NCBI RefSeq assembly: GCF_030684675.1
Contig: NZ_JAUXXZ010000016.1
Span: forward strand, 1-64,000
Direction: 5' to 3'
From: Daejeonella sp.
GTDB lineage: Bacteria > Bacteroidota > Bacteroidia > Sphingobacteriales > Sphingobacteriaceae
Length of the DNA: 64,000 nt
Part shown: piece after piece, positions 1 to 64,000 of the stretch
Layout: the number at the start of each line of letters is the position of its first letter
Position numbering within the stretch: the first letter of the stretch is position 1
Translations under genes and position numbers: made by a program
Notes under the pieces: generated by a model
Seen by the model: the letters and a program-made list of their open reading frames with translations, nothing else
What the model was told of the DNA's origin: nothing
Database searches by the model: none

Positions 1-253
1 AACTAGGAATGACAATAGTTCACCCTGCCTTTTATTAAAACGTTATCCACAATGCTTTTAGTTTTTTAACACCCCCCGGACCCCCCATTTCAACAATAAC
101 AATAGCTAATAAATATTCTTTCATTGACCAAAGGAATGACAAACGTTGTTGTGGGCTGAAGAGATTCCAGCCTTCCTGGAATCGGTTCATTAATAAAATT
201 CGTTGTGAAAAAATACTTGTGGTGAAACTTAAGTATCACCTTGGCTTAATCCG
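1..253. other. Intergenic DNA at the window edge
   Basis: I see no gene here. It contains short C-rich and A-rich runs and the phrase AGGAATGACAA twice (near 4 and 132), a fragment of the dispersed repeat that lies just downstream. The left flank is outside the window, so an upstream gene end or regulatory role cannot be judged. Confidence 0.5.
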
Positions 254-317
254 CTGTCACCCCGGACTCGATCCGGGTCCGGACTTGATCCTTTGTCACC
301 GCGGGCTTGACCCGCGG
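254..317. repeat. Dispersed palindromic intergenic repeat (two hairpins)
   Basis: Two short GC-rich hairpins follow one another: CCCGGACTCGATCCGGG at 261-277 and CCGCGGGCTTGACCCGCGG at 299-317, each introduced by TGTCACC. The 'GGGCTTGACCCGC' core recurs near 54559, and a related 'CCGGATCAAGTCCGGAATGACA' element lies at 38250-38273. This is a commonly dispersed intergenic repeat type; the function is unknown, possibly 3'-end structure for the PspC-like gene transcribed toward it. Confidence 0.7.
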
Positions 318-542
318 TTAAAAATCCCAAACACTACTGGCCCTGATCCTTTTAATATAATGCCTCACATCCAAAACAATGGCTGCAAATACATAAAATA
401 TCAATGGAAAGCCTACGGCCAGAAATGAGGAGTAAATAAAAAATAGTCTGATCTTGGAAATGGATATATTAAATCGCTCCCCAAGATAGGTACATACCCC
501 AAAAGAACGTTTTTCGAAAAATGTAAGAAACTGCTGAAACAT
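318..542 (-). CDS. PspC-domain small membrane protein
   Basis: This 74-residue protein looks like a stand-alone PspC domain (phage shock protein C family). The N-terminus (residues 12-24) has the family's GVCxYLGERF-like pattern, an amphipathic segment preceding one long hydrophobic stretch (about residues 33-58), and a charged C-terminal tail. The family is a membrane-stress-associated inner-membrane module. It starts at ATG one base upstream of the DUF2851 stop region, so the two are probably co-transcribed (gap of one base). The role in this organism is inferred only from the family. Confidence 0.75.
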   Translation of the reverse strand: MFQQFLTFFEKRSFGVCTYLGERFNISISKIRLFFIYSSFLAVGFPLIFYVFAAIVLDVRHYIKRIRASSVWDF

Positions 543-543
543 T

Positions 544-1824
544 TTACTTGCTCAAAAATTTGATTCCAATCCCGCAAGATAAGCATTTCTTTTGATCACA
601 ATATGATTTTTTTAATTGTATAAGTGCCTGACTTATTGCAGAATTACTTGAATTTACTCCAATCTCATTAAACTTTCTGATAATTGCATTTCGTTCGGGA
701 TTGAGGCCTTCAAGCAGCATTAATGCCCTTTCCCTGTGTATTACACTTCCTGTTCTGATACCAAATGCGAACAAAAAAACTGAAACTGTATTAATAAGAA
801 TATTATTTATGGCCTCCTCCCCCAAGGTAACAGCCGAATGTTTGCATTCCTGATCAAAGCGATAATGGGTATTCCAGTACTCATTGAGCTTTAACTTATT
901 AAACATCGCAGTAATGACAGCAATATCCTTTTCATGAATAATTTTTGAGAATAAATGGTTTGAACGGATAATCAGAGCTGCAAACTGTGCGAGCCGGACA
1001 GAGGGGAAATTACGGGGCCTTAATCGCATATATTTCCATAAAAACTTATCCACAGGCTTTAAATCATGCTTTTTAAGCAAAAATTGATATTCCTTTCTGA
1101 GCAATTGCGGATAGGAATCTTTTAGTTTAGTGTCCAGAAAGCCTGACTGTCCGAAGATAAGAGCCTCAATCTGAAATGGACGGTCCTTATATCTTGCAAG
1201 TAAAGACTGCGGCAGGGATCGGGCAAGCATCTCAAAGGGTAAGGCATTAGTTTTAAAACCAAAATTCCGGGCCAGGCTAATATAAAATGCATCATCCCAG
1301 CTGCCTTTTACTTCAATGAGGAGTGCATCAATCATATCGCTTTTTTCCTCAAGACGCTCTATCAAAACCCTTATTAGGCAAGTGTTTATGAAAAATTCCT
1401 CAACCTGTTTTATTTTCCTTTCACAGGGAATCCAGTTCAATCCGGCCATCAGGTCCTCATAATTTTGAGCGATATCTTCAGGGATCAGGTTTCCGATCTC
1501 CAAAACAGTAATCTCTGTCCCATCAGTCCTTAAAATTTCTTGATCATGATAAGCCACCACATGTAGGATCACATTGTCATAGGCTTTGTCGAACTGATGC
1601 TGATGCCGGTACCAATCTGAAGAGCGGATATGAATTTCTACGTTCCCAGCCCATAAAGTACCTCCAATCCGGATTTTTGCATTGGAGAAATCGGGGCCGG
1701 CATGGTGGTTATGCTGTCCGGGACGGATTATATCCAGGCTCTCTCCTGAGGTACTTTTAAGACCTGATACATGGTAAAGCCGGAATTTCCATATAAAATG
1801 CAGTAAATCTTCATTGAGAATCAT
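544..1824 (-). CDS. DUF2851 family protein
   Basis: A 426-residue protein that I recognise as the Bacteroidota DUF2851 family. No function is established to my knowledge. Strongly conserved-looking N-terminal block: GPDF at residues 43-46, VEIH at 62-65, SSDW at 68-71, then histidines at 74 and 76. PD followed 17 residues later by ExH is reminiscent of a PD-(D/E)XK-type nuclease core (inference). The C-terminus carries a small cysteine cluster (CDQKKCLSCG, about residues 410-419) that could bind a metal. No signal peptide, so cytoplasmic. The PspC-like gene follows one base after its stop. Confidence 0.8.
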   Translation of the reverse strand: MILNEDLLHFIWKFRLYHVSGLKSTSGESLDIIRPGQHNHHAGPDFSNAKIRIGGTLWAGNVEIHIRSSDWYRHQHQFDKAYDNVILHVVAYHDQEILRTDGTEITVLEIGNLIPEDIAQNYEDLMAGLNWIPCERKIKQVEEFFINTCLIRVLIERLEEKSDMIDALLIEVKGSWDDAFYISLARNFGFKTNALPFEMLARSLPQSLLARYKDRPFQIEALIFGQSGFLDTKLKDSYPQLLRKEYQFLLKKHDLKPVDKFLWKYMRLRPRNFPSVRLAQFAALIIRSNHLFSKIIHEKDIAVITAMFNKLKLNEYWNTHYRFDQECKHSAVTLGEEAINNILINTVSVFLFAFGIRTGSVIHRERALMLLEGLNPERNAIIRKFNEIGVNSSNSAISQALIQLKKSYCDQKKCLSCGIGIKFLSK

Positions 1825-1924
1825 GAATTAATATGCTGAAAATAATTACGGCAGTAAAAAAATATGATTAAACGGTATTAAGGATTGTTTAAGTGGTTTG
1901 TTAAAGGAATATGTGGCTTGTCCA

Positions 1925-2190
1925 AATTGTCTGGATTAGGATTAGTAGGAATATTAGGATTAGTAGGATTTAGAAAATCATATGAATCACGTGAATCACC
2001 TGAATCACGGTTCAGACAAACATTGCATAATATCTGAATTAGGATTAGTAGGATATTAGGATTTTCTAAGTCATATTATTCATATAAATCACCTGAATCA
2101 CGGTTCAGGCAAACAGCATAATATCTGAATTAGGATTAGTAGGATTTTAGGATGGTAGGATTTTTAGGATTTAGGTATCCTAAAATCCAT
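1925..2190. repeat. Intergenic repeat region: TTAGGAT-rich words and CACGGTTCAGACAAA units
   Basis: The 1825-2228 gap between pyrF and DUF2851 is mostly repetitive. A unit of about 95 bases occurs twice: AATCACCTGAATCACGGTTC, then AG(A/G)CAAA, a CATAATATCTG stretch and GAATTAGGATTAGTAGGAT (first near 1992-2060, second near 2089-2150). In between are degenerate runs of TTAGGAT/TTAGTAGGAT. The same AATCACGGTTCAGACAAA phrase occurs at 5781-5798, after pssA. I see no gene in this gap. Confidence 0.8.
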
Positions 2191-2228
2191 GAATCATTAA
2201 ATCCTAACTCTGGGTGGCATATTCCCTA

Positions 2229-3056
2229 TTAAAACCCAATACCCTCCAGCAATAGTTCCATTTCAGATTGAAGTTTCTTCGCTTCTTCCCTTGCCCGCTC
2301 TGCGAAATCCTCACTTGATGAGGCATAGATTATTGATCGCGAGGAATTTACAAGCAAACCACAGCTTTTGGATAAGCCGTATTTACAAACTTCCTGTAAG
2401 CTCCCACCCTGTGCTCCTACTCCGGGAACGAGAAGAAAGTGATCAGGTGCATATTTACGGATATTCAGGAACTCTTCTCCGCGGGTCGCACCAACTACAT
2501 ACATCAGGCGGTCGTTTCCTGCCCAGGTATTTGCCCTTTGAATCACATTTTCAAACAAACGACCGGTTCCAGTTTCAATAAACTGAAAGTCCTTCCCTCC
2601 TTCATTGGATGTTAATGCCAATAAAATGACCCATTTATCCTGAAATGCGAGAAATGGTTTCACCGAATCACTTCCCATATAGGGGGCAATGGTGATTGCA
2701 TCAAAATTCATCCCTGAAGAGGCTGGATCAAAAAAGGCTTTGGCATACATGGATGAGGTGTTTCCAATATCGCCACGTTTGGCATCTATGATCCCAAGAC
2801 AGGAAGAAGGTATATGTTTAGAAGTCTCGATTAAACTTTTCCAGCCAGCAATTCCCCGACTTTCGTAGAATGCACTGTTTGGCTTGTAGGCTACACAAAG
2901 ATCATGAGTGGCTTCAATGATCCTCTTATTAAATTCAAGAACAGGATCTTCAAAATCCAGTAAAAACTTTGGAATGAGTGTTATATCGGTATCCAGACCA
3001 ACACAAAGGAAGGATTTCTTGATTTTTATCTGCTCAATTAACTGTTCTCTGTTCAT
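2229..3056 (-). CDS. pyrF: Orotidine 5'-phosphate decarboxylase
   Basis: Decarboxylates OMP to UMP, the last step of de novo pyrimidine synthesis. The product has the longer 'type 2' OMPDC form (275 residues). FLCVGLDTD sits near the N-terminus, the catalytic DAKRGDIG signature is near residue 90, and the phosphate-binding VPGVGAQGG lies at about residue 210. I chose the ATG at 3056 (MNREQL) rather than an in-frame TTG at 3068, because family members begin at this point. It is transcribed alone, divergently from rho across a 241-base gap, with a repeat-rich region downstream. Confidence 0.95.
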
Positions 3057-3222
3057 TATTTCCTGCAATATTGGAGCGAAAATAATTAAAGATGAGCGCA
3101 GGGCATTAAAAAAATAAATAAAGTTTTGTTTTATTTGATATTATTGCATAGAATTGTGTCATAATCTCAATTTATCCCTGAATTCAGGAAATCACAAAAA
3201 TTCTCTCAAAGCATTTCTTTTG

Positions 3223-3234
3223 CAAGAATTCTTG
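3223..3234. promoter_or_regulatory. 12-bp perfect palindrome upstream of rho
   Basis: CAAGAATTCTTG is a perfect dyad 64 bases before the rho start, in the divergent pyrF-rho gap. It could be a protein-binding site or part of a leader structure. Nothing in the sequence identifies the binder, and a 12-base palindrome can arise by chance. Confidence 0.3.
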
Positions 3235-3297
3235 TGTCGTCGATTTCCAGGATAGATGTTTTGAACTAAAATCCCAAAAACATATAAACCAAATTTA

Positions 3298-4896
3298 ATG
3301 CTGGATAGTAATAAATTGAACGATAAGCTCGTTTCTGAGCTACGTGAAATTGCTCAAACCTTAGGTGTACAGGATACTGATACCCTACGCAAGCAGGATC
3401 TGATATCCAAGATTCTTGAATTTGCAGAAACCTCCCCTGCGACCGAAAATAATGAAGCAGTAACCGAGAGTGTTGATGCAGCTGAATCTTCTGATTCGGG
3501 TGCAAGACCACGGAAACGTCTTCGCAGCACTAAACCTGTTGCTGAAAGCAAACAACATAAGGAAGTCCCGCTGGATAATACCCGCACATTTGATTTTCCT
3601 GAAGATGATGATATCCCGGCAATTGATCCTGTTCAGAATGTAAGTGATTCTGAAAGTCCTATGGATACAGTACAGGAAAGTAAGGATGTAAAACCAGCAG
3701 AACAGGCAGAGCCAAGAAAATTTGAACGCAGGCAAAATCAAAACCCAAGAACTCAGGATGCTCCTGTAATCAATATGGATTTTGATAATGTTATTGTCAA
3801 TGAGGGAATTTTGGAAATCATGCCAGATGGTTATGGTTTTTTAAGATCATCTGATTATAATTATCTTTCATCACCTGATGATATTTATGTTTCTCAATCA
3901 CAAATAAAGCTTTTCGGACTTAAGACTGGGGATACCGTAAGAGGCAGCATCCGTCCGCCGAAAGAAGGTGAAAAATATTTTCCTTTAGTAAGAGTTGAGG
4001 CAATCAATGGCCGTATTCCGGCAGAGGTACGCGATAGAGTACCGTTTGATTACCTTACACCATTATTTCCAACTGAAAAACTAAACCTTTTTGTAGATAC
4101 TGCAAATCACTCTACACGCATCATTGATTTGTTTACCCCTATTGGTAAAGGACAACGTGGATTGATCGTGGCACAGCCCAAAACAGGTAAAACAATGCTT
4201 CTTAAGGATGTGGCGAATGCCATTGCTAAAAACCATCCTGAGGTTTATCTGATCATTTTGCTGATTGACGAGCGTCCGGAAGAGGTTACAGATATGGCCA
4301 GAAGCGTACGTGCTGAGGTAGTTTCTTCTACCTTCGACGAACCTGCAGAACGCCATGTTAAGATCGCCAACATTGTGCTCGAAAAAGCTAAGCGTATGGT
4401 CGAATGCGGACATGATGTGGTTATTCTTCTCGATTCCATTACCCGTCTGGCAAGAGCATACAATACTGTAGCACCTGCTTCAGGTAAAATATTATCCGGG
4501 GGTGTGGATGCAAATGCATTACATAAACCTAAACGCTTTTTCGGTGCGGCCAGAAACATCGAAGATGGCGGTTCATTAACTATCCTTGCGACGGCTCTTA
4601 CCGAGACCGGTTCTAAAATGGATGAAGTGATCTTTGAAGAATTTAAGGGAACAGGTAACATGGAACTTCAGTTAGACAGGAAACTTTCTAACAAGCGTAT
4701 TTTCCCTGCGATCGACCTTACCGCCTCAAGTACGCGTCGTGATGATTTGCTGCTTGATAAGGATACATTGCAAAGGATCTGGATCTTGCGTAATCACCTG
4801 GCTGACATGAATTCTCAGGAATCGATGGAGTTTTTACAATCACAAATGCGTGGTACAAAAACAAATGAGGAATTCCTGATATCAATGAACTCCTGA
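3298..4896 (+). CDS. rho: Transcription termination factor Rho
   Basis: Hexameric RNA-dependent ATPase that terminates transcription. Layout: Rho N-terminal helical domain (residues 1-45), a highly acidic/polar insert (about 45-160), cold-shock-like RNA-binding domain (about 165-235, with PDGYGFLRS), then the ATPase core with Walker A QPKTGKT (293-299), [12 protein letters not shown] (321-332) and Walker [17 protein letters not shown]. At 532 residues it is about 110 longer than E. coli Rho, and the excess is all in the low-complexity insert, as in many Bacteroidota and Actinobacteria. Followed after 76 bases by pssA on the same strand. Confidence 0.97.
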
Positions 4897-4972
4897 TCTG
4901 AAAAACTCATCGTTCAATTGACTGATTAAAAGCAGCGGGTATTTATTAGTTTAGAGCCAACCTTAATTTCAG

Positions 4973-5689
4973 ATGAAGAAGCACATCCCTAATTCTGTAA
5001 CCTGCCTGAACCTGTTCAGCGGCTGTCTTGGGATTGTTTTTGCCTTTCAGGGAAATCTGATCTGGGCGTCTTATGCGATAGTAATTGCAGCAGTGTTTGA
5101 TTTTTTTGATGGGATGCTGGCTAGGTTGTTAAAAGCCTATTCAGATATCGGTAAGGAATTGGATTCACTGGCAGATATGGTAAGTTTTGGGGTTTTACCC
5201 TCAGTAATTGTCTACCAACTCTTTGCCCTTTCTCCGCAAATAGATTTTGGAGCTTCATGGCTGAGCTTTTCGGTATTTATAATCGCTGTATTTTCGGCCT
5301 TAAGACTCGCCAAGTTTAATATAGACACCAGGCAATCCGAGAATTTTATAGGCCTTCCTACTCCTGCGAATGCACTTTTAATCGCCTCATTTCCATTAAT
5401 TATTGGTGATAGCAGTACTTATTTTGCCGATTTTATCCTGAATCAATGGTTTCTGGCGATATTCAGCTTGGTCATGAGCTTGCTGCTGGTAGCAGAGGTT
5501 CCATTAATTTCACTGAAATTTAAATCATTAAAGTTTAAGGAGAATCTGCTTCGCTATATTCTGATCATTTCATCTGTGCTCCTATTATTGTTCTTAAAAT
5601 TTGAAGCAGTTCCGGTTATTATTATAATTTATTTTCTGGTATCTCTGGTTCAGTTCAGAACAGGAGACAAAGATCTATTGAGGAAATAA
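4973..5689 (+). CDS. pssA: CDP-diacylglycerol--serine O-phosphatidyltransferase
   Basis: Integral membrane enzyme that makes phosphatidylserine, the precursor of phosphatidylethanolamine. The complete CDP-alcohol phosphotransferase signature is visible: D46-G47-x2-A50-R51-x8-G60-x3-D64-x3-D68. The rest is a series of hydrophobic segments, about seven to eight. 238 residues is the usual length for the Gram-positive-like/Bacteroidota class. Convergent with the Hpt gene; a repeat element fills the gap. Confidence 0.93.
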   Translation: MKKHIPNSVTCLNLFSGCLGIVFAFQGNLIWASYAIVIAAVFDFFDGMLARLLKAYSDIGKELDSLADMVSFGVLPSVIVYQLFALSPQIDFGASWLSFSVFIIAVFSALRLAKFNIDTRQSENFIGLPTPANALLIASFPLIIGDSSTYFADFILNQWFLAIFSLVMSLLLVAEVPLISLKFKSLKFKENLLRYILIISSVLLLLFLKFEAVPVIIIIYFLVSLVQFRTGDKDLLRK

Positions 5690-5702
5690 ACAGTATTAAA
5701 GC

Positions 5703-5798
5703 TATTTGTCTGAATTATGATTTTTAGGATTTTAGGATTAATATGATTCAGACAATCATATTAATCAAATAAATCATCTAAATCACGGTTCAGACAAA
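5703..5798. repeat. Dispersed repeat with TTGTCTGAA/TTCAGACAA ends
   Basis: Between convergent pssA and the Hpt gene: TTTGTCTGAATTATGATTTT on the left and AATCACGGTTCAGACAAA (5781-5798) on the right, with TTTTAGGATTTTAGGATTAA and a second ATTCAGACAA inside. The outer ends are inverted copies (TTGTCTGAA/TTCAGACAA). The same right end is found at 2003-2020 and, with one change, at 2095-2112; a left-end-like TTGTCTGAAC occurs at 41880-41889. It may act as a 3' structure for both genes (inference). Confidence 0.75.
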
Positions 5799-5826
5799 AT
5801 TGGCATACTGTATAGCGGATATAGAT

Positions 5827-6195
5827 TTAAGAAGGATTCTGTAAACTGGCTTTCACCTCAGCTAATTGTTTGTATAGCTGTACAGACATTTCCTTAAGTA
5901 TTTGAAAAGACGGGGATATAGTTTCCAGATTTATTAAATTTCGGGCATTCTGCTCAATTTCGGCCATACTCTCTCTGGCAGAGTCGACACCCATAAAAGC
6001 CAGGGTTGGCTTAATTTTATGTGCGATATCGGCTACTTTTGACCAGTTTTCTTCAATAATAAACTGCTCAAGCTGTTCAAAATAAGCAGGGGTTTGATCA
6101 AGAAACAGATCAATCATATCAATCATAAATTCATCGCTGCCACTTGCAACATCTTTCAGGTATGTTAAATCTACCTTGAAACCAGCATTATCCAT
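5827..6195 (-). CDS. Hpt-domain phosphotransfer protein
   Basis: A 122-residue stand-alone histidine phosphotransfer protein. The phosphorylatable histidine is H59 in AHKIKPTLAFMG, the characteristic Hpt motif (HxxKP). The rest is predicted as a helical bundle. Such proteins relay phosphate between hybrid histidine kinases and response regulators; no kinase or regulator lies next to it, so its partners are unknown. 28 bases separate it from folK upstream on the same strand. Confidence 0.88.
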   Translation of the reverse strand: MDNAGFKVDLTYLKDVASGSDEFMIDMIDLFLDQTPAYFEQLEQFIIEENWSKVADIAHKIKPTLAFMGVDSARESMAEIEQNARNLINLETISPSFQILKEMSVQLYKQLAEVKASLQNPS

Positions 6196-6223
6196 CTTTA
6201 ATCTTTAATTTGAAAACAATTTT

Positions 6224-6706
6224 CTAAGATAGCCTTTTTACAAATAAATCATCAGACAATTCAAGCAGCAATTCCTGAATATTTTTTTTCAAGACCGGAT
6301 GAATGAATTCGGGAGCAATTTCACACAATGGCATTAGGCAAAATCTTCTGAAGGCCAGGTAAGGATGAGGAATACTTAGTTCAGGTTCATTAATTATCTG
6401 ATCTTCGTAAAGTAAAATATCAATATCAATGATCCTGGAACCCCATTTTTCCACACGCTTACGACCCAAATCGGCCTCAATACTCAAGATTCCGGACAAC
6501 AAATCCTGCGGTTTCAGAATCGTTTTAAGTTCAATAACCTGATTTAAAAAATCAGGCTGATCATGCTTCCCCCATGAGGCTGTCTGGTAGATGGATGAGC
6601 GCTGACCAATACTTCCGAGCTTTGCTTCTATCTCAGAAATAGCGGATGCGATGTATTTTCTCCTGTTACCAAGATTACTTCCAAGTAATAAATAGGTGAT
6701 ATACAT
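6224..6706 (-). CDS. folK: 2-amino-4-hydroxy-6-hydroxymethyldihydropteridine pyrophosphokinase
   Basis: HPPK, folate pathway: transfers pyrophosphate from ATP to hydroxymethyldihydropterin. The N-terminal GSNLGNR (residues 9-15) and RIIDIDILLY (91-100, Mg-binding D94 and D96) are family signatures; 160 residues is the normal length. Divergent from sppA (87-base gap), co-directional with the Hpt gene. Other folate-cycle genes of the window (thyA, folA) are 24 kb away. Confidence 0.95.
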   Translation of the reverse strand: MYITYLLLGSNLGNRRKYIASAISEIEAKLGSIGQRSSIYQTASWGKHDQPDFLNQVIELKTILKPQDLLSGILSIEADLGRKRVEKWGSRIIDIDILLYEDQIINEPELSIPHPYLAFRRFCLMPLCEIAPEFIHPVLKKNIQELLLELSDDLFVKRLS

Positions 6707-6793
6707 CTAATTAAGTAATTCCATGTAACAAATAGCCAAATACTGAATCTGTAAATTAGTATACTTGCATAGATAATATATTTGTTTCTGAAT

Positions 6794-8563
6794 ATGAAAG
6801 AGTTTTTCAAATTTGTTTTCGCTTCAATGGTAGGTTTTATCCTGTCGTTTTTCCTTGTTTTCATACTTTTGATTGCCTTGATTGTTGGGATGGTTTCCTC
6901 AGCAGGAAGTGATGGTAAAGTGATTCCAACATCCAACAGTATCATGCATATCAGTCTGGATTACTCAATCAAAGAGCGAACGGATAAGAATCCATTTTCT
7001 GAATTCAGTTTCATGGGTTTTGACAATAAAAAAACTCTCGGACTTAACGAAATTCTTTTAAGTCTGGAAGAGGCCAAGAATGATGATCATATTGAAGGCA
7101 TCTATCTTGATGTTTCATCCTTAGCTGCAGGTTTTGCAACAATTGAAGAGATCAGAAATGCGTTGATCGATTTCAAAAAGAGCGGAAAGTTCATTTTGGC
7201 TTATAGTGAAGTTTATACTCAGGGGGCTTATTACCTGGCCTCTGTAGCAGATAAAGTATACCTCAATCCTGAAGGAATGATCGATTTCAGGGGATTGAGC
7301 TCAGAGCTGATGTTTTTTAAGGGTTCACTTGAGAAGCTTGAAATTGAAGCACAGATTATAAAAGTTGGAACCTATAAAAGTGCTGTTGAGCCATTTATTC
7401 TGGATAAGATGAGTGAGCCAAACCGTCTGCAGGTAAATTCTTTCCTTGGATCTATGTATGACCATTTCCTTACAGAAATATCAAAAAGTAGAAAAATTCC
7501 GAAAAGCACACTTTTCTCTCTCGCAGACAGTGCTAAAGTCAGAAATCCAAAAGACGCCCTGGTTTACAAGATGATCGATGGCCTTAAGTATAAAGATGAG
7601 GTACTTGATGAGTTAAAATCCCGTACTGGAACAGACAAGAAAAAAGACCTCAAATCGGTAAGTATTGAAGAATACGCTCCAGCTCCGAATGAAAAGAAAG
7701 CATCCTCATCGGATCGTATTGCCCTTATTTATGCTAATGGTAATATCATCAGTGGTGAAGGTAATGATGAATCAATTGGCTCAGAAAGAATTTCAAGGGC
7801 CATCCGGAAAGCACGGACGGATACTAAGGTTAAAGCTATTGTCCTCAGGGTAAACTCTCCGGGTGGCAGTGCCCTGGCATCAGATGTCATTTGGCGAGAA
7901 ATGGTTCTGGCAAAGAAATCTAAACCGGTAATCGTTTCTATGGGTGATGTAGCAGCCTCAGGAGGCTATTATATTGCCTGTGCAGCAGATTCAATTTTTG
8001 CACAGCCCAATACAATTACTGGCTCCATTGGAGTTTTTGGTATCATTCCCAATATGCAGAATTTCTTTAAAAACAAGCTTGGAATCACTTTTGACGGAGT
8101 TAAAACCGGCAAATTTGCAGATCTGGGTACAGTGAGCCGCCCCTTGACAGATGCTGAGAGAATGATCATTCAGCAGGAAGTAAATAAAGTCTACAGTACT
8201 TTTACACAAAAGGTGGCTGATGGGCGTAAAAAATCTCAGGCTTATATCGACAGTATCGGCCAGGGAAGAGTATGGAGTGGTACTGAAGCCTTACAGAACG
8301 GCCTGGTTGACAGATTAGGGAATATTGATGATGCTATAGCTTCTGCAGCAAAAAAAGCCAAGATAACTGATTATAAACTTGTAAGTTATCCTGATCAGGT
8401 TGATCCTCTTAAATCACTGTTTGAACATACCGGCGATAAAGTAAAAACCTATTTTATGAAACAGGAATTAGGTGATCAGTTTATTTATTATGAGCAAATG
8501 AAGTCAGCAATTAATCTTTCTGGTATCCAGGCTCGTATGCCATACAATATTCAGGTGAAATAA
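6794..8563 (+). CDS. sppA: Signal peptide peptidase SppA (67K type)
   Basis: Membrane-anchored serine protease that clears cleaved signal peptides. One N-terminal transmembrane helix (about residues 5-35), then two tandem ClpP-like domains. The catalytic lysine is in the first domain (K195 in GTYKSAVEPF) and the serine in the second (S389 in DVAASGGYY), the arrangement of the long E. coli-type enzyme. Start chosen at ATG 6794 (MKEFFKF); a TTG four codons earlier is in frame but adds nothing. A strong hairpin terminator follows. Confidence 0.94.
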   Translation: MKEFFKFVFASMVGFILSFFLVFILLIALIVGMVSSAGSDGKVIPTSNSIMHISLDYSIKERTDKNPFSEFSFMGFDNKKTLGLNEILLSLEEAKNDDHIEGIYLDVSSLAAGFATIEEIRNALIDFKKSGKFILAYSEVYTQGAYYLASVADKVYLNPEGMIDFRGLSSELMFFKGSLEKLEIEAQIIKVGTYKSAVEPFILDKMSEPNRLQVNSFLGSMYDHFLTEISKSRKIPKSTLFSLADSAKVRNPKDALVYKMIDGLKYKDEVLDELKSRTGTDKKKDLKSVSIEEYAPAPNEKKASSSDRIALIYANGNIISGEGNDESIGSERISRAIRKARTDTKVKAIVLRVNSPGGSALASDVIWREMVLAKKSKPVIVSMGDVAASGGYYIACAADSIFAQPNTITGSIGVFGIIPNMQNFFKNKLGITFDGVKTGKFADLGTVSRPLTDAERMIIQQEVNKVYSTFTQKVADGRKKSQAYIDSIGQGRVWSGTEALQNGLVDRLGNIDDAIASAAKKAKITDYKLVSYPDQVDPLKSLFEHTGDKVKTYFMKQELGDQFIYYEQMKSAINLSGIQARMPYNIQVK

Positions 8564-8600
8564 TTCAATTAAAGAACAAATTCTCCTTAAAAAATAATCA

Positions 8601-8637
8601 AACCCTTCCCTTTTCAGGGAAGGGTTGTTTATTTTTG
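8601..8637 (+). terminator. Rho-independent terminator after sppA
   Basis: A 10-bp perfect stem, AACCCTTCCC (8601-8610) with GGGAAGGGTT (8617-8626), loop TTTTCA, followed by GTTTATTTTTG. The T-rich tail doubles as the polX -7 box. Confidence 0.85.
8630..8637 (+). promoter_or_regulatory. Candidate -7 box for polX
   Basis: TATTTTTG matches the Bacteroidota -7 consensus TAnnTTTG, 13 bases before the polX ATG. No well-spaced TTG (-33) is visible. It overlaps the T-tract of the sppA terminator. Confidence 0.45.
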
Positions 8638-8650
8638 AGCTTTTAGCTTT

Positions 8651-10333
8651 ATGGAAAACAAAACAATCGCCCGGACTTTAAGACTTTTAAGTCAATTGAT
8701 GGAACTTCATAATGAAAATCCCTTCAAGGTGAAGTCTGTTGCGAATGCCGCGTTTAAAGTTGATAAACTTCCCTATCCCATAGCGACCAAAACGCTTGAT
8801 CAAATGGAACAGCTTGATGGTCTTGGTAAAAGTATAGCATCCAAAATCTGGGAACTTGTGCATTCAAATACCATTGGGGACCTCTCGGATCTTCTCAAGC
8901 AAACTCCCCCGGGAATAGTTGAAATGATGAAAATAAAAGGCCTTGGACCAAAAAAAATCCTGGTTATCTGGAAGGATCTTGGTATTGAAAGTGTTGGGGA
9001 GTTGTATTATGCCTGTAATGAAAATCGCCTGATTGAGGCCAAAGGTTTCGGACTCAAAACTCAGGAAGAAATAAAGAAGACCATCGAATTTAATATGGCC
9101 AGCAATGGCCGCTTTCTCTATGCACAGGTTGAAAGCTTTGCTGAAGCCATCCTTGAAAGAATTAAAGTAGAAATCCAGCCTGATTTAACTTGTCTGACAG
9201 GGCAATACCGCCGAAGATCTGAGATCATTGATAGCATTGATCTTCTTTTGGTAAAAGAACTTGATAATAGCATCTTACAAAAACTCGAAAGCTGGGATCT
9301 GAAAGATCTGGAAGTCATTGATAATCAGATAAATTCTCAGACCGAACAGGGCATAAAAATTAAATTAATCTTTGTCAAAAAAGCTGAGCTGGGATGGGAA
9401 TTAATCTCTCAAACAGGAAATCCGGAGCATGTGGAAACTCTAAGAGCTATGCTTAAAGGAGCTGATGTGTCCAGTAAGTCAGAAGAAGAAATTTATGAAC
9501 TGGCTGGCCTGCCTTTCATTGAACCTGAATTACGGGAAGGCAATGGTGAATTTAAACTCGCAGAATCAAATTCCTTACCCGAACTAATTCAATATTCTAA
9601 CCTTAAAGGTAGCCTGCACAACCATAGTACCTGGAGCGATGGAATCCATACTTTGGAAGAAATGGCACTTTTCTGTAAAAACGACTTAAAACTGGAGTAT
9701 TTTGGGATTTGCGATCACTCGAAATCGGCTTTTTATGCAAATGGCCTTAATGAAACGAGGCTTGCAGCCCAGCAACGTGAAATTGACGAGTTGAATAAAA
9801 AGCTTTCCCCATTTCGGATATTTAAAGGAATTGAATCTGATATCTTATATGATGGCTCTCTCGACTATTCCAATGAGGTTCTGGCCAGCTTCGACTTTGT
9901 TGTCGCATCCGTACATTCCATATTGAATATGAATGAGGAAAAAGCAACTGAGCGTTTGATAAAAGCAATTGAAAATCCATACACAACGATTCTGGGACAT
10001 CCAACCGGCAGGTTACTGCTCAGCAGAAGCGGATATCCAATTGATCATAAAAAGGTTATTGATGCATGTGCCGAAAATCAGGTAATCATTGAAATAAATG
10101 CCAACCCACTCAGGCTCGATCTGGACTGGAGATGGCATCAATATGCGATATCAAGGGGTGTGCTTTTGTCGATAAATCCGGATGCTCACAGGAAAGAAGG
10201 ATTTAATGACATGAAATACGGGACTCTTGTCGCAAGAAAAGGAGGATTAAGCAAGGAAAATTGTCTCAATGCAATGAATCTTGATCAGATCAGCATCCTG
10301 TTTGAACAGAAAAAAAAGAAACAGCAGCTTTGA
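8651..10333 (+). CDS. polX: PolX-family protein: HhH, Pol beta-like and PHP domains
   Basis: 560 residues with the PolX layout: helix-hairpin-helix repeats (about 50-135), Pol beta-like nucleotidyltransferase region (about 150-290), and C-terminal PHP phosphoesterase (318-545). All nine PHP metal residues seem present: H323, H325, D330, H356, E395, H422, H450, D511, H513. The polymerase site is odd: the GSxRR motif reads GQYRR (184-188), the usual D-x-D reads S195-I-D197, and the third catalytic Asp aligns with K238. So 3'-5' exonuclease or AP-endonuclease activity is plausible, but polymerase activity is doubtful. Its TGA overlaps the TTG start of the next gene. Confidence 0.88.
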   Translation: MENKTIARTLRLLSQLMELHNENPFKVKSVANAAFKVDKLPYPIATKTLDQMEQLDGLGKSIASKIWELVHSNTIGDLSDLLKQTPPGIVEMMKIKGLGPKKILVIWKDLGIESVGELYYACNENRLIEAKGFGLKTQEEIKKTIEFNMASNGRFLYAQVESFAEAILERIKVEIQPDLTCLTGQYRRRSEIIDSIDLLLVKELDNSILQKLESWDLKDLEVIDNQINSQTEQGIKIKLIFVKKAELGWELISQTGNPEHVETLRAMLKGADVSSKSEEEIYELAGLPFIEPELREGNGEFKLAESNSLPELIQYSNLKGSLHNHSTWSDGIHTLEEMALFCKNDLKLEYFGICDHSKSAFYANGLNETRLAAQQREIDELNKKLSPFRIFKGIESDILYDGSLDYSNEVLASFDFVVASVHSILNMNEEKATERLIKAIENPYTTILGHPTGRLLLSRSGYPIDHKKVIDACAENQVIIEINANPLRLDLDWRWHQYAISRGVLLSINPDAHRKEGFNDMKYGTLVARKGGLSKENCLNAMNLDQISILFEQKKKKQQL

Positions 10334-11307
10334 AAGACATAAAACTGAAAATACTGATCATCCGCTTTAGTTCAATTGGGGATATTGTACTTACCAGTCC
10401 GGTAATCAGATGTCTGAAAGAGCAGTTGGAAGGTCTTGAACTGCATTATTTAACCAAGAAGTCCTATGAAACTGTATTAACTGGAAATCCGCACATTGAT
10501 AAAATCCATTACCTTGAGAAATCCCTTTCTGATTGTATTACAGAACTGAAAAAAGAGAAGTTTGACTATGTAATTGACCTGCATCATAATCTGAGAACAT
10601 TATGGATCAAGACAAAATTGGGTGTAAGATCAAGCTCTTTTGACAAATTAAACCGCCAAAAGTGGCTTTTGGTCAATTTTAAGATGAATGTCCTCCCTCC
10701 TGTTCATATTGTTGACCGGTATCTTCAGACTGTAGAATTTCTTGGTGTAAAAAACGACTCTAAAGGGCTTGATTACTTTTTACTGAAGCAATATAATCTT
10801 ACTGAACTGTTACCAGCTTCACATCAGAAGTTCATTGCAGTAGTTATTGGTGCCCAGCATGCAACAAAACGGCTTCCTGTTAATAAGTTGACCGAACTTT
10901 GCGGCAAAATTAATGGCCCTGTGGTGTTGCTCGGAGGACCTGAGGACAAAGTGCAATCTGAAGAAATTACTCAAGCGGCAGGCATTCATGTATTTAACGG
11001 CTGTGGCCGATTTAAACTTGATGAATCTGCATTTCTTATCAGCAGAGCTGATAAAGTAGTTACACATGATACCGGCCTCATGCATATCGCAGCAGCCTTC
11101 AATAAGCCTATTGTATCCGTTTGGGGGAATACGGTTCCCGAGTTTGGAATGTATCCATACAAAGCAGATCATTCACAAATTATTCAGGTTAATGGTCTAA
11201 GCTGTCGTCCATGTTCAAAAATTGGATTTAATAACTGTCCAAAGGGTCATTTTAAATGCATGAATCTTATAGATCTGAATCAAATTATCAAAGAAAGCAA
11301 TGCCTAA
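10330..11307 (+). CDS. Glycosyltransferase family 9 (heptosyltransferase-like)
   Basis: 325-residue GT9 protein, likely adding a sugar to the LPS core in the cytoplasm. The N-terminal ILIIRFSSIGDIVLTSP is the typical start of this family, and the C-terminal donor-binding block includes HDTGLMHIAAAFNKP and SVWGNTVPEFGMYPY. The start appears to be TTG at 10330 overlapping the polX stop (TTGA), because no ATG occurs before the conserved first strand. The next gene overlaps its end by 8 bases, so polX, GT9 and the phosphatase form one operon. The exact sugar cannot be told. Confidence 0.87.
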   Translation: MKDIKLKILIIRFSSIGDIVLTSPVIRCLKEQLEGLELHYLTKKSYETVLTGNPHIDKIHYLEKSLSDCITELKKEKFDYVIDLHHNLRTLWIKTKLGVRSSSFDKLNRQKWLLVNFKMNVLPPVHIVDRYLQTVEFLGVKNDSKGLDYFLLKQYNLTELLPASHQKFIAVVIGAQHATKRLPVNKLTELCGKINGPVVLLGGPEDKVQSEEITQAAGIHVFNGCGRFKLDESAFLISRADKVVTHDTGLMHIAAAFNKPIVSVWGNTVPEFGMYPYKADHSQIIQVNGLSCRPCSKIGFNNCPKGHFKCMNLIDLNQIIKESNA

Positions 11308-11797
11308 ACAATTACTGATCATTCGCCACGCAAAAGCAGAAGAAGCCGATTTCAAAAAACCGGATTTCAAAAGAGCATTAAGTCACAGGGGTGAAAAAAA
11401 TGCTCAGGAAATGGCCAAAAGATTAAAAACAAAGAATTTACACCCTCAAATACTGTATAGTAGCCCGGCATTGCGGGCCATTTCGACTGCCAGGTATTTT
11501 GCACATGAATTAGGAATAGCACAATCAGAAATCATTCAGGATCCAGAAATATATGATGCGCTGACGGATACACTGCTAGATTGTACTAACAATTTGGATG
11601 ATCAGGCAGATTTTGTTGCCCTGTTTGGCCATAATCCGTCAATCACTGATCTCGTCAATAAATTCTGTGGAGCAGATATTGACAATATTCCAACATGTGG
11701 CATCGCGTTGATACTATTCCCTTTCGACAGCTGGAAAATGCTAAGTGGGAGGACAGGAGAATTGATTCTCTATGATTATCCGAAAAATGAGCATTAA
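11300..11797 (+). CDS. SixA-like histidine phosphatase
   Basis: 165-residue histidine-phosphatase superfamily protein. The catalytic RHAKAEE motif is at the N-terminus (phospho-acceptor H10), with SSPALRAISTA as second block and FGHNPSI supplying the later histidine. SixA relatives dephosphorylate Hpt-domain histidines; an Hpt protein is encoded 5 kb upstream, but a link is only speculation. It overlaps the GT9 gene by 8 bases and shares the four bases TTAA with the convergent dprA stop. Confidence 0.85.
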   Translation: MPKQLLIIRHAKAEEADFKKPDFKRALSHRGEKNAQEMAKRLKTKNLHPQILYSSPALRAISTARYFAHELGIAQSEIIQDPEIYDALTDTLLDCTNNLDDQADFVALFGHNPSITDLVNKFCGADIDNIPTCGIALILFPFDSWKMLSGRTGELILYDYPKNEH

Positions 11798-12888
11798 GTC
11801 ATTTTGTAAAACTTTCCGGGTAATGAAATGATACTTCCCTGCATTTCCATGCCCAGAATGATCATGACCAGCTTACTTTGCTGAAACCCACTTAAAATAG
11901 CGAGATCATCAACTCCAAGACTTCCTTTGGCATATAGAATATCTGCAATGATCTGCTCGTCAGCTGTCAGATTGATTGGCAGACTAAGTTGAGGTTTTAA
12001 AGGTGATAACTGATCTCTGGTCCATCCCATCAGATATTCCAGATCGGCCACTCTGGTCATCAGATTTGCTCTGTTGGTTTTGATCAGAAAATTACATCCC
12101 TGACTAAATTCATCATTAATCCTCCCCGGATAAGCAAATACATCTCTGTTATAAGAATTGGCCAGCTCAGCAGTAATTAATGCCCCTCCTTTGATGTTAG
12201 CCTCCACGACTATGGTCAGATCGGCCAAACCGGCGATGATCCGGTTCCGCTTAGGGAAATTCTCCCGATCGGGAATTGTACCCGACATAAATTCGGTGAT
12301 AAGTCCGCCACAATCCAGAATTTTTTCGGCCATTGCCCGGTGTTGCGCCGGATAAATACGGTCCAGCCCATGTGCAAGAACAGCAACATTAGGAATATCA
12401 TTTTTAAGAGCTTCTTTATGTGCCGCTCCATCAATCCCATAAGCCAGTCCACTGATAATCAAAGGTTGATGAACCTTCAAGTCTTCTATCAGTGTTCTGC
12501 ATATCCCCTTACCATAATCAGTTGCATTTCTGGTACCTACAATACTGATTACCTTGCCGGCATTCAGGTCGGCATTTCCTTTAAAATATACTACTATGGG
12601 TGCATCTGCACAATTTCTAAGGCGTTTCGGGTAATCATCATCTGTAAGAAAAAATGCTTTGATCTTGAACTTATCAATAAATTTAAGTTCCTGTTCAGCC
12701 CGTTTTAATGCTGAATGTTCCTTTAGAAATTCGAGAGTTTTAGGACCAATACCCGGGATATGGGCCAGATTCTTAGTTTTTGCTTTAAACACTTCCTCGG
12801 CATTGCCACAATAACTAAGAAGATTTCGGGCAAGTACTGAGCCTATGCCAGGGATACATGATAATGCAAGCTGATGAAGCAATGCCAT
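11794..12888 (-). CDS. dprA: DNA processing protein DprA
   Basis: Loads RecA onto incoming single-stranded DNA during natural transformation; also present in many non-competent species. 364 residues: N-terminal helix-hairpin-helix region (two IPGIG motifs, about residues 13-17 and 45-49), Rossmann-like core with VGTRNATDYG, GLAYGIDGAAHK, and GGALITAELA, and a C-terminal winged-helix (DML1-like) domain. Its stop codon shares bases with that of the convergent SixA-like gene. rsmG lies 91 bases upstream on the same strand. Confidence 0.95.
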   Translation of the reverse strand: MALLHQLALSCIPGIGSVLARNLLSYCGNAEEVFKAKTKNLAHIPGIGPKTLEFLKEHSALKRAEQELKFIDKFKIKAFFLTDDDYPKRLRNCADAPIVVYFKGNADLNAGKVISIVGTRNATDYGKGICRTLIEDLKVHQPLIISGLAYGIDGAAHKEALKNDIPNVAVLAHGLDRIYPAQHRAMAEKILDCGGLITEFMSGTIPDRENFPKRNRIIAGLADLTIVVEANIKGGALITAELANSYNRDVFAYPGRINDEFSQGCNFLIKTNRANLMTRVADLEYLMGWTRDQLSPLKPQLSLPINLTADEQIIADILYAKGSLGVDDLAILSGFQQSKLVMIILGMEMQGSIISLPGKFYKMT

Positions 12889-12979
12889 ATTCTAAGAATT
12901 TAACGAAAGAATAAAAAATAGAGCAAACAACAGAAAGGACATTTGGGGATGTCGCATTCAGTCAAAATAATACTAAAAC

Positions 12980-13606
12980 TTATTGAGGGATATAAACCAC
13001 AAATTTAGAATCAAAATAATCTTCTTTAAAATACTTTGAAAGAGGTATAAGTTCTGTTTTTAAACCCGATTCTTTAATTTCCTTAGCCAGATCACCACCT
13101 TTCAAGTACAATATACCATTTTGAAGGGTATTCATCGACTTTTTCTCAAATTTTCCCTTTACCCAGGGATAAAATTCAGATAGTCGGGTTACAGCTCTGG
13201 AAACCACAAAATGGAATTTCTCATCAATCTGCTCAGCTCTTGCATGACTTGCACGAACATTTGTCAACCCACATCCCAAAGCAACCTCCTGAACAACCTT
13301 TATCTTCTTTCCAATAGAATCTACCAGATGAAAATCAGTTTCCGGAAACATGATGGCAAGTGGAATTCCGGGGAATCCCCCACCAGTACCTACATCAAGC
13401 ACTTTTTCACCAGGCAAAAATGAAATAAGCTTTGCAATAGCAAGGGAATGAAGAATATGATGAAGATATAGCATATCGATATCCTTCCTTGAAATCAGAT
13501 TGATTCTGGCATTCCAGAAACGGTAGAGCTCATCCAGTTCGGCGAACTGCTCCTTTTGTTTCTGGCTGAGGTCAGGGAAATAATATGATATGATATCAGA
13601 AGTCAC
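12980..13606 (-). CDS. rsmG: 16S rRNA (guanine527-N7)-methyltransferase
   Basis: Methylates G527 of 16S rRNA. SAM-binding motif VLDVGTGGGFPGIPL near residue 65 and the family's FHFVVSRAVTRL block are clear; 208 residues is normal. The only reasonable start is GTG at 13606, inside the 3' end of the sigma-factor gene (11-base overlap), so translation is probably coupled. Loss of this gene gives low-level streptomycin resistance in other bacteria. Confidence 0.94.
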   Translation of the reverse strand: MTSDIISYYFPDLSQKQKEQFAELDELYRFWNARINLISRKDIDMLYLHHILHSLAIAKLISFLPGEKVLDVGTGGGFPGIPLAIMFPETDFHLVDSIGKKIKVVQEVALGCGLTNVRASHARAEQIDEKFHFVVSRAVTRLSEFYPWVKGKFEKKSMNTLQNGILYLKGGDLAKEIKESGLKTELIPLSKYFKEDYFDSKFVVYIPQ

Positions 13607-14210
13607 TTCTCAAGTTTTTCTTTTTACGGTTCATTATATTCGACATCAGATCCCTTGCGCGGAAAAGCTGTGCCTTTACAGTACCCAAAGGCAGATCGAG
13701 CTGCTGAGCGATCTCTTCATAGGATTGTTCATCATAATATCTCAAAACAATCAGGGTTCTATACCTTTGAGGTAACTGATCTACAATACTCTTCAGTTTC
13801 TCACTTTCCTGCTTCTTTATTGACGTTTGTTCAGGGTTTAAGGTATCAGATGCAATCTGCAATTGCTTCTCATCCTTACCCTCCTCAGATAAAGATTGCA
13901 GGGAAACCACATTTAGTCTCTTCTTCCTAATGAAATCTATACAATTATTAGTTGCTATCCTGAATAACCAGGTACTAAAAGCAAAATCAGGTTTGTACTT
14001 CTCAATATTTTCAAATGCCTTCCCAAATGTTTCAACTGTAAGATCCATTGCATCGTCTTTATTGTTGACCATTTTAAGGGCCATAAAGTAAATGGAATCC
14101 TTGTATCTCTGCATTAATTCGGCATAGGCCTTCTGATCCCCATCTTTTGCTCTGATGACCAGCATAAAATCATTTTTGGCATTTGCCGAAAAGTTAGGAT
14201 TTATTTCCAT
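13596..14210 (-). CDS. ECF-type RNA polymerase sigma factor
   Basis: 204-residue sigma-70 family protein with region 2 (about 15-90, including FSTWLFRIATNNCIDFIRKK) and region 4 (about 130-190, including LPQRYRTLIVLRYY and a helix-turn-helix with LDLPLGTVKAQLFRAR). No anti-sigma gene is adjacent, unlike the SusCD-linked FecI-type systems. It overlaps the GT2 gene by 10 bases and rsmG by 11 bases, so it lies in a tight three-gene unit and its level may be set by the operon promoter. Target genes are unknown. Confidence 0.9.
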   Translation of the reverse strand: MEINPNFSANAKNDFMLVIRAKDGDQKAYAELMQRYKDSIYFMALKMVNNKDDAMDLTVETFGKAFENIEKYKPDFAFSTWLFRIATNNCIDFIRKKRLNVVSLQSLSEEGKDEKQLQIASDTLNPEQTSIKKQESEKLKSIVDQLPQRYRTLIVLRYYDEQSYEEIAQQLDLPLGTVKAQLFRARDLMSNIMNRKKKNLRSDF

Positions 14211-15316
14211 TCAACCCTCTTTCTGAATAAGGCTATAAAGTTTAAAATCACTATATAAATGTAATAAATGAAATCAAATACCGGTACCCACCAAATCAGA
14301 TCAATATACTTTAATTTCTTTAAAACAGGGATATAAACCAGAATTTGCGCCAATAACCTGATCGAATAAAATGCAGCAATAATCCACCAATCGGCCTTAA
14401 TTACAATTAAAGCAATCAGGAATACATAAAACAGAAAACCTGATATCACCTGCACTCCCAGCATTTTTTTATGGCTGCTTTTGTATGCTTTTCCGGCACC
14501 CTGATGACGAAATTTTTGTGAAAAATAGCTGGAAAGTGAATTTTTGGGTTCAGACCAGATATGGGAATCAAAATCGATTTCAATTCTTGTGTTAGTATTG
14601 GTGGCGTTCTGGTTTACAAACAGGTCATCATCCCCCGATAAAATATGCATATGTGATGCAAAGCCCTTACCTCTAAAAAACAGGGATTTCTTGTAGGCCA
14701 TATTTCTTCCTACTCCCATATAAGGATTACCTTTTAAAGCATGGGAAAGATAATTAAGGGCAGTAATGAATGTTTCATAACGGATAAAGCGATTAAGCAG
14801 ACTCCCTTTAAATTCATAGGGTGAATAAGCCAGGACAATTTCGGTATGCTCATTGAAATTTCGTTGAATACACTTTAGCCATTGGTTTGATGCAGGTCTG
14901 CAATCTGCATCGGTAAAGACCAGGTTGTCATTTTTTGCTGCCTTTATTCCGAGAGTTACTGCAAACTTCTTTCCGTGCTTAAAACGGGGATGATCGTTAA
15001 TTGTAACGACCTTGAGGTTTTTATGCTGCAGGGATAAGTCGCGTAAAAACCAGTCGGACCCGTCATTTGAACAATCATTTACAATTACCACCTCAAAATC
15101 AGGGTAATCCTGTTCAAGAAATGGCAAGAGATTCTGCTTTAAATTCTCCAGCTCGTTTTTTGCACAAATGATGACCGAGATCGGCTCCAAAACCTGGTTA
15201 TAGCCTTCATAACCTTTATAAACCGCTAATTTTCTATGAATTGCAAGAGTATAATATAACTGCAGGATCAAACAAATCAGTAGGGAAATTGAAATCGAAA
15301 TAACTAAATAATCCAC
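14201..15316 (-). CDS. Membrane glycosyltransferase family 2
   Basis: 371 residues. An N-terminal transmembrane helix (about 1-25), a GT-A catalytic domain starting at SVIICAKNELENLKQNL with nucleotide-sugar motif VNDCSNDGS and metal-binding TDADCRP, the acceptor-region QKFRHQGAGK in the position of QxxRW, and two or three C-terminal membrane helices. Processive or simple cell-surface polysaccharide/lipid glycosylation is likely; the substrate is unknown. Start at GTG 15316, as no nearby in-frame ATG is available. First gene of the GT2-sigma-rsmG unit. Confidence 0.85.
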   Translation of the reverse strand: MDYLVISISISLLICLILQLYYTLAIHRKLAVYKGYEGYNQVLEPISVIICAKNELENLKQNLLPFLEQDYPDFEVVIVNDCSNDGSDWFLRDLSLQHKNLKVVTINDHPRFKHGKKFAVTLGIKAAKNDNLVFTDADCRPASNQWLKCIQRNFNEHTEIVLAYSPYEFKGSLLNRFIRYETFITALNYLSHALKGNPYMGVGRNMAYKKSLFFRGKGFASHMHILSGDDDLFVNQNATNTNTRIEIDFDSHIWSEPKNSLSSYFSQKFRHQGAGKAYKSSHKKMLGVQVISGFLFYVFLIALIVIKADWWIIAAFYSIRLLAQILVYIPVLKKLKYIDLIWWVPVFDFIYYIYIVILNFIALFRKRVEWK

Positions 15317-15442
15317 GCGTTAGAATGAGCTTTAAACAGGGGTAAATTTCTAATTTTTCAGCTAACTATTGTCATTTTTAAAAAATAAAAGAAATAATCA
15401 GGGCATATTTCTGGCTCTCACCTGCTACAGTTTATATTTTGC

Positions 15443-15450
15443 TATTTTTG
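15443..15450 (+). promoter_or_regulatory. Candidate -7 box for tgt
   Basis: TATTTTTG, a full TAnnTTTG match 21 bases before the tgt ATG. No TTG is found at the usual distance upstream. Confidence 0.45.
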
Positions 15451-15471
15451 CGGCTGATATTTTGCAATTGA

Positions 15472-16602
15472 ATGAAATTTAAATTAGAGGCTTCAGATAA
15501 ATCTTCGAAAGCACGGGCAGGCGAAATAAGTACTGACCATGGCATCATCAAAACCCCCATTTTTATGCCTGTGGGCACTGCAGGTTCGGTAAAGGCTGTG
15601 CACCAGCATGAACTTTCGGAAGATATTAAGGCCCAGATCATTCTTGGCAATACCTACCATTTATACCTCAGGCCAGGTTTGGAAACCCTCCAGCTTGCGG
15701 GCGGATTGCATAAATTTAATGGATGGGATAAACCCCTGCTGACTGATAGCGGCGGTTATCAGGTCTATTCTCTGTCGGGAGTACGAAAAATCAGGGAGGA
15801 AGGTGTGACCTTCAGATCACATATAGACGGTTCAAAACATCTTTTTACCCCTGAATCGGTAATGGATACCCAGAGGGTTATTGGTGCTGATATTATCATG
15901 GCCTTCGATGAATGTACACCCTATCCCTGCGAATATGGCTATGCCCGTCGTTCAATGGAAATGACTCATCGCTGGCTGAAGCGCTGCTGTGAACGCTTTG
16001 ATACAACTCATCCCCTATATGGATTTGATCAAACCCTGTTTCCTATTGTTCAAGGCTCGGTTTATAAAGACCTTCGAAAACAATCTGCAGAAGTTATCGC
16101 CTCTTTTGAAAGGGAAGGAAACGCAATCGGCGGACTTTCAGTTGGAGAACCTGCTGAAGAGATGTATGAAATGACAGATATCGTTACCGATATACTTCCA
16201 AAAGATAAGCCACGCTATCTTATGGGGGTAGGTACTCCTGTAAATATCCTCGAAAATATTGCATTGGGAATAGATATGTTCGACTGTGTAATGCCAACAC
16301 GAAATGCCAGAAACGGGATGTTATTCACTAAAAATGGCATCATTAATATCCGTAATGAGCGCTGGAAGAACGATTTCTCTCCACTGGAAGAAGATAGTGA
16401 TCTTTTTACAGACAGAAATTATTCAAAGGCGTATCTTAGACATCTGGCTCATTCAAAAGAGATACTGGGTGCTCAGATTGCAACCTTACATAACCTGCAC
16501 TTTTACTTATGGCTGGTGAATGAGGCCAGAGAGAAAATTATAGCCGGTGATTTTCACGATTGGAAAAACAAAATGGTTGTTCAATTAGCACAACGCTTAT
16601 AG
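15472..16602 (+). CDS. tgt: tRNA-guanine transglycosylase, without the zinc cysteines
   Basis: Exchanges guanine for preQ1 at position 34 of GUN tRNAs in queuosine synthesis. 376 residues; TDSGGYQVYSL (91-101), the QGS loop (194-196) and the nucleophile D271 in FDCVMPTRNAR are all present. The structural zinc site of the family (C-x-C-x2-C-x25-H) is not: the three cysteine positions read S309, L311 and D314, while H340 is kept at the exact spacing. The surrounding NYSKAYLRHL and IATLHNLHFY are conserved, so it is a genuine replacement and not misalignment. Followed 9 bases later by the LptF/G permease. Confidence 0.95.
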   Translation: MKFKLEASDKSSKARAGEISTDHGIIKTPIFMPVGTAGSVKAVHQHELSEDIKAQIILGNTYHLYLRPGLETLQLAGGLHKFNGWDKPLLTDSGGYQVYSLSGVRKIREEGVTFRSHIDGSKHLFTPESVMDTQRVIGADIIMAFDECTPYPCEYGYARRSMEMTHRWLKRCCERFDTTHPLYGFDQTLFPIVQGSVYKDLRKQSAEVIASFEREGNAIGGLSVGEPAEEMYEMTDIVTDILPKDKPRYLMGVGTPVNILENIALGIDMFDCVMPTRNARNGMLFTKNGIINIRNERWKNDFSPLEEDSDLFTDRNYSKAYLRHLAHSKEILGAQIATLHNLHFYLWLVNEAREKIIAGDFHDWKNKMVVQLAQRL

Positions 16603-16611
16603 CATTAGAAT

Positions 16612-17691
16612 ATGATCGGAATTATCGACAGGTACATCATAAAGAAATATCTGGGGACATTTGCCTTTACCCTGACAATTTTCACTGTGATTATTGTAAT
16701 TTTCGATGTTTCCGAAAAACTTGATGACTTTTTAAGGCATCAGGCACCGATGAAAGAGATTATTTTCAGCTATTATGTCGGTTTTATTCCATTTTATCTC
16801 AATTTTCTATCTCCCTTAATAAATTTCATAGCTGTTATTTTCTTTACGGCTAAAATGGCCGATCAAACAGAAATTGTACCGATACTTAGCAGCGGGGTAA
16901 GTTTTAAACGATTTCTATGGCCTTACCTGATCTCATCTACAGTCATTTTTCTAGTTACACTGATCTTTAATCTCTTCATCATTCCTGAAACTAACCGGCT
17001 GAAGATTGATTTTGAGAATGTTTATGTGAATCCGAAATCAGACAATTCCAAGATGTATACGCATATGCAGATTGATAAAAACACGTTGGTATACATTGAA
17101 AATTTCGACAATAATTTAAAAACCGGTTATAAGTTCACGCTGGAAAAATTCTCGGGGATGGATCTGAAAGAAAAGCTCGTTTCCGATAGAATCAGTTGGG
17201 ATTCAGTTAAAACAAAATGGAAAATTGAAAACTATTCTATCCGGAAAATTGATGGTTTGAAGGAGTCTATGACCGCAGGTTTACAAATGGATACCACACT
17301 GGATATGCGCCCGAAAGACTTCGAAATTTATGATAATATTTACCAGGCGATGAATATGGGTGAGTTAAACGATCGTATTAAGAAGGAAGAAATACGAGGC
17401 ACCGGGGTAATGGCGGATTTAAAACTTGAAAAATACCAGCGTTTTGTGTATCCCTTGTCGGCTTTTGTTCTAACCTTAATGGGCGTTTCCCTCTCTTCAC
17501 GCAAGGTACGTGGCGGGGTTGGCCTTCCACTTGGAATAGGTATATTTTTAAGCTTCACCTATATCCTATTCATCAGATTCTCAAGCATGTTTGCCTTAAA
17601 AGGCGGATTACCACCTCTAATTGCCGTTTTAATCCCCAATATAGTTTTTGGAATTCTGGGCATCTATTTATTGATGAAAGCACCAAAATAA
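16612..17691 (+). CDS. LptF/LptG family permease
   Basis: YjgP/YjgQ family transmembrane subunit of the LptB2FG ABC transporter that extracts LPS from the inner membrane. 359 residues with three N-terminal transmembrane helices (about 14-34, 50-80, 100-125), a central periplasmic beta-jellyroll-like region (about 130-260), and three C-terminal helices (about 280-355). DRYIIKKYLGTF at the start is typical. Only one of the two permease subunits is here. Nine bases after tgt and six before the EamA gene, so an operon is likely. Confidence 0.9.
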   Translation: MIGIIDRYIIKKYLGTFAFTLTIFTVIIVIFDVSEKLDDFLRHQAPMKEIIFSYYVGFIPFYLNFLSPLINFIAVIFFTAKMADQTEIVPILSSGVSFKRFLWPYLISSTVIFLVTLIFNLFIIPETNRLKIDFENVYVNPKSDNSKMYTHMQIDKNTLVYIENFDNNLKTGYKFTLEKFSGMDLKEKLVSDRISWDSVKTKWKIENYSIRKIDGLKESMTAGLQMDTTLDMRPKDFEIYDNIYQAMNMGELNDRIKKEEIRGTGVMADLKLEKYQRFVYPLSAFVLTLMGVSLSSRKVRGGVGLPLGIGIFLSFTYILFIRFSSMFALKGGLPPLIAVLIPNIVFGILGIYLLMKAPK

Positions 17692-17697
17692 ACCATC

Positions 17698-18606
17698 ATG
17701 CCTTTTCAAAAACCTGAGATCAGTAAAAATCTGATCATTCTTCACATCACAGTCTTTATATGGGGATTTACCGGAATCCTGGGTGCCTTGATCTCTATCG
17801 ATGCCGCGCATCTCGTATGGTACAGGGTTCTGATCGCCTTTGTTAGTTTGTATGGATATTTCCTTTTTAAGAAAATATCGATCCGGGTATCCAAAGAAAC
17901 CTTTTTGAAATTATTCTTCACTGGAGCTATTGTAGCAGCTCACTGGATTCTGTTCTTTCAATCAATTAAACTGTCTACTGTTTCGGTAGCTTTGGTCAGT
18001 CTTTCCTCCCTTACCCTGTTCACGGCGATACTAGAACCCCTGCTGAAAAGACAAAAAATATCAGGTCTCGAAATATTCACCGGCTTGATGATCATCTCCG
18101 GTATTTACATGATTTTTAAGTTTGAATCCCGGTACTCTATAGGAATAATCAGCGGTTTGCTAAGTGCTCTGTGCGCCAGTATTTTCTCAATCATAAATTC
18201 GAAACAAATTCAAAATCGCCCTGCACCGATTATAAGCTTCTATGAGCTCATTGGAGCATGGGTATGGATTTCTCTTTATTTATTAATTTCAGAAGGCCTG
18301 AAGGCCCCTGTTAGCCTCAATCCTTCTGATTTGTTCTTTTTATTGATCCTTGGAACCGTTTGTACCTCACTTGCCTACGTTGCAGGAGTGGCTGTGATGA
18401 AAGAATTATCTGCTTTCAGGGTTGCTCTTATCACGAACCTGGAGCCTGTTTATGGTATTATTCTGGCCTTCATGTTCTTTGGAAAGAAGGAACAAATGAC
18501 TCCTGGATTTTATGCCGGAGCAATAATTGTGCTGGGTACAATCTTCCTGTACCCCTATTTAAAAAACATAAAAAGAAAGCCAAATCCCAAAACCCCCATC
18601 GGGTAG
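17698..18606 (+). CDS. EamA/DMT family transporter
   Basis: 302-residue drug/metabolite transporter-like membrane protein with about ten hydrophobic segments arranged as two EamA repeats; the second repeat begins near residue 148. VWYRVLIAF in repeat 1 and LSAFRVALITNLEPVYGIILAF in repeat 2 are typical motifs. Substrate unknown. Last gene of the tgt operon; a basic tail (KRKPNPKTP) ends the protein. Confidence 0.88.
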   Translation: MPFQKPEISKNLIILHITVFIWGFTGILGALISIDAAHLVWYRVLIAFVSLYGYFLFKKISIRVSKETFLKLFFTGAIVAAHWILFFQSIKLSTVSVALVSLSSLTLFTAILEPLLKRQKISGLEIFTGLMIISGIYMIFKFESRYSIGIISGLLSALCASIFSIINSKQIQNRPAPIISFYELIGAWVWISLYLLISEGLKAPVSLNPSDLFFLLILGTVCTSLAYVAGVAVMKELSAFRVALITNLEPVYGIILAFMFFGKKEQMTPGFYAGAIIVLGTIFLYPYLKNIKRKPNPKTPIG

Positions 18607-19240
18607 GGGAGGAGTTTTTACACTAAGCCTATCTTAAAATGGGCTTTGATCGTTGAAAAAAATGGTGCTTTAAGTCATAGATATTAGCCGCATTTAGTTT
18701 CCATTTTTCCTGAAGGTTTCAGGACAGAGGCAATGCGAATTTGCTTTTATTACAAGCCTTAATGATTCCTTTAGGGACGTTGTATTTAGCCAAAAGAAAA
18801 TCATGCATTAAGGCGAAATACCAACTCATGAAAAAAGAAGATTCAGTTAAATAACACGAAAATTAAGGAGCTTCTTCATACCTTTAAAAATGGGGCGATA
18901 AAGTGCTGAATAAAATCAAAACTCCATTTCGGAATTAGTAGAATTTTAAAGTCCTATTTGATGGAAACCTGAAAGCTATCATTTATCGTAATTCATAATA
19001 AAGAAAATATCTAAATTCATTTTCGCCCGGGAAATAAGTATTTTTTCAATTGCGCAAAAATTTCATTAAGAGGGCATATTTTTTGATAAATTATCGAATT
19101 TTAATGAAGTAAAGACAAAATAAAATAATCATAAATAATTAATAATCAATATTTTACAATACAATATTAAATAATGAGTTTAAATTAAAATTCATTAAAT
19201 CCCATTAAAAAACTAAAATCATTAGCAAAGCATAAAATAG
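18607..19240. other. 634-base AT-rich gap without a supported gene
   Basis: A weak hairpin (AAGCCTAT/ATGGGCTT, 18625-18646) could end the tgt operon, though without a proper T-tract. On the minus strand, 18719-18829 has a 36-codon open frame (MSWYFALMHD...) that could be a remnant or chance. From about 19000 the DNA becomes very AT-rich (ATTAATAATCAATATTTTAC and similar), typical of a promoter/leader for the next gene. I see no tRNA or repeat. Confidence 0.5.
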
Positions 19241-22072
19241 ATGAAAATATCAATACTTAATAGACTATATATCAGTGCATTTGTATTGTTTATATTATGT
19301 TTAAATATAGCATCTGTTTTTGCTCAGATTTTTGATGCTGAACAGAACCCTCCTGGCATAAAATGGATGCAGATCAGGACAGAAAATTTTCAGATCATCT
19401 ACTCCGGAGAGCTGTCAGATGAAGCTCAGAGAATGTCAAACACCCTCGAACATCTGATAGCCGGAGTCAGCAAATCCCTTAATAAAAGGCCCCGGCCCAT
19501 AACGATTATTCTGCAAAATCAAGGTGTCATTTCGAATGGTTTTGTACAGCTTGCACCCCGGCGCTCGGAGTTCTACACTACCCCACCCCAGAACCTCGAC
19601 TTCCAGGATTGGCTCAATGGTATGGCTATACATGAACTCAGACATGTGGTTCAATTTGATAAATTAAGCAGCGGACTTAAAGCTCCTTTTTTTGAAGAAT
19701 TAGCACTTGCCATTTTCGGAATCACCCTCCCTCCCTGGTTCTATGAGGGGGACGCTGTCGGTATCGAAACGGCACTGAGTCACGCCGGTCGTGGAAGGCT
19801 TCCCGACTGGGAGTTAATTTTCAGAACTAATACACTAAGTACCCATCCTTACTCTTACTCAAAGAATTATTTTGGTTCACTCAGGGATCTGACACCGGGC
19901 TATTATCAGTTAGGTTATTTTATGACCACGAAACTAAAAAGGGACTACGGCAAAGAAATAATCGACAGCATCATGACAAGGATTAAGCGAAATCCTTTGA
20001 GACCTTACAGTCTTAGTAATTCAATTAAAAAATTTACCGGACTTAACAGCAGAATGCTTCATGACTCAACCATTGCTGAATTGAAGTCACTTTGGCAAAA
20101 ACAGTCCGCTGATCTGATGCAGGTAAATTATACTGCAATTAACAAAAGAAAAGATTCAATACCTGCCGACTACCTGCTACCGGTAAGCAATCTCAATGGT
20201 GAGATTATTGCTCTAAGACAAAATCTGACTCATACACCTGCACTAATTCTCATCGATTCGGTAGGCCGGGAGCGCATACTTCGTAAAATCGGCTATCAAA
20301 CGGAATATAATTTCAGGTACGCCGCAGGAAAAATTGTATGGGATGAACTCAGATTTGACAAACGATATCGAAAACGATCTTACAATGTGATCAATATTTT
20401 TAATTTAGCGACTGATCAGGTTAAGCAAATCAGCCACAAAAGCCGCTTATTCTCCCCCAGCCTCTCGGCCGATGCAAAAAAAATTGTGGCTGTAAAAATC
20501 AGTACTTCAAACCTGTTCTCATTAATTGAGCTGAATGCTGAAGATGGAAGTGTCCTCCGGGAATATCCGGTTAAGGAGGGTTTCAGTTTGCAAAACCCAT
20601 CATATAATGAACATGGAGATCAAATAATCTGTGTTGTGATGAGCAAAGATGGTGCTGCTTTAATGGAATTCAAGCGAGCAGATGCAAGCAATAAAATCAT
20701 CAGCCCATTTCAAAGGCAGCAGATTATCCGTCCGGTTTATGCCGGCAATAATATTCTGTTCAGGGCTCATTATAAGGGCTTGAACAATATTTACTGCCTC
20801 ACACCTGAACAAGAGACCATACCGCTTACTTCGGCGCCCTACGGGGCTACAAATCCGTCCTATGATCAGGAAAGAAACAGGGTGCTGTTCAATAATTATC
20901 AAATAAGGGGATATGATATTGCCAGCATACCCTTTGAATTACAAAAGAAACAGGAAAGCACTGACACCTTCATTGATTATGCATCACCACTGGTGAGTCA
21001 GGAGGCAAACGCTAATATCCTCGACTCAATACCTCAAAAAAATTACCCATCCAAACCTTACAGGGAATTCAGTAATTTGCTCAATTTCCATAGTCTGTCA
21101 CCGATTGCTGAAAACAGCGACACTAATGATGATCTGAGCATTGGCCTAAAGTTCAAATCAAACAATCAGCTAAATACCCTCGATCTGTATGGTGGCTACC
21201 AATTTAATTCGGGACTAAGGAAAAGTGAATACCTGGCAGGGCTAAGATATAAACGCTTCTATCCTATTCTGGATATTACCTATTCAAACAGGGCCAATTT
21301 GATCTATTCGAGGCAAAACAATCGTCTGGTTCCGGTAAGCTGGCGCGAGAATATCACTGAAGCTGAACTGAGTGTTCCCTTTACATTTAATCGTCTCAAT
21401 AAGAATTACAGCATGGGTATCAGAAGTTCCAGTAGCTTCACTTCAAGGTATGAAATTCAGAATAAGCCCGCTAATTTTATTGAAAAATTGAAATTCCCGA
21501 TGAAATATCAGCTTTACTTTAGCCGGAATTCCCAGCGGAGTGCCAGGGATCTCGCGCCAGGCTGGGGACAAAATTTTTCATTGTCCTATTTTCATCTTCC
21601 CTTCCAGAATTTACTCGATGGCTCCCTCCTTTCATTCAGAACTGTCTTTTATACTCCCGGACTTTTAAACAACCATTCTTTTCAGGCAAGCTTCAACTAT
21701 CAGGAAAGCAGGGGAGCTTATGATTTTAGTGTAGAGATCCCAAGAATCAGCGGATACAGAAATTTAAGTTTAAATACACGTCTTAGAAACACTTTGTTGC
21801 TTGATTATCGTTTTCCACTATTCTATCCAGATGCCCAGCTAGGTCCCATTGCCTACATTAAAAGATTGAAGGGCGGCTTTTTTGCTGATTTTGAGAATAT
21901 CGGAAAGGGAAACCCATTCCAGCCACGCACTTTCGGACTGGAATTAAGCACAGATATGAATCTTATGCGATTCATGCTTCCGAATTTTGAACTTGCCGGT
22001 AAACTGATATTTGTGAGAGAGAAAGCACTTAACAAGCCGATCTTTGAACTTGGATTTGCATATGATTTCTAG
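19241..22072 (+). CDS. Surface protein: HExxH peptidase-like domain, beta-propeller, C-terminal barrel
   Basis: 943 residues with a signal peptide ending near AQ (28-29). The N-terminal domain resembles gluzincin peptidases: HELRH at 131-135 and, 34 residues later, PPWFYEGDAVG with E169 as possible third zinc ligand. The middle (about 200-620) has repeated strands and a TolB/DPP-like propeller appearance (FSPSLSADAKKIVAV, NPSYNEHGDQIICV). The C-terminal third is rich in alternating aromatic strands and ends in F, as in outer-membrane beta-barrels. It may be an outer-membrane-anchored metalloprotease or chaperone; the function is unproven. No close operon partner. Confidence 0.7.
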   Translation: MKISILNRLYISAFVLFILCLNIASVFAQIFDAEQNPPGIKWMQIRTENFQIIYSGELSDEAQRMSNTLEHLIAGVSKSLNKRPRPITIILQNQGVISNGFVQLAPRRSEFYTTPPQNLDFQDWLNGMAIHELRHVVQFDKLSSGLKAPFFEELALAIFGITLPPWFYEGDAVGIETALSHAGRGRLPDWELIFRTNTLSTHPYSYSKNYFGSLRDLTPGYYQLGYFMTTKLKRDYGKEIIDSIMTRIKRNPLRPYSLSNSIKKFTGLNSRMLHDSTIAELKSLWQKQSADLMQVNYTAINKRKDSIPADYLLPVSNLNGEIIALRQNLTHTPALILIDSVGRERILRKIGYQTEYNFRYAAGKIVWDELRFDKRYRKRSYNVINIFNLATDQVKQISHKSRLFSPSLSADAKKIVAVKISTSNLFSLIELNAEDGSVLREYPVKEGFSLQNPSYNEHGDQIICVVMSKDGAALMEFKRADASNKIISPFQRQQIIRPVYAGNNILFRAHYKGLNNIYCLTPEQETIPLTSAPYGATNPSYDQERNRVLFNNYQIRGYDIASIPFELQKKQESTDTFIDYASPLVSQEANANILDSIPQKNYPSKPYREFSNLLNFHSLSPIAENSDTNDDLSIGLKFKSNNQLNTLDLYGGYQFNSGLRKSEYLAGLRYKRFYPILDITYSNRANLIYSRQNNRLVPVSWRENITEAELSVPFTFNRLNKNYSMGIRSSSSFTSRYEIQNKPANFIEKLKFPMKYQLYFSRNSQRSARDLAPGWGQNFSLSYFHLPFQNLLDGSLLSFRTVFYTPGLLNNHSFQASFNYQESRGAYDFSVEIPRISGYRNLSLNTRLRNTLLLDYRFPLFYPDAQLGPIAYIKRLKGGFFADFENIGKGNPFQPRTFGLELSTDMNLMRFMLPNFELAGKLIFVREKALNKPIFELGFAYDF

Positions 22073-22226
22073 GAATCAGGACAGATAATCCGACCAAACA
22101 AAATACTGGTATAAATTTTGAACCATAATACTCATGAGATTTTTCTAAGACTCGGAGGACAGAGATAATTTTATTAATTTCACATTTCAATTCCGATATT
22201 CAGCACATTAATAAATTATTCACAGT

Positions 22227-22523
22227 ATGACCTTTAAAACTATCTTCATAATCGTCGTCTCGGTACTTGTGACCATCGTACTCATGAATAATACCGATGA
22301 GGTAAACTTTTGGATTTTTGGCAATGCGAGGGTACCCAAACTAGCTGTCCTTGGGGTAATGTTCGGACTTGGTCTGATTATAGGATTCATGGCCGGAAGG
22401 CCACGGAAGAAAATCCAACCTGATTCTTTCAACTCAGCAGAACCTCTTCAGGATAAAGATCATGAATATACCAGAAATGATGCTGACCAACTGAGCGATG
22501 AGGACCGTGATTATATTAGGTAG
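22227..22523 (+). CDS. LapA-domain small membrane protein
   Basis: 98 residues: two hydrophobic helices (about 4-22 and 40-58) separated by NTDEVNFWIFGNARVPK, the pattern of LapA/DUF1049 proteins, then a charged tail beginning GRPRKK. In other bacteria LapA (YciS) works with LapB in control of LPS synthesis; no LapB is nearby. The tail is acidic and likely disordered. Confidence 0.8.
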   Translation: MTFKTIFIIVVSVLVTIVLMNNTDEVNFWIFGNARVPKLAVLGVMFGLGLIIGFMAGRPRKKIQPDSFNSAEPLQDKDHEYTRNDADQLSDEDRDYIR

Positions 22524-22799
22524 TATAGATTCTGATTTTTATAACTGATTTCCAATTCTAATTGAGTGTTTAAGTTCTATTACACTTGCCATTGTGACTT
22601 GGGTTTATTTATTTTTTCAATGAACTCAATTTAACAATGTCCCCTGTTTCAATTGATTCACTTCAAAATTCACTATTCAACAAATTATTTTGATATTTTT
22701 TTTAGAAAATAATATCAGTTCCTTAAAAATTTGTATCAAGAATGTTTCATTTCCTTAAATATTCATAATTTCACATTTCCTTAACTAAACCAATCAATT

Positions 22800-25700
22800 A
22801 TGAAAAAAATCTCTACACTATTATTTTTACCCATTTTGTTGTTTCTAACCATAAGCGTCAATGCACAGGTTAGGGAGATAAGTGGTAAAGTCACCATCGC
22901 CGAAGACCAATCCAGTCTTCCGGGAGTAAGCGTAAGGGTTAAAGGTACCAGTATCGGGACTACTACAGGTACTAACGGTACCTACCGTATTCAGGTTCCG
23001 GGTAATGAATCTACTCTTGTATTCACATTCATTGGCTTTTCTGTACAAGAAGTACTTGTTGGCACACAGAGCACAATAAATATTGCAATGAATACTGACA
23101 GCAAACAACTTCAGGAGGTTATCGTAACCACGGGATTTGGCATTAGTCGTCAACAAAAATCACTGGGATATGCTGCACAGGGTGTAAATTCAGAAGAATT
23201 GAACATTAACCGTCAGCCAAACATTCTGAACGCATTGCAGGGAAAAGTTGCAGGTGCAACCATCAGCAGTGTAGGTGGAGGTCCCGGTCAGGGTGCAAAC
23301 ATCCGCATCAGGGGTATCAACTCTATTGATGCATCAGCATCAAACGATCCGCTTTATGTTATTGACGGAGTACAGATTGACAACTCTACTTCTACACAGG
23401 GCGCTGGAGCAGGAGCAAACGTACGTTCTGTAGGAAACAGGGTATCTGATATAAATCCGGATGATATTGAAACCATCAATATTCTAAAAGGAGGTGCTGC
23501 AACAGCAATGTATGGTCTTAGAGGATCAAACGGAGTTGTTTTAATCACTACAAAAAAAGGAAAAGGAAATGAAGTCAGAACCAATTTTTCAAGTACTTAT
23601 GGGTTAGAGAACATTAACAAAACGCCTGCAATTCAGAAAGAGTATACCGCAGGTATTTTAGGTGTCTATACTCCAATAGGGCTTGGTCCGGCTTGGGGAC
23701 CAACCATCGCAGAAGCGAAGGCTTTAGACCCTACTCACCCTGATTTTATTTACGAGAACTACAAAAATGCTTTTGATACCGGCAGCCAGCTTAGAAACTC
23801 AGTTTCAGTAACAGGAGGTTCAGATGCTGTAAAATTCTTTTCATCAGTATCTCAGTTTAATCACGATGGTATGCTTCCATTTACAGATTATCAAAATCTA
23901 TCTGCAAGGTTAAATACGGATATTAAAATTAGTCCTAAGGTTATTGCCGGAGTAAATATGAGCTATAACAATTCAGGAGGTTATCGTTTTGATGCCGACC
24001 GATTTGGAGAAAGTTTAACTTACTACTCAGGTCGCTGGGATGTGAGAGACTACATAAATGAAAATGGAACTCAAAAATACAGAGGAACTAATAATCCGAT
24101 TTTCGGAGCGGCTACAAACAGATTGAAAGATAATGTAAACCGTTTTATTGCAGGAGCAAATGTTGGTTACTCACCAACCTCCTGGTTAAATTTCAATTAT
24201 CGTATGGGTGTTGATACCTATACAGATGCACGTAAACGCACTGCACCTGGACGATTAGGTATTCCGGGTGAAGCAGTATATGATAATGCCGATGGTTTTG
24301 TAGGTGAATACCTTACTCAATATCGCGCAATCAACTCTACCTTCCTGGCAACTGCTTCAAAACAAATCACAAAAGACATCAATGGAACATTGAGATTAGG
24401 TTATGAATTGTATGACAGAAGTACAAAAGATCATGGTGTTTTAGGTAGTGTATTAAGCATTTACAACGATTTCAGATTGATGAACGCAAAAACACTTGCT
24501 GTAAGTCAGGGATTAAATCAGTATCGTTCAAATGGTTTCTTTGGAGAGGCAACTTTTGATTATAAAAATTACCTTTTCTTAACCTTAACAGGAAGAAATG
24601 ATATCACCTCTACCCTTTCTGCAGATAACAGATCATTCTTTTATCCTTCAGCAAGTTTGAGTTATGTATTCTCTGATAATGTTAAACTACCTGAATTTAT
24701 TGGTCAGAGTAAACTGAGATTATCATATGCTAAGATTGGTAAGGACGCATCTCCTTATTCTACATCTTCCGGTTTTTCAAACTATACAGGATTACCAACA
24801 GGAAGCACCGGACTTACCATGTCATCTAATTTGGGTGATATCAATTTAAGACCAGAGTTTACAGACACCTATGAGGCTGGTCTTGAAATGGCATTTCTTA
24901 AAAATCGTCTGAGTTTTGACTTTACTTACTATTACTCTTTAAGTAAGGATCAGATCACACAGGCTCAAATATCCTCTACAACAGGTTATGTAACTGCATC
25001 AATCAATGCCGGTTCTATCCGTAACAAAGGTATTGAGCTTGTATTAGGTGGAACACCAATTCAAACTAAGAATTTCACATGGGATGCATCACTTAACTTT
25101 TCTGCAAACAGAAATAAGGTCATGAGCCTCAAAGAGGGTTTAACTGAGATTATTTATGGTGCTGGAACGGGTGGTTATATTAACTCACCTGTACAGTTCA
25201 AATTGATCCCTGGAGAGCCTTATGGCAATATTTATGGTTCTTATTATCTTCGTTCTTATGGAACTGATGTAGAAGATCCAAACCGTACCGATAAATCAAA
25301 ACCTTTATTGATTGGTGCTAACGGTTTCCCAATTTCATCCCTAACCCGGAGAAAATTATTAGGAAATTCACAACCTGATTGGATAGGTGGATTATCAAAT
25401 AACTTCACTTACAAGCGATTGAGTTTGTCAACTTTGATAGATGCACGCTGGGGCTTTGAAAAGTTCAACAGACTGGAAAACTTTAATTCAGCATTTGGTA
25501 TTGCAGATTATACTGCTAATCGCAGAAGCTATTACACTTTCCCTGGAAATCTTGCGGATGGTACTCCAAATACCAAACAAGTCTGGTTAGGTCAGGCAGT
25601 GGGTCCTGATGGAGTGAATTATGGTGAAGGATATTACAGACTTTACCACAGATCACTTTCTGAGCCATTTGTTCAGGATGCGTCCTGGATTCGTTTACGT

Positions 25701-25925
25701 ACTGCAAGCCTTTCGTATTCATTACCATCAAAATGGCTGCCTAAAAAAGCAATTCGTAACGCATCTGTAGCAGTTACAGGTAATAACTTGTTTTTACGTA
25801 CAGATTACTACGGACTGGATCCGGAATCCTTATCTGCGGATAGCGGAAGTAACGTAGATGGTTCTGCCGGTATGACCTACCCTGCTGCAAGAACTTTCTT
25901 ATTTTCACTTAATGTTGGCTTTTAA
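22800..25925 (+). CDS. SusC/RagA family TonB-linked outer membrane protein
   Basis: TonB-dependent importer of the Bacteroidota nutrient-uptake type. Signal peptide (1-22, ending NAQ), CarboxypepD_reg-like beta-sandwich (about 24-103), TonB-box-like LQEVIVT, plug domain with NALQGKVAGATISSVGGGPG and IRIRGINSI, ITTKKGKGNEV at the plug-barrel transition, and a long barrel ending in F. 1041 residues is a usual size. Five bases separate it from the SusD gene, so they form a pair. No sigma/anti-sigma or hybrid sensor is adjacent, and no glycosidase, so the substrate is not deducible. Confidence 0.96.
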   Translation: MKKISTLLFLPILLFLTISVNAQVREISGKVTIAEDQSSLPGVSVRVKGTSIGTTTGTNGTYRIQVPGNESTLVFTFIGFSVQEVLVGTQSTINIAMNTDSKQLQEVIVTTGFGISRQQKSLGYAAQGVNSEELNINRQPNILNALQGKVAGATISSVGGGPGQGANIRIRGINSIDASASNDPLYVIDGVQIDNSTSTQGAGAGANVRSVGNRVSDINPDDIETINILKGGAATAMYGLRGSNGVVLITTKKGKGNEVRTNFSSTYGLENINKTPAIQKEYTAGILGVYTPIGLGPAWGPTIAEAKALDPTHPDFIYENYKNAFDTGSQLRNSVSVTGGSDAVKFFSSVSQFNHDGMLPFTDYQNLSARLNTDIKISPKVIAGVNMSYNNSGGYRFDADRFGESLTYYSGRWDVRDYINENGTQKYRGTNNPIFGAATNRLKDNVNRFIAGANVGYSPTSWLNFNYRMGVDTYTDARKRTAPGRLGIPGEAVYDNADGFVGEYLTQYRAINSTFLATASKQITKDINGTLRLGYELYDRSTKDHGVLGSVLSIYNDFRLMNAKTLAVSQGLNQYRSNGFFGEATFDYKNYLFLTLTGRNDITSTLSADNRSFFYPSASLSYVFSDNVKLPEFIGQSKLRLSYAKIGKDASPYSTSSGFSNYTGLPTGSTGLTMSSNLGDINLRPEFTDTYEAGLEMAFLKNRLSFDFTYYYSLSKDQITQAQISSTTGYVTASINAGSIRNKGIELVLGGTPIQTKNFTWDASLNFSANRNKVMSLKEGLTEIIYGAGTGGYINSPVQFKLIPGEPYGNIYGSYYLRSYGTDVEDPNRTDKSKPLLIGANGFPISSLTRRKLLGNSQPDWIGGLSNNFTYKRLSLSTLIDARWGFEKFNRLENFNSAFGIADYTANRRSYYTFPGNLADGTPNTKQVWLGQAVGPDGVNYGEGYYRLYHRSLSEPFVQDASWIRLRTASLSYSLPSKWLPKKAIRNASVAVTGNNLFLRTDYYGLDPESLSADSGSNVDGSAGMTYPAARTFLFSLNVGF

Positions 25926-25930
25926 AGAAT

Positions 25931-27382
25931 ATGAAAATGCATAAATTATATAAATATACCCTGATCATCTTAGCCACATCCGTACTTGCCTTAAATGGCT
26001 GCGGAAAGGAGTATTTTGATGAGCTTAGTACCAATCCAAATCAGGTAACTAATGCTACACTCCCGGCTCTTCTGGCTACTTCAACGAGTAAGGCTGGAAT
26101 CAATACCTTTACGGTTGGTAGTAATACCTCGGCTTATGTACAGTATACAGCCAACCCCACTGCTGCTGCTGCAAGCGATATCTATGAAACAATTGATTAT
26201 ACTGGAATGTGGGATGCCCTTTATTTCGCTATGGCTGATGTTAATCAGATGAAAAAACTTGCTGTCAGTCAGAGTTCAAGTGAATACCTTGGTGTTGCTA
26301 ATGTTTTACTAGCATATAACCTGATGCTGGTTAACAATCTTTGGGGTGCAGCACCTTACTCTGAGGCATTTAATCCAAGTAATTTTACACCGAAATATGA
26401 TACAGATCAGGCAGTTTATGCAGTGACCATGTCTCTTATTGATGAGGCAATTACTGAATTGGCTAAAACTACTGCGACCATTAAATTAGCCGCCGCCAGT
26501 GATTTGATTCATGCCGGAGATCGCGCCAAATGGCTAAAAACAGCCTATGCGCTGAAAGCCCGCCTTTTGATTAAAGCTAGCAAAACTACCACCTTCAATG
26601 CTGCATCTGTTTTAACAGCTCTGGGAAGTTCATACACTTCAAATACCGACGACGCTGGTATGGCTACATTTGTTTTGCGCAATAACTGGGCAACTGTTTC
26701 CAGAAATAATGCCGCTTTAAGTCTTGGAGGATGGTTATCAGAACAATTTATTGACCACCTGAACGGAAAAACCTATGGTCTTTTAGATCCAAGGATCAAG
26801 AAAATTACTGATGTAACCGTTGTTCCCGGAAATTCAACTTATCCTGCTTATATAGGTACGGTAAACGGTGCTGGCAACCGGATTAATCCTCCACACAACA
26901 ATACCGTGAAGGATGAGAACTACATTTCTTTCAACTCTCCATGGACTAATGATACCGCGCCATTGTTGATTGTAACTTTTGCCGAATTGAAATTCATTGA
27001 AGCTGAAGCTGCATTCGCCTCAGACCGCACCAGAGCATATTCAGCCTACCTAGCCGGAATCAAAGCCAACATGGATAAATTACTCGTTCCTGCAGCTGAG
27101 CGTGATGCATATCTTGCAGACCCAATTGTTGCAGTAGGCTCGGCTAATCTTACAAAGGACTTGATCTTTAAAGAGAAATATGTTGCAACTTACCTGAATC
27201 CTGAAGCATTCAATGATGTGCGCAGAAATGATTTCAAATACAAGGATTTCACTATGCCACTAAATGCAGTGCTTACTACTTACCTGAGAAGACTTGATTA
27301 TCCATTGGGAGAAAGAAGCAAAAATGGCGCAAACGTTCCTGCCGGAGTGGCAAGAACTACTAAACTATGGTGGGATTTATAA
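25931..27382 (+). CDS. SusD/RagB family outer membrane lipoprotein
   Basis: Substrate-binding lid of the SusCD importer. Signal peptide with lipobox ALNG-C24; the mature start CGKEYFDELSTNPNQ is typical of the SusD-like_2 branch. TPR-like helices follow (ANVLLAYNLMLVNNLWGAAPYSEA; AYALKARLLI). 483 residues. The SusD-like_2 branch is often not linked to polysaccharide loci. A terminator hairpin follows at once. Confidence 0.94.
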   Translation: MKMHKLYKYTLIILATSVLALNGCGKEYFDELSTNPNQVTNATLPALLATSTSKAGINTFTVGSNTSAYVQYTANPTAAAASDIYETIDYTGMWDALYFAMADVNQMKKLAVSQSSSEYLGVANVLLAYNLMLVNNLWGAAPYSEAFNPSNFTPKYDTDQAVYAVTMSLIDEAITELAKTTATIKLAAASDLIHAGDRAKWLKTAYALKARLLIKASKTTTFNAASVLTALGSSYTSNTDDAGMATFVLRNNWATVSRNNAALSLGGWLSEQFIDHLNGKTYGLLDPRIKKITDVTVVPGNSTYPAYIGTVNGAGNRINPPHNNTVKDENYISFNSPWTNDTAPLLIVTFAELKFIEAEAAFASDRTRAYSAYLAGIKANMDKLLVPAAERDAYLADPIVAVGSANLTKDLIFKEKYVATYLNPEAFNDVRRNDFKYKDFTMPLNAVLTTYLRRLDYPLGERSKNGANVPAGVARTTKLWWDL

Positions 27383-27404
27383 TTAATCCCGAATAATAAA
27401 TGAG

Positions 27405-27433
27405 AAAGCCCTAAATCAATTGGGGCTTTTTTT
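27405..27433 (+). terminator. Terminator after susCD
   Basis: AAAGCCC (27405-27411) pairs with GGGCTTT (27423-27429), followed by TTTT. It isolates susCD from the S9 peptidase gene. Confidence 0.85.
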
Positions 27434-27504
27434 ATGTCTTAAAGTGCAATCAAAGCAAAATTATTTCAGAAATAGTTTCAATTGTACCTGAAAATCAAAA
27501 TTTT

Positions 27505-29607
27505 ATGAAAAATCGACAGCTATATTTTTGTCTCCTACTAAACTTTATATTTCTCAGTCCACAGCTTTCAGCCCAATCTTTTTCAGTAGAAAGTATATTA
27601 AGCTATCCATTTCCATCTGAACTTGTAAGTAGCTCAGGAGGATCTAAAATTGCCTGGGCAATGAATGAAAAAGGCTTGAGAAATGTTTATGTCGCTGAAG
27701 GGCCCGATTTTACTCCTAGAAAATTAACGGCCTATACTAAAGATGATGGTCAGGAGATTAGCAGTCTTTCGATCTCTCCGAATGGGAAATGGATTGTATT
27801 TGTCCGTGGTGGTGATCATGGCTCAAGGGAAGCTAGTGTACCCGTACAAGCCGCTTTCGACCCACTTGGAGCAAAGGTACAGGTGATCAGTATTCCATTT
27901 GACGGAGGGATGCCTATCGTCCTTGCAGAAGCTGATTATCCTGAAATTTCACCGAATAGCGATCGGGTAAGCTTTATAAAAGGCGGACAGGTATGGTCAG
28001 CCGCAATAAATAATTCTGCTCCTGCCAAAGCTCTTTTTTATGCCCGTGGTTCGAATGGATCGGTCAGATGGTCCCCGGATGGTTCAAAATTAGCATTTGT
28101 ATCTTCAAGGGGTGATCATTCGTTCATTGGCATTTACACAAACGATGAAACTCCGATCAACTGGATATTGCCATCATTTTCAAGGGACACATCGCCCAGA
28201 TGGTCACCTGACGGACAAAAACTGGCATTTATCAGAACACCAGGTTCCGGTGGTGCTCCTGATTCTATCTTCGCAAGAAAACATCAGCCCTGGGCAATCT
28301 GGAATGCAGATATCGCAGCTGGCAGTGGAGAACAAATATGGAAAGCTCCGGAGACTCTCGAAGGCTCATTTCCATCCACAGAAGGCGGCACAAACTTAAT
28401 GTGGGCCAAAACAGACAGGATCGTGTTCGTCTCATTTCAGGATGGATGGCCCCATCTGTATTCTATTCCGGCAAAAGGAGGCAAAGAACTGCTGTTAAGT
28501 CCGGGAAATTTCATGGTAGAACATATAAAATTAAGTCCTGACAGCAACTCTCTCATCTTTGCTGCCAATACAGGTAAAGACAGATTCGACCTGGATCGAA
28601 GACATATTGGCAAAGTCAGTATCGATCAACCGGGAATTGAAATCCTGACTCAGGGAAACGGGATCGAATCAAATCCCGTGTTTACCGGTGATCAGAATAC
28701 AATTGCTTATTTAAGTTCAACAGCACAAAGGCCTGTTCTACCAGCAGTAATGAATGCTAATGGAAAATCTCACAGAGTACTTTGTGAGGATTTGATACCT
28801 ACAGATTTCCCTCAAAAACAACTGGTAAGTCCGAAGCATATCACTTTTAAAGCGGCGGATGGTCAAACAGTTTACGGTCAATTATTTGAACCCAAAAATC
28901 CCTCTTCAGCTAAAAGACCAGCCATTGTTTATGTCCATGGCGGACCGCAAAGGCAAATGCTTCTAGGATGGCATTTCATGGATTATTATTCAATCGACTA
29001 TGCTCTGAATCAGTATCTGACAAGCATAGGATTTACAGTCTTGTCGGTCAATTACAGATTGGGAATCGGATATGGTTTCAAATTCCAGAAAGCTATAAAC
29101 GCAGGTGCTTTAGGAGCTTCAGAATATCAGGATGTTAAAGCTGCAGGTGAATGGCTTGCTGCACAGCCAGGTATTGATCCAGAAAGGATCGGTATTTATG
29201 GAGGTTCCTATGGAGGCTTCCTCGTTGCATTGGGATTAGGAAAGGATTCAAAGCTATTTGCTGCAGGGGTTGATATACATGGAGTCAATAACCGTTTTAG
29301 CAGTGCAAATTCAAGCTCCAGAGCACTTGCTCCGGATGCCGAATTAGCAGAACAGGCGATGATCAGATCTTCTCCTGTGAGCTATCTGGATACATGGGCC
29401 TCTCCTACCTTAATCATTCATGCTGATGATGACCGTAATGTTTCCTTTAGTCAGAGTGTGGATTTAGCCAGACGATTTGAAGACAAAAAATTCGCTTTTG
29501 AATACCTTGCAATTCCGGATGATACCCACCATTGGATGAAATTTACCAATGCATTAAAGGTTACTGAGGTTACTGCTGATTTTTTAAGAAGAAAACTGAT
29601 GAAATGA
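27505..29607 (+). CDS. Secreted S9-family prolyl oligopeptidase-like peptidase
   Basis: 700 residues with signal peptide (1-23, LSAQS), a seven-bladed TolB/DPP-type propeller (about 40-440; SVRWSPDGSKLAFVS and SPRWSPDGQKLAFIR are blade repeats), and a C-terminal alpha/beta hydrolase. The catalytic triad is visible: S568 in YGGSYGG, D643 in HADDDRNV, H675 in DDTHHW. It cleaves peptides, probably in the periplasm or at the surface. Lying behind susCD (but after a terminator), it hints at peptide uptake, which is inference. Confidence 0.93.
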   Translation: MKNRQLYFCLLLNFIFLSPQLSAQSFSVESILSYPFPSELVSSSGGSKIAWAMNEKGLRNVYVAEGPDFTPRKLTAYTKDDGQEISSLSISPNGKWIVFVRGGDHGSREASVPVQAAFDPLGAKVQVISIPFDGGMPIVLAEADYPEISPNSDRVSFIKGGQVWSAAINNSAPAKALFYARGSNGSVRWSPDGSKLAFVSSRGDHSFIGIYTNDETPINWILPSFSRDTSPRWSPDGQKLAFIRTPGSGGAPDSIFARKHQPWAIWNADIAAGSGEQIWKAPETLEGSFPSTEGGTNLMWAKTDRIVFVSFQDGWPHLYSIPAKGGKELLLSPGNFMVEHIKLSPDSNSLIFAANTGKDRFDLDRRHIGKVSIDQPGIEILTQGNGIESNPVFTGDQNTIAYLSSTAQRPVLPAVMNANGKSHRVLCEDLIPTDFPQKQLVSPKHITFKAADGQTVYGQLFEPKNPSSAKRPAIVYVHGGPQRQMLLGWHFMDYYSIDYALNQYLTSIGFTVLSVNYRLGIGYGFKFQKAINAGALGASEYQDVKAAGEWLAAQPGIDPERIGIYGGSYGGFLVALGLGKDSKLFAAGVDIHGVNNRFSSANSSSRALAPDAELAEQAMIRSSPVSYLDTWASPTLIIHADDDRNVSFSQSVDLARRFEDKKFAFEYLAIPDDTHHWMKFTNALKVTEVTADFLRRKLMK

Positions 29608-29617
29608 TAGGGATTAG

Positions 29618-29671
29618 TTGAGAGTGGAGAATTATTAGCTTCATTCTCAACTCTCCACTCTCAATTATCAA
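29618..29671. repeat. Heptad-type repeat forming a 13-bp inverted repeat
   Basis: TTGAGAGTGGAGA (29618-29630) is the exact inverse of TCTCCACTCTCAA (29652-29664), loop 21 bases. Both arms are made of seven-base words (TTGAGAG TGGAGAA; TCTCAAC TCTCCAC TCTCAAT TATCAAC). It sits between the convergent S9 peptidase and ispE genes and could stop transcription from both sides. Same family as the repeats at 39215, 48081 and 56446. Confidence 0.8.
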
Positions 29672-29673
29672 CT

Positions 29674-30477
29674 TTATACATAATAAACCTTATTTTCCTT
29701 CTCCAGTTGCGGCAATTTCAGCGCCTCCTCAAATATTCCGTAAACCGATGAACCGCTGCCGCTCATTGAGGCGTAAAGGGCACCGGACTCATACAATACA
29801 GCCTTTACTCGGGCAATCGCAGGATATTTTGAAAATACTGAAAGTTCAAAGTCGTTTTTGATATGTAATTTCCAATCCTCTATTGGAAGTTTGATCAGCT
29901 CGGTTAAGGGAGTAGAAACCGGAGCAGCACGAACGCCCTGATAAGCCTCTGCGGTCGACACCTGCACATCCGGCATCACCAATACAATGAAATAATTGCT
30001 CAGATCCAGATCCAATGGACTCAGCTGATCTCCCTTTTCAAGAGCATAAGCCGGCTTATTCTGAATAAAAAAAGCACAATCAGAACCAATTTTTGAGGCA
30101 TATTGCTCCATTTTGGAATTTTCCATACGCAGGCTGAATTTTTGATTCACTAGCCTGATGAAAAATGAAGCGTCTGAAGATCCACCTCCCATTCCGGCAC
30201 CAATTGGAATATGTTTGTGTAAATGAATACTGACCGGAGGCAGCTCAGTGAAATCTTTTTTAAGCAAATGATAGGCTTTCAGACAAAGATTATCATCTGC
30301 ATTCCCCGGAATATTTACGCCAGAGGAACTAAAATTTAGCTCATCAGCCTCGATCACCTCCAGGGCATCTTTGATTGCGAGGGGATAAAAGATCGACTCC
30401 AGATTATGGTATCCATCAGCGCGCTTACTGATAATATTTAAGCCTATATTGATCTTAGCATTCGGAAAAAGAATCAT
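29674..30477 (-). CDS. ispE: 4-diphosphocytidyl-2-C-methyl-D-erythritol kinase
   Basis: GHMP kinase of the non-mevalonate isoprenoid pathway. 267 residues; NAKINIGLNI at residues 6-15 with K8, the ATP-binding PIGAGMGGGSSDA (91-103) with D102, and the C-terminal MSGSGSSVYGIF loop. Convergent with the S9 peptidase, divergent from thyA. The enzyme implies the organism uses the MEP pathway. Confidence 0.96.
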   Translation of the reverse strand: MILFPNAKINIGLNIISKRADGYHNLESIFYPLAIKDALEVIEADELNFSSSGVNIPGNADDNLCLKAYHLLKKDFTELPPVSIHLHKHIPIGAGMGGGSSDASFFIRLVNQKFSLRMENSKMEQYASKIGSDCAFFIQNKPAYALEKGDQLSPLDLDLSNYFIVLVMPDVQVSTAEAYQGVRAAPVSTPLTELIKLPIEDWKLHIKNDFELSVFSKYPAIARVKAVLYESGALYASMSGSGSSVYGIFEEALKLPQLEKENKVYYV

Positions 30478-30548
30478 ATTGTGAACATACTGATATATTT
30501 ATGAACAATTTTAGGATGCCAAAATTACATTTATTTTATTTGCACTGA

Positions 30549-30583
30549 AAAGCATAAAGCTGAAAGCAAAAAGTTGAAAGTAC
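30549..30583. repeat. AAAGCNN heptad repeat, five units
   Basis: Five consecutive seven-base units: AAAGCAT AAAGCTG AAAGCAA AAAGTTG AAAGTAC. It lies in the thyA leader, 28 bases before the start. Same family at 47984-48032 and, reversed, 39278-39305. Confidence 0.8.
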
Positions 30584-30610
30584 GGCCACAACAAACCAAG
30601 AATTAAAAGA

Positions 30611-31405
30611 ATGAAACAATATCACGAGTTGATGCAGCATGTTCTGCAAAACGGAACCCAAAAGCATGATCGCACAGGAACCGGTACGATCAGTGTATTT
30701 GGCTACCAGATGCGTTTCAATCTTCAGGAAGGATTTCCGCTGGTAACCACTAAGAAAGTGCACCTGAGGTCTATTATTCACGAATTGATCTGGTTTCTGA
30801 AAGGTGAAACCAATATTAAATACTTAAAGGATAATGGGGTCAGTATTTGGGATGAATGGGCTGATGAAAATGGTGAACTTGGGCCTGTTTATGGCTCCCA
30901 ATGGCGCTCATGGCCTACACCTAGTGGCGGACATATTGATCAAATTACACAAGTAATCAAACAGATTCGCAATAATCCGGATTCAAGACGTTTAATTGTG
31001 TCTGCATGGAATGTTGCAGAAATTGAAAATATGGCACTTCCACCCTGCCATAGTTTCTTTCAATTCTATGTTGCAGATGGAAAATTAAGCTGCCAGCTTT
31101 ATCAGCGTAGTGCCGACATATTTTTGGGGGTTCCATTTAATATTGCCTCATACGGCCTGCTGACCATGATGGTAGCACAGGTTTGCGGATTGGAAGCAGG
31201 GGATTTAGTACACACTTTTGGAGATGCACATCTTTACAATAACCATCTGGAGCAAACCAGGCTACAATTAAGCCGGGAATGCAAACCGCTTCCTATAATG
31301 AAGCTAAATCCGGAGATCAGGGATATTTTTGATTTTAAGTTTGAAGACTTCAGTCTGGAAAACTATGACCCGCATCCCCACATAAAGGGAGCTGTAGCTA
31401 TCTAA
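30611..31405 (+). CDS. thyA: Thymidylate synthase
   Basis: Methylates dUMP to dTMP using methylenetetrahydrofolate. 264 residues, the same length and numbering as the E. coli enzyme: catalytic C146 in [18 protein letters not shown] near 21-26, and [13 protein letters not shown] for dUMP binding. It is followed after 9 bases by folA, which regenerates the folate cofactor. Confidence 0.98.
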
Positions 31406-31414
31406 TCTAAGCAT

Positions 31415-31900
31415 ATGAATATTAATCTGATTGTTGCCATTGACCAAAAGAACGGAATTGGCAAAAACAATCTCCTACCATGGCATCTACCGGCAGATCT
31501 GAAACATTTTAAAACGATTACTACCTGGCATCCGATTATTATGGGAAGAAAAACCTTTGATTCTATCGGGAAAGCCCTGCCAAACAGAAGAAATATCGTC
31601 ATAAGCAGACAATCCGGATTGGTCATCCCGGGAGCTGAATTATGCAGTTCATTGAATAATGCAATTAAATTATGCAAAGACGAGAAAGATATATTTGTGA
31701 TTGGCGGAGCACAAATATTTGAACAGGCACTTCCTGTTGCTAACATCCTTTACCTTACTATTATTCATGAGGATTTTGATGCCGATGTATTTTTTCCCGT
31801 GATTAACATGAATGAATGGACTGAGGAAGAAAAAATTCTTCATGAACCTGATGAAAAGAACTTATATTCTTATAGTTTTATCAAATATAAAAAAGCCTGA
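31415..31900 (+). CDS. folA: Dihydrofolate reductase
   Basis: Reduces dihydrofolate, the product of ThyA, with NADPH. 161 residues; IVAIDQKNGIGKNN at the start, active-site D28 in LPADLKHFK, GRKTFDSIGKALPNR and the C-terminal IGGAQIFEQAL. Classic thyA-folA operon. Confidence 0.97.
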   Translation: MNINLIVAIDQKNGIGKNNLLPWHLPADLKHFKTITTWHPIIMGRKTFDSIGKALPNRRNIVISRQSGLVIPGAELCSSLNNAIKLCKDEKDIFVIGGAQIFEQALPVANILYLTIIHEDFDADVFFPVINMNEWTEEEKILHEPDEKNLYSYSFIKYKKA

Positions 31901-31955
31901 ATTTCTTCTGTAATTTTCTGTGTTAAAGAATTATTCCAAAAAACAAAAATTTAGT

Positions 31956-31963
31956 TAGCTTTG
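31956..31963 (+). promoter_or_regulatory. Candidate -7 box for secDF
   Basis: TAGCTTTG, a full TAnnTTTG match 52 bases before the secDF ATG. The -33 position holds TTC rather than TTG at 19-base spacing. Confidence 0.45.
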
Positions 31964-32015
31964 GCGTCTTAACCAAAATAGGCTTAAATCAACATTAATA
32001 GACAATTAAAATAAA

Positions 32016-34976
32016 ATGCAAGGTAAAGGATTAGTAAAATTCGCAGCAATAGCGCTCACTATAGCGTGTTTGTATTCCCTCTCGTTTACGTGGATAGCGA
32101 ATAAAGTTGAAAAAGATGCACAGGAATTTGCAAAAGGTGATGCTATAAAAGAGAAAGTTTATCTTGATTCAGTAGCCTCATTACCAGTGTATAGCAGCCT
32201 GAGTTATATCACCTATCAGTACGCAAAGGAACGTGAAATTCCACTAGGACTTGATCTTAAGGGTGGTATGAACGTAACCATGGAGATCTCTTTGAGCGAC
32301 ATGGTTCGTAACCTTGCAAATAATAGTACTGATGCAAACTTTAATGCGGCAATCAAAAATGCTGAGGCCGCTATGGCAACAGGCGAAAGTGATTTCATAA
32401 GCGTTTTTGGAAAAGAGTTTGAAAAAATAAGTCCAAACAGTAAACTATCCCCATTATTCGCTACAAAAGAGAATTCAGCAAACCTGAAGATTGATGCAAG
32501 CAATCAGGATGTATTAAACTTCCTGAGAAAATCAGCTGATGGGGCAATCGACCTGTCATTCAATATTCTTCGGACCCGTATTGATAAGTTTGGAGTAACC
32601 TCTCCTAACATTCAAAAACAACAGGGCACCAACCGCATTCTGATTGAACTTCCTGGTGTAACTGATCCGGATCGTGTACGTAAATTACTTCAGGGATCTG
32701 CAAAACTTGAATTTTGGGAAACCTATGATAATGCTGAGATCTTCAGTTTACTTCAGAATGTGAACAGTATTCTGGCATCTACTATTAAATCAACAGATAC
32801 TGCGAGTGCATCTGCCACTCAGGATACCAGCAAAAGTAAACTAGCCGCTTTAGGTAAGAAAGATAGTTCTGCTGTCGACAGTGCTGCAGCTTTGAGTAAA
32901 GTACAAGTTGAGCAGGCAAAACAAAATCCACTGTTTGCCCTTTTAAATCCCGCAACTTATCAGGGTCAGGACGGACAGGTTAATTTACGCCCGGGTCCGG
33001 TTGTTGGATATGCTGCTTTAAAAGACACTGCAAAAGTAAACTCATACCTTTCTTCAGCAGCTGTCAGAGCTGTTATCCCACAAAATATTAGATTATACTG
33101 GGGCGTTAAGCCCATGTCGGAAGACAGCAAGGTTTTTGAACTTTATGCTCTTAAAACCAGCAATTTAGGTGGTGGTCCTGCTTTAGAGGGGGATGTGATT
33201 TCTGACGCACGTTCTGATTACGATCAGAAAGGCAATCCTGAAGTTGTAATGGTTATGAATGCGGATGGTGCACGTGCCTGGCGTTCAATAACTGCTGCTG
33301 CATCTGCTGATCCAAACAATAAAAAAAGTGTTGCTATTGTACTTGATAATCTGGTTTACTCTGCTCCTACAGTTCAGGGAGAAATTCCAAACGGAATTTC
33401 ATCAATCAGTGGAAGCTTTAAAGTTGAAGACACTCAGGATCTTGCAAACGTTTTGAAAGCAGGAAGATTACCTGCTCCAGCAAAAATTGTGAGTGATTAT
33501 GTTGTTGGTCCATCCTTAGGAGCAGCTTCAATCTCTGCAGGTTTAATTTCTACCATCGCAGGTATAATCTTTATTCTCCTGTTCATGGGAATGTATTATA
33601 GTACAGCCGGATTAGTTGCAAACATTGCCTTATTGGTAAACTTATTCTTCCTGATGGGCGTACTAGCATCTTTAGGTGCTGTATTAACCTTACCTGGTAT
33701 TGCAGGTATCGTTCTATCTCTGGGTATGTCTGTTGATGCAAACGTGCTGATCTATGAAAGAATCAGGGAAGAACTTGCAGAAGGGAAATCTGCAAGATTA
33801 GCAATCACTGAAGGCTTCAAGAAAGCAATGCCTTCTATCCTTGACTCCAACATCACCACTTTCTTAACAGGTGTAATTCTGTATATCTTCGGACAGGGAC
33901 CAATTGTGGGTTTTGCTACTACACTGATGATCGGTATTATCACTTCCCTGTTTGCAGCAATATTCATTTCAAGACTGGTATTTGAATGGCTTCTTGATAG
34001 AAAAAAACCTATCAGCTTCTCAATTAAAGCAACACAAAACTTATTTAAAGATTCGAAGTTTGACTTCATCACTGGCAGAAAACGTTTCTATATCCTTTCA
34101 GCAGCAATAATCGTTGCCGGAATCATCTCTGCCTTTACTCAGGGATTCAGCCTCGGAGTAGATTTCCAGGGTGGTAGAGCTTATTTTGTTGCATTCGACA
34201 AACCAGTTGAAGTTGAAAATGTACGTTCTGTTTTAGTTGATGAATTCGGAACAGCGGTTGAAGTAAAAACCTTTGGTTCTTCCAATCAGGTTAAGATCAC
34301 TACTGCCTACCTTATCAATGACAACTCAGATCAGGCCAATGACCAGGTTAACGAAAAACTTGCATCTGGTCTTAAGAAAATTAATCCCGTCTACGAGATA
34401 AAGGATTCACAAAAAGTGACCCCAACAATAGCCGAAGACATTAAAACCTCAGCTATTTACGCTACGATATTCGCTATAATGGTCATCTTCCTGTATATAT
34501 TGGCACGATTCAGGCGAATGGCATTTGGATTTGCTGCGATTCTGGCACTTGTTCACGATGTGCTGGTATTACTTGCAATCTTCACCATATTTAATGGCTG
34601 GTTACCTTTCTCACTGGATATTGATCAGGCATTTATAGCGGCTATATTAACCGTGATGGGCTATTCAATCAACGATACCGTGGTTGTATTTGACAGGGTA
34701 CGTGAATATATCGGGCAGCATCACTCCAAAAACGAGGATCTTCCTTCTGTAATCAACAATGCGCTGAACAGTACATTAAGCCGTACAGTAATCACTGGTA
34801 TTTGTACTATTGCTGTATTATTAATCATCTTCATCTTTGGTGGTGAGATCCTGAGAGGATTCTCTTTTGCGATGTTAATTGGTGTGATCTTCGGAACATA
34901 TTCTTCCCTGTTCGTTGCAACACCATTCGTTGTAGAATTCATTAAAGAAAAAGACAAAGACAAAGCAAAGGCTTAA
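32016..34976 (+). CDS. secDF: Protein translocase subunit SecDF (fused)
   Basis: Proton-driven accessory of the Sec translocon; SecD and SecF are joined, as is usual in Bacteroidota. 986 residues. N-terminal TM helix, periplasmic P1 region with LGLDLKGGMNVT, then the SecD TM block (VGPSLGAASISAGLIS, GIVLSLGMSVDANVLIYERIREEL) at about 490-660; the SecF half begins near 680 with LGVDFQGG and VMGYSINDTVVVFDRVRE. An alanine/lysine-rich insert at about 255-305 in the SecD periplasmic domain looks like a linker. A very strong terminator follows. Confidence 0.97.
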   Translation: MQGKGLVKFAAIALTIACLYSLSFTWIANKVEKDAQEFAKGDAIKEKVYLDSVASLPVYSSLSYITYQYAKEREIPLGLDLKGGMNVTMEISLSDMVRNLANNSTDANFNAAIKNAEAAMATGESDFISVFGKEFEKISPNSKLSPLFATKENSANLKIDASNQDVLNFLRKSADGAIDLSFNILRTRIDKFGVTSPNIQKQQGTNRILIELPGVTDPDRVRKLLQGSAKLEFWETYDNAEIFSLLQNVNSILASTIKSTDTASASATQDTSKSKLAALGKKDSSAVDSAAALSKVQVEQAKQNPLFALLNPATYQGQDGQVNLRPGPVVGYAALKDTAKVNSYLSSAAVRAVIPQNIRLYWGVKPMSEDSKVFELYALKTSNLGGGPALEGDVISDARSDYDQKGNPEVVMVMNADGARAWRSITAAASADPNNKKSVAIVLDNLVYSAPTVQGEIPNGISSISGSFKVEDTQDLANVLKAGRLPAPAKIVSDYVVGPSLGAASISAGLISTIAGIIFILLFMGMYYSTAGLVANIALLVNLFFLMGVLASLGAVLTLPGIAGIVLSLGMSVDANVLIYERIREELAEGKSARLAITEGFKKAMPSILDSNITTFLTGVILYIFGQGPIVGFATTLMIGIITSLFAAIFISRLVFEWLLDRKKPISFSIKATQNLFKDSKFDFITGRKRFYILSAAIIVAGIISAFTQGFSLGVDFQGGRAYFVAFDKPVEVENVRSVLVDEFGTAVEVKTFGSSNQVKITTAYLINDNSDQANDQVNEKLASGLKKINPVYEIKDSQKVTPTIAEDIKTSAIYATIFAIMVIFLYILARFRRMAFGFAAILALVHDVLVLLAIFTIFNGWLPFSLDIDQAFIAAILTVMGYSINDTVVVFDRVREYIGQHHSKNEDLPSVINNALNSTLSRTVITGICTIAVLLIIFIFGGEILRGFSFAMLIGVIFGTYSSLFVATPFVVEFIKEKDKDKAKA

Positions 34977-35000
34977 TAATTTTCTTCCAGAAATATTTTT

Positions 35001-35034
35001 AAAGCATTCGCCCCCGGGCGGATGCTTTTTTTTT
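35001..35034 (+). terminator. Terminator after secDF
   Basis: A 13-bp stem (35001-35013 with 35016-35028, one G-U pair) formed by AAAGCATTCGCCC and GGGCGGATGCTTT, followed by a run of T. Confidence 0.95.
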
Positions 35035-35063
35035 GTTTAATAATTAATTTATTAAGATATTTG
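35033..35063 (+). promoter_or_regulatory. Candidate promoter of the MarR-redox operon
   Basis: TTG (35033-35035), a 20-base spacer, then GATATTTG (35056-35063): one mismatch from TAnnTTTG. It is 17 bases before the MarR ATG and begins in the T-tract of the secDF terminator. Confidence 0.4.
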
Positions 35064-35080
35064 TCATACGAACAATAAGT

Positions 35081-35539
35081 ATGGCAACAGAATTATTCAG
35101 TACCTATTCCTATCTGCTTGATCGCACAGCACGAAAAGTAAAGCAATATGCTCAAAGACGCTTTAATGCTGCAAACTACGATATCACTGTTGACCAATGG
35201 TTAATCATAAAAAACCTGAACAACGCTAACGATATGAATCAAAGCCAGTTAGCTGAGATTACAGGTAAGGATCATCCAACCCTAACCCGTATCATCGACC
35301 TCTTATGCAAGAAAGGCCTCACAGAAAGAAAGATTCAGCCGAATGACCGCCGTTGCTTCACCATACACCTTACCGAACTGGGCAAACAGCGTGTTGCAGA
35401 GTGGAGTCCAAAAATGGCTGAGATTAGAATGAAAGCGTGGCAGAATCTTACAGAAGAAGATTATAAGAATCTGAAGCGGATTCTGGATACGATTTATACG
35501 AATCTGGACGAGCAGGAGAAACTTTTACCAGAATTATAG
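35081..35539 (+). CDS. MarR-family transcriptional regulator
   Basis: 152 residues, winged helix-turn-helix: QSQLAEITGKDHPTLTRIIDLL (about 54-75) is the recognition region and ERKIQPNDRRCFTIHLT the wing. MarR proteins are usually ligand- or redox-responsive repressors. It heads a four-gene redox operon (28-base gap to the next gene), so it may regulate its own operon; the ligand is unknown. One cysteine in the recognition region's end (LLCKKG) and one in the wing could sense oxidation (speculative). Confidence 0.9.
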   Translation: MATELFSTYSYLLDRTARKVKQYAQRRFNAANYDITVDQWLIIKNLNNANDMNQSQLAEITGKDHPTLTRIIDLLCKKGLTERKIQPNDRRCFTIHLTELGKQRVAEWSPKMAEIRMKAWQNLTEEDYKNLKRILDTIYTNLDEQEKLLPEL

Positions 35540-35566
35540 ACAAACATTAACACAATACATATTAAA

Positions 35567-36571
35567 ATGATTTCAACAGACATTTGCATAATCGGAGCCG
35601 GTCCTGTGGGACTTTTTGCCGTATTTGAAGCCGGACTACTAAAAATGAGATGCCATCTGATTGACACCCTGCCACAGATTGGAGGACAGTTATCAGAAAT
35701 TTATCCTCAAAAGCCCATTTATGATATACCCGGATACCCTGAAATTAAGGCGCAGGAACTGGTTGAACGTCTGATGGAACAGATTGCACCGTTTGATCCC
35801 GGATTTACTTTAGGAGAACGTGTGGAATCTCTTGAAAAGCAGGATGATGGTTCTTTTATTGTTGGAACAAATGATGGAACCCAGGTACATTGCCAGGTGG
35901 TGGTGATTGCCGGCGGATTAGGTTGTTTTGAGCCACGCAAACCAGAAATTCAGGGATTACTTGACTTTGAAGGCAAGGGAGTGGAATACATGGTTAAGAA
36001 ACCTGAAAACTTCAGAGACAAACGGGTTGTATTGGCAGGTGGTGGTGATTCTGCATTGGATTGGACCATATTTTTGGCTGATATTGCCGAAAGGGTTACA
36101 CTGATCCACCGTGGTGACACCTTCAGGGGAGCACCCGATTCAGCAGAAAAAGTTCATGAACTGGCTAGCAAAGGCAAGATCGATCTGATTCTTCAATCAA
36201 ACCTGTTGAGTGTTGGCGGTAATGGCAGTCTGAAAGAAGTATCCTTTGTTGGACGTGATCAGCTTACAAGAACAGTTCAAACGGATTATTTGATCCCTTT
36301 ATTTGGATTAAGCCCGAAACTGGGTCCGATAGCGGGCTGGGGACTAAATATTGACAAATCTGCGATACAGGTTGATACTTTTGATTATTCCACCAATGTG
36401 GAACGTATCTATGCCATTGGAGATATAAACACATATCCCGGGAAACTAAAGCTTATTCTCTGCGGCTTCCATGAAGCAGCATTAATGGTACAAAGTGCCT
36501 TCAAATATGTGTATCCAGACCAGAAATTAAGTTTTAAATACACGACAGTATACGGCGTGAACGCATTCTAA
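35567..36571 (+). CDS. Ferredoxin--NADP+ reductase, thioredoxin-reductase type
   Basis: 334-residue flavoprotein of the YumC-type FNR family. FAD-binding CIIGAGPVGLFA at the N-terminus, NADPH-binding VVLAGGGDSALDW near 157-169, and the C-terminal YAIGDINTYPGKLKLI. The CxxC disulfide of true thioredoxin reductase is absent. It is followed one base later by a 2Fe-2S ferredoxin, its likely partner. Confidence 0.92.
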   Translation: MISTDICIIGAGPVGLFAVFEAGLLKMRCHLIDTLPQIGGQLSEIYPQKPIYDIPGYPEIKAQELVERLMEQIAPFDPGFTLGERVESLEKQDDGSFIVGTNDGTQVHCQVVVIAGGLGCFEPRKPEIQGLLDFEGKGVEYMVKKPENFRDKRVVLAGGGDSALDWTIFLADIAERVTLIHRGDTFRGAPDSAEKVHELASKGKIDLILQSNLLSVGGNGSLKEVSFVGRDQLTRTVQTDYLIPLFGLSPKLGPIAGWGLNIDKSAIQVDTFDYSTNVERIYAIGDINTYPGKLKLILCGFHEAALMVQSAFKYVYPDQKLSFKYTTVYGVNAF

Positions 36572-36572
36572 A

Positions 36573-36893
36573 ATGATAAACATTACAATTGAAGACAGAA
36601 ACGGGGAGCAGCAGCCCATTGAGATTCCAGAAGAAATAAGCCTGAGTTTAATGGAGGTTTTGAAGGCCTCAGATTACAATATCCTGGCGACCTGTGGCGG
36701 AATGGCTTTATGTGCAACTTGTCATGTGCAGGTTCTCAAAGGGCTGGAAGATCTTCCGGAAGCCCGCAATGAAGAAATGGACATGCTCGACACCTTACCT
36801 GATGCTGGATTTGATAGCAGACTTGCCTGCCAGATCAGAATTACCGAGAATTTGAATGGCATGATTTTTCGAATCAGAGGGGATGAACTTTAA
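36573..36893 (+). CDS. 2Fe-2S ferredoxin
   Basis: 106 residues of the adrenodoxin-like type. Cluster ligands C41, C47, C50 and C86 (C-x5-C-x2-C-x35-C) in ATCGGMALCATCHV and ACQIRI. Probably exchanges electrons with the reductase encoded one base upstream. The next gene's ATG overlaps its stop. Confidence 0.94.
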   Translation: MINITIEDRNGEQQPIEIPEEISLSLMEVLKASDYNILATCGGMALCATCHVQVLKGLEDLPEARNEEMDMLDTLPDAGFDSRLACQIRITENLNGMIFRIRGDEL

Positions 36894-38238
36894 CTCTGTT
36901 AAAATAAATTCAAAGAATAAAACTGCTGCTATGGAAAAACCTATGAATAAATCGACTGCATTTCCCAAAGTAATAATTATTGGCGGTGGATTTGGTGGAA
37001 TTGAAATAGCCAAACGTTTAAAAGACATGGAAGTTGAAATTATTATGCTCGACAGGCATAATTACCATACCTTTCAACCCCTTCTTTATCAGGTGGCTAC
37101 AGGTGGTCTTGAAGCTGATTCTATTGCATTCCCTTTGCGGAAAATATTTAAAAATCAGAAAAATTTCACATTTAGGGTAGCCGAGGTGGAGCGTATTGAG
37201 CCTGAAAAAAAGATCGTTCATACAACAATTGGCGAAATTGAATATGATTTCCTGATCATTGCCACTGGTTCTGATACAAATTACTTTGGAAAGAAGGAAA
37301 TTGAGCATTTTTCAATGCCGATGAAAACCATCCCTGAAGCATTAAACCTCAGAAGCATGATTCTTCAGAATCTTGAAGAAGCATTAATTGAATCTGATCC
37401 GGTAAAAAAGAGTGCCCTCCTGCAATTCGTTATCGTTGGTGGTGGTCCCACCGGTGTGGAGTTATCAGGTTCACTGGCAGAATTAAAAAAACACGTACTT
37501 CCGACAGACTATCCAGAGCTGCGCGTTGAGGATATCAAAGTATATCTGATTGAAGGATCGCCGGAATTATTAGGCTCTATGTCAAGCCAGGCATCAGGAA
37601 AAGCAAAAGATTTTCTGCTGAAACTGGGGGTTGAGGTATTTACGGATCTGAGGGTTGAAAGTTATGATGGTAAAATCATTAAGCTTTCTAACGGACAGGC
37701 AATTGATACTAAAAATGTCCTTTGGTCGGCAGGAGTTAAAGGTGCAACACCTGCAGGATTGAAAGAAGAATCAATAACCCGTGGAAACCGAATCCTTGTA
37801 GATGAATTTAACAGGGTGAAGGCAGAAGACCATATTTTTGCAATTGGCGATGTGGCAGCATGCATTAGTGCGGAAAAACCAAATGGCTTACCGGGAGTTG
37901 CTCCGGTGGCGATACAGCAAGGCACTCAACTAGCAAAAAATATCATTCATATCATTAATAACGAAGATCCTGAGCCTTTTAAATACTTTGACAAAGGTTC
38001 AATGGCCACTGTTGGCCGCAACCTTGCGGTAGTTGATATTGGTAAAATTCGCTTTCAGGGTATTTTTGCCTGGTTTGTCTGGATGTTTGTACATCTGATG
38101 TCGCTGGTTGGATTTCGGAATAAAGTTGTCACCTTTGTAAACTGGGTCTGGAGTTATTTCAGCTATGACCGTGGAACAAGGCTGATCATCAGGAGATTTA
38201 GCAGGGAATCGATGACTGAGGATACAAAGGCTAAATGA
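36883..38238 (+). CDS. Type II NADH:quinone dehydrogenase-like oxidoreductase
   Basis: 451 residues: FAD-binding KVIIIGGGFGGIEIAKRL, NAD-binding FVIVGGGPTGVELSGSL, a GDVAAC flavin-tail motif, and a C-terminal amphipathic/hydrophobic region (FAWFVWMFVHLMSLVGF) for membrane association. It likely passes electrons from NADH to menaquinone without proton pumping. ATG 36883 overlaps the ferredoxin stop by 11 bases; an internal ATG at 36931 (MEKPMNK) is an equally possible start since the Rossmann strand begins only after it. Confidence 0.9.
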   Translation: MNFNSVKINSKNKTAAMEKPMNKSTAFPKVIIIGGGFGGIEIAKRLKDMEVEIIMLDRHNYHTFQPLLYQVATGGLEADSIAFPLRKIFKNQKNFTFRVAEVERIEPEKKIVHTTIGEIEYDFLIIATGSDTNYFGKKEIEHFSMPMKTIPEALNLRSMILQNLEEALIESDPVKKSALLQFVIVGGGPTGVELSGSLAELKKHVLPTDYPELRVEDIKVYLIEGSPELLGSMSSQASGKAKDFLLKLGVEVFTDLRVESYDGKIIKLSNGQAIDTKNVLWSAGVKGATPAGLKEESITRGNRILVDEFNRVKAEDHIFAIGDVAACISAEKPNGLPGVAPVAIQQGTQLAKNIIHIINNEDPEPFKYFDKGSMATVGRNLAVVDIGKIRFQGIFAWFVWMFVHLMSLVGFRNKVVTFVNWVWSYFSYDRGTRLIIRRFSRESMTEDTKAK

Positions 38239-38242
38239 TTCG

Positions 38243-38345
38243 GTTCCGGATTCCGGATCAAGTCCGGAATGACAAAGTATAATTTAGTAATTTAATCAAA
38301 AGAATGTCATTGCGAGGAGGCACGACGAAGCAATCTCGTGACATT
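38243..38345. repeat. Dispersed intergenic repeats (CCGGAATGACA and GTCATTGCGAGG types)
   Basis: Two elements: TCCGGATTCCGGATCAAGTC then CGGAATGACA (38246-38273), and GTCATTGCGAGGAGGCACGA then CGAAGCAATCTCGTGACATT (from about 38306 to 38346), the latter bounded by AATGTCA/TGACATT. The second is a very widespread bacterial intergenic repeat type. It fills the gap before the HMG-CoA lyase gene. Confidence 0.75.
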
Positions 38346-38365
38346 TAGTAGTTAATTAAGCTTCC

Positions 38366-39214
38366 ATGACAAAACTGATCGAATGTCCGCGTGACGCAAT
38401 GCAGGGAATTCATGATTTTATTCCCACTCAAATCAAGGCCGAATATATCAATCTGCTCTTAGGGGTAGGGTTCGATACGATTGACTTTGGTAGTTTTGTT
38501 TCAGAAAAAGCCATCCCACAGCTAAAAGACACCAGCGAAGTACTGAACAAACTAGATCTCAGTGCGGGAAAAACAAAGCTTCTGGCAATTGTTGCCAATC
38601 TGAGAGGTATTGAAGAGGCCATTAAGCATCCACAAATCTCTTATTTGGGATTTCCTTTTTCGGTTTCTGAAACATTCCAGCAGCGAAACACCAATGCCGG
38701 AATTGAAAAATCCTTAAAAACAGTTGAAGAATTACTTAATTACTGTGAAAAGTCTGGTAAACAAGCGGTTATCTATCTATCCATGGGCTTTGGAAATCCT
38801 TATGGAGATCCATGGAGTAATGAAATTGTAGAACATTGGGCTGCTGAACTGGCAAAAAGAGGTGCCGGGATCATATCACTTGCCGATACCACAGGGGTTT
38901 CCAGCCCTGAAAAGATCAGCTATCTGTATCCACACCTGGTATCCTGCTTCCCGGAAATCGAATTTGGGATTCATCTACACAGCACCCCATCTACCTGGCA
39001 CGAAAAAATAGAGGCAGCCTGGAAAAGTGGCTGCAGACGATTTGATAGTTCACTGAAAGGCTACGGAGGTTGTCCGATGGCATCTGATCAACTCACCGGA
39101 AATATTGCAACAGAGGGCCTCATTTCGTTTCTGGAAGCAAAAGGAGAAGATCATGGGCTGAACATTGAAAAATGGGAGGAAGCTGTTAGCTATTCTTCAA
39201 AGGTGTTTTATTAA
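38366..39214 (+). CDS. Hydroxymethylglutaryl-CoA lyase
   Basis: Cleaves HMG-CoA to acetyl-CoA and acetoacetate in leucine degradation. 282-residue DRE-TIM metallolyase: ECPRDAMQGI at 6-15 (R9, D10), metal ligands HLHS near residue 207, and the active-site cysteine in GYGGCPMA. The dehydrogenase for leucine-type amino acids is elsewhere in the window (53.3 kb). Repeats immediately follow the stop. Confidence 0.9.
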   Translation: MTKLIECPRDAMQGIHDFIPTQIKAEYINLLLGVGFDTIDFGSFVSEKAIPQLKDTSEVLNKLDLSAGKTKLLAIVANLRGIEEAIKHPQISYLGFPFSVSETFQQRNTNAGIEKSLKTVEELLNYCEKSGKQAVIYLSMGFGNPYGDPWSNEIVEHWAAELAKRGAGIISLADTTGVSSPEKISYLYPHLVSCFPEIEFGIHLHSTPSTWHEKIEAAWKSGCRRFDSSLKGYGGCPMASDQLTGNIATEGLISFLEAKGEDHGLNIEKWEEAVSYSSKVFY

Positions 39215-39264
39215 TTGAGAGTGGAGAATTGAGAACCGATAGCTATCGGGTTGACAGTTGATAA
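39215..39264. repeat. Heptad-type repeat with a 14-bp palindrome
   Basis: TTGAGAG TGGAGAA TTGAGAA (39215-39235), then CCGATAGCTATCGG (39236-39249, perfect palindrome), then TTGACAG TTGATAA. It starts at the base after the HMG-CoA lyase stop. Confidence 0.8.
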
Positions 39265-39277
39265 CGGTATCCTATTT

Positions 39278-39305
39278 CAGCTTTAACCTTTCTGCTTTAA
39301 GCTTG
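39278..39305. repeat. AAAGCNN heptads, reverse orientation
   Basis: CAGCTTT AACCTTT CTGCTTT AAGCTTG; the last words enter the 3' end of the GNAT gene, whose stop is at 39297-39299. Confidence 0.65.
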
Positions 39306-39725
39306 GAGGATCATTTTAAAATGCCGTATGCCCGCCTCCTCAAATTGTTCACCTGCCCTTTTAAATCCAAATTTGGCATATAATGGCATTGCATCAATTT
39401 GTGCGTGCAGATAAACATACTCAGCATCCTGGGGAAGGTCATTTAAAACCGCAGCCACCAGTGCCTGTCCCATTCCTTTTCCTCTGAATTCTTTTAACAC
39501 GGCAAAACGCTCGAGTTTGTATCCCTTTTCAGTTTTTCGCCAGCGCGAGGCTGCCGCAGGAGCACCATTGAACTTACCCAGAAAATGTACAGACTCATCT
39601 TCGAACTCCCATTCCAGCTCAGGTGGGCAATTTTGCTCATCAACGAACACTTTTCTCCGGATGGCAAAAACCTGCCGAAGATCTGCCTCATTAGCAACCC
39701 GTTCAACTTTTATTTGATCTTCCAT
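39297..39725 (-). CDS. GNAT-family N-acetyltransferase
   Basis: 142 residues. ERFAVLKEFRGKGMGQALVAAVL includes the acetyl-CoA pyrophosphate loop (RGKGMG). N-terminal VFAIRRKVFVDEQNCPPELEWE resembles ElaA/YjcF-type proteins. Substrate unknown. The end of the gene lies in a heptad repeat, so the last residues (MILQA) may vary between strains. 65 bases downstream of the aldolase start region's end, separated by a terminator. Confidence 0.88.
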   Translation of the reverse strand: MEDQIKVERVANEADLRQVFAIRRKVFVDEQNCPPELEWEFEDESVHFLGKFNGAPAAASRWRKTEKGYKLERFAVLKEFRGKGMGQALVAAVLNDLPQDAEYVYLHAQIDAMPLYAKFGFKRAGEQFEEAGIRHFKMILQA

Positions 39726-39750
39726 TTTCCTGAAATTATTTAAAAAAGAA

Positions 39751-39784
39751 TAAAAGGGCCTTTCTGTACAAAAAAGCCCTTTAA
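39751..39784 (-). terminator. Terminator after the aldolase gene
   Basis: AAAGGGC (39753-39759) pairs with GCCCTTT (39776-39782); read on the minus strand it lies right after the fba stop and is followed by TTTTATTCTTTTTT. Confidence 0.8.
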
Positions 39785-39790
39785 AATAGT

Positions 39791-40870
39791 TTAGAGTTTG
39801 TCGTTGACATTAATGCAATTAAGGTCGTCAAAAGCCTGGGTCAGTCTTTTAACAAAATTATCCTCTCCTTTTCGCAGCCAGACACGCGGATCGTAATACT
39901 TTTTATTTGGTGAGTCATCCCCTTCCGGATTACCGATCTGACTTTGCAGATAAGCCTCCTTTGACTTGTAATAATCCTTTATACCTTCCCAGAATGCCCA
40001 TTGCATATCTGTATCAATATTCATCTTAATAGCTCCGTAGGATATCGCTTCACGAATTTCTTCCTGTGAGGATCCTGAGCCGCCATGGAACACAAAATTT
40101 ACAGGCTTTTCTAAGCTTATATTGAACTCAGAACGGACAAAATCCTGAGAATTCTTCAGAATGACAGGCTGTAATTTCACATTTCCTGGCTTATAAACGC
40201 CATGAACATTCCCAAAGGCAGCAGCAACGGTAAATTTCTCACTTACAGTACTTAACTCTTTATAGGCATAAGCAACTTCAGAAGGCTGAGTATATAATTT
40301 TGAACTGTCAACATCACTATTATCAACACCATCTTCTTCCCCGCCGGTTACGCCGAGTTCAATTTCAAGAGTCATTCCCAATCCCTTCATCCGGCTTAAA
40401 TACTTCTTACTGATCTCAATATTCTCTTCAATCGGTTCTTCAGACAGATCGAGCATATGCGAAGAATAAAGTGGCTTACCATGTTGAGCAAAAAAACGTT
40501 CTCCATGATCCATAAGACCATCAATCCAGGGTAATAGTTTCTTGGCTGCGTGGTCTGTATGTAAAATAACGGCTACTCCATAATGCTCGGCCAGAAGATG
40601 GATATGTTGGGCCGCTGATACTCCTCCAAGTATACAGGCATTTAAATTATCGTTATTGAGGGATTTGCCGGCATAGAACTGTGCCCCCCCGTTTGAAAGC
40701 TGAATAATTACAGGGGAATTAACAGCCTTGGCTGTCTCCATTACAGCATTGATTGAATTTGTACCAATTACATTAACCGCTGGCAGGGCAAACTGATGTT
40801 TTTTGGCTACTTCGAATAATTCCTGAACAGCATCACCATGCAAAACCCCCTTAAATTCTTTTAAACTCAT
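39791..40870 (-). CDS. fbaA: Class II fructose-bisphosphate aldolase
   Basis: Zinc-dependent aldolase of glycolysis/gluconeogenesis. 359 residues, the class IIA length. Zinc ligands in VILHTDHAAKKL and later EIELGVTGGEEDGV, FGNVHGVY and NFVFHGGSGS are the family blocks. Single-gene unit with its own terminator; upstream gap is shared with divergent accD. Confidence 0.96.
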   Translation of the reverse strand: MSLKEFKGVLHGDAVQELFEVAKKHQFALPAVNVIGTNSINAVMETAKAVNSPVIIQLSNGGAQFYAGKSLNNDNLNACILGGVSAAQHIHLLAEHYGVAVILHTDHAAKKLLPWIDGLMDHGERFFAQHGKPLYSSHMLDLSEEPIEENIEISKKYLSRMKGLGMTLEIELGVTGGEEDGVDNSDVDSSKLYTQPSEVAYAYKELSTVSEKFTVAAAFGNVHGVYKPGNVKLQPVILKNSQDFVRSEFNISLEKPVNFVFHGGSGSSQEEIREAISYGAIKMNIDTDMQWAFWEGIKDYYKSKEAYLQSQIGNPEGDDSPNKKYYDPRVWLRKGEDNFVKRLTQAFDDLNCINVNDKL

Positions 40871-41035
40871 GATTTTAGTTTTTTATAAGATGATCGAAAT
40901 TATGAAAAATAGGCTCAAAATCAAGCAATAAGCTTAATTAATCTATCCATTTATGGATAAGTTTCATTCTGTCATTTTGAGGGGCATTGCTTTCTTAAAA
41001 TTTTTGTTTCTTTGTAGGCTATACACACATCCGAA

Positions 41036-41878
41036 ATGGCCTGGTTTAAGAGAGAAAAAAAGGGGATTATAACTTCCACAGAGGAAAAGAAAGAGACACC
41101 CGATGGGTTGTGGAATAAATGTCCATCATGTAAGAAACCACTGCATTACGCAGAACAGGTAGAGAATAAATACGTTTGCCAATACTGTGCCTACCATTTA
41201 CGTATCGGCTCAAAAGAATACTTTGAAATTCTTTTCGACGATAACGAATTCACTGAATTATTTCCAAATATACGATCAGCTGATCCTTTGAATTTTACCG
41301 ATACTAAAAAGTATACAGACAGGCTAGAAGAGAGTTATGAGAAAACCGGCTTAAACGATGCAATACGCTCTGCATCAGGTAAATTAGCCGGGCAGAATCT
41401 GGTAATTGCCTGTATGGACTTTAATTTTATTGGAGGTTCGATGGGTTCTGTTGTTGGCGAGAAGATCGCCCGTTCAATTGATTTCAGTATCAAACATAAG
41501 ATTCCTTTCATGATGATCTCAAAATCAGGTGGAGCGAGGATGATGGAGGCTGCATTTTCACTGATGCAAATGGCAAAAACTTCGGCCAAATTAGCGCTGT
41601 TAAGCAAAGCTAAGATCCCATATATTTCATTATTGACTGATCCGACAACAGGTGGAGTTACCGCCTCTTATGCGATGCTTGGTGACATTAATATTTCAGA
41701 ACCTGGCGCTTTAATAGGCTTTGCAGGACCAAGGGTAATCAAAGAAACCATCAAAAAAGATCTTCCTAAAGGTTTCCAAACCTCAGAATTTGTGCTGGAG
41801 CATGGATTTCTCGATTTTATTGTAGACAGAAGGCAAATGAAGGCCAAACTGGGATCTTTCCTGAAGATGCTTGCCTAA
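41036..41878 (+). CDS. accD: Acetyl-CoA carboxylase carboxyltransferase subunit beta
   Basis: Forms malonyl-CoA with AccA for fatty acid synthesis. 280 residues with an N-terminal zinc ribbon (C29, C32, C48, C51) and the crotonase-like carboxyltransferase core ([39 protein letters not shown]). Divergent from fba. A TTG (40987) and a TTTCTTTG (41007) form only a poor promoter match. Confidence 0.97.
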
Positions 41879-41879
41879 T

Positions 41880-41935
41880 TGTCTGAACTATGATTAGTAT
41901 GATTTTTTTGATTAGTATGATTTTGCTTTTTCAAG
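41880..41935. repeat. TTGTCTGAAC/GATTAGTATGATTTT repeat
   Basis: Begins in the accD stop region with TTGTCTGAACTATGATTAGT and repeats GATTAGTATGATTTT twice. It is a left-end-like fragment of the family at 5703-5798. Again placed between convergent genes. Confidence 0.65.
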
Positions 41936-41996
41936 GTAATCGTTTTATCAAATAAGAAGCGTCATGTTCGCATTTTATGGGTCTAATTGACCATAA

Positions 41997-42893
41997 CTAA
42001 GAACTTAATTCTTCATAAGCAGCCGTCAAACTCCTTTGTATACCCTGACCATGAAAATCTTCGGCACCAGGAATACTTTGTACTTTTAAGATATCTTCTT
42101 TAGATTTTCCTGCTTTCATCTCATTTTTTACAAACAGAAGCAACTTTTCAAGGTAGTTCTGCATGGCTCTAATTTCTTCTTTGCCACCTGTAACTTTTAA
42201 AGGATCAGCAGAATGACCGAATACAAATAAGGTATCCTTATCGAATTTAGCAATAGTTTTATCCAGGACATTCACCCAGCTCTGAATATTTGCACCTCCG
42301 GGCCTGTCAATAAAAGGAAATCGTTTATTGAACATAAGATCTCCCATATGGGCAATGTTGGCATGCTCAAAATGCACAATGATGTCTCCATTGGTATGTC
42401 CTGCCCCAAAATAATGAGCTTGAATACGCTCTGAACCTACTTTAGCCTTCCATTTATCATGGAATACGGTATCAGCAAATAGTTGTTTGTCTTCAGACTT
42501 CTGTGCAGCTGCTGTTTTTTGATGGTTAGCAAGACAATTAGCATGTCCAACCACCTTCTCAGCCAAACCTTTAAATGCATGATTTCCACCTGTATGATCA
42601 CCATGATGATGGGTATTGATCAAATAATTCAATGGCTTTGACGAAATTTTCTTAAGTTCTGCTATCAGATGAGTTGCCGGGTCAACAAATTGTGTATCGA
42701 CCACTGCCATTCCCGAATTATTTGATAACCAGGCTATTGTACCACCCTGCTCGGTAAATATTCCAACATCATTTCTCAAAAGAGTAAATTTATACGCCGG
42801 CTGCATTAAAAAATTAGCCAGAGTCTTATTATTCGCCATGGCTAACATAGCCAATGAAAGTCCTGTACCTTGTAAAAATTTTCTACGTTGCAT
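41997..42893 (-). CDS. Exported MBL-fold metallohydrolase
   Basis: 298 residues. The N-terminus MQRRKFLQGTGLSLAML is a probable twin-arginine signal. Zinc motif NTHHHGDHTGG (about residues 94-104), a second histidine block GAGHTNGD and the C-terminal VFGHSADP complete the lactamase-fold metal site. Related to the quinoprotein-relay/hydroxyacylglutathione-hydrolase-like branch; the substrate is unknown and beta-lactamase activity cannot be assumed. Start set at ATG 42893, not the TTG three bases upstream. Confidence 0.88.
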   Translation of the reverse strand: MQRRKFLQGTGLSLAMLAMANNKTLANFLMQPAYKFTLLRNDVGIFTEQGGTIAWLSNNSGMAVVDTQFVDPATHLIAELKKISSKPLNYLINTHHHGDHTGGNHAFKGLAEKVVGHANCLANHQKTAAAQKSEDKQLFADTVFHDKWKAKVGSERIQAHYFGAGHTNGDIIVHFEHANIAHMGDLMFNKRFPFIDRPGGANIQSWVNVLDKTIAKFDKDTLFVFGHSADPLKVTGGKEEIRAMQNYLEKLLLFVKNEMKAGKSKEDILKVQSIPGAEDFHGQGIQRSLTAAYEELSS

Positions 42894-42925
42894 CAAAAAT
42901 CAGATTAAATGATTCTAAATATAAA

Positions 42926-42953
42926 TAAAAAAAAATCCCGCTACTGCGGGATT
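42926..42953 (-). terminator. Terminator of the small His-rich gene
   Basis: AATCCCGC/GCGGGATT 8-bp stem (42934-42941 with 42946-42953), loop TACT, followed on the minus strand by ten T. It begins 7 bases after the stop of the 60-residue gene. Confidence 0.88.
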
Positions 42954-42959
42954 CAAAAT

Positions 42960-43142
42960 TTACATCGTTCCGGGTTCATGATTGAATCCGATCGAATGAT
43001 GATTAACACGCCCATGGGAATGGTGACTGAAACTGTATCCCCGAACTAAGCCTGTAATAAAATGCTTTTCATGTATCAGCATTGTCTGCTCATCTTTAGG
43101 AATACCTTTTACTGAATGTTTGGGGACATGCTTCTTAGCCAT
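42960..43142 (-). CDS. Small histidine-rich protein, unknown
   Basis: 60 residues, ten of them histidine (positions 5, 9, 24, 27, 40, 41, 43, 48, 49, 55), basic at the start (MAKKHVPKHSVKG), no membrane segment or cysteine. I do not recognise a family. Expression signals are unusually good: AAAAGGAGGAAATC directly before the ATG (AGGAGG five bases away), rare in this window, and an intrinsic terminator just after the stop. The histidine pattern (SHHSHGRVNHH) may bind a metal. Neighbours are an MBL hydrolase downstream and a cysteine desulfurase upstream on the same strand. Confidence 0.75.
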   Translation of the reverse strand: MAKKHVPKHSVKGIPKDEQTMLIHEKHFITGLVRGYSFSHHSHGRVNHHSIGFNHEPGTM

Positions 43143-43147
43143 GATTT

Positions 43148-43153
43148 CCTCCT
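43148..43153 (-). promoter_or_regulatory. Strong Shine-Dalgarno of the His-rich gene
   Basis: Minus-strand AGGAGG, five bases before the ATG at 43142. Few other starts in the window have such a site; it supports the start and suggests high translation. Confidence 0.8.
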
Positions 43154-43220
43154 TTTCTTAAGTATTTATACAATTTACAAAAAATTGAATAAAAAAGCAA
43201 GATTGATTTGATGTAAAGAA

Positions 43221-44369
43221 TCAGTATTCAGCATTAAACCTCAACATGACAATTTCCTTTAGCTTCAGAACAACATAATCGATCTCTTCCCTTGTATTGT
43301 ATTTGCTGAAGGAAAACCGTACCGCAGGACGATTTGGATTAGCCTGAATTCCATTTAAAACATGCGAGCCAATATTGGTTCCGGAGCTGCACGCACTGCC
43401 TCCAGATGCAGAAATACCTGAAATATCCAGACTAAAAAGCAGCATTTCTGCCATCTCCATTTCAGGAAATGAAACATTTAGTACAGTATAAAGACTTTTC
43501 TCAGGTTCAGTGTCACCATTAAATTCAATTCGGGGTATGTTTTTTACTAACTCCTGCATCATATAAGATTTAAGCCCCTGAATGTATTCATGATGCTCAG
43601 CCATCTCTGCATAAGCAATTTCAAGTGCCTTTGCTAAACCTGCAATGCCATAGACATTTTCTGTCCCACCCCGCATATTTCGCTCCTGAGAACCACCAAA
43701 AATCATCGGATTGATCTTAATATTATGGTTAATGTACAGGAAGCCCACTCCTTTTGGGCCATGCAGTTTGTGTGCAGCACAAACGAGAAAGTGTACCTTC
43801 AATTTGCTAAGATCATGTGGATAGTGCCCCATACTCTGCACGGTATCGCAATGGAAGATTGCATGATACTTTTCACATAATTCACCTACCCTTTCAATAT
43901 CTGTAAGTGTTCCTAATTCATTATTGGCATGCATCAGTGAAACAAAACTGCGTTCATTTGTATTCAGGATTTCTTCAAGATGCTGGTAATCAATAGTCCC
44001 CTTTTCATCCATATTTACATAACTCAACTTGATCAAACCACTACTTTCAAGTGCCTGAAGGGTGTGCAAAACAGCATGGTGCTCAATAGCACTGGTAATT
44101 GCATGTTTGATTCCATGATCAATAATACCACAGCGAATAGCCATGTTATCTGCCTCGGTCCCACCAGAAGTAAAGAAAAATTCGGAGGGCGAAGCGTGCA
44201 GAAGTGATGCAACACTCTTTCTCGCCTTTTCGATCAATGTACGTACTTCACGCCCATGAGCATGAATGGAGGAAGGATTGCCATAATGACTTTCCATTAC
44301 TTCATAAATCGTCTTCAGCACCTCTTTGTCTAAAGGGGTAGTAGCAGCATTATCCAGGTATACACGCAT
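43221..44369 (-). CDS. Cysteine desulfurase (NifS/IscS family)
   Basis: PLP enzyme delivering sulfur from cysteine. 382 residues; YLDNAATTPLD start, PLP histidine region TSAIEHHAVLHTL, PLP lysine in CAAHKLHGPKG, and active-site cysteine in SGGSACSSGT. The loop length is that of the class I (IscS/NifS) type. No iscU or tRNA-thiolation partner is adjacent. Confidence 0.94.
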   Translation of the reverse strand: MRVYLDNAATTPLDKEVLKTIYEVMESHYGNPSSIHAHGREVRTLIEKARKSVASLLHASPSEFFFTSGGTEADNMAIRCGIIDHGIKHAITSAIEHHAVLHTLQALESSGLIKLSYVNMDEKGTIDYQHLEEILNTNERSFVSLMHANNELGTLTDIERVGELCEKYHAIFHCDTVQSMGHYPHDLSKLKVHFLVCAAHKLHGPKGVGFLYINHNIKINPMIFGGSQERNMRGGTENVYGIAGLAKALEIAYAEMAEHHEYIQGLKSYMMQELVKNIPRIEFNGDTEPEKSLYTVLNVSFPEMEMAEMLLFSLDISGISASGGSACSSGTNIGSHVLNGIQANPNRPAVRFSFSKYNTREEIDYVVLKLKEIVMLRFNAEY

Positions 44370-44483
44370 AATAATAAATTATTCAACAGATTAAATCAGT
44401 TTACACCAGCAATTGGTTAAAGCAGATGTAAAAATGAGTGAAAATATACTCAGTAAATTAATACTTGTTCTTTGGTAAGATTA

Positions 44484-45872
44484 TTAGGTTAAACGCAATA
44501 TTTCTTTTATATCTGATATGATTTTCTGTGCAAGGTATTCGGCACCCGTTTCTGAACTGCTCTCAGAATAAATTCTGATTATTGGTTCAGTGTTCGATTT
44601 CCGAAGATGTACCCATTGTTTATCAAATTCTATTTTTAAGCCATCAATAGTACTATGGGGCTGATTTTCATACCTCTTTTCAACCTCAATTAAGAGAGAA
44701 TCGATATCCATTTCAGGAGTCAGTGTGATTTTATTCTTTGAAATGTAATAAGCAGGATAAGAAGCTCTGAGCACCGATACAGATTGCTTGCTTATTGCAA
44801 GATGGGTCAAAAACAAAGCAATCCCAACCAAAGCATCCCGTCCATAATGAGATTCAGGATAGATAACACCTCCATTTCCCTCTCCGCCAATAATAGCCTG
44901 AGTCTCTTTCATCTTATTGACCACATTTACTTCACCTACAGCAGCAGCATTATAAGTTCCACCTGCAGATTCGGTTACATCCCTTAAAGCACGGGTCGAT
45001 GATAAATTGGAAACCGTGTTACCGGGGGTATGCTTGAGAACATAGTCCGAAACCGCAACAAGCGTATATTCTTCACCAAACATTGAACCATCTTCACATA
45101 CGAAACACAATCTGTCAACATCCGGATCAACGGCGATACCAAGATCAGCCTTTTTGGCAACTACCATACGTGAAAGATCAATCAGATTTTCAGGTAGTGG
45201 CTCAGGATTGTGAGGAAACTCACCATCAGGTTCGCAGTAAAGCTCATAAATGGTCTTTACACCCAAGGCTTTTAGTAGTGCAGGTACAAATATCCCACCC
45301 GAAGAATTTACACAGTCAATTGCTATTTTAAAATTAGCATTCCGCACAGCTTCAGCATTCACAAGCGGCAATGCCAGCACCTTGTCTATATGCTTTTGTA
45401 AATAGCTATCGTCGTAGCTAACCTTTCCCAGACTATTAACATCAGCAAATTCAAAATCGCTCTCCTCAGCCATAGAAAGCACTAATTGCCCCTCCTGATC
45501 AGAAATAAACTCTCCCTTATCATTCAGAAGCTTCAAGGCATTCCATTGCTTTGGATTATGACTGGCAGTCAGAATGATACCACCACCGGCATTTTCATCA
45601 GGCACCGCAACTTCAACAGTTGGTGTGGTTGACAGGCCCAGATCGACCACGTCAATTCCAATACTTTGCAGGGTACCAACCACCAGATTACGGACCATTT
45701 CACCCGAAATTCTGGCGTCTCTGCCAATTACTACCTTATTCTTGCCTGTACTTGCTACGACCCAACGGCCATAAGCTGAAGTAAATTTTACGATGTCAGA
45801 TGGTGTCAAACCATTTCCTGCCAATCCGCCTATTGTACCCCTGATTCCGGAGATCGATTTTATTAAAGCCAC
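44484..45872 (-). CDS. glmM: Phosphoglucosamine mutase
   Basis: Converts glucosamine-6-P to glucosamine-1-P for UDP-GlcNAc. 462 residues of the alpha-D-phosphohexomutase family: catalytic phosphoserine S104 in LTASHNPKQWN, metal loop DPDVDR, sugar-binding GEGNGGV, and phosphate loop RKSNTEPIIR. This is the Bacteroidota form, which could also act as a phosphomannomutase/phosphoglucomutase. Start is GTG at 45872. Confidence 0.9.
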   Translation of the reverse strand: MALIKSISGIRGTIGGLAGNGLTPSDIVKFTSAYGRWVVASTGKNKVVIGRDARISGEMVRNLVVGTLQSIGIDVVDLGLSTTPTVEVAVPDENAGGGIILTASHNPKQWNALKLLNDKGEFISDQEGQLVLSMAEESDFEFADVNSLGKVSYDDSYLQKHIDKVLALPLVNAEAVRNANFKIAIDCVNSSGGIFVPALLKALGVKTIYELYCEPDGEFPHNPEPLPENLIDLSRMVVAKKADLGIAVDPDVDRLCFVCEDGSMFGEEYTLVAVSDYVLKHTPGNTVSNLSSTRALRDVTESAGGTYNAAAVGEVNVVNKMKETQAIIGGEGNGGVIYPESHYGRDALVGIALFLTHLAISKQSVSVLRASYPAYYISKNKITLTPEMDIDSLLIEVEKRYENQPHSTIDGLKIEFDKQWVHLRKSNTEPIIRIYSESSSETGAEYLAQKIISDIKEILRLT

Positions 45873-45937
45873 GATTTAAAATTATTGAGCAAAAATAACA
45901 ATTACATCCTATTCATAACTGTAAAACAGTAAATGTA

Positions 45938-45945
45938 TATATTTG
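45938..45945 (+). promoter_or_regulatory. Candidate -7 box of the methyltransferase operon
   Basis: TATATTTG, a full TAnnTTTG match, 23 bases before ATG 45969. It lies downstream of the in-frame ATG 45933, arguing against that start. Confidence 0.5.
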
Positions 45946-45968
45946 CCTCCATATCCTGTGATCTGCAT

Positions 45969-46706
45969 ATGCCAAAGAAGTGGTTTCAAAACTGGTTTAA
46001 TTCTCCTTATTATCATATTCTGTACCATCAGCGCAATGATGAAGAGGCCGAATTTTTTATTGACAACCTATGTGCATACCTAAAGCCAACCGCAGACTCC
46101 AATTTACTTGATATCGCTTGTGGACGCGGAAGACACTCAGTATACCTGAACAAAAAAGGGTACGATGTAACAGGAATCGACTTGTCAGTATCTAATGTGA
46201 AGTTTGCCCAACAGTTTGAAAATGAGAAACTTCAATTTTATGTACATGATATGCGATATCCATTTTACATCAATTACTTTGATATTGCATTTAACCTTTT
46301 TACGAGTTTTGGTTACTTTGAAACAGAAAAAGATCATATTAATGCCTTAAAAACGTTCAGAAAATCACTAAAAAAAGGCGGTATTCTGGTCCTTGACTAT
46401 TTTAACAGTCATAAAATCATGCATCATCTTACCAATCAGGAAGTGAAACATGTAGATGGCATAGATTTTTATATCAGCAAAAAAATAGCTGATGGCAAGA
46501 TCATTAAAAGCATTTCCTTTGAACATAAGAATAAAGATTATTCATTTAAGGAAGAAGTAAAGGCATTTACTCTGGCAGACTTTCTACATATGTTCGAAAA
46601 AAGTGGCTTTAAGATTTTAAATCATTTCGGCGATTTTTCCTTAAATCCATTCAATGAAACAAAATCAGACCGTCTGATATTTATTTGTCAAAAAGCCAAT
46701 GTTTGA
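45969..46706 (+). CDS. Class I SAM-dependent methyltransferase
   Basis: 245 residues, small-molecule-type methyltransferase. SAM-binding motif I LLDIACGRGRHSVYL, then VTGIDLS and FNLFTSFGYF. Start taken at ATG 45969 (MPKKWFQNWF) because the upstream ATG 45933 precedes the candidate -7 box. Substrate unknown. Overlaps the PAP2 gene by 8 bases. Confidence 0.85.
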   Translation: MPKKWFQNWFNSPYYHILYHQRNDEEAEFFIDNLCAYLKPTADSNLLDIACGRGRHSVYLNKKGYDVTGIDLSVSNVKFAQQFENEKLQFYVHDMRYPFYINYFDIAFNLFTSFGYFETEKDHINALKTFRKSLKKGGILVLDYFNSHKIMHHLTNQEVKHVDGIDFYISKKIADGKIIKSISFEHKNKDYSFKEEVKAFTLADFLHMFEKSGFKILNHFGDFSLNPFNETKSDRLIFICQKANV

Positions 46707-47280
46707 ACAGATTATTCAGTTTGACCAGAATTTATTCTTTGGCATCAATCAGGGCCTAAGTAATTCTTTTTTCGACTGGCTTATGCCAGCTTTAAGAAAC
46801 CGCTTTTTCTGGACTCCTCTTTACTTGTTCATTGTAATCTTTTTAGTAAGAAACTATGGTAAAAAAGGCTGGCTTATCCTGCTGTTTACTATACTAACCT
46901 TTGGTCTGACAGATTATTTTTCATCCTCAGTAATCAAACCCACTATTGAACGATTAAGACCATGTAATGACCCCGAGATTAAAAAAGAAGTCAGAAATCT
47001 CATTGCCTGTGGCAGTGGTTACAGTTTCCCTTCATCTCATGCAGCTAACCATTTTGGATTAGCTGTATTTCTAATCCTCGTTTTCTATCGTAAATGGAGG
47101 TTAATTCTGCCAATTGGCTTATTCTGGGCTTTTTCTATCAGCTTTGCCCAAATTTATGTCGGTGTACATTTCCCTCTTGACATAATGGGAGGAGCTATTC
47201 TGGGTTCTATGATTGGATATGTAATGAGTACAATTTTGATGGTGAATAAATCATTTAAAGCATGGGGATCTGGGAATTAA
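46699..47280 (+). CDS. PAP2-family membrane phosphatase
   Basis: 193 residues, about five to six membrane helices. The three phosphatase motifs are present: KPTIERLRPC, PSSHAAN, and the later HFPLD with YVGVHFPLDIMGG. Likely undecaprenyl pyrophosphate or lipid A/phosphatidate-type phosphatase. Starts inside the methyltransferase stop and overlaps the ZIP gene by 19 bases. Confidence 0.9.
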   Translation: MFEQIIQFDQNLFFGINQGLSNSFFDWLMPALRNRFFWTPLYLFIVIFLVRNYGKKGWLILLFTILTFGLTDYFSSSVIKPTIERLRPCNDPEIKKEVRNLIACGSGYSFPSSHAANHFGLAVFLILVFYRKWRLILPIGLFWAFSISFAQIYVGVHFPLDIMGGAILGSMIGYVMSTILMVNKSFKAWGSGN

Positions 47281-47975
47281 TTTTGCTATTCAGCAGCTCC
47301 ATGCTGGGTGGCCTGGGGATCTTTCTTCTAAAGACGGATAACACCAACCGTCTGAAACTGGTATTGTCTTTCAGTGGAGCCTATCTGTTTGCCATTACAA
47401 TCTTACACCTCATGCCGGATGTTTATCATTCGGGGAACCCGGAGATCGGTTTATATATTCTGGGGGGCTTTCTGCTTCAGATTGTGATGGAACAGTTTTC
47501 TGAGGGTATAGAACACGGCCACATCCATAAGCACAATCATCAACACTATGTTTTCCCGATTGGGATCATGGCAAGTTTATGCTTACATGCCTTTCTGGAA
47601 GGGATGCCTTTAGCTCAGAAACAGCATAATGAGCTTGTTTTTGGAATTGCCCTTCACCATATACCGGCCGCCTTCGCACTGGGGAGTGTTCTGATGCAGA
47701 ATAATTTAGGCAAGACCAAGGTCATCGGATTACTAATTCTTTTTGCTGCTATGAGTCCGATGGGCTATTGGTTAAGCTTTGAGATTGGCAGAGGATCGAT
47801 AGGTAATATAGATGCTTATTTCGATCGGATTATGGGAGTAGTTATTGGCATATTCCTTCATATTTCAACTACAATCCTATTTGAATCGAGCGTAGATCAT
47901 AAATTTAATCTTAAGAAAATGGCTGCAGTACTGCTTGGTATCGGTATCGCACTGATTGGGTTTTATTTACACTAA
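47262..47975 (+). CDS. ZIP-family metal transporter
   Basis: 237 residues with about seven to eight membrane helices. TM2/4/5-like metal-site residues: ILHLMPD, HAFLEGMPL and ALHHIPAAFALG, and a histidine-rich loop (HGHIHKHNHQH, about residues 86-96) typical of ZIP proteins. Imports Zn2+ or Fe2+ probably. Overlap with PAP2 implies translational coupling. Confidence 0.88.
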   Translation: MGIWELILLFSSSMLGGLGIFLLKTDNTNRLKLVLSFSGAYLFAITILHLMPDVYHSGNPEIGLYILGGFLLQIVMEQFSEGIEHGHIHKHNHQHYVFPIGIMASLCLHAFLEGMPLAQKQHNELVFGIALHHIPAAFALGSVLMQNNLGKTKVIGLLILFAAMSPMGYWLSFEIGRGSIGNIDAYFDRIMGVVIGIFLHISTTILFESSVDHKFNLKKMAAVLLGIGIALIGFYLH

Positions 47976-47983
47976 TTAAGCTA

Positions 47984-48032
47984 AAAGCAGAAAGCTCAAA
48001 GCCAAAAGCTTAAAGCCGAAAGTTAAAAGCAG
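47984..48032. repeat. AAAGCNN heptad repeat, seven units
   Basis: Seven contiguous heptads: AAAGCAG AAAGCTC AAAGCCA AAAGCTT AAAGCCG AAAGTTA AAAGCAG. Eight bases after the ZIP gene stop. Confidence 0.9.
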
Positions 48033-48080
48033 GAATTTCCGATTTCGAAGAAAATTTATTATATTAAGTACGCATTTTTC

Positions 48081-48246
48081 AACTGTCAACTGTCAACTGT
48101 CAACTGTCAACTGTCAACTGTCAACTGTCAACTGTCAACTGTCAACTGTCAACTGTCAACTGTCAACTGTCAACTGTCAACTGTCAACGGACAAACTGTC
48201 AACTCTCAACTCTCAACTCTCCACTCTCCATTTTCAATTATCAACT
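48081..48246. repeat. AACTGTC tandem repeat (15 perfect copies) with degenerate tail
   Basis: 48081-48188 is 15 perfect 7-base units plus three bases. After GGACA, degenerate units follow: AACTGTC AACTCTC AACTCTC AACTCTC CACTCTC CATTTTC AATTATC AACTAAA, to about 48246. It lies between ZIP and a convergent MarR gene. Copy number is likely to vary between strains (slippage). Confidence 0.97.
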
Positions 48247-48251
48247 AAATC

Positions 48252-48701
48252 CTATCCTCTCATCTTATCAAGCAATCCACTTAAGGTATGGGCCTCTTCA
48301 TCGCTGATATTTTTGGAAAGCAGATCCTTCAAAGAGACTTCATTATCGAGTTTTTGAAGGATATCCAAACCCTTTTGACTGATCAGGATATCCACTGCTC
48401 TTCGGTCCTTATTGCTGACACATCGTTTAACAAGGTCCTTCTGTACCAGACGCTCAACAATTCTGGAGGCATCAGACATTTTATCAAGCATACGTTCTTT
48501 CAGGATGTTTACCGTTGCCGGATTTGGGTACTGGCCTCTTAAAATTCTCAAAATATTGTATTGCTGGAGCGTAATACTATGTTTATTGAGCTTTAATTTG
48601 AGTAAATTGGTTATCCATCCGTAGGTATATATCAGGTTTACAACCACTTTCTGATGATTATCCTCAAATTTTTTGTTGTAAATTTCCTTTTCTATTTCCA
48701 T
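48252..48701 (-). CDS. MarR-family transcriptional regulator
   Basis: 149 residues, winged helix: TVNILKERMLDKMSDASRIVERL recognition region and KRCVSNKDRRAVDILIS wing. Its 3' end abuts the heptad repeat array. No partner gene can be assigned; it points away from the DUF5522 operon end (72-base gap). Confidence 0.88.
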   Translation of the reverse strand: MEIEKEIYNKKFEDNHQKVVVNLIYTYGWITNLLKLKLNKHSITLQQYNILRILRGQYPNPATVNILKERMLDKMSDASRIVERLVQKDLVKRCVSNKDRRAVDILISQKGLDILQKLDNEVSLKDLLSKNISDEEAHTLSGLLDKMRG

Positions 48702-48773
48702 TTTGATGCTTAGTACATTAGCTGGCTTAATTTGAGTGTTAAAACCAAAAAGGTATTCAAAATTAATAACAAA

Positions 48774-48932
48774 TTATTTAACCTTAGCCTTTATATTTTT
48801 ATCCTGCCCATATTTCCAGGGGCAATTTAAACACTTATTCTTACAGCAATATCCTCTTTTTAAATGGTACTTTTCTGTAAACACAAGATTACCCTCTTCG
48901 TTGATGTAAAAGTCTACATTTTCAATCAGCAT
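48774..48932 (-). CDS. DUF5522-like small cysteine-motif protein
   Basis: 52 residues starting MLIENVDFYINEEGNL; core FTEKYHLKRGYCCKNKCLNC is followed by PWKYG. The CC-x3-C-x2-C P arrangement is that of DUF5522 proteins, common and short in Bacteroidota; function unknown, metal binding plausible. ATG overlaps the exonuclease-like gene's stop by 11 bases, so it ends that operon. Confidence 0.85.
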   Translation of the reverse strand: MLIENVDFYINEEGNLVFTEKYHLKRGYCCKNKCLNCPWKYGQDKNIKAKVK

Positions 48933-49872
48933 GATTAAGCAATTTTACAGTTAACTGGTCTTTGAAATAAGATTTCAAATGTTTCCCATTACCATGAAGT
49001 GTCCAAACCTCAGAGGGTTCAACTTTTTTGATCATGTTGAGTATATCATTCCAGTCTACATGATCCGAAATCAAGATTTTAAGGTCATTATTTGTCTGCA
49101 AATTCATCCATCCCGATGCGAATGCCCTGACCACATTCTTAGCCCTGATATAGCTATTAAATGTTAAAGGAGGTACTATATAAACTAAATTCTGATCTGG
49201 CTGTTTCATTCGTTTACGGGTATAAAGTTCATACTTACCCGGATGAAAGCCAAATTGCTCGTAAATCCTGTTCAGCCCGATAATAGAATGGTGGACCAGC
49301 ACCTGACGCTTCGGACAATAATCAGACATCAGACTAATAAGCCTTTGTGCCTTACCCAGTGAATAGGCTCCAAGTAAAACATTGTGATTGAATAAATTCA
49401 GTTTTTTGATCTCATCAGATGCTGAAGGATGTTGAACAGCAGGATCTGCAAAAGTAGATTCGCTAATCAAAACATCTGCTTTGACAAACTCAATTTTCTC
49501 GCAGGTAGCATCATCCTGTAATTTATAATCACCTGTATATAAATATCTTATACCCTTGTACTCCATCAGCACCTGGGCTGAGCCCAGAATATGCCCGGCT
49601 GGAATGAAGCTGATGGATACTCCATTTAAATCAAATGATTCTGACCAAGTATAAGTCCGGATATTGTTACCGGCATTCTTTTGATACCTATGCTGCATAA
49701 TGGCAGCAGTTGCTGGTGTACAATACACATTATCATTGCCTCTGGCAGCATGATCACCATGTGCATGTGAAATAACAGCATGCGCAGAAGCCAATTGGGG
49801 ATCCAGGTAAAAATCGCCATAACGGCAATACAAACCACGTTCGTTAATGACCAAAAAATCGTTAATAATCAT
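48922..49872 (-). CDS. MBL-fold exonuclease-like protein
   Basis: 316 residues. Metallo-beta-lactamase/beta-CASP-like protein: SHAHGDHAARG zinc motif, PAGHILGSAQVLME, YTGDYK and ISESTFADPA are shared with CPSF/ligase-associated exonucleases. Probably a nucleic-acid nuclease. Start at ATG 49872 (MIINDF), one base after the coaE stop; an in-frame TTG at 49884 is less likely. No DNA ligase gene is adjacent. Confidence 0.85.
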   Translation of the reverse strand: MIINDFLVINERGLYCRYGDFYLDPQLASAHAVISHAHGDHAARGNDNVYCTPATAAIMQHRYQKNAGNNIRTYTWSESFDLNGVSISFIPAGHILGSAQVLMEYKGIRYLYTGDYKLQDDATCEKIEFVKADVLISESTFADPAVQHPSASDEIKKLNLFNHNVLLGAYSLGKAQRLISLMSDYCPKRQVLVHHSIIGLNRIYEQFGFHPGKYELYTRKRMKQPDQNLVYIVPPLTFNSYIRAKNVVRAFASGWMNLQTNNDLKILISDHVDWNDILNMIKKVEPSEVWTLHGNGKHLKSYFKDQLTVKLLNHAD

Positions 49873-49873
49873 A

Positions 49874-50470
49874 TCAGGATCCAATCATCAAAAACTGCTG
49901 ATGCAATTGAATAATTTGGGGTATTAATAATTGCCTCTCATCATTATTCAGAACATGATCTGCAAACTTCATTTTCTGCTCGTCACTAAACTGGCGGTTC
50001 ATTCTCAATTGAATATCTTCCGCACTAATCCCGTCTCTGGCTTTAACTCTGCTTATTCTGGTTTCAATGGGTGAGATTACCAGGACCGACTGATCGCACA
50101 TCTTATAGGCATCACTTTCATATAAGAGCGCTGCTTCTTTAATTACATAGGATGCTTCCTTTTGACTTAAAACCCAGGTGTCAAATGCTCTGAAAACTGC
50201 CGGATGTACAAGCGAATTCAATTTCTCCAGTTCATACTTATCATTGAATACTATTGATGAGATATAGCTTCGGTTCAATTCACCGCTTTGGGTATAAGAA
50301 TTCTGTCCAAATGCATCAAGAACCTCCGATTTCAATATCGGGTCAGTATGCATTATGGACTTGGCGACGTCATCAGCATAGAACACAGGTACACCTAACA
50401 GTTCGAATACTTTACAAACCGTAGTTTTACCGCTACCTATTCCACCTGTTATACCAATCTTCAGCATCAT
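49874..50470 (-). CDS. coaE: Dephospho-CoA kinase
   Basis: Last step of coenzyme A synthesis. 198 residues; P-loop GITGGIGSGKTT and HPAVFRAF region. ATG overlaps the YbbR gene stop in the ATGA manner. Confidence 0.95.
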   Translation of the reverse strand: MMLKIGITGGIGSGKTTVCKVFELLGVPVFYADDVAKSIMHTDPILKSEVLDAFGQNSYTQSGELNRSYISSIVFNDKYELEKLNSLVHPAVFRAFDTWVLSQKEASYVIKEAALLYESDAYKMCDQSVLVISPIETRISRVKARDGISAEDIQLRMNRQFSDEQKMKFADHVLNNDERQLLIPQIIQLHQQFLMIGS

Positions 50471-51414
50471 TTTTGAATAATAAAATCTAATGTCTGAGGT
50501 TCAATTTTTACAAGTCTGGAAAATTCAGGAATGCGGATTATTCTTACCGGCAACTGGGTATATCCATTTTCCTTCCAGTTATTCAGATCAACAAACAATT
50601 CAAAATCACTTCTATCAGTTTCCGGATATTTACTCAAAGGGCTAAGCAAAGTAACCTTCACTTTATCAGGAAGTAATTTTACATTCCTGAACTCTTTATT
50701 GTTCAGAACCTTAACAGGTATTTCAACTACTTTTTCAGTGAACTCATCTATATTTAATCTGAGATCAACAAAGCCAGGATGAATTGTAATATTCGCCTTG
50801 GATGGTCGCTTCAAATTAATTTTCATATTTACACTTTCACTCACTTTATCCAAACTCAGTAGTTCTGTTTCCCAGCCTTTTATGTTTGCAAGTTCTTTAA
50901 CGGGTCCGGTAATAGTAACAAATGCGGGACTAATCTGAACCGAATCTGAAATACCAAATTGCGCTTTAAATTGAATATCCTGTTTCAATACGACAGGGAT
51001 TTTTTTGACTGTACTTGAAGAAAAATCAAAATAAAGTGTATCCGGATGAATATAAACCACTTTCTGTGTAGAGCCGACCTGAGTGTTGATCTTTTGAATC
51101 TGATCAGAAAGTTCGATAAAAGTCTGCTTCTGTAATTCCTTCAATTCAATATTAACTGAAGGTGGACTTATCCTTAGTTTGGAAAACAATAATTGCCAGC
51201 CCGTTCCTTCAACCTGAAGCCTGATGGTATCTGATTGAAGCGGATGAAATGCCCTATTTTCAGGCAGATCAACAAACCGAACCAAGGTTTGAACCTGATA
51301 AACATACCTATTGGAAAGTGCAAAAAACAACCATGCTCCCACTGCCAATAGTAAGCAGAGGAAAAACAGGGAGATCCTGCGTCTTTCAATTTTAGTAAAT
51401 TTAATTAAAGGCAT
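50467..51414 (-). CDS. YbbR-like domain protein
   Basis: 315 residues: short cytoplasmic N-terminus, one membrane helix (about 14-34), and repeated YbbR-type beta domains outside. Family members bind or regulate cyclic-dinucleotide cyclases in Firmicutes; here the gene sits with coaE and yajC, a familiar Bacteroidota arrangement. Start at ATG 51414 (MPLIKF); the TTG at 51432 lies in the candidate -7 box. Confidence 0.85.
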   Translation of the reverse strand: MPLIKFTKIERRRISLFFLCLLLAVGAWLFFALSNRYVYQVQTLVRFVDLPENRAFHPLQSDTIRLQVEGTGWQLLFSKLRISPPSVNIELKELQKQTFIELSDQIQKINTQVGSTQKVVYIHPDTLYFDFSSSTVKKIPVVLKQDIQFKAQFGISDSVQISPAFVTITGPVKELANIKGWETELLSLDKVSESVNMKINLKRPSKANITIHPGFVDLRLNIDEFTEKVVEIPVKVLNNKEFRNVKLLPDKVKVTLLSPLSKYPETDRSDFELFVDLNNWKENGYTQLPVRIIRIPEFSRLVKIEPQTLDFIIQK

Positions 51415-51429
51415 ATCAGATGAATTAAT

Positions 51430-51460
51430 CAAATTTAGTCAAATAAAAACGCCGCTTCAA
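51430..51460 (-). promoter_or_regulatory. Candidate promoter for ybbR-coaE
   Basis: On the minus strand, TTG (51460-51458), 20-base spacer, TAAATTTG (51437-51430), a full -7 match, 15 bases before the ATG at 51414. The -33 lies inside the yajC terminator hairpin. Confidence 0.5.
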
Positions 51461-51475
51461 AAATGAAGCGGCGTT
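51441..51475 (-). terminator. Terminator after yajC
   Basis: 12-bp stem, arms 51448-51459 and 51464-51475 (AACGCCGCTTC and GAAGCGGCGTT plus one A-T pair), AAAA loop, followed on the minus strand by TTTTTATTTG. Confidence 0.92.
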
Positions 51476-51496
51476 CATATTAATTTAACGATCGTA

Positions 51497-51787
51497 TTAT
51501 TTAGCTGCTGACTGACTAAGAGCTTTTGAAGATTCCAGAGAAACAGAAGATTTTTCAAAACGAATCTTTGTACCGCTCTCAACTTCAATTAGAAATGTAG
51601 TTTCGTTCAAGTCAACAATTTTACCATGTATCCCCGAGGTTGTGATAACTTTATCACCCTTCTTTAGTTCCTCCACAAACTTTTTATGATCCTTTGCTTT
51701 CTTCATTTGCGGGCGTATCATAAAAAAATAAAACACCACAATAATTAGTAGCATTGGTAAAAACTGGCCGATCTGTTGCATATCCAT
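51497..51787 (-). CDS. yajC: Preprotein translocase subunit YajC
   Basis: 96 residues; one N-terminal helix (FLPMLLIIVVFYFFMIRP) then the cytoplasmic domain KKAKDHKKFVEELKKGDKVITTSGIHGKI. Partner of SecDF, which is encoded elsewhere in this window (32-35 kb). Own terminator. Confidence 0.95.
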   Translation of the reverse strand: MDMQQIGQFLPMLLIIVVFYFFMIRPQMKKAKDHKKFVEELKKGDKVITTSGIHGKIVDLNETTFLIEVESGTKIRFEKSSVSLESSKALSQSAAK

Positions 51788-51811
51788 ATTATTCTTGTTT
51801 AATTTTGATTT

Positions 51812-52261
51812 TTATTTTGCTTTAGCCGCATCAACCATTCCAAGTATATTCAGTTCGGTTAGCGATGGTATTGTATTAGCTGTGATACTTACTATTTTAT
51901 TCTGCATCCCCGGTTTTCCTGCACTGTTAAACACCACACGAATAACTCCCTCAGCACCCGGAGCTATGGGCTCTTTAGGATATTCCGGTACGGTACAACC
52001 ACAACTTGCTGTTGCACTACTTATAATTAAAGGGCTGTTCCCAATATTCTTGAATTTAAAATCGTAGGTAACAACATCTCCATCTGTGATTTTTCCAAAG
52101 TCATAAACTTCCTTTTCAAATTTGAATGCGGGTGCACTGGCTGTGTCAACTGCTGCAATTTCACTAGTTTCCTTCGAATCTGCCGTGCTTTCAACTGTTT
52201 TCTGATTATTACATGCTGCTAAAACAACAAGGCAAGCGATTGATAAAAAAATTTTTCTCAT
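51812..52261 (-). CDS. DUF1573 lipoprotein
   Basis: 149 residues with lipobox VLAA-C17 and a DUF1573 beta-sandwich: FEKEVYDFGKITDGDVVTYDF, FKFKNIGNSPLII, ASCGCTVPEYPKEPIAPG. Very common in Bacteroidota; function unknown, presumably periplasmic/outer-membrane anchored. Confidence 0.9.
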   Translation of the reverse strand: MRKIFLSIACLVVLAACNNQKTVESTADSKETSEIAAVDTASAPAFKFEKEVYDFGKITDGDVVTYDFKFKNIGNSPLIISSATASCGCTVPEYPKEPIAPGAEGVIRVVFNSAGKPGMQNKIVSITANTIPSLTELNILGMVDAAKAK

Positions 52262-52317
52262 TACTAATTAATATTTATGATTTACAAAATAACACTATGA
52301 AAAATATATGTTCAAAT

Positions 52318-53265
52318 TTACTCCATTAATCCACGTCCTGACTTACGAACCTTTCCTGAAGTTTTCAGATCTGCTAAAATTTTATCTAAAATACCATTTA
52401 TGAATGAATTGCTCTTGGGTGTACTAAATTCTTTTGCGATTTCAATATACTCATTCATGGTAACTTTGACAGGTATTGAAGAGAAATGAATGAGTTCAGT
52501 AATGGCCATTCGCATCAATAGGGTATCCATCACCGCAATACGCTCAGAATCCCAGTTTTTTGTCTTCTGTGCTATCATTTCCTGATATTCAGATTCAAAA
52601 GCGACTGCCTTTTTAAAAAGGTCAAGCATAAATGGCCGGTCTTCATCCCAGTTAGGACAAACCTGAGCAAGATTGTTATCATCAGGATTTTCACTTGCAA
52701 AGTTTTTGAATGTTTTAGCCACCAGTGCCTGAAGTACTTCCTTATCTACCGGCCAGTTAATAAACTTTTCTTCGAAGATTTGCTCAATACCCGGTGATTT
52801 AAGAATCAGCTTTTTAAAGATATACTTGATGATATCCTTGTCTGACTGAATTGTATGTACCGGAAGGCTATTAAAGCTTGCGTACTCAGCAGAACTCTTT
52901 AAGGAAATAAAAATTGATTTACTTACTTCAGGGTCAAAATTCCAGGAAATTTTATATTTTTTTACAGCTGCCAGGTATTCTAAATTTTGCTTTAATAAGC
53001 TGATAAAGAGATTGTTCTGGAGTTTAACACTAGCATTAAGATCAGCTTCAGAGGGCAAATGTTTATTGGCCCGTTCATCTGCATCAATGATACTGTAATC
53101 TGCAACCTCAATTAAAAGTGAAAGTAACCAGAAATACATCTCATGTACCTTATCAACACTCTGTAAAAGCGCCTTTTCAAAAGGCAATATTTCCTTTACT
53201 TCCGATTGCTGGTAGGAATACAAAACCTGCAATGCTTTAACCCTCAGATGCCTTCTATTTAACAT
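52318..53265 (-). CDS. nusB: Transcription antitermination factor NusB (extended)
   Basis: 315 residues against about 140 in E. coli. The N-terminus (LNRRHLRVKALQVLYSY) and the C-terminal third (about 225-305: SERIAVMDTLLMRMAITEL, VTMNEYIEIAKEFSTPKSNSFINGILDKI) are NusB; the middle is an additional helical insert. This long form is usual in Bacteroidota. Followed by DUF1573 after 56 bases and preceded by the dehydrogenase gene (33 bases). Confidence 0.92.
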   Translation of the reverse strand: MLNRRHLRVKALQVLYSYQQSEVKEILPFEKALLQSVDKVHEMYFWLLSLLIEVADYSIIDADERANKHLPSEADLNASVKLQNNLFISLLKQNLEYLAAVKKYKISWNFDPEVSKSIFISLKSSAEYASFNSLPVHTIQSDKDIIKYIFKKLILKSPGIEQIFEEKFINWPVDKEVLQALVAKTFKNFASENPDDNNLAQVCPNWDEDRPFMLDLFKKAVAFESEYQEMIAQKTKNWDSERIAVMDTLLMRMAITELIHFSSIPVKVTMNEYIEIAKEFSTPKSNSFINGILDKILADLKTSGKVRKSGRGLME

Positions 53266-53298
53266 GTATAAGAACGATTTTTTTTTGTTGATCCTAAA

Positions 53299-54387
53299 TT
53301 AATAGGAAGCTTTTATTTTTCTGATATCCTCAATCCGCTTCTCAGCAATTTTATTTGCTGCCTCATTGGTCGGAATATTCTCTTGTTTTGATTTTTGTAA
53401 CACCCTTCTGGTGGCTTCATAAATATTTTCGGCCATCTGAAATGTTTTCTTTTTATTAAAACCGGCAATTTCTGAATAGCAATTGATCAGGCCACCAGCA
53501 TTGATCAGGTAATCAGGGGCATACATAATACCTTTTTCGAGTAACATATTGCCATGAACAACTTCATCAGCAAGCTGATTATTTGCAGATCCCGCAATAA
53601 TGGAACATTTTAAACGGTTTATAGTTTCTGTATTAACCGTAGCACCTAATGCACAGGGTGAATAAATATCAATATCGAGATCAAACAGTTTATTATTGGC
53701 AACAGCTATTGCCCCATATTTTTGTGCAATCTGGCCCAAACGCTCCTCATTAATGTCACTGATATAAACCTTAGCATTTTCATTTCTAAGTAAGGAAACA
53801 AGACTCTCACCAACATGCCCGATTCCCTGCACCGCAACAGCTTTCCCAGCCAAACTATCATTCCCAAAACACTCCTTCAAACTGGCTTTAATACCCATAA
53901 ATACACCCCTGGCGGTTACCGGAGAGGGATCACCACTTCCACCAATAGATTCTGGTACACCTGTAACATATTTTGTTTCCATACGGATATATTCCATATC
54001 CCTTGGATTGGTTCCTACTTCTTCGGCTGTGATAAATGATCCGTTCAAATTTTCAATAAAACGGCCATACCTGCGCATCAGAGCCTCTGATTTATGTATT
54101 CGGCTATCCCCGATAATTACTCCTTTACCTCCGCCCAAGTTTAAACCTGTTATGGCTGCTTTGTAGGTCATGCTTCGTGATAAACGCAAAACATCATGAA
54201 GTGCTTCTGATTCTGATTTGTAAGGCCACATACGGGTCCCACCCAATGCAGGGCCAAGTGTGGTATCATGTATTGCAATTATTGCCTTTAATCCGGTACC
54301 CGGATCACTGCAATAAACTAATTTTTGATGACCGAATGTGTCAAGCTGACTAAAAACTGAATGTTCTTCAAATTGAGATAAAATCAT
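53299..54387 (-). CDS. Glu/Leu/Phe/Val dehydrogenase
   Basis: 362-residue amino acid dehydrogenase of the leucine/phenylalanine type. ALGGTRMWPY and LGGGKGVIIGD (substrate/catalytic lysine), then Rossmann VAVQGIGHVGESLVSLL. Converts branched-chain amino acids to keto acids with NAD. First gene in the nusB-containing block; HMG-CoA lyase of the same pathway is at 38.4 kb. The substrate preference is not certain. Confidence 0.93.
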   Translation of the reverse strand: MILSQFEEHSVFSQLDTFGHQKLVYCSDPGTGLKAIIAIHDTTLGPALGGTRMWPYKSESEALHDVLRLSRSMTYKAAITGLNLGGGKGVIIGDSRIHKSEALMRRYGRFIENLNGSFITAEEVGTNPRDMEYIRMETKYVTGVPESIGGSGDPSPVTARGVFMGIKASLKECFGNDSLAGKAVAVQGIGHVGESLVSLLRNENAKVYISDINEERLGQIAQKYGAIAVANNKLFDLDIDIYSPCALGATVNTETINRLKCSIIAGSANNQLADEVVHGNMLLEKGIMYAPDYLINAGGLINCYSEIAGFNKKKTFQMAENIYEATRRVLQKSKQENIPTNEAANKIAEKRIEDIRKIKASY

Positions 54388-54472
54388 GTTGGATGCCTGG
54401 CTTTACGCCACAAAAGTAGTAAAAAATGTTGTTTTAATTATTCATAATGGTTTGTAATAGTTTTTCTTAAAA

Positions 54473-54514
54473 CCTGTTACCCGTTACCTGTTGTCAGATG
54501 TCGGATGTCAGAAA
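54473..54514. repeat. Degenerate heptads (CCTGTTA / TCGGATG type)
   Basis: Six seven-base words: CCTGTTA CCCGTTA CCTGTTG TCAGATG TCGGATG TCAGAAA. In the divergent gap between the dehydrogenase and the ABC exporter. Confidence 0.65.
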
Positions 54515-54554
54515 TGATTGGAGATCTCCTTATTCTCTCAGCAATACATTGTCA

Positions 54555-54580
54555 TGGCGGGCTTGACCCGCAAAAAATTC
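54555..54580. repeat. Fragment of the GGGCTTGACCCGC dispersed repeat
   Basis: GGCGGGCTTGACCCGCAAAAAA, matching the hairpin at 299-317. It explains why an in-frame 5' extension of the ABC gene (from 54518) is not coding. Confidence 0.7.
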
Positions 54581-54626
54581 GTTCCACTATTGTCCATTGT
54601 CAGCTACCAATTCCCTAAATTCTATC

Positions 54627-54634
54627 TACTTTTG
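54627..54634 (+). promoter_or_regulatory. Candidate -7 box of the ABC exporter
   Basis: TACTTTTG, a full TAnnTTTG match, 15 bases before ATG 54650. No well-spaced TTG. Confidence 0.45.
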
Positions 54635-54649
54635 CAAGACAAGGATCAG

Positions 54650-56440
54650 ATGAAAGAACTGGCTTATCTCAATAAATTCTTCTATAAATATCGCTGGCGC
54701 TTGTTGCCCGGCATACTTTTCGTTATAATTTCAAACCTTTTCGCAGTACTTCCGGCTCAGGTGATAAGGATAGCTTTTGACCTTGTGAATGAAAACATAG
54801 CACTTTTCAGGCTTTTTGATGGATTCGACCGACAGGAACTAATCTCGAGGGTTTTTGGCCACAGTTTATTGCTGTTTGGAATAATTGTCCTGCTATTGGC
54901 CCTGCTCAGAGGGATATTCTTGTTTTTTATGCGTCAGACCATCATTCTGATGTCAAGACATATTGAGTATGATCTTAAAAATGAGATTTATCAGCATTAT
55001 CAGAAACTGTCGATGGCCTTTTATCGCAGAAATAATACAGGTGATCTGATGAATAGGGTAACTGAGGATGTAAGCAGAGTCAGAATGTACCTTGGACCGG
55101 GGATCATGTACACAATTAATACCAGCGTACTTTTTATTCTGATCATCATATCCATGTTTAATGTTAATACAAGACTTACTGTATTTTCATTGCTGCCTTT
55201 GCCTCTTCTGGCGATTACGATCTATTATGTTCATTCAATGATCAACCATCGCAGTGAAAAAATACAGCAGCAGCTTTCATCATTATCAAGTTTTGTTCAG
55301 GAGACCTTTTCAGGTATCCGGGTGATTAAAGCCTACGTCAGGGAGGGTGATATCCGGAAAAAGTTCAATAATGAAAGCGAAAACTATAAATCACATTCCA
55401 TGTCGTTGGTGCAGGTTCAGGCACTTTTCTATCCGATGATGCTTTTGCTTGTGGGACTTAGTACGATCGTAACAGTTTATATCGGAGGTGTTGAAGTTAT
55501 GAACGGCAATATCACTTCCGGAAATATTGCTGAATTTATTGTCTATGTTAATCAGCTTACATTTCCGGTCATGTCTCTCGGTTGGGTTACCTCCCTGATA
55601 CAAAGGGCAGCTGCATCCCAAAAAAGGATAAATGAATTTTTAAATACGAAGCCAGAGATTATTTCCGTCTCCGGAGAAAAAACAGAGTTAAAAGGAAATG
55701 TTAGCTTTAAGAATGTGAGCTTCAGGTATCCTGATACAGGTATACAGGCGATAAAAAATATTTCGTTTGAGGTAAAAAGCGGTGAGTTTCTTGCCATTAT
55801 TGGTAGAACAGGCTCAGGAAAATCCACCATTGCCAATCTTTTGATGCGAATGTATGATGCAGATGATGGACAAATATTACTCGATGGCAAAACCATTGAA
55901 AAGCTTGATCTGCAACACTTCAGGCAGCAAATAGGCTTTGTTCCGCAGGAAGTTTTCCTGTTCTCTGAAACAATTTATAATAATATTGCTTTTGGAATGA
56001 TGGAAGCTGATGCTGGCAAAGTTGAAATGGCAGCAAAAAATGCAGCAGTATTCAAAAATATCATGGAGTTTAGTAAGGGCTTCGAAACAATGATTGGAGA
56101 GCGGGGAATTACCTTATCCGGCGGACAAAAACAAAGGCTCTCTATTGCCAGGGCAATAATTAAAGAACCACAGACTCTTATTTTTGATGACTGCCTCTCT
56201 GCCGTAGATACCCGAACAGAGGAAGAAATTCTTAATAATTTGAGCAGGATAATGAAAAACAAAACCAGCATTTTGATTGCTCATAGGGTATCAACTATTA
56301 AAAATGCGGACAGAATACTGGTTATGGATGGTGGAGAAATCATTGAACAGGGCACTCACGACGAACTAATGGATCTTAAAGGCAGTTATTTTGATTTGTT
56401 TGAAAAGCAACTTTTGGAGGAGCAAACGGCGGGGGAATAG
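54650..56440 (+). CDS. ABC exporter (TMD-NBD half-transporter)
   Basis: 596 residues counted from ATG 54650 (MKELAYLNKFF). Six membrane helices, then a nucleotide-binding domain: Walker A GRTGSGKST (385-393), signature LSGGQ (489-493), H-loop IAHR. Walker B is TLIFDDCLSAVD: the residue after the Walker B Asp is D514 where most exporters have the catalytic Glu. That is the pattern of the degenerate half of heterodimeric exporters, but no partner is adjacent. Lipid or drug export likely; substrate unknown. Upstream in-frame TTG 54518 rejected because it passes through repeats. Confidence 0.9.
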   Translation: MKELAYLNKFFYKYRWRLLPGILFVIISNLFAVLPAQVIRIAFDLVNENIALFRLFDGFDRQELISRVFGHSLLLFGIIVLLLALLRGIFLFFMRQTIILMSRHIEYDLKNEIYQHYQKLSMAFYRRNNTGDLMNRVTEDVSRVRMYLGPGIMYTINTSVLFILIIISMFNVNTRLTVFSLLPLPLLAITIYYVHSMINHRSEKIQQQLSSLSSFVQETFSGIRVIKAYVREGDIRKKFNNESENYKSHSMSLVQVQALFYPMMLLLVGLSTIVTVYIGGVEVMNGNITSGNIAEFIVYVNQLTFPVMSLGWVTSLIQRAAASQKRINEFLNTKPEIISVSGEKTELKGNVSFKNVSFRYPDTGIQAIKNISFEVKSGEFLAIIGRTGSGKSTIANLLMRMYDADDGQILLDGKTIEKLDLQHFRQQIGFVPQEVFLFSETIYNNIAFGMMEADAGKVEMAAKNAAVFKNIMEFSKGFETMIGERGITLSGGQKQRLSIARAIIKEPQTLIFDDCLSAVDTRTEEEILNNLSRIMKNKTSILIAHRVSTIKNADRILVMDGGEIIEQGTHDELMDLKGSYFDLFEKQLLEEQTAGE

Positions 56441-56445
56441 CAATT

Positions 56446-56542
56446 AGGAAATGGAGAATGGATAATGGGATTTTGTTCAATGGCTAAAATCCACTGTCAA
56501 TTATCAATTTAATTCTCAACTCTCCATTCTCAACTATCAACT
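56446..56542. repeat. Heptad-type repeat (TGGAGAA / TCTCAAC)
   Basis: Left: ATGGAGAATGGATAATGGG from 56451. Right: CACTGTCAATTATCAAT and TCTCAACTCTCCATTCTCAA then CTATCAACTG. GAGAATGGA (56454-56462) is inverse to TCCATTCTC (56523-56531). Just after the ABC gene stop. Confidence 0.75.
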
Positions 56543-56573
56543 GAAATCTGTTTTTGTTCAAAAAAAAATCAAT

Positions 56574-56603
56574 TTGTTACTTTACTAATATCTATTATAT
56601 TTA
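56574..56603 (+). promoter_or_regulatory. Candidate promoter of the PUR gene
   Basis: TTG (56574-56576), exactly 19 bases, then TATATTTA (56596-56603), one base off TAnnTTTG. ATG is 19 bases further. The best-spaced -33/-7 pair I found. Confidence 0.6.
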
Positions 56604-56621
56604 CCCCTACCAAATTAAATT

Positions 56622-56957
56622 ATGACTATGGGAGATTTCGACAACAAAGAAAGAGAAGAGGTTTTTTCGAAGAAGGTACGAGCCGGGAAGCGCACCTACT
56701 TTTTCGATGTTAAAGCTACACGTTCAAACGATTACTATGTTACAGTAACTGAAAGTAAGAAGCGTTTAGAAGATGGTGTTTTTATCAAGCACAAAATATT
56801 CCTTTACAAAGAGGACTTTGAAAAGTTTGCTGAAGGTCTTAAAGAAACTATAGATTATATCAAAGCTCACCAGGAAGTAGTAGAAAAGCGTTATGAATAT
56901 TCAGAAAATCATACTGAGCCTGCAAAGGAAAGCGATGATTTCTCTTTTGAAATATAA
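56622..56957 (+). CDS. DUF3276 / PUR-family nucleic-acid-binding protein
   Basis: 111 residues, single PUR repeat: VFSKKVRAGKRTYFFDVKAT, SNDYYVTVTESKKRLEDG, IFLYKEDFEKFAEGL, then an acidic tail. Bacterial PUR-alpha homologs of Bacteroidota/Spirochaetes bind single-stranded RNA/DNA as dimers. The alternative ATG 56628 would remove two residues. Confidence 0.93.
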   Translation: MTMGDFDNKEREEVFSKKVRAGKRTYFFDVKATRSNDYYVTVTESKKRLEDGVFIKHKIFLYKEDFEKFAEGLKETIDYIKAHQEVVEKRYEYSENHTEPAKESDDFSFEI

Positions 56958-56996
56958 TTCAGATTTATTCTGACAGAATAAATTATTCGTTCATAA

Positions 56997-57031
56997 AAAA
57001 GCCCCAAACAAGAAATTGTATTGGGGCTTTT
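56997..57031. terminator. Bidirectional terminator (PUR / DUF3500)
   Basis: AAAAGCCCCAA (56997-57007) pairs with TTGGGGCTTTT (57021-57031). T-tracts on both strands serve the convergent genes. Confidence 0.93.
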
Positions 57032-57060
57032 CCTTTCATTGCTATATTAACAATCTCTAA

Positions 57061-58077
57061 TTAATGCGAATGGCCCTTTTTATAATGCTCTAATAACAGA
57101 TCCCCGCCAAAATCATTTTTTAAATCGCGGACTACGGAATGAACATGATTGGCATTGTTTTGAGTGTTGTCATACTCAATGACGATTGTAGGACCCTGAA
57201 CGCGGTAATATGATCCTTTACCTATCTCAGGCTTAGTATATCCCGCCCAGGCAAACCAAATATTGTCTAAACCCTCCTTCTGGATTTCCTGCATCATTTT
57301 TTTAGCGAAATCATGCCTGTATCTGTGAACATAAACTCTGATTAGTTGTAACAATAAAGATTGTTGTTCTCTTGATAATTCTGAAAATCTGATTCCTTCG
57401 GGTTTACCCAGAAGAGCCTTGCGCTTATCAAAGGTCAAAATATCTTTAAAAGCTACTGTATCAATGATGGCCTTTTTTAACTGCGTTGAAGTAAATGAAT
57501 TGATTACAGCAAAGCCTCTGTCAGATTCCTGTTTCAAGACTTGTTTGCCAGCCATTGGTCCGTTAAGTACAATTGCCGGGTTACTTCCCATGAACCCGGG
57601 AGTACCTGCCACAAGCGTTTTTCTGTTGAAAGAGAAATTGAATGAGATATGATGTCCTTCAAACCGCCAGCCCCAAATACTTTTTGAGGAAGGATTCCCA
57701 AAAATCGTAAAGTGGTAATTGCCGGGATCCCGAAAATTATCTTCCGGCTTTCTTTTTTCCAATTCTTTCAAAACAATTTCTAACTGTATGATTTCATTGG
57801 TTTTTTGAAAAGTTTCTTGACCAAGGCATGATCGTAATAATTCCAATGCCAGCTTATGTTGCTGAGGATTCATTTCATTGAAAGTAATGCCCCTCCTTTT
57901 CATTGGCACAAAATGAAAATTATATCGTTCTTCCACGTCAAAAGGGAAAACGGTTTCGGTCTTTTGGGCCTCAGTGAGCAAGGCAATAAACCGAGTAGCT
58001 GTTAAAACAGATTCCTGTCCAAAACCAGCGAGCCGTATAAACAGAAACATGCTTAATAACAATAATTCTTTCTTCAT
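57061..58077 (-). CDS. DUF3500 secreted protein
   Basis: 338 residues with signal peptide (1-20, ending GFGQ). The fold core GWRFEGHHISFNFSF, LNGPMAGKQVL, WAGYTKPEIGKGSYYRVQGPTIVIEYDN is that of DUF3500 proteins; function unknown, extracytoplasmic. The conserved histidines (EGHH; HVHSVVRD) suggest metal binding (inference). The divergent 281-base gap to the next gene is AT-rich and holds nothing that I recognise. Confidence 0.85.
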   Translation of the reverse strand: MKKELLLLSMFLFIRLAGFGQESVLTATRFIALLTEAQKTETVFPFDVEERYNFHFVPMKRRGITFNEMNPQQHKLALELLRSCLGQETFQKTNEIIQLEIVLKELEKRKPEDNFRDPGNYHFTIFGNPSSKSIWGWRFEGHHISFNFSFNRKTLVAGTPGFMGSNPAIVLNGPMAGKQVLKQESDRGFAVINSFTSTQLKKAIIDTVAFKDILTFDKRKALLGKPEGIRFSELSREQQSLLLQLIRVYVHRYRHDFAKKMMQEIQKEGLDNIWFAWAGYTKPEIGKGSYYRVQGPTIVIEYDNTQNNANHVHSVVRDLKNDFGGDLLLEHYKKGHSH

Positions 58078-58358
58078 ATAATGGAATAATTAAACAGAAC
58101 GGATTAAAATTCTATTTTGATCAAATAATAAATTAATCTTATAAAGTACTAGATAACTGGAATTTAATATCACAGCTGATCAAATCTAACTACTATTTTC
58201 ATGTACTTTAAAAGTAAAGTATCAAAAAAATTAAAAGCCTGGAAGCAATTTAATTAATTCTGTTGAACATTGATAAATTAAGAATGAAAACAAGGAATAG
58301 AATAATTAGCTTTAAATTAATAAAATACGATTTAACATCCTCAAAATAAGAATATTCT

Positions 58359-61300
58359 ATGCGCATTTATATCCCTGATTTTTTTCGATTGTCTATTCCC
58401 TTCCTATTTATACCCCTATTTTTTGCCAGCTGTAAAGAAAAATCAGGCACATCAGCAGTAGATTCAGATCATGCCCTATCCACGTTTGAAGTCCCTCCCG
58501 GTTTTAAAATCGAATTAGTCGCCGCAGAACCCCTGATCTCAGATCCGGTAGATATGGAAATCGACGAATACGGCAATATGTATGTTGTTGAAATGCACGG
58601 TTATCCCCTGGATAAAAGCGGAAGTGGCAATGTAATTCTGCTGAAGGATACTAATGGGGATGGAAAAATGGATGAGCGAATTGTTTTCGCCGACAAATTA
58701 ACACTTCCGGCAGGTGTTATGCGATGGAAAAAGGGCATCCTGATTACTGATGCCCCTAATTTGCTCTACCTCGAAGATTCTGACAATGATGGAAAATCGG
58801 ATATCCGTGACACAGTCCTTAGTGGATTTGCGCTATCAAATCCTCAGCATAATACCAATAACCCGATGTACGGATTAGATAACTGGATTTACATTGGGCA
58901 TCAGGGTGCAACATCCACCCGTGAGTACAAAGAAGAATTCGGGGATGAAGGTTCAGAAATTATTTTTCCGGACGAATTGAACGCTCAAAAATTACCAAAA
59001 AATGCCAAGGGGCTATCCATCAGGTTTCAACCAGAAAAGAAAAAGATAGAGACTCTATCCTATCAAACCCAATTCGGGCATGCCTTTGATCAATATGGGC
59101 ATTGGTTCGGATGTAATAATTCTAACCAGGGTTATCATGAGGTAATAGCTAACCGTTATTTCCAGCGAAATAAAGATCTGGTTATTTCCAGTTCAATCCA
59201 GTCGATGTCAGACCATCTGAATGCTCCGGAGGTCTTCCCTACTACCACTCATCCCGACAGGCAATTACTCACCGATGTGGGGGTAATGACTTCCGGATGC
59301 GGCATAACCGTATATGACGGAGGTGCCTTCCCTGCCCCATTTGATAAAAATATAAGCTTTGTGGCAGAACCGGTAAGCAACCTTGTGCATGTGGACATCC
59401 TGAAAGACAAGGGGACAAGCTTTGAGGCAAGTGCTCTGTTAAATAATAAGGAGTTTCTGACTTCAACGGATGCCTGGTCACGCCCGGTCAATTTCTATGT
59501 AGGTCCGGATGGTGCACTCTACATGCTAGATTATTACCGCAGAGTAATCGAGTCACCCGAATGGATGTCGGAACAGGCAGTAAAAGCCGGAGGACTGTAT
59601 GATGGCTCTGAAAAGGGTCGTATTTATAGGATTAGTGCAACAGGCCAGAAAGCTGCAGAATGGACGAAAGGTCTTAAACTGGGTGATGAAAGCAGTGAAA
59701 AACTTGTGGAGCATCTTGCAGATAATAACCGTTGGTGGAGAACTAACTCTCAACGACTTTTGGTCGACCGAAATGATAAAAAAGCTGTACCTGCGCTAAT
59801 GAAAATGGCCGGCAATCCGGAATCCCCTATGGGCAGGCTACATGCACTCTGGACGCTTGAGGGCCTGGCTGAATTAAGCCCTGCCTTGATTGAACAAGCT
59901 TTAAAAGATAATGAAGCAGGTATCCGCAGCAATGCAATCAAACTTGCCGAGCTTCATTTGCAGGAGTCCTCTCAACTGCTTACAGCACTCCTATCCATGC
60001 AAAATGATAATGACCCCAAAGTCAGGCTGCAATTATTATTAACCCTGGGATATGATAATTCAAAAGAATCAGCGACAGTCAGGAATAAACTTTTATTTCA
60101 GGATATCAATGATAAATGGATTCAGATTGCTGCTTTAACAGCATCCTCTTCACAAACAGAATCAATTTTAAAAGAAGTGCTCAATAGGTACCAGGTGGAT
60201 GTACCTGCCTATTCATTATTAGTTCAGCGGCTGGCTACGATGACCGCAAATGGTGGTGATCAAAATGCGATAAGGAAGCTACTTCAAAAATCTATATCTA
60301 ATGGTTCGGGGAAGCAAATGCCTTGGCAGGGAGCTATGCTTGAAGGGCTTGCCATCGGAATGGAATCCCTGAAATCAAAATCTCCTGAATCTATTAATGT
60401 CTTTAAAAACGATCAGAACTTATTAATTAGCACATTTTTCAGCCACCCATCTGATGAAGTACGAAAAGGATCTCTCGATATGTTGAGGGTAATCGGATTA
60501 AGTACCGGGCCTGAAACAAAAGCTGCCATAGACAGGTCATTGAAAATTATGACAGACCGCAGCCTTACAGATAAAAAAAGAACTGAAGCCATTAATTTCC
60601 TCGCATTGACTGAGCCTGCCCCATATAGTTCTTTGTTAAAGAATTTAATTGTTCCGCAGGAACAACCGATCGTTCAGCTGGCAGCTTTAAAAACCCTGAG
60701 TAAAATACCGGGAACTGTGGTTAGTGAGTATGTTTTGCATAAATGGGCTGTTCTTACACCTGAAATCAGGGATGCTGCTATCGGAACATTTCTTGGGAAT
60801 GATGAAAGGATCAATCTGCTTTTAAGTGCAATTGAAAAAAATCAGGTTCAGGCCAGCAGTGTTAGTTTCAGCAGAAGTGTTCAACTAATGCAAAATAAAG
60901 ATGACCTCTTACGGAACAGAGCCAGAACGCTCTTTACCAAAAATGAAGAAGAAGGCAAAAAGGTAAATAAAGCCTATCAGGAAGCTCTTGAGCTTAAGGG
61001 AGATGCTACAAATGGTCAGAATGTATATGTACAGAACTGTGCTATTTGTCACCAGGTGAGAGGGAAAATGGGTGTTGAACTTGGTCCTGATCTGGGTACC
61101 ATTCATAACTGGACTGCCGAAATCATCATGGCTAATATTCTGGATCCAAATATTTCAATATCAAGTGGTTATGATCTTTGGAATGTGGAATTAAAAAATG
61201 GCGAATCCCATCAGGGAATTATTTCAAGTGAAACAGATGTGGCTATAGCGCTCAAAAACAATGGAAAACTTGAAAAGACGATCAATCGTCAGGATATTAA

Positions 61301-61403
61301 GGAAATAAAAAGCATGGAAATTTCTGCAATGCCTTCCGGACTGGAGAAAAAGATCAACAAACAGGAAATGGCAGATCTTCTGGCATTTTTACGCAAATTT
61401 TAA
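58359..61403 (+). CDS. PVC-type heme-binding lipoprotein with HEAT repeats and CxxCH
   Basis: 1014 residues with lipobox FFAS-C25. N-terminal six-bladed propeller of the membrane-bound-dehydrogenase type (about 40-420; VDMEIDEYGNMYVVEM, LLKDTNGDGKMDER), a HEAT-like helical stretch (about 450-860) and a C-terminal cytochrome c domain with CAICH at 894-898 and LGPDLGTIHNW. Known from Planctomycetes and Bacteroidota glycan-breakdown clusters; presumably transfers electrons from a sugar oxidation. First gene of an operon (33 bases to the next). Confidence 0.9.
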   Translation: MRIYIPDFFRLSIPFLFIPLFFASCKEKSGTSAVDSDHALSTFEVPPGFKIELVAAEPLISDPVDMEIDEYGNMYVVEMHGYPLDKSGSGNVILLKDTNGDGKMDERIVFADKLTLPAGVMRWKKGILITDAPNLLYLEDSDNDGKSDIRDTVLSGFALSNPQHNTNNPMYGLDNWIYIGHQGATSTREYKEEFGDEGSEIIFPDELNAQKLPKNAKGLSIRFQPEKKKIETLSYQTQFGHAFDQYGHWFGCNNSNQGYHEVIANRYFQRNKDLVISSSIQSMSDHLNAPEVFPTTTHPDRQLLTDVGVMTSGCGITVYDGGAFPAPFDKNISFVAEPVSNLVHVDILKDKGTSFEASALLNNKEFLTSTDAWSRPVNFYVGPDGALYMLDYYRRVIESPEWMSEQAVKAGGLYDGSEKGRIYRISATGQKAAEWTKGLKLGDESSEKLVEHLADNNRWWRTNSQRLLVDRNDKKAVPALMKMAGNPESPMGRLHALWTLEGLAELSPALIEQALKDNEAGIRSNAIKLAELHLQESSQLLTALLSMQNDNDPKVRLQLLLTLGYDNSKESATVRNKLLFQDINDKWIQIAALTASSSQTESILKEVLNRYQVDVPAYSLLVQRLATMTANGGDQNAIRKLLQKSISNGSGKQMPWQGAMLEGLAIGMESLKSKSPESINVFKNDQNLLISTFFSHPSDEVRKGSLDMLRVIGLSTGPETKAAIDRSLKIMTDRSLTDKKRTEAINFLALTEPAPYSSLLKNLIVPQEQPIVQLAALKTLSKIPGTVVSEYVLHKWAVLTPEIRDAAIGTFLGNDERINLLLSAIEKNQVQASSVSFSRSVQLMQNKDDLLRNRARTLFTKNEEEGKKVNKAYQEALELKGDATNGQNVYVQNCAICHQVRGKMGVELGPDLGTIHNWTAEIIMANILDPNISISSGYDLWNVELKNGESHQGIISSETDVAIALKNNGKLEKTINRQDIKEIKSMEISAMPSGLEKKINKQEMADLLAFLRKF

Positions 61404-61436
61404 AGGAATAATCGTCTTACAATAAATCATATAAGC

Positions 61437-63200
61437 ATGTCACTCAAAGGTTTAAAATTTCTGCTCTCAGGGCTTGTAATAATTGCTACCCAAACTGCTT
61501 ACGGACAAGTGCCTGATAAAGTATTCAGGGCATCAGTGGTCAAAGTTGACATAACCCCTGATGAACCAAAAATGTTACTGGGTTATGCTGCGCGGAAATC
61601 AACAGGTGTCAATGACCGCATTTACCATCGGATTGTAGCGATGGATGATGGAGTGAAGCAATTTTTTTTAGTTTCAACAGATATTTGTGTGATGTCACCT
61701 TCTGAATATGACCATGTTGCTGCTATTCTTCAGAAAGATCATGGTATTGATCCCGAGAATTTTTGGTGGACATTGACCCATACCCATTCCGCACCCGAGG
61801 TTGGAGTTCCCGGCCTTCCCGAGGTATTTATGGGAGATCGTTATAAGCACGAGGTAGATACCGCCTATACCTCCCTGGTTGAACGTTCCCTGATAAAAGG
61901 TATCACAGAAGCCAGAAGCAAACTGGTTAAAGCTAAGCTTGGAGTTGGCTGGGGATTTTCACAGGCAAATATTAACCGTCGGGCAATAGATGTGGATGGA
62001 AAAGCTTCCCTGGGATTAAATCCGGAAGGCGCTGTTGACCGCAAAATAGGTTTAATCCGTTTGGATAAGGAAGATGGAAGTCCGCTTGCATTGATCGCCA
62101 ATTATGCGATCCATGGAACAGTGCTTGGCCCTGCTCAAACTGAGATCAGTGGTGATGCCCCCGGAATCGTATCTGAATATGTCGAACAAAAATTAGGTGT
62201 CCCACTCCTATTCATCAATGGTGCAGCAGGCAATCTGGCACCTATTTACAGTGTTTATCCAAATCCCCGAGCAGGGCATCTGAGTCAGTTTAAAGTATTA
62301 TTAGGCGACAAGATTCTCTCTGCAAATAAAGAAATAGTATCCGGCCGCTCTGATATAAAGTTATTTACAGGATCGCTGATCATAGAAACCCCAAGAAAAC
62401 CCAATTTAAGCTGGCCTAAGGATTTAGCAAGATATACCCAGACTTCTTCGAATGGAGAAAATATGGTGCTGCTACCGGCAAGATTCCTGAAGATCAATGA
62501 AGATGTGGCTATATGGAGTTTACCGGTTGAGCTGTTTTGTGAGATCTCAAACGAGATCCGCGATCGTTCTCCATTCCCCTTTACATTTTTCTATGGCTAC
62601 ACAAATGGCTGGCTCGGATATCTGCCTACAGAAAAGGAATGGAAACATGGTGGCTATGAAATCGAAACCGTTTCCCCATACACACCTGCTGTAGAGAAAC
62701 ATTTAAAAGAAGCCGTTCTGGGCTACCTGGAAGGTGAAATGAAGAGCACACCAGCATCCCAGCCACAAACTCTCAATAAACCAGCAATTGTAAAACCAGA
62801 AACTGATGGTATGCTCAGACTGACCGCCAGAAATGGGAAAGGCATTGGACCGAAAATTAAATACATGCCCGAATGGTGGGCTTTTGGATGGTTTACTAAT
62901 TTAGACAGGGTTGAATGGGATATTGAAGTAGATCTTGAAGGTGAATACAATGCCGAGCTGGTTTGGTCAGTTTCTGATGAAACAGCAGGTAATGAGTTTC
63001 TGCTTGAAGCCGGCAAACAAAAACTGACCGGAACTATTGACCGCAGCGGTTCCTGGGAAACCTTTAAATCAAAAAATATCGGTACAATCAAACTAAAGCC
63101 TGGCCGGCAGAAAATCGTCTTCAGATCAAACAAGCCTACTGTAGATGCCGGAATGCTGGACCTGCGGGAAATTAAACTTAGCTTGGTCAAAAGCAATTAA
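61437..63200 (+). CDS. Neutral/alkaline ceramidase N-terminal-domain-like protein
   Basis: 587 residues with signal peptide (1-22, TAYGQ). The ceramidase-like blocks are FRASVVKVDITPDEPKMLLGYAARK, LTHTHSAPEVG, INGAAGNLAPIY and SLPVELFCEISNEIR. Only the N-terminal catalytic-like domain is present, then a C-terminal beta-domain (about 460-587). Ceramidase activity is not established for such short relatives. 26 bases before the next gene. Confidence 0.85.
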   Translation: MSLKGLKFLLSGLVIIATQTAYGQVPDKVFRASVVKVDITPDEPKMLLGYAARKSTGVNDRIYHRIVAMDDGVKQFFLVSTDICVMSPSEYDHVAAILQKDHGIDPENFWWTLTHTHSAPEVGVPGLPEVFMGDRYKHEVDTAYTSLVERSLIKGITEARSKLVKAKLGVGWGFSQANINRRAIDVDGKASLGLNPEGAVDRKIGLIRLDKEDGSPLALIANYAIHGTVLGPAQTEISGDAPGIVSEYVEQKLGVPLLFINGAAGNLAPIYSVYPNPRAGHLSQFKVLLGDKILSANKEIVSGRSDIKLFTGSLIIETPRKPNLSWPKDLARYTQTSSNGENMVLLPARFLKINEDVAIWSLPVELFCEISNEIRDRSPFPFTFFYGYTNGWLGYLPTEKEWKHGGYEIETVSPYTPAVEKHLKEAVLGYLEGEMKSTPASQPQTLNKPAIVKPETDGMLRLTARNGKGIGPKIKYMPEWWAFGWFTNLDRVEWDIEVDLEGEYNAELVWSVSDETAGNEFLLEAGKQKLTGTIDRSGSWETFKSKNIGTIKLKPGRQKIVFRSNKPTVDAGMLDLREIKLSLVKSN

Positions 63201-63226
63201 ACACTCATATTCTAAATCAATATAAA

Positions 63227-64000
63227 ATGATAACCTTAAAAAATAGTCTCTGGTATTTATGCCTTCTCGCTGTTTCATTCATTGGATGTGCTGAAAGTTT
63301 CAAAAAAACTCAGGACCAGAATGCCGAATGGAATATGGGAGTAGCTTTATATTCCTTTAACCGGTTTTCATTTGCAGATGCCCTTGATAAAGCTGACAGT
63401 GCCGGAGTGAGTTATGTGGAAGGCTTTTCTTTCCATAATATGGGTAAGGAGTTCAATGATAAAACTATGGCTGCGATGACTGATGAAGACATCAGTAAAT
63501 TGAAGGAAATGCTTAGCGCTAAAAAGCTTGAAATGCAATCTATGTATGTTAGTGGTGCAAAAAATGAAGCCGACTGGAAGTATTATTTTGAGCTGGCCAG
63601 GGAAATGAATATGCAGCACCTGGTATGTGAACCTGAAAAGGAATCATGGGATATGCTGGATAGTCTGGCAGGAGTATACAAAATCAAAATAGCCATTCAT
63701 GAGCATGCGAAAGGAAAAAGCCTTTACTGGCATCCTGATTCTGTAATCGCCGCAATGAAAGACCATCCAAATTTTGGTGTATGTGCCGATCTTGGGCATT
63801 GGGAAAGAAGCGGATTAAATCCTGTTGAATGTTTGAAAAAACTGGAGGGAAATATACTTGGAGTCCATCTGAAAGACATCCATCAATCCAATAATCCTGA
63901 TGCAAATGATGTCATTATTGGCAAAGGTGTCATTAATTTCCCTCCCATAATAGACGAATTAAAACGTCAGCAATTTAAGGGTGTGATTCATGTAGAATGC
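63227..64000 (+). CDS. Sugar phosphate isomerase/epimerase lipoprotein (partial, runs off window)
   Basis: 258 codons to the window end, no stop yet. Lipobox SFIG-C21. TIM-barrel features: VALYSFNRFSFADAL, the metal-ligand segments CEP, IHEHAKG, CADLGHWERSG, VHLKDIH and the last HVEC. Xylose isomerase-like TIM-barrel family; exported forms occur in Bacteroidota glycoside clusters. Co-transcribed with the two genes before it. Confidence 0.88.
   Translation, partial: MITLKNSLWYLCLLAVSFIGCAESFKKTQDQNAEWNMGVALYSFNRFSFADALDKADSAGVSYVEGFSFHNMGKEFNDKTMAAMTDEDISKLKEMLSAKKLEMQSMYVSGAKNEADWKYYFELAREMNMQHLVCEPEKESWDMLDSLAGVYKIKIAIHEHAKGKSLYWHPDSVIAAMKDHPNFGVCADLGHWERSGLNPVECLKKLEGNILGVHLKDIHQSNNPDANDVIIGKGVINFPPIIDELKRQQFKGVIHVEC

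Follow-up and report, generated by a model that had tools for sequence, protein, structure and literature searches.

Two arrays of different seven-base repeats stand side by side between a pair of convergent genes in Daejeonella sp., and one of them comprises 15 perfect copies of its unit. The locus lies in a stretch of 64,000 nucleotides, referred to here as the window. The ZIP-family transporter gene (47262..47975, + strand; ORF with Pfam Zip PF02535, E 1.4e-21) is bordered at its 3' end by an AAAGCNN array (47978..48032, + strand), read on the sense strand. After a degenerate half unit from 47978, its seven units start at 47984, 47991, 47998, 48005, 48012, 48019, and 48026 and end at 48032, the sixth being AAAGTTA. 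A unique spacer of 48 bases (48033..48080, no strand), recognisable by reading in the near relatives G010, G007, G018, and G008, separates this array from 15 perfect heptads (48081..48185, - strand) that read AACTGTC on the + strand and GACAGTT in the sense of the MarR gene. These pass into a degenerate tail (48186..48246, - strand) consisting of AACGGACA, AACTGTC (48194), three AACTCTC units, CACTCTC, CATTTTC, AATTATC, and AACT (to 48246), which ends 5 bases before the stop codon of the MarR-family regulator gene (48252..48701, - strand; ORF, Pfam MarR_2/MarR). Both arrays are also detected by TRF, and the arrangement given in the initial annotation, AAAGCNN seven times, a 48-base gap, and AACTGTC 15 times with a degenerate tail, is present as described, the AACTGTC copy number being that of a draft assembly. 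Exact period-7 runs in the window reach up to 103 matches, compared with 6–11 in 20 mononucleotide shuffles, and other periods from 4 to 12 reach exact runs of at most 10 in the real window. Together the two arrays fill the spacer, each forming the 3' flank of one gene.

Related repeats recur in the window and throughout the genome. A GAGAGTT-type array lies at the 3' end of a minus-strand ORF (29639..29679, - strand), a further AAAGCNN array at 30549..30580 (+ strand), and an AACTCTC-type array mid-spacer at 56508..56543 (no strand); at a period-7 tract with GTTACCY/ATGTCRG units (54471..54513, no strand), the relative G010 has other sequence. A sample of 830,627 bases from the window's genome (G000; draft, 4.25 Mb, 84 contigs) contains 88 period-7 tracts, whereas periods 6, 8, and 9 yield 7, 12, and 8. 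The heptads are tandem, intergenic, and dispersed over many contigs, with 68 of the 88 tracts outside ORFs, where periods 6, 8, and 9 give 0, 11, and 7 tracts (831 kb), in line with the genome-wide excess of period 7 that had been proposed from the window. ORF calls come from a simple script that takes the longest ORF of at least 80 aa, and start positions are accordingly rough. Over the whole genome, three consecutive AAAGCNN units occur 48 and 28 times on the two strands (control 0 and 0). The corresponding search for MAYTNTC gives 104 forward and 107 reverse hits (control 19 and 0), a control of limited value, since the reversed AACTGTC is one of its own rotations; among the matches listed, MAYTNTC in three units is present in 16 of 31 genomes, this one included. 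Samples of 20 to 80 kb from relatives peak at period 7 outside ORFs in G003 (16 tracts), G010 (11), G015 (7), and G031 (4), and contain no or one period-7 tract in G013, G005, G001, G016, G014, and G004.

The arrays are placed close to genes and have a direction. Among spacers of at least 30 bases in the G000 sample, 46 of 429 hold arrays, divided into 16 of 61 convergent, 26 of 284 tandem, and 4 of 84 divergent spacers. A comparison of array positions with gene ends, as suggested at the outset, gives a median distance of 5 nt from the ORF end for 63 arrays, versus 32 nt for random placement within the same spacers, and none of 1000 permutations is as close; 5 of the 68 tracts outside ORFs were not assignable to a spacer and are left out. 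The G-richer strand of these 63 arrays reads away from the nearer ORF in 51 cases, in the opposite direction in 8, and in neither in 4, the AAAGCNN array of the window being one of the ties. The arrays of four relatives agree (30 of 34 outward, 2 opposite, 2 ties). Counting only border arrays, i.e., those at most 25 nt from an ORF end, in eleven sampled genomes, 67 of 76 have G>C outward, 5 have C>G, and 4 are equal; the C-poor strand thus reads away from the ORF. The word AGT is found outward in 49 of the 76 and inward in 2, and GAGA outward in 27 and inward in none. Neighbouring tracts are ordered G-rich then C-rich in 16 of 28 pairs and never in reverse, with 12 uninformative. The polarity holds at both starts and stops, and array-free flanks in G000 are skewed mildly in the same sense at starts and hardly at all at stops. 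A palindromic arrangement was rejected as cause of the polarity, since single arrays are polar too (22 outward and 4 inward in Bacteroidota). The border arrays comprise 45 different consensus heptads, related ones counted separately. Many heptads thus occupy gene borders by similar rules. The two families in the ZIP-MarR spacer, each bordering the 3' end of one of the convergent genes, are no peculiarity of this locus.

G019, from another family of the class, lacks polarity towards the nearest ORF: 9 arrays have G>C outward and 8 have C>G. Its arrays lie mid-spacer, at a median of 86 nt, and the four close opposite-strand pairs among the matches listed run minus then plus. In G024 all five stop arrays follow the rule and the sole start array goes against it, and one of two usable arrays in G021 is against it. 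One set of the fetched stretches was picked at listed matches and not at random.

The initial annotation likened the heptads to those of cyanobacteria, in a different phylum, and the AACTGTC unit itself bears this out. Exact stretches of four AACTGTC units amount to at least 119 in named genomes (49 accession prefixes); of the 119 listed, 100 are cyanobacterial by title, 14 belong to Bacteroidota, and 5 to others. Among the matches listed, GACAGTT reads outward in 99 of 114 arrays of at least three units outside ORFs, after 51 of 165 were set aside as lying inside an ORF call or lacking two neighbours, and the median distance to an ORF end is 17 bases versus about 60 at random; a slightly different filter gives 101 of 111 outward. 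For the cyanobacterial arrays listed, 92 of 106 are outward. Since the loci are not independent (119 stretches, 49 prefixes), they were also counted by genome, and of 29 cyanobacterial genomes among the matches listed, 22 have an outward majority, 4 an inward one, and 3 are tied. Background skew at the listed loci has the same sign and is weaker (175 to 103 at stops, 184 to 134 at starts). An opposite arm accompanies only 2 of 111 listed arrays within their spacer; nearly all are single, and polarity accordingly needs no second arm. The inward cyanobacterial genomes among the matches listed, with one array each (L060, L074, L076, L107), are of Dolichospermum, Gloeocapsa, Tolypothrix, and Calothrix, and perhaps the polarity rule differs in this group. 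Rho sites were considered as a cause of C-rich RNA pointing into ORFs, and dropped because cyanobacteria, which are not known to possess Rho, follow the rule as well.

Comparison of related species reveals how the arrays change. The ZIP gene is matched in all 20 same-genus genomes, the MarR gene in 18 of 20, own genome included, and the two are convergent neighbours in 17. Judged by eye, the spacer of G010 (ZIP 97% identical) has a short AAAGCNN array, three AACTGTC, and three AACTCTC units, that of G007 (ZIP 96%) AAAGCNN and three AACTCTC, and those of G018 and G008 AAAGCNN with few AACTGTC. GTTATAG-like units and AACTGAC occur in G009, G002, and G017, GTTTTAC-like units with an inverted arm in G031 and G003, AAAGTTT with an inverted arm in G015, and a short AATATTG stretch in G005; the other eight spacers contain no clear heptad array by eye, and G004 has a plain hairpin (z -3.6). 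At this spacer, many species thus retain place and period with changed letters, and among the sampled genomes only the lineage of the window has the 15-copy run. More generally, the arrays often preserve their place, period, and direction between related species as one heptad gives way to another. The proposal of a recent local expansion of AACTGTC agrees with the orthologous spacers of two near relatives, which hold 3 and 0 copies, compared with 15 + 1 here. The proposal that the tail words match dispersed repeats elsewhere is partly right: similar words are found at 29639-29679 and 56508-56543, but the tail heptad is one of several that interchange at this position between species. Among 74 orthologous spacers of G000 and G010, counted only where the sampled G010 DNA matches both flanks, G010 has a period-7 stretch for 10 of 12 that bear an array in G000, versus 2 of 62 that do not. 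In at least four spacers the heptad differs between the two genomes and the adjacent unique sequence is alike by reading; the swap involves both arms at C1:146375 and in the rpoB-rpoC spacer, and one side only at C1:114080 and C1:107442. Other long near-perfect arrays, of ACTGATT, AGACCTC, and CAATACT (L243, i.e., G003 C3 5368-5450; G000 C9:8537-8636; C29:10404-10488), indicate that recent long arrays with different heptads exist elsewhere.

The rpoB-rpoC spacer measures 63 to 110 bases in the 19 of 20 same-genus genomes where the rpoC start was found. By reading, most of these spacers are made up of two inverted heptad arms (least clear in G014, G005, and G001), of types AAAGCNN, GTTATAA, GTTGTAC, GTTTTGA, GTTGTTA, GTATCAA, GTATTTA, and others. 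Period 7 is top-scoring in 17 of 19, the exceptions being G005 and G014, and 18 of 19 are predicted to fold strongly (z -3.2 to -7.0; G014, z -0.5). For 13 representatives chosen by eye, one per left-arm type, the own arms pair at a mean of -24.6 kcal/mol, compared with -14.5 when permuted, and none of 20,000 permutations is as good. In the full 19 x 19 matrix of arms, the own right arm ranks first in 3 cases, second to sixth in 15, and 12th in G014; first place is rare because families are common to many species and some foreign arms pair more strongly. An alignment of the 13 spacers, which is rough and has rows that differ much, contains 15 pairs, 13 of them with two-sided changes. Several stems are ladders of six pairs and one mismatch, and seven is the commonest spacing between single mismatches (9 of 18 gaps). 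In other genera, 76 further genomes matched, and 29 of their loci were retrieved; 13 of these are predicted to form a strong hairpin (z at most -3.6), and two spacers are too short to fold. The period-7 score of these strong hairpins is at most 14/21 in 11 and 16 in two, and the hairpin may therefore be older than the heptads, which we infer became its building material in this genus.

Our preferred reading, to which we assign a probability of about 0.5, is that slippage and template switching make and homogenise the heptads at gene borders, that selection sets the place and direction in which they survive, and that slippage has recently expanded one such border into the 15 AACTGTC units. Copy number would change by slippage in steps of seven bases, and matched arms could arise when template switching, a process known for quasipalindromes, copies one inverted arm onto the other. 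Most arrays would be tolerated rather than used. Their survival beside ORFs may reflect the protection of promoters and terminators in the rest of the spacer, and the surviving direction would keep G-containing signals (Shine-Dalgarno-like, -35-like, or structured RNA) from facing the ORF; heptad arms would be retained as stems wherever a hairpin is required. Neither slippage nor template switching predicts the period of seven or explains the exchange of whole families, and the simultaneous swap in both arms at C1:146375 and in rpoB-rpoC is hard to obtain by stepwise slippage.

It is fairly unlikely that the arrays are purely neutral slippage tracts, tolerated where the DNA is otherwise empty, with hairpins and polarity as side effects of composition. 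Their spotty presence in the genus, the few long perfect expansions of different heptads, and the weaker same-sign skew of background ORF flanks are as such a process would leave them, but the polarity of the border arrays lies far above that background, array positions are kept between G000 and G010, and arms are matched across species in rpoB-rpoC.

An interpretation of all arrays as functional RNA hairpins, i.e., terminators or guards of mRNA 3' ends, with heptads as the stem style of the genus, is also unlikely. The strong rpoB-rpoC hairpins fit it, as do two-armed spacers with strong predicted folding at C29:85815 (z -10.3) and C29:42538 (z -7.4), and the array of the window, which folds at -47.5 kcal/mol on MarR-sense RNA compared with -17.7 on antisense RNA; the GACAGTT array alone is predicted to form a ladder of six pairs and one mismatch on the MarR-sense RNA. 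For the whole spacer, the + strand folds worse than shuffles (z +1.7) and the - strand better (z -3.8). Against this interpretation, spacers with arrays have no clear excess of structure (z < -3 in 11 of 36, versus 16 of 80 drawn at random from array-free spacers, all of 60–300 nt), an opposite arm is almost always lacking in the listed AACTGTC arrays, and six-base self-complementarity is not enriched among the 45 consensus heptads (0.40 versus 0.39 permuted). Border arrays fold better outward than inward in 24 and worse in 10 of 48 cases on the stop side, and in 12 and 2 of 20 on the start side, a slight advantage for which G-U pairing alone can suffice. A role as all-frame stop-codon arrays was tried and rejected, with 237 stops in 52 stop-side arrays compared with 206 +/- 18 (maximum 271) when heptad columns are permuted. 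Rfam 15 gives no match at gathering score in the window, L261, or L256.

Mobile cassettes or MITE/REP-like elements that bear the arms and supplant one another at fixed sites are quite improbable. Such elements would account for heptad swaps at one position beside unchanged unique sequence, and for the recurrence of families across many loci. However, arms of different loci have no common core (by eye; 12 loci in G000, 6 in G003), a single arm can be exchanged alone (C1:114080), and the unique middle of the ZIP-MarR spacer is kept where the array lengths differ. REP and BIME palindromes are intergenic, dispersed, and hairpin-forming (PMC3733652), and REPs have a conserved palindromic sequence and end tags; the present arrays combine a free sequence with a fixed period, and a conserved unit is absent, with 45 different heptads and arms that differ between loci. 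A templated, telomere-like end addition that writes heptads at breaks near genes, its C-poor strand growing 3'-ward from the ORF, would suit the outward polarity at starts and stops, also in single AACTGTC arrays, and a period that stays as the sequence changes, but is very improbable, as healing of one break would not give the unique sequence between two arrays.

STRR sequences are heptamer repeats of heterocystous cyanobacteria. The present arrays resemble them in being seven-base tandem units located between genes at many sites per genome, and the cyanobacterial AACTGTC arrays among the matches listed have the same place and polarity as those described here. Unlike STRR, many heptads are present at once, they are exchanged at kept positions, and they form two-armed hairpins, in a host that belongs to Bacteroidota (Sphingobacteriales) and not to cyanobacteria. 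Heptads of this kind have also been noted in Xanthomonas and Beggiatoaceae. According to PMC4692102, which also mentions Calothrix heptanucleotides, the GGGNATC heptads of Xanthomonas and GGGGA(C/T)T heptads of Nostoc have period 7, are intergenic, lie near ORF ends, and form G-quadruplexes, and for GGGNATC the nearer ORF is, following Rehm and others, almost always 5' of the repeat. The border arrays described here follow this polarity rule as well (67 of 76). GGGNATC carries GGG in every unit, whereas AAAGCNN, GACAGTT, GAGAGTT, and in all 43 of the 45 consensus heptads (read cyclically, by eye) lack it, which excludes quadruplexes as a general explanation of the polarity. The quadruplex idea was built on a single G-rich type of heptad; as heptads without G runs lie at gene borders in the same orientation, the cause of the rule must be a different one.

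TAACTGA repeats, as described in PMC4679880, occur in Beggiatoaceae, cyanobacteria, and five Bacteroidetes, between genes and in several heptads within one spacer. Their length differs mostly in sevens between two Cyanothece strains, and relatives of Gramella and Aequorivita have orthologous spacers without the repeats (PMC4679880). In Flexibacter litoralis they are forward before starts and reverse after a stop, which is the orientation that the polarity rule predicts, and a Microcystis sample shows no clear orientation to starts (PMC4679880). That work deals with one heptad, in contrast to the many found here, and the available parts of PMC4679880 and PMC4692102 describe no swapping of heptads at fixed positions with matching arms. 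The kind of heptad is thus already known from cyanobacterial STRR, GGGNATC, and TAACTGA, and its exchange with matched arms seems to be new, the literature searched being mainly open-access.

The heptads of several phyla could represent one phenomenon, a possible but doubtful reading in which a sequence-indifferent process of period 7 would write and rewrite C-poor heptads outward from genes, with hairpin structure kept and the letters free, as in rpoB-rpoC. As the units in an arm are alike, a hairpin could slip, grow, or copy arm to arm without loss of pairing. If so, the cell would keep a structure whose letters are replaceable. The rpoB-rpoC spacer offers a clean test case, a single spacer in 19 species with 18 strong predicted hairpins and exchanged letters, and makes the questions of why seven bases and why gene ends accessible to experiment.

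Some minor observations concern other repeats. A 16-base palindrome, CCCGATAGCTATCGGG, has 18 exact places in the genome and lies within or beside some heptad arrays as if inserted (G000 C21:74541 and C9:19142; the window at about 39236-39250, with 15 of 16 bases); it is also found in the ZIP-MarR spacer of G008, and as a variant in that of G018. At G000 C9:18452-19225, GTTGTCT and TAACTGG heptads in opposite senses lie inside a called ORF that may be a false ORF over a repeat-rich spacer. AAAGC heptads are present within long ORFs at G000 C14:1137-10136 and C77:31053-33477 (L169, L170), which by reading comprise several copies of related genes, apparently sensor kinases. Finally, positions 1937-2171 of the window combine other periods, with TAGGATTAG (period 9) and a 93-base unit containing AATCAC words.
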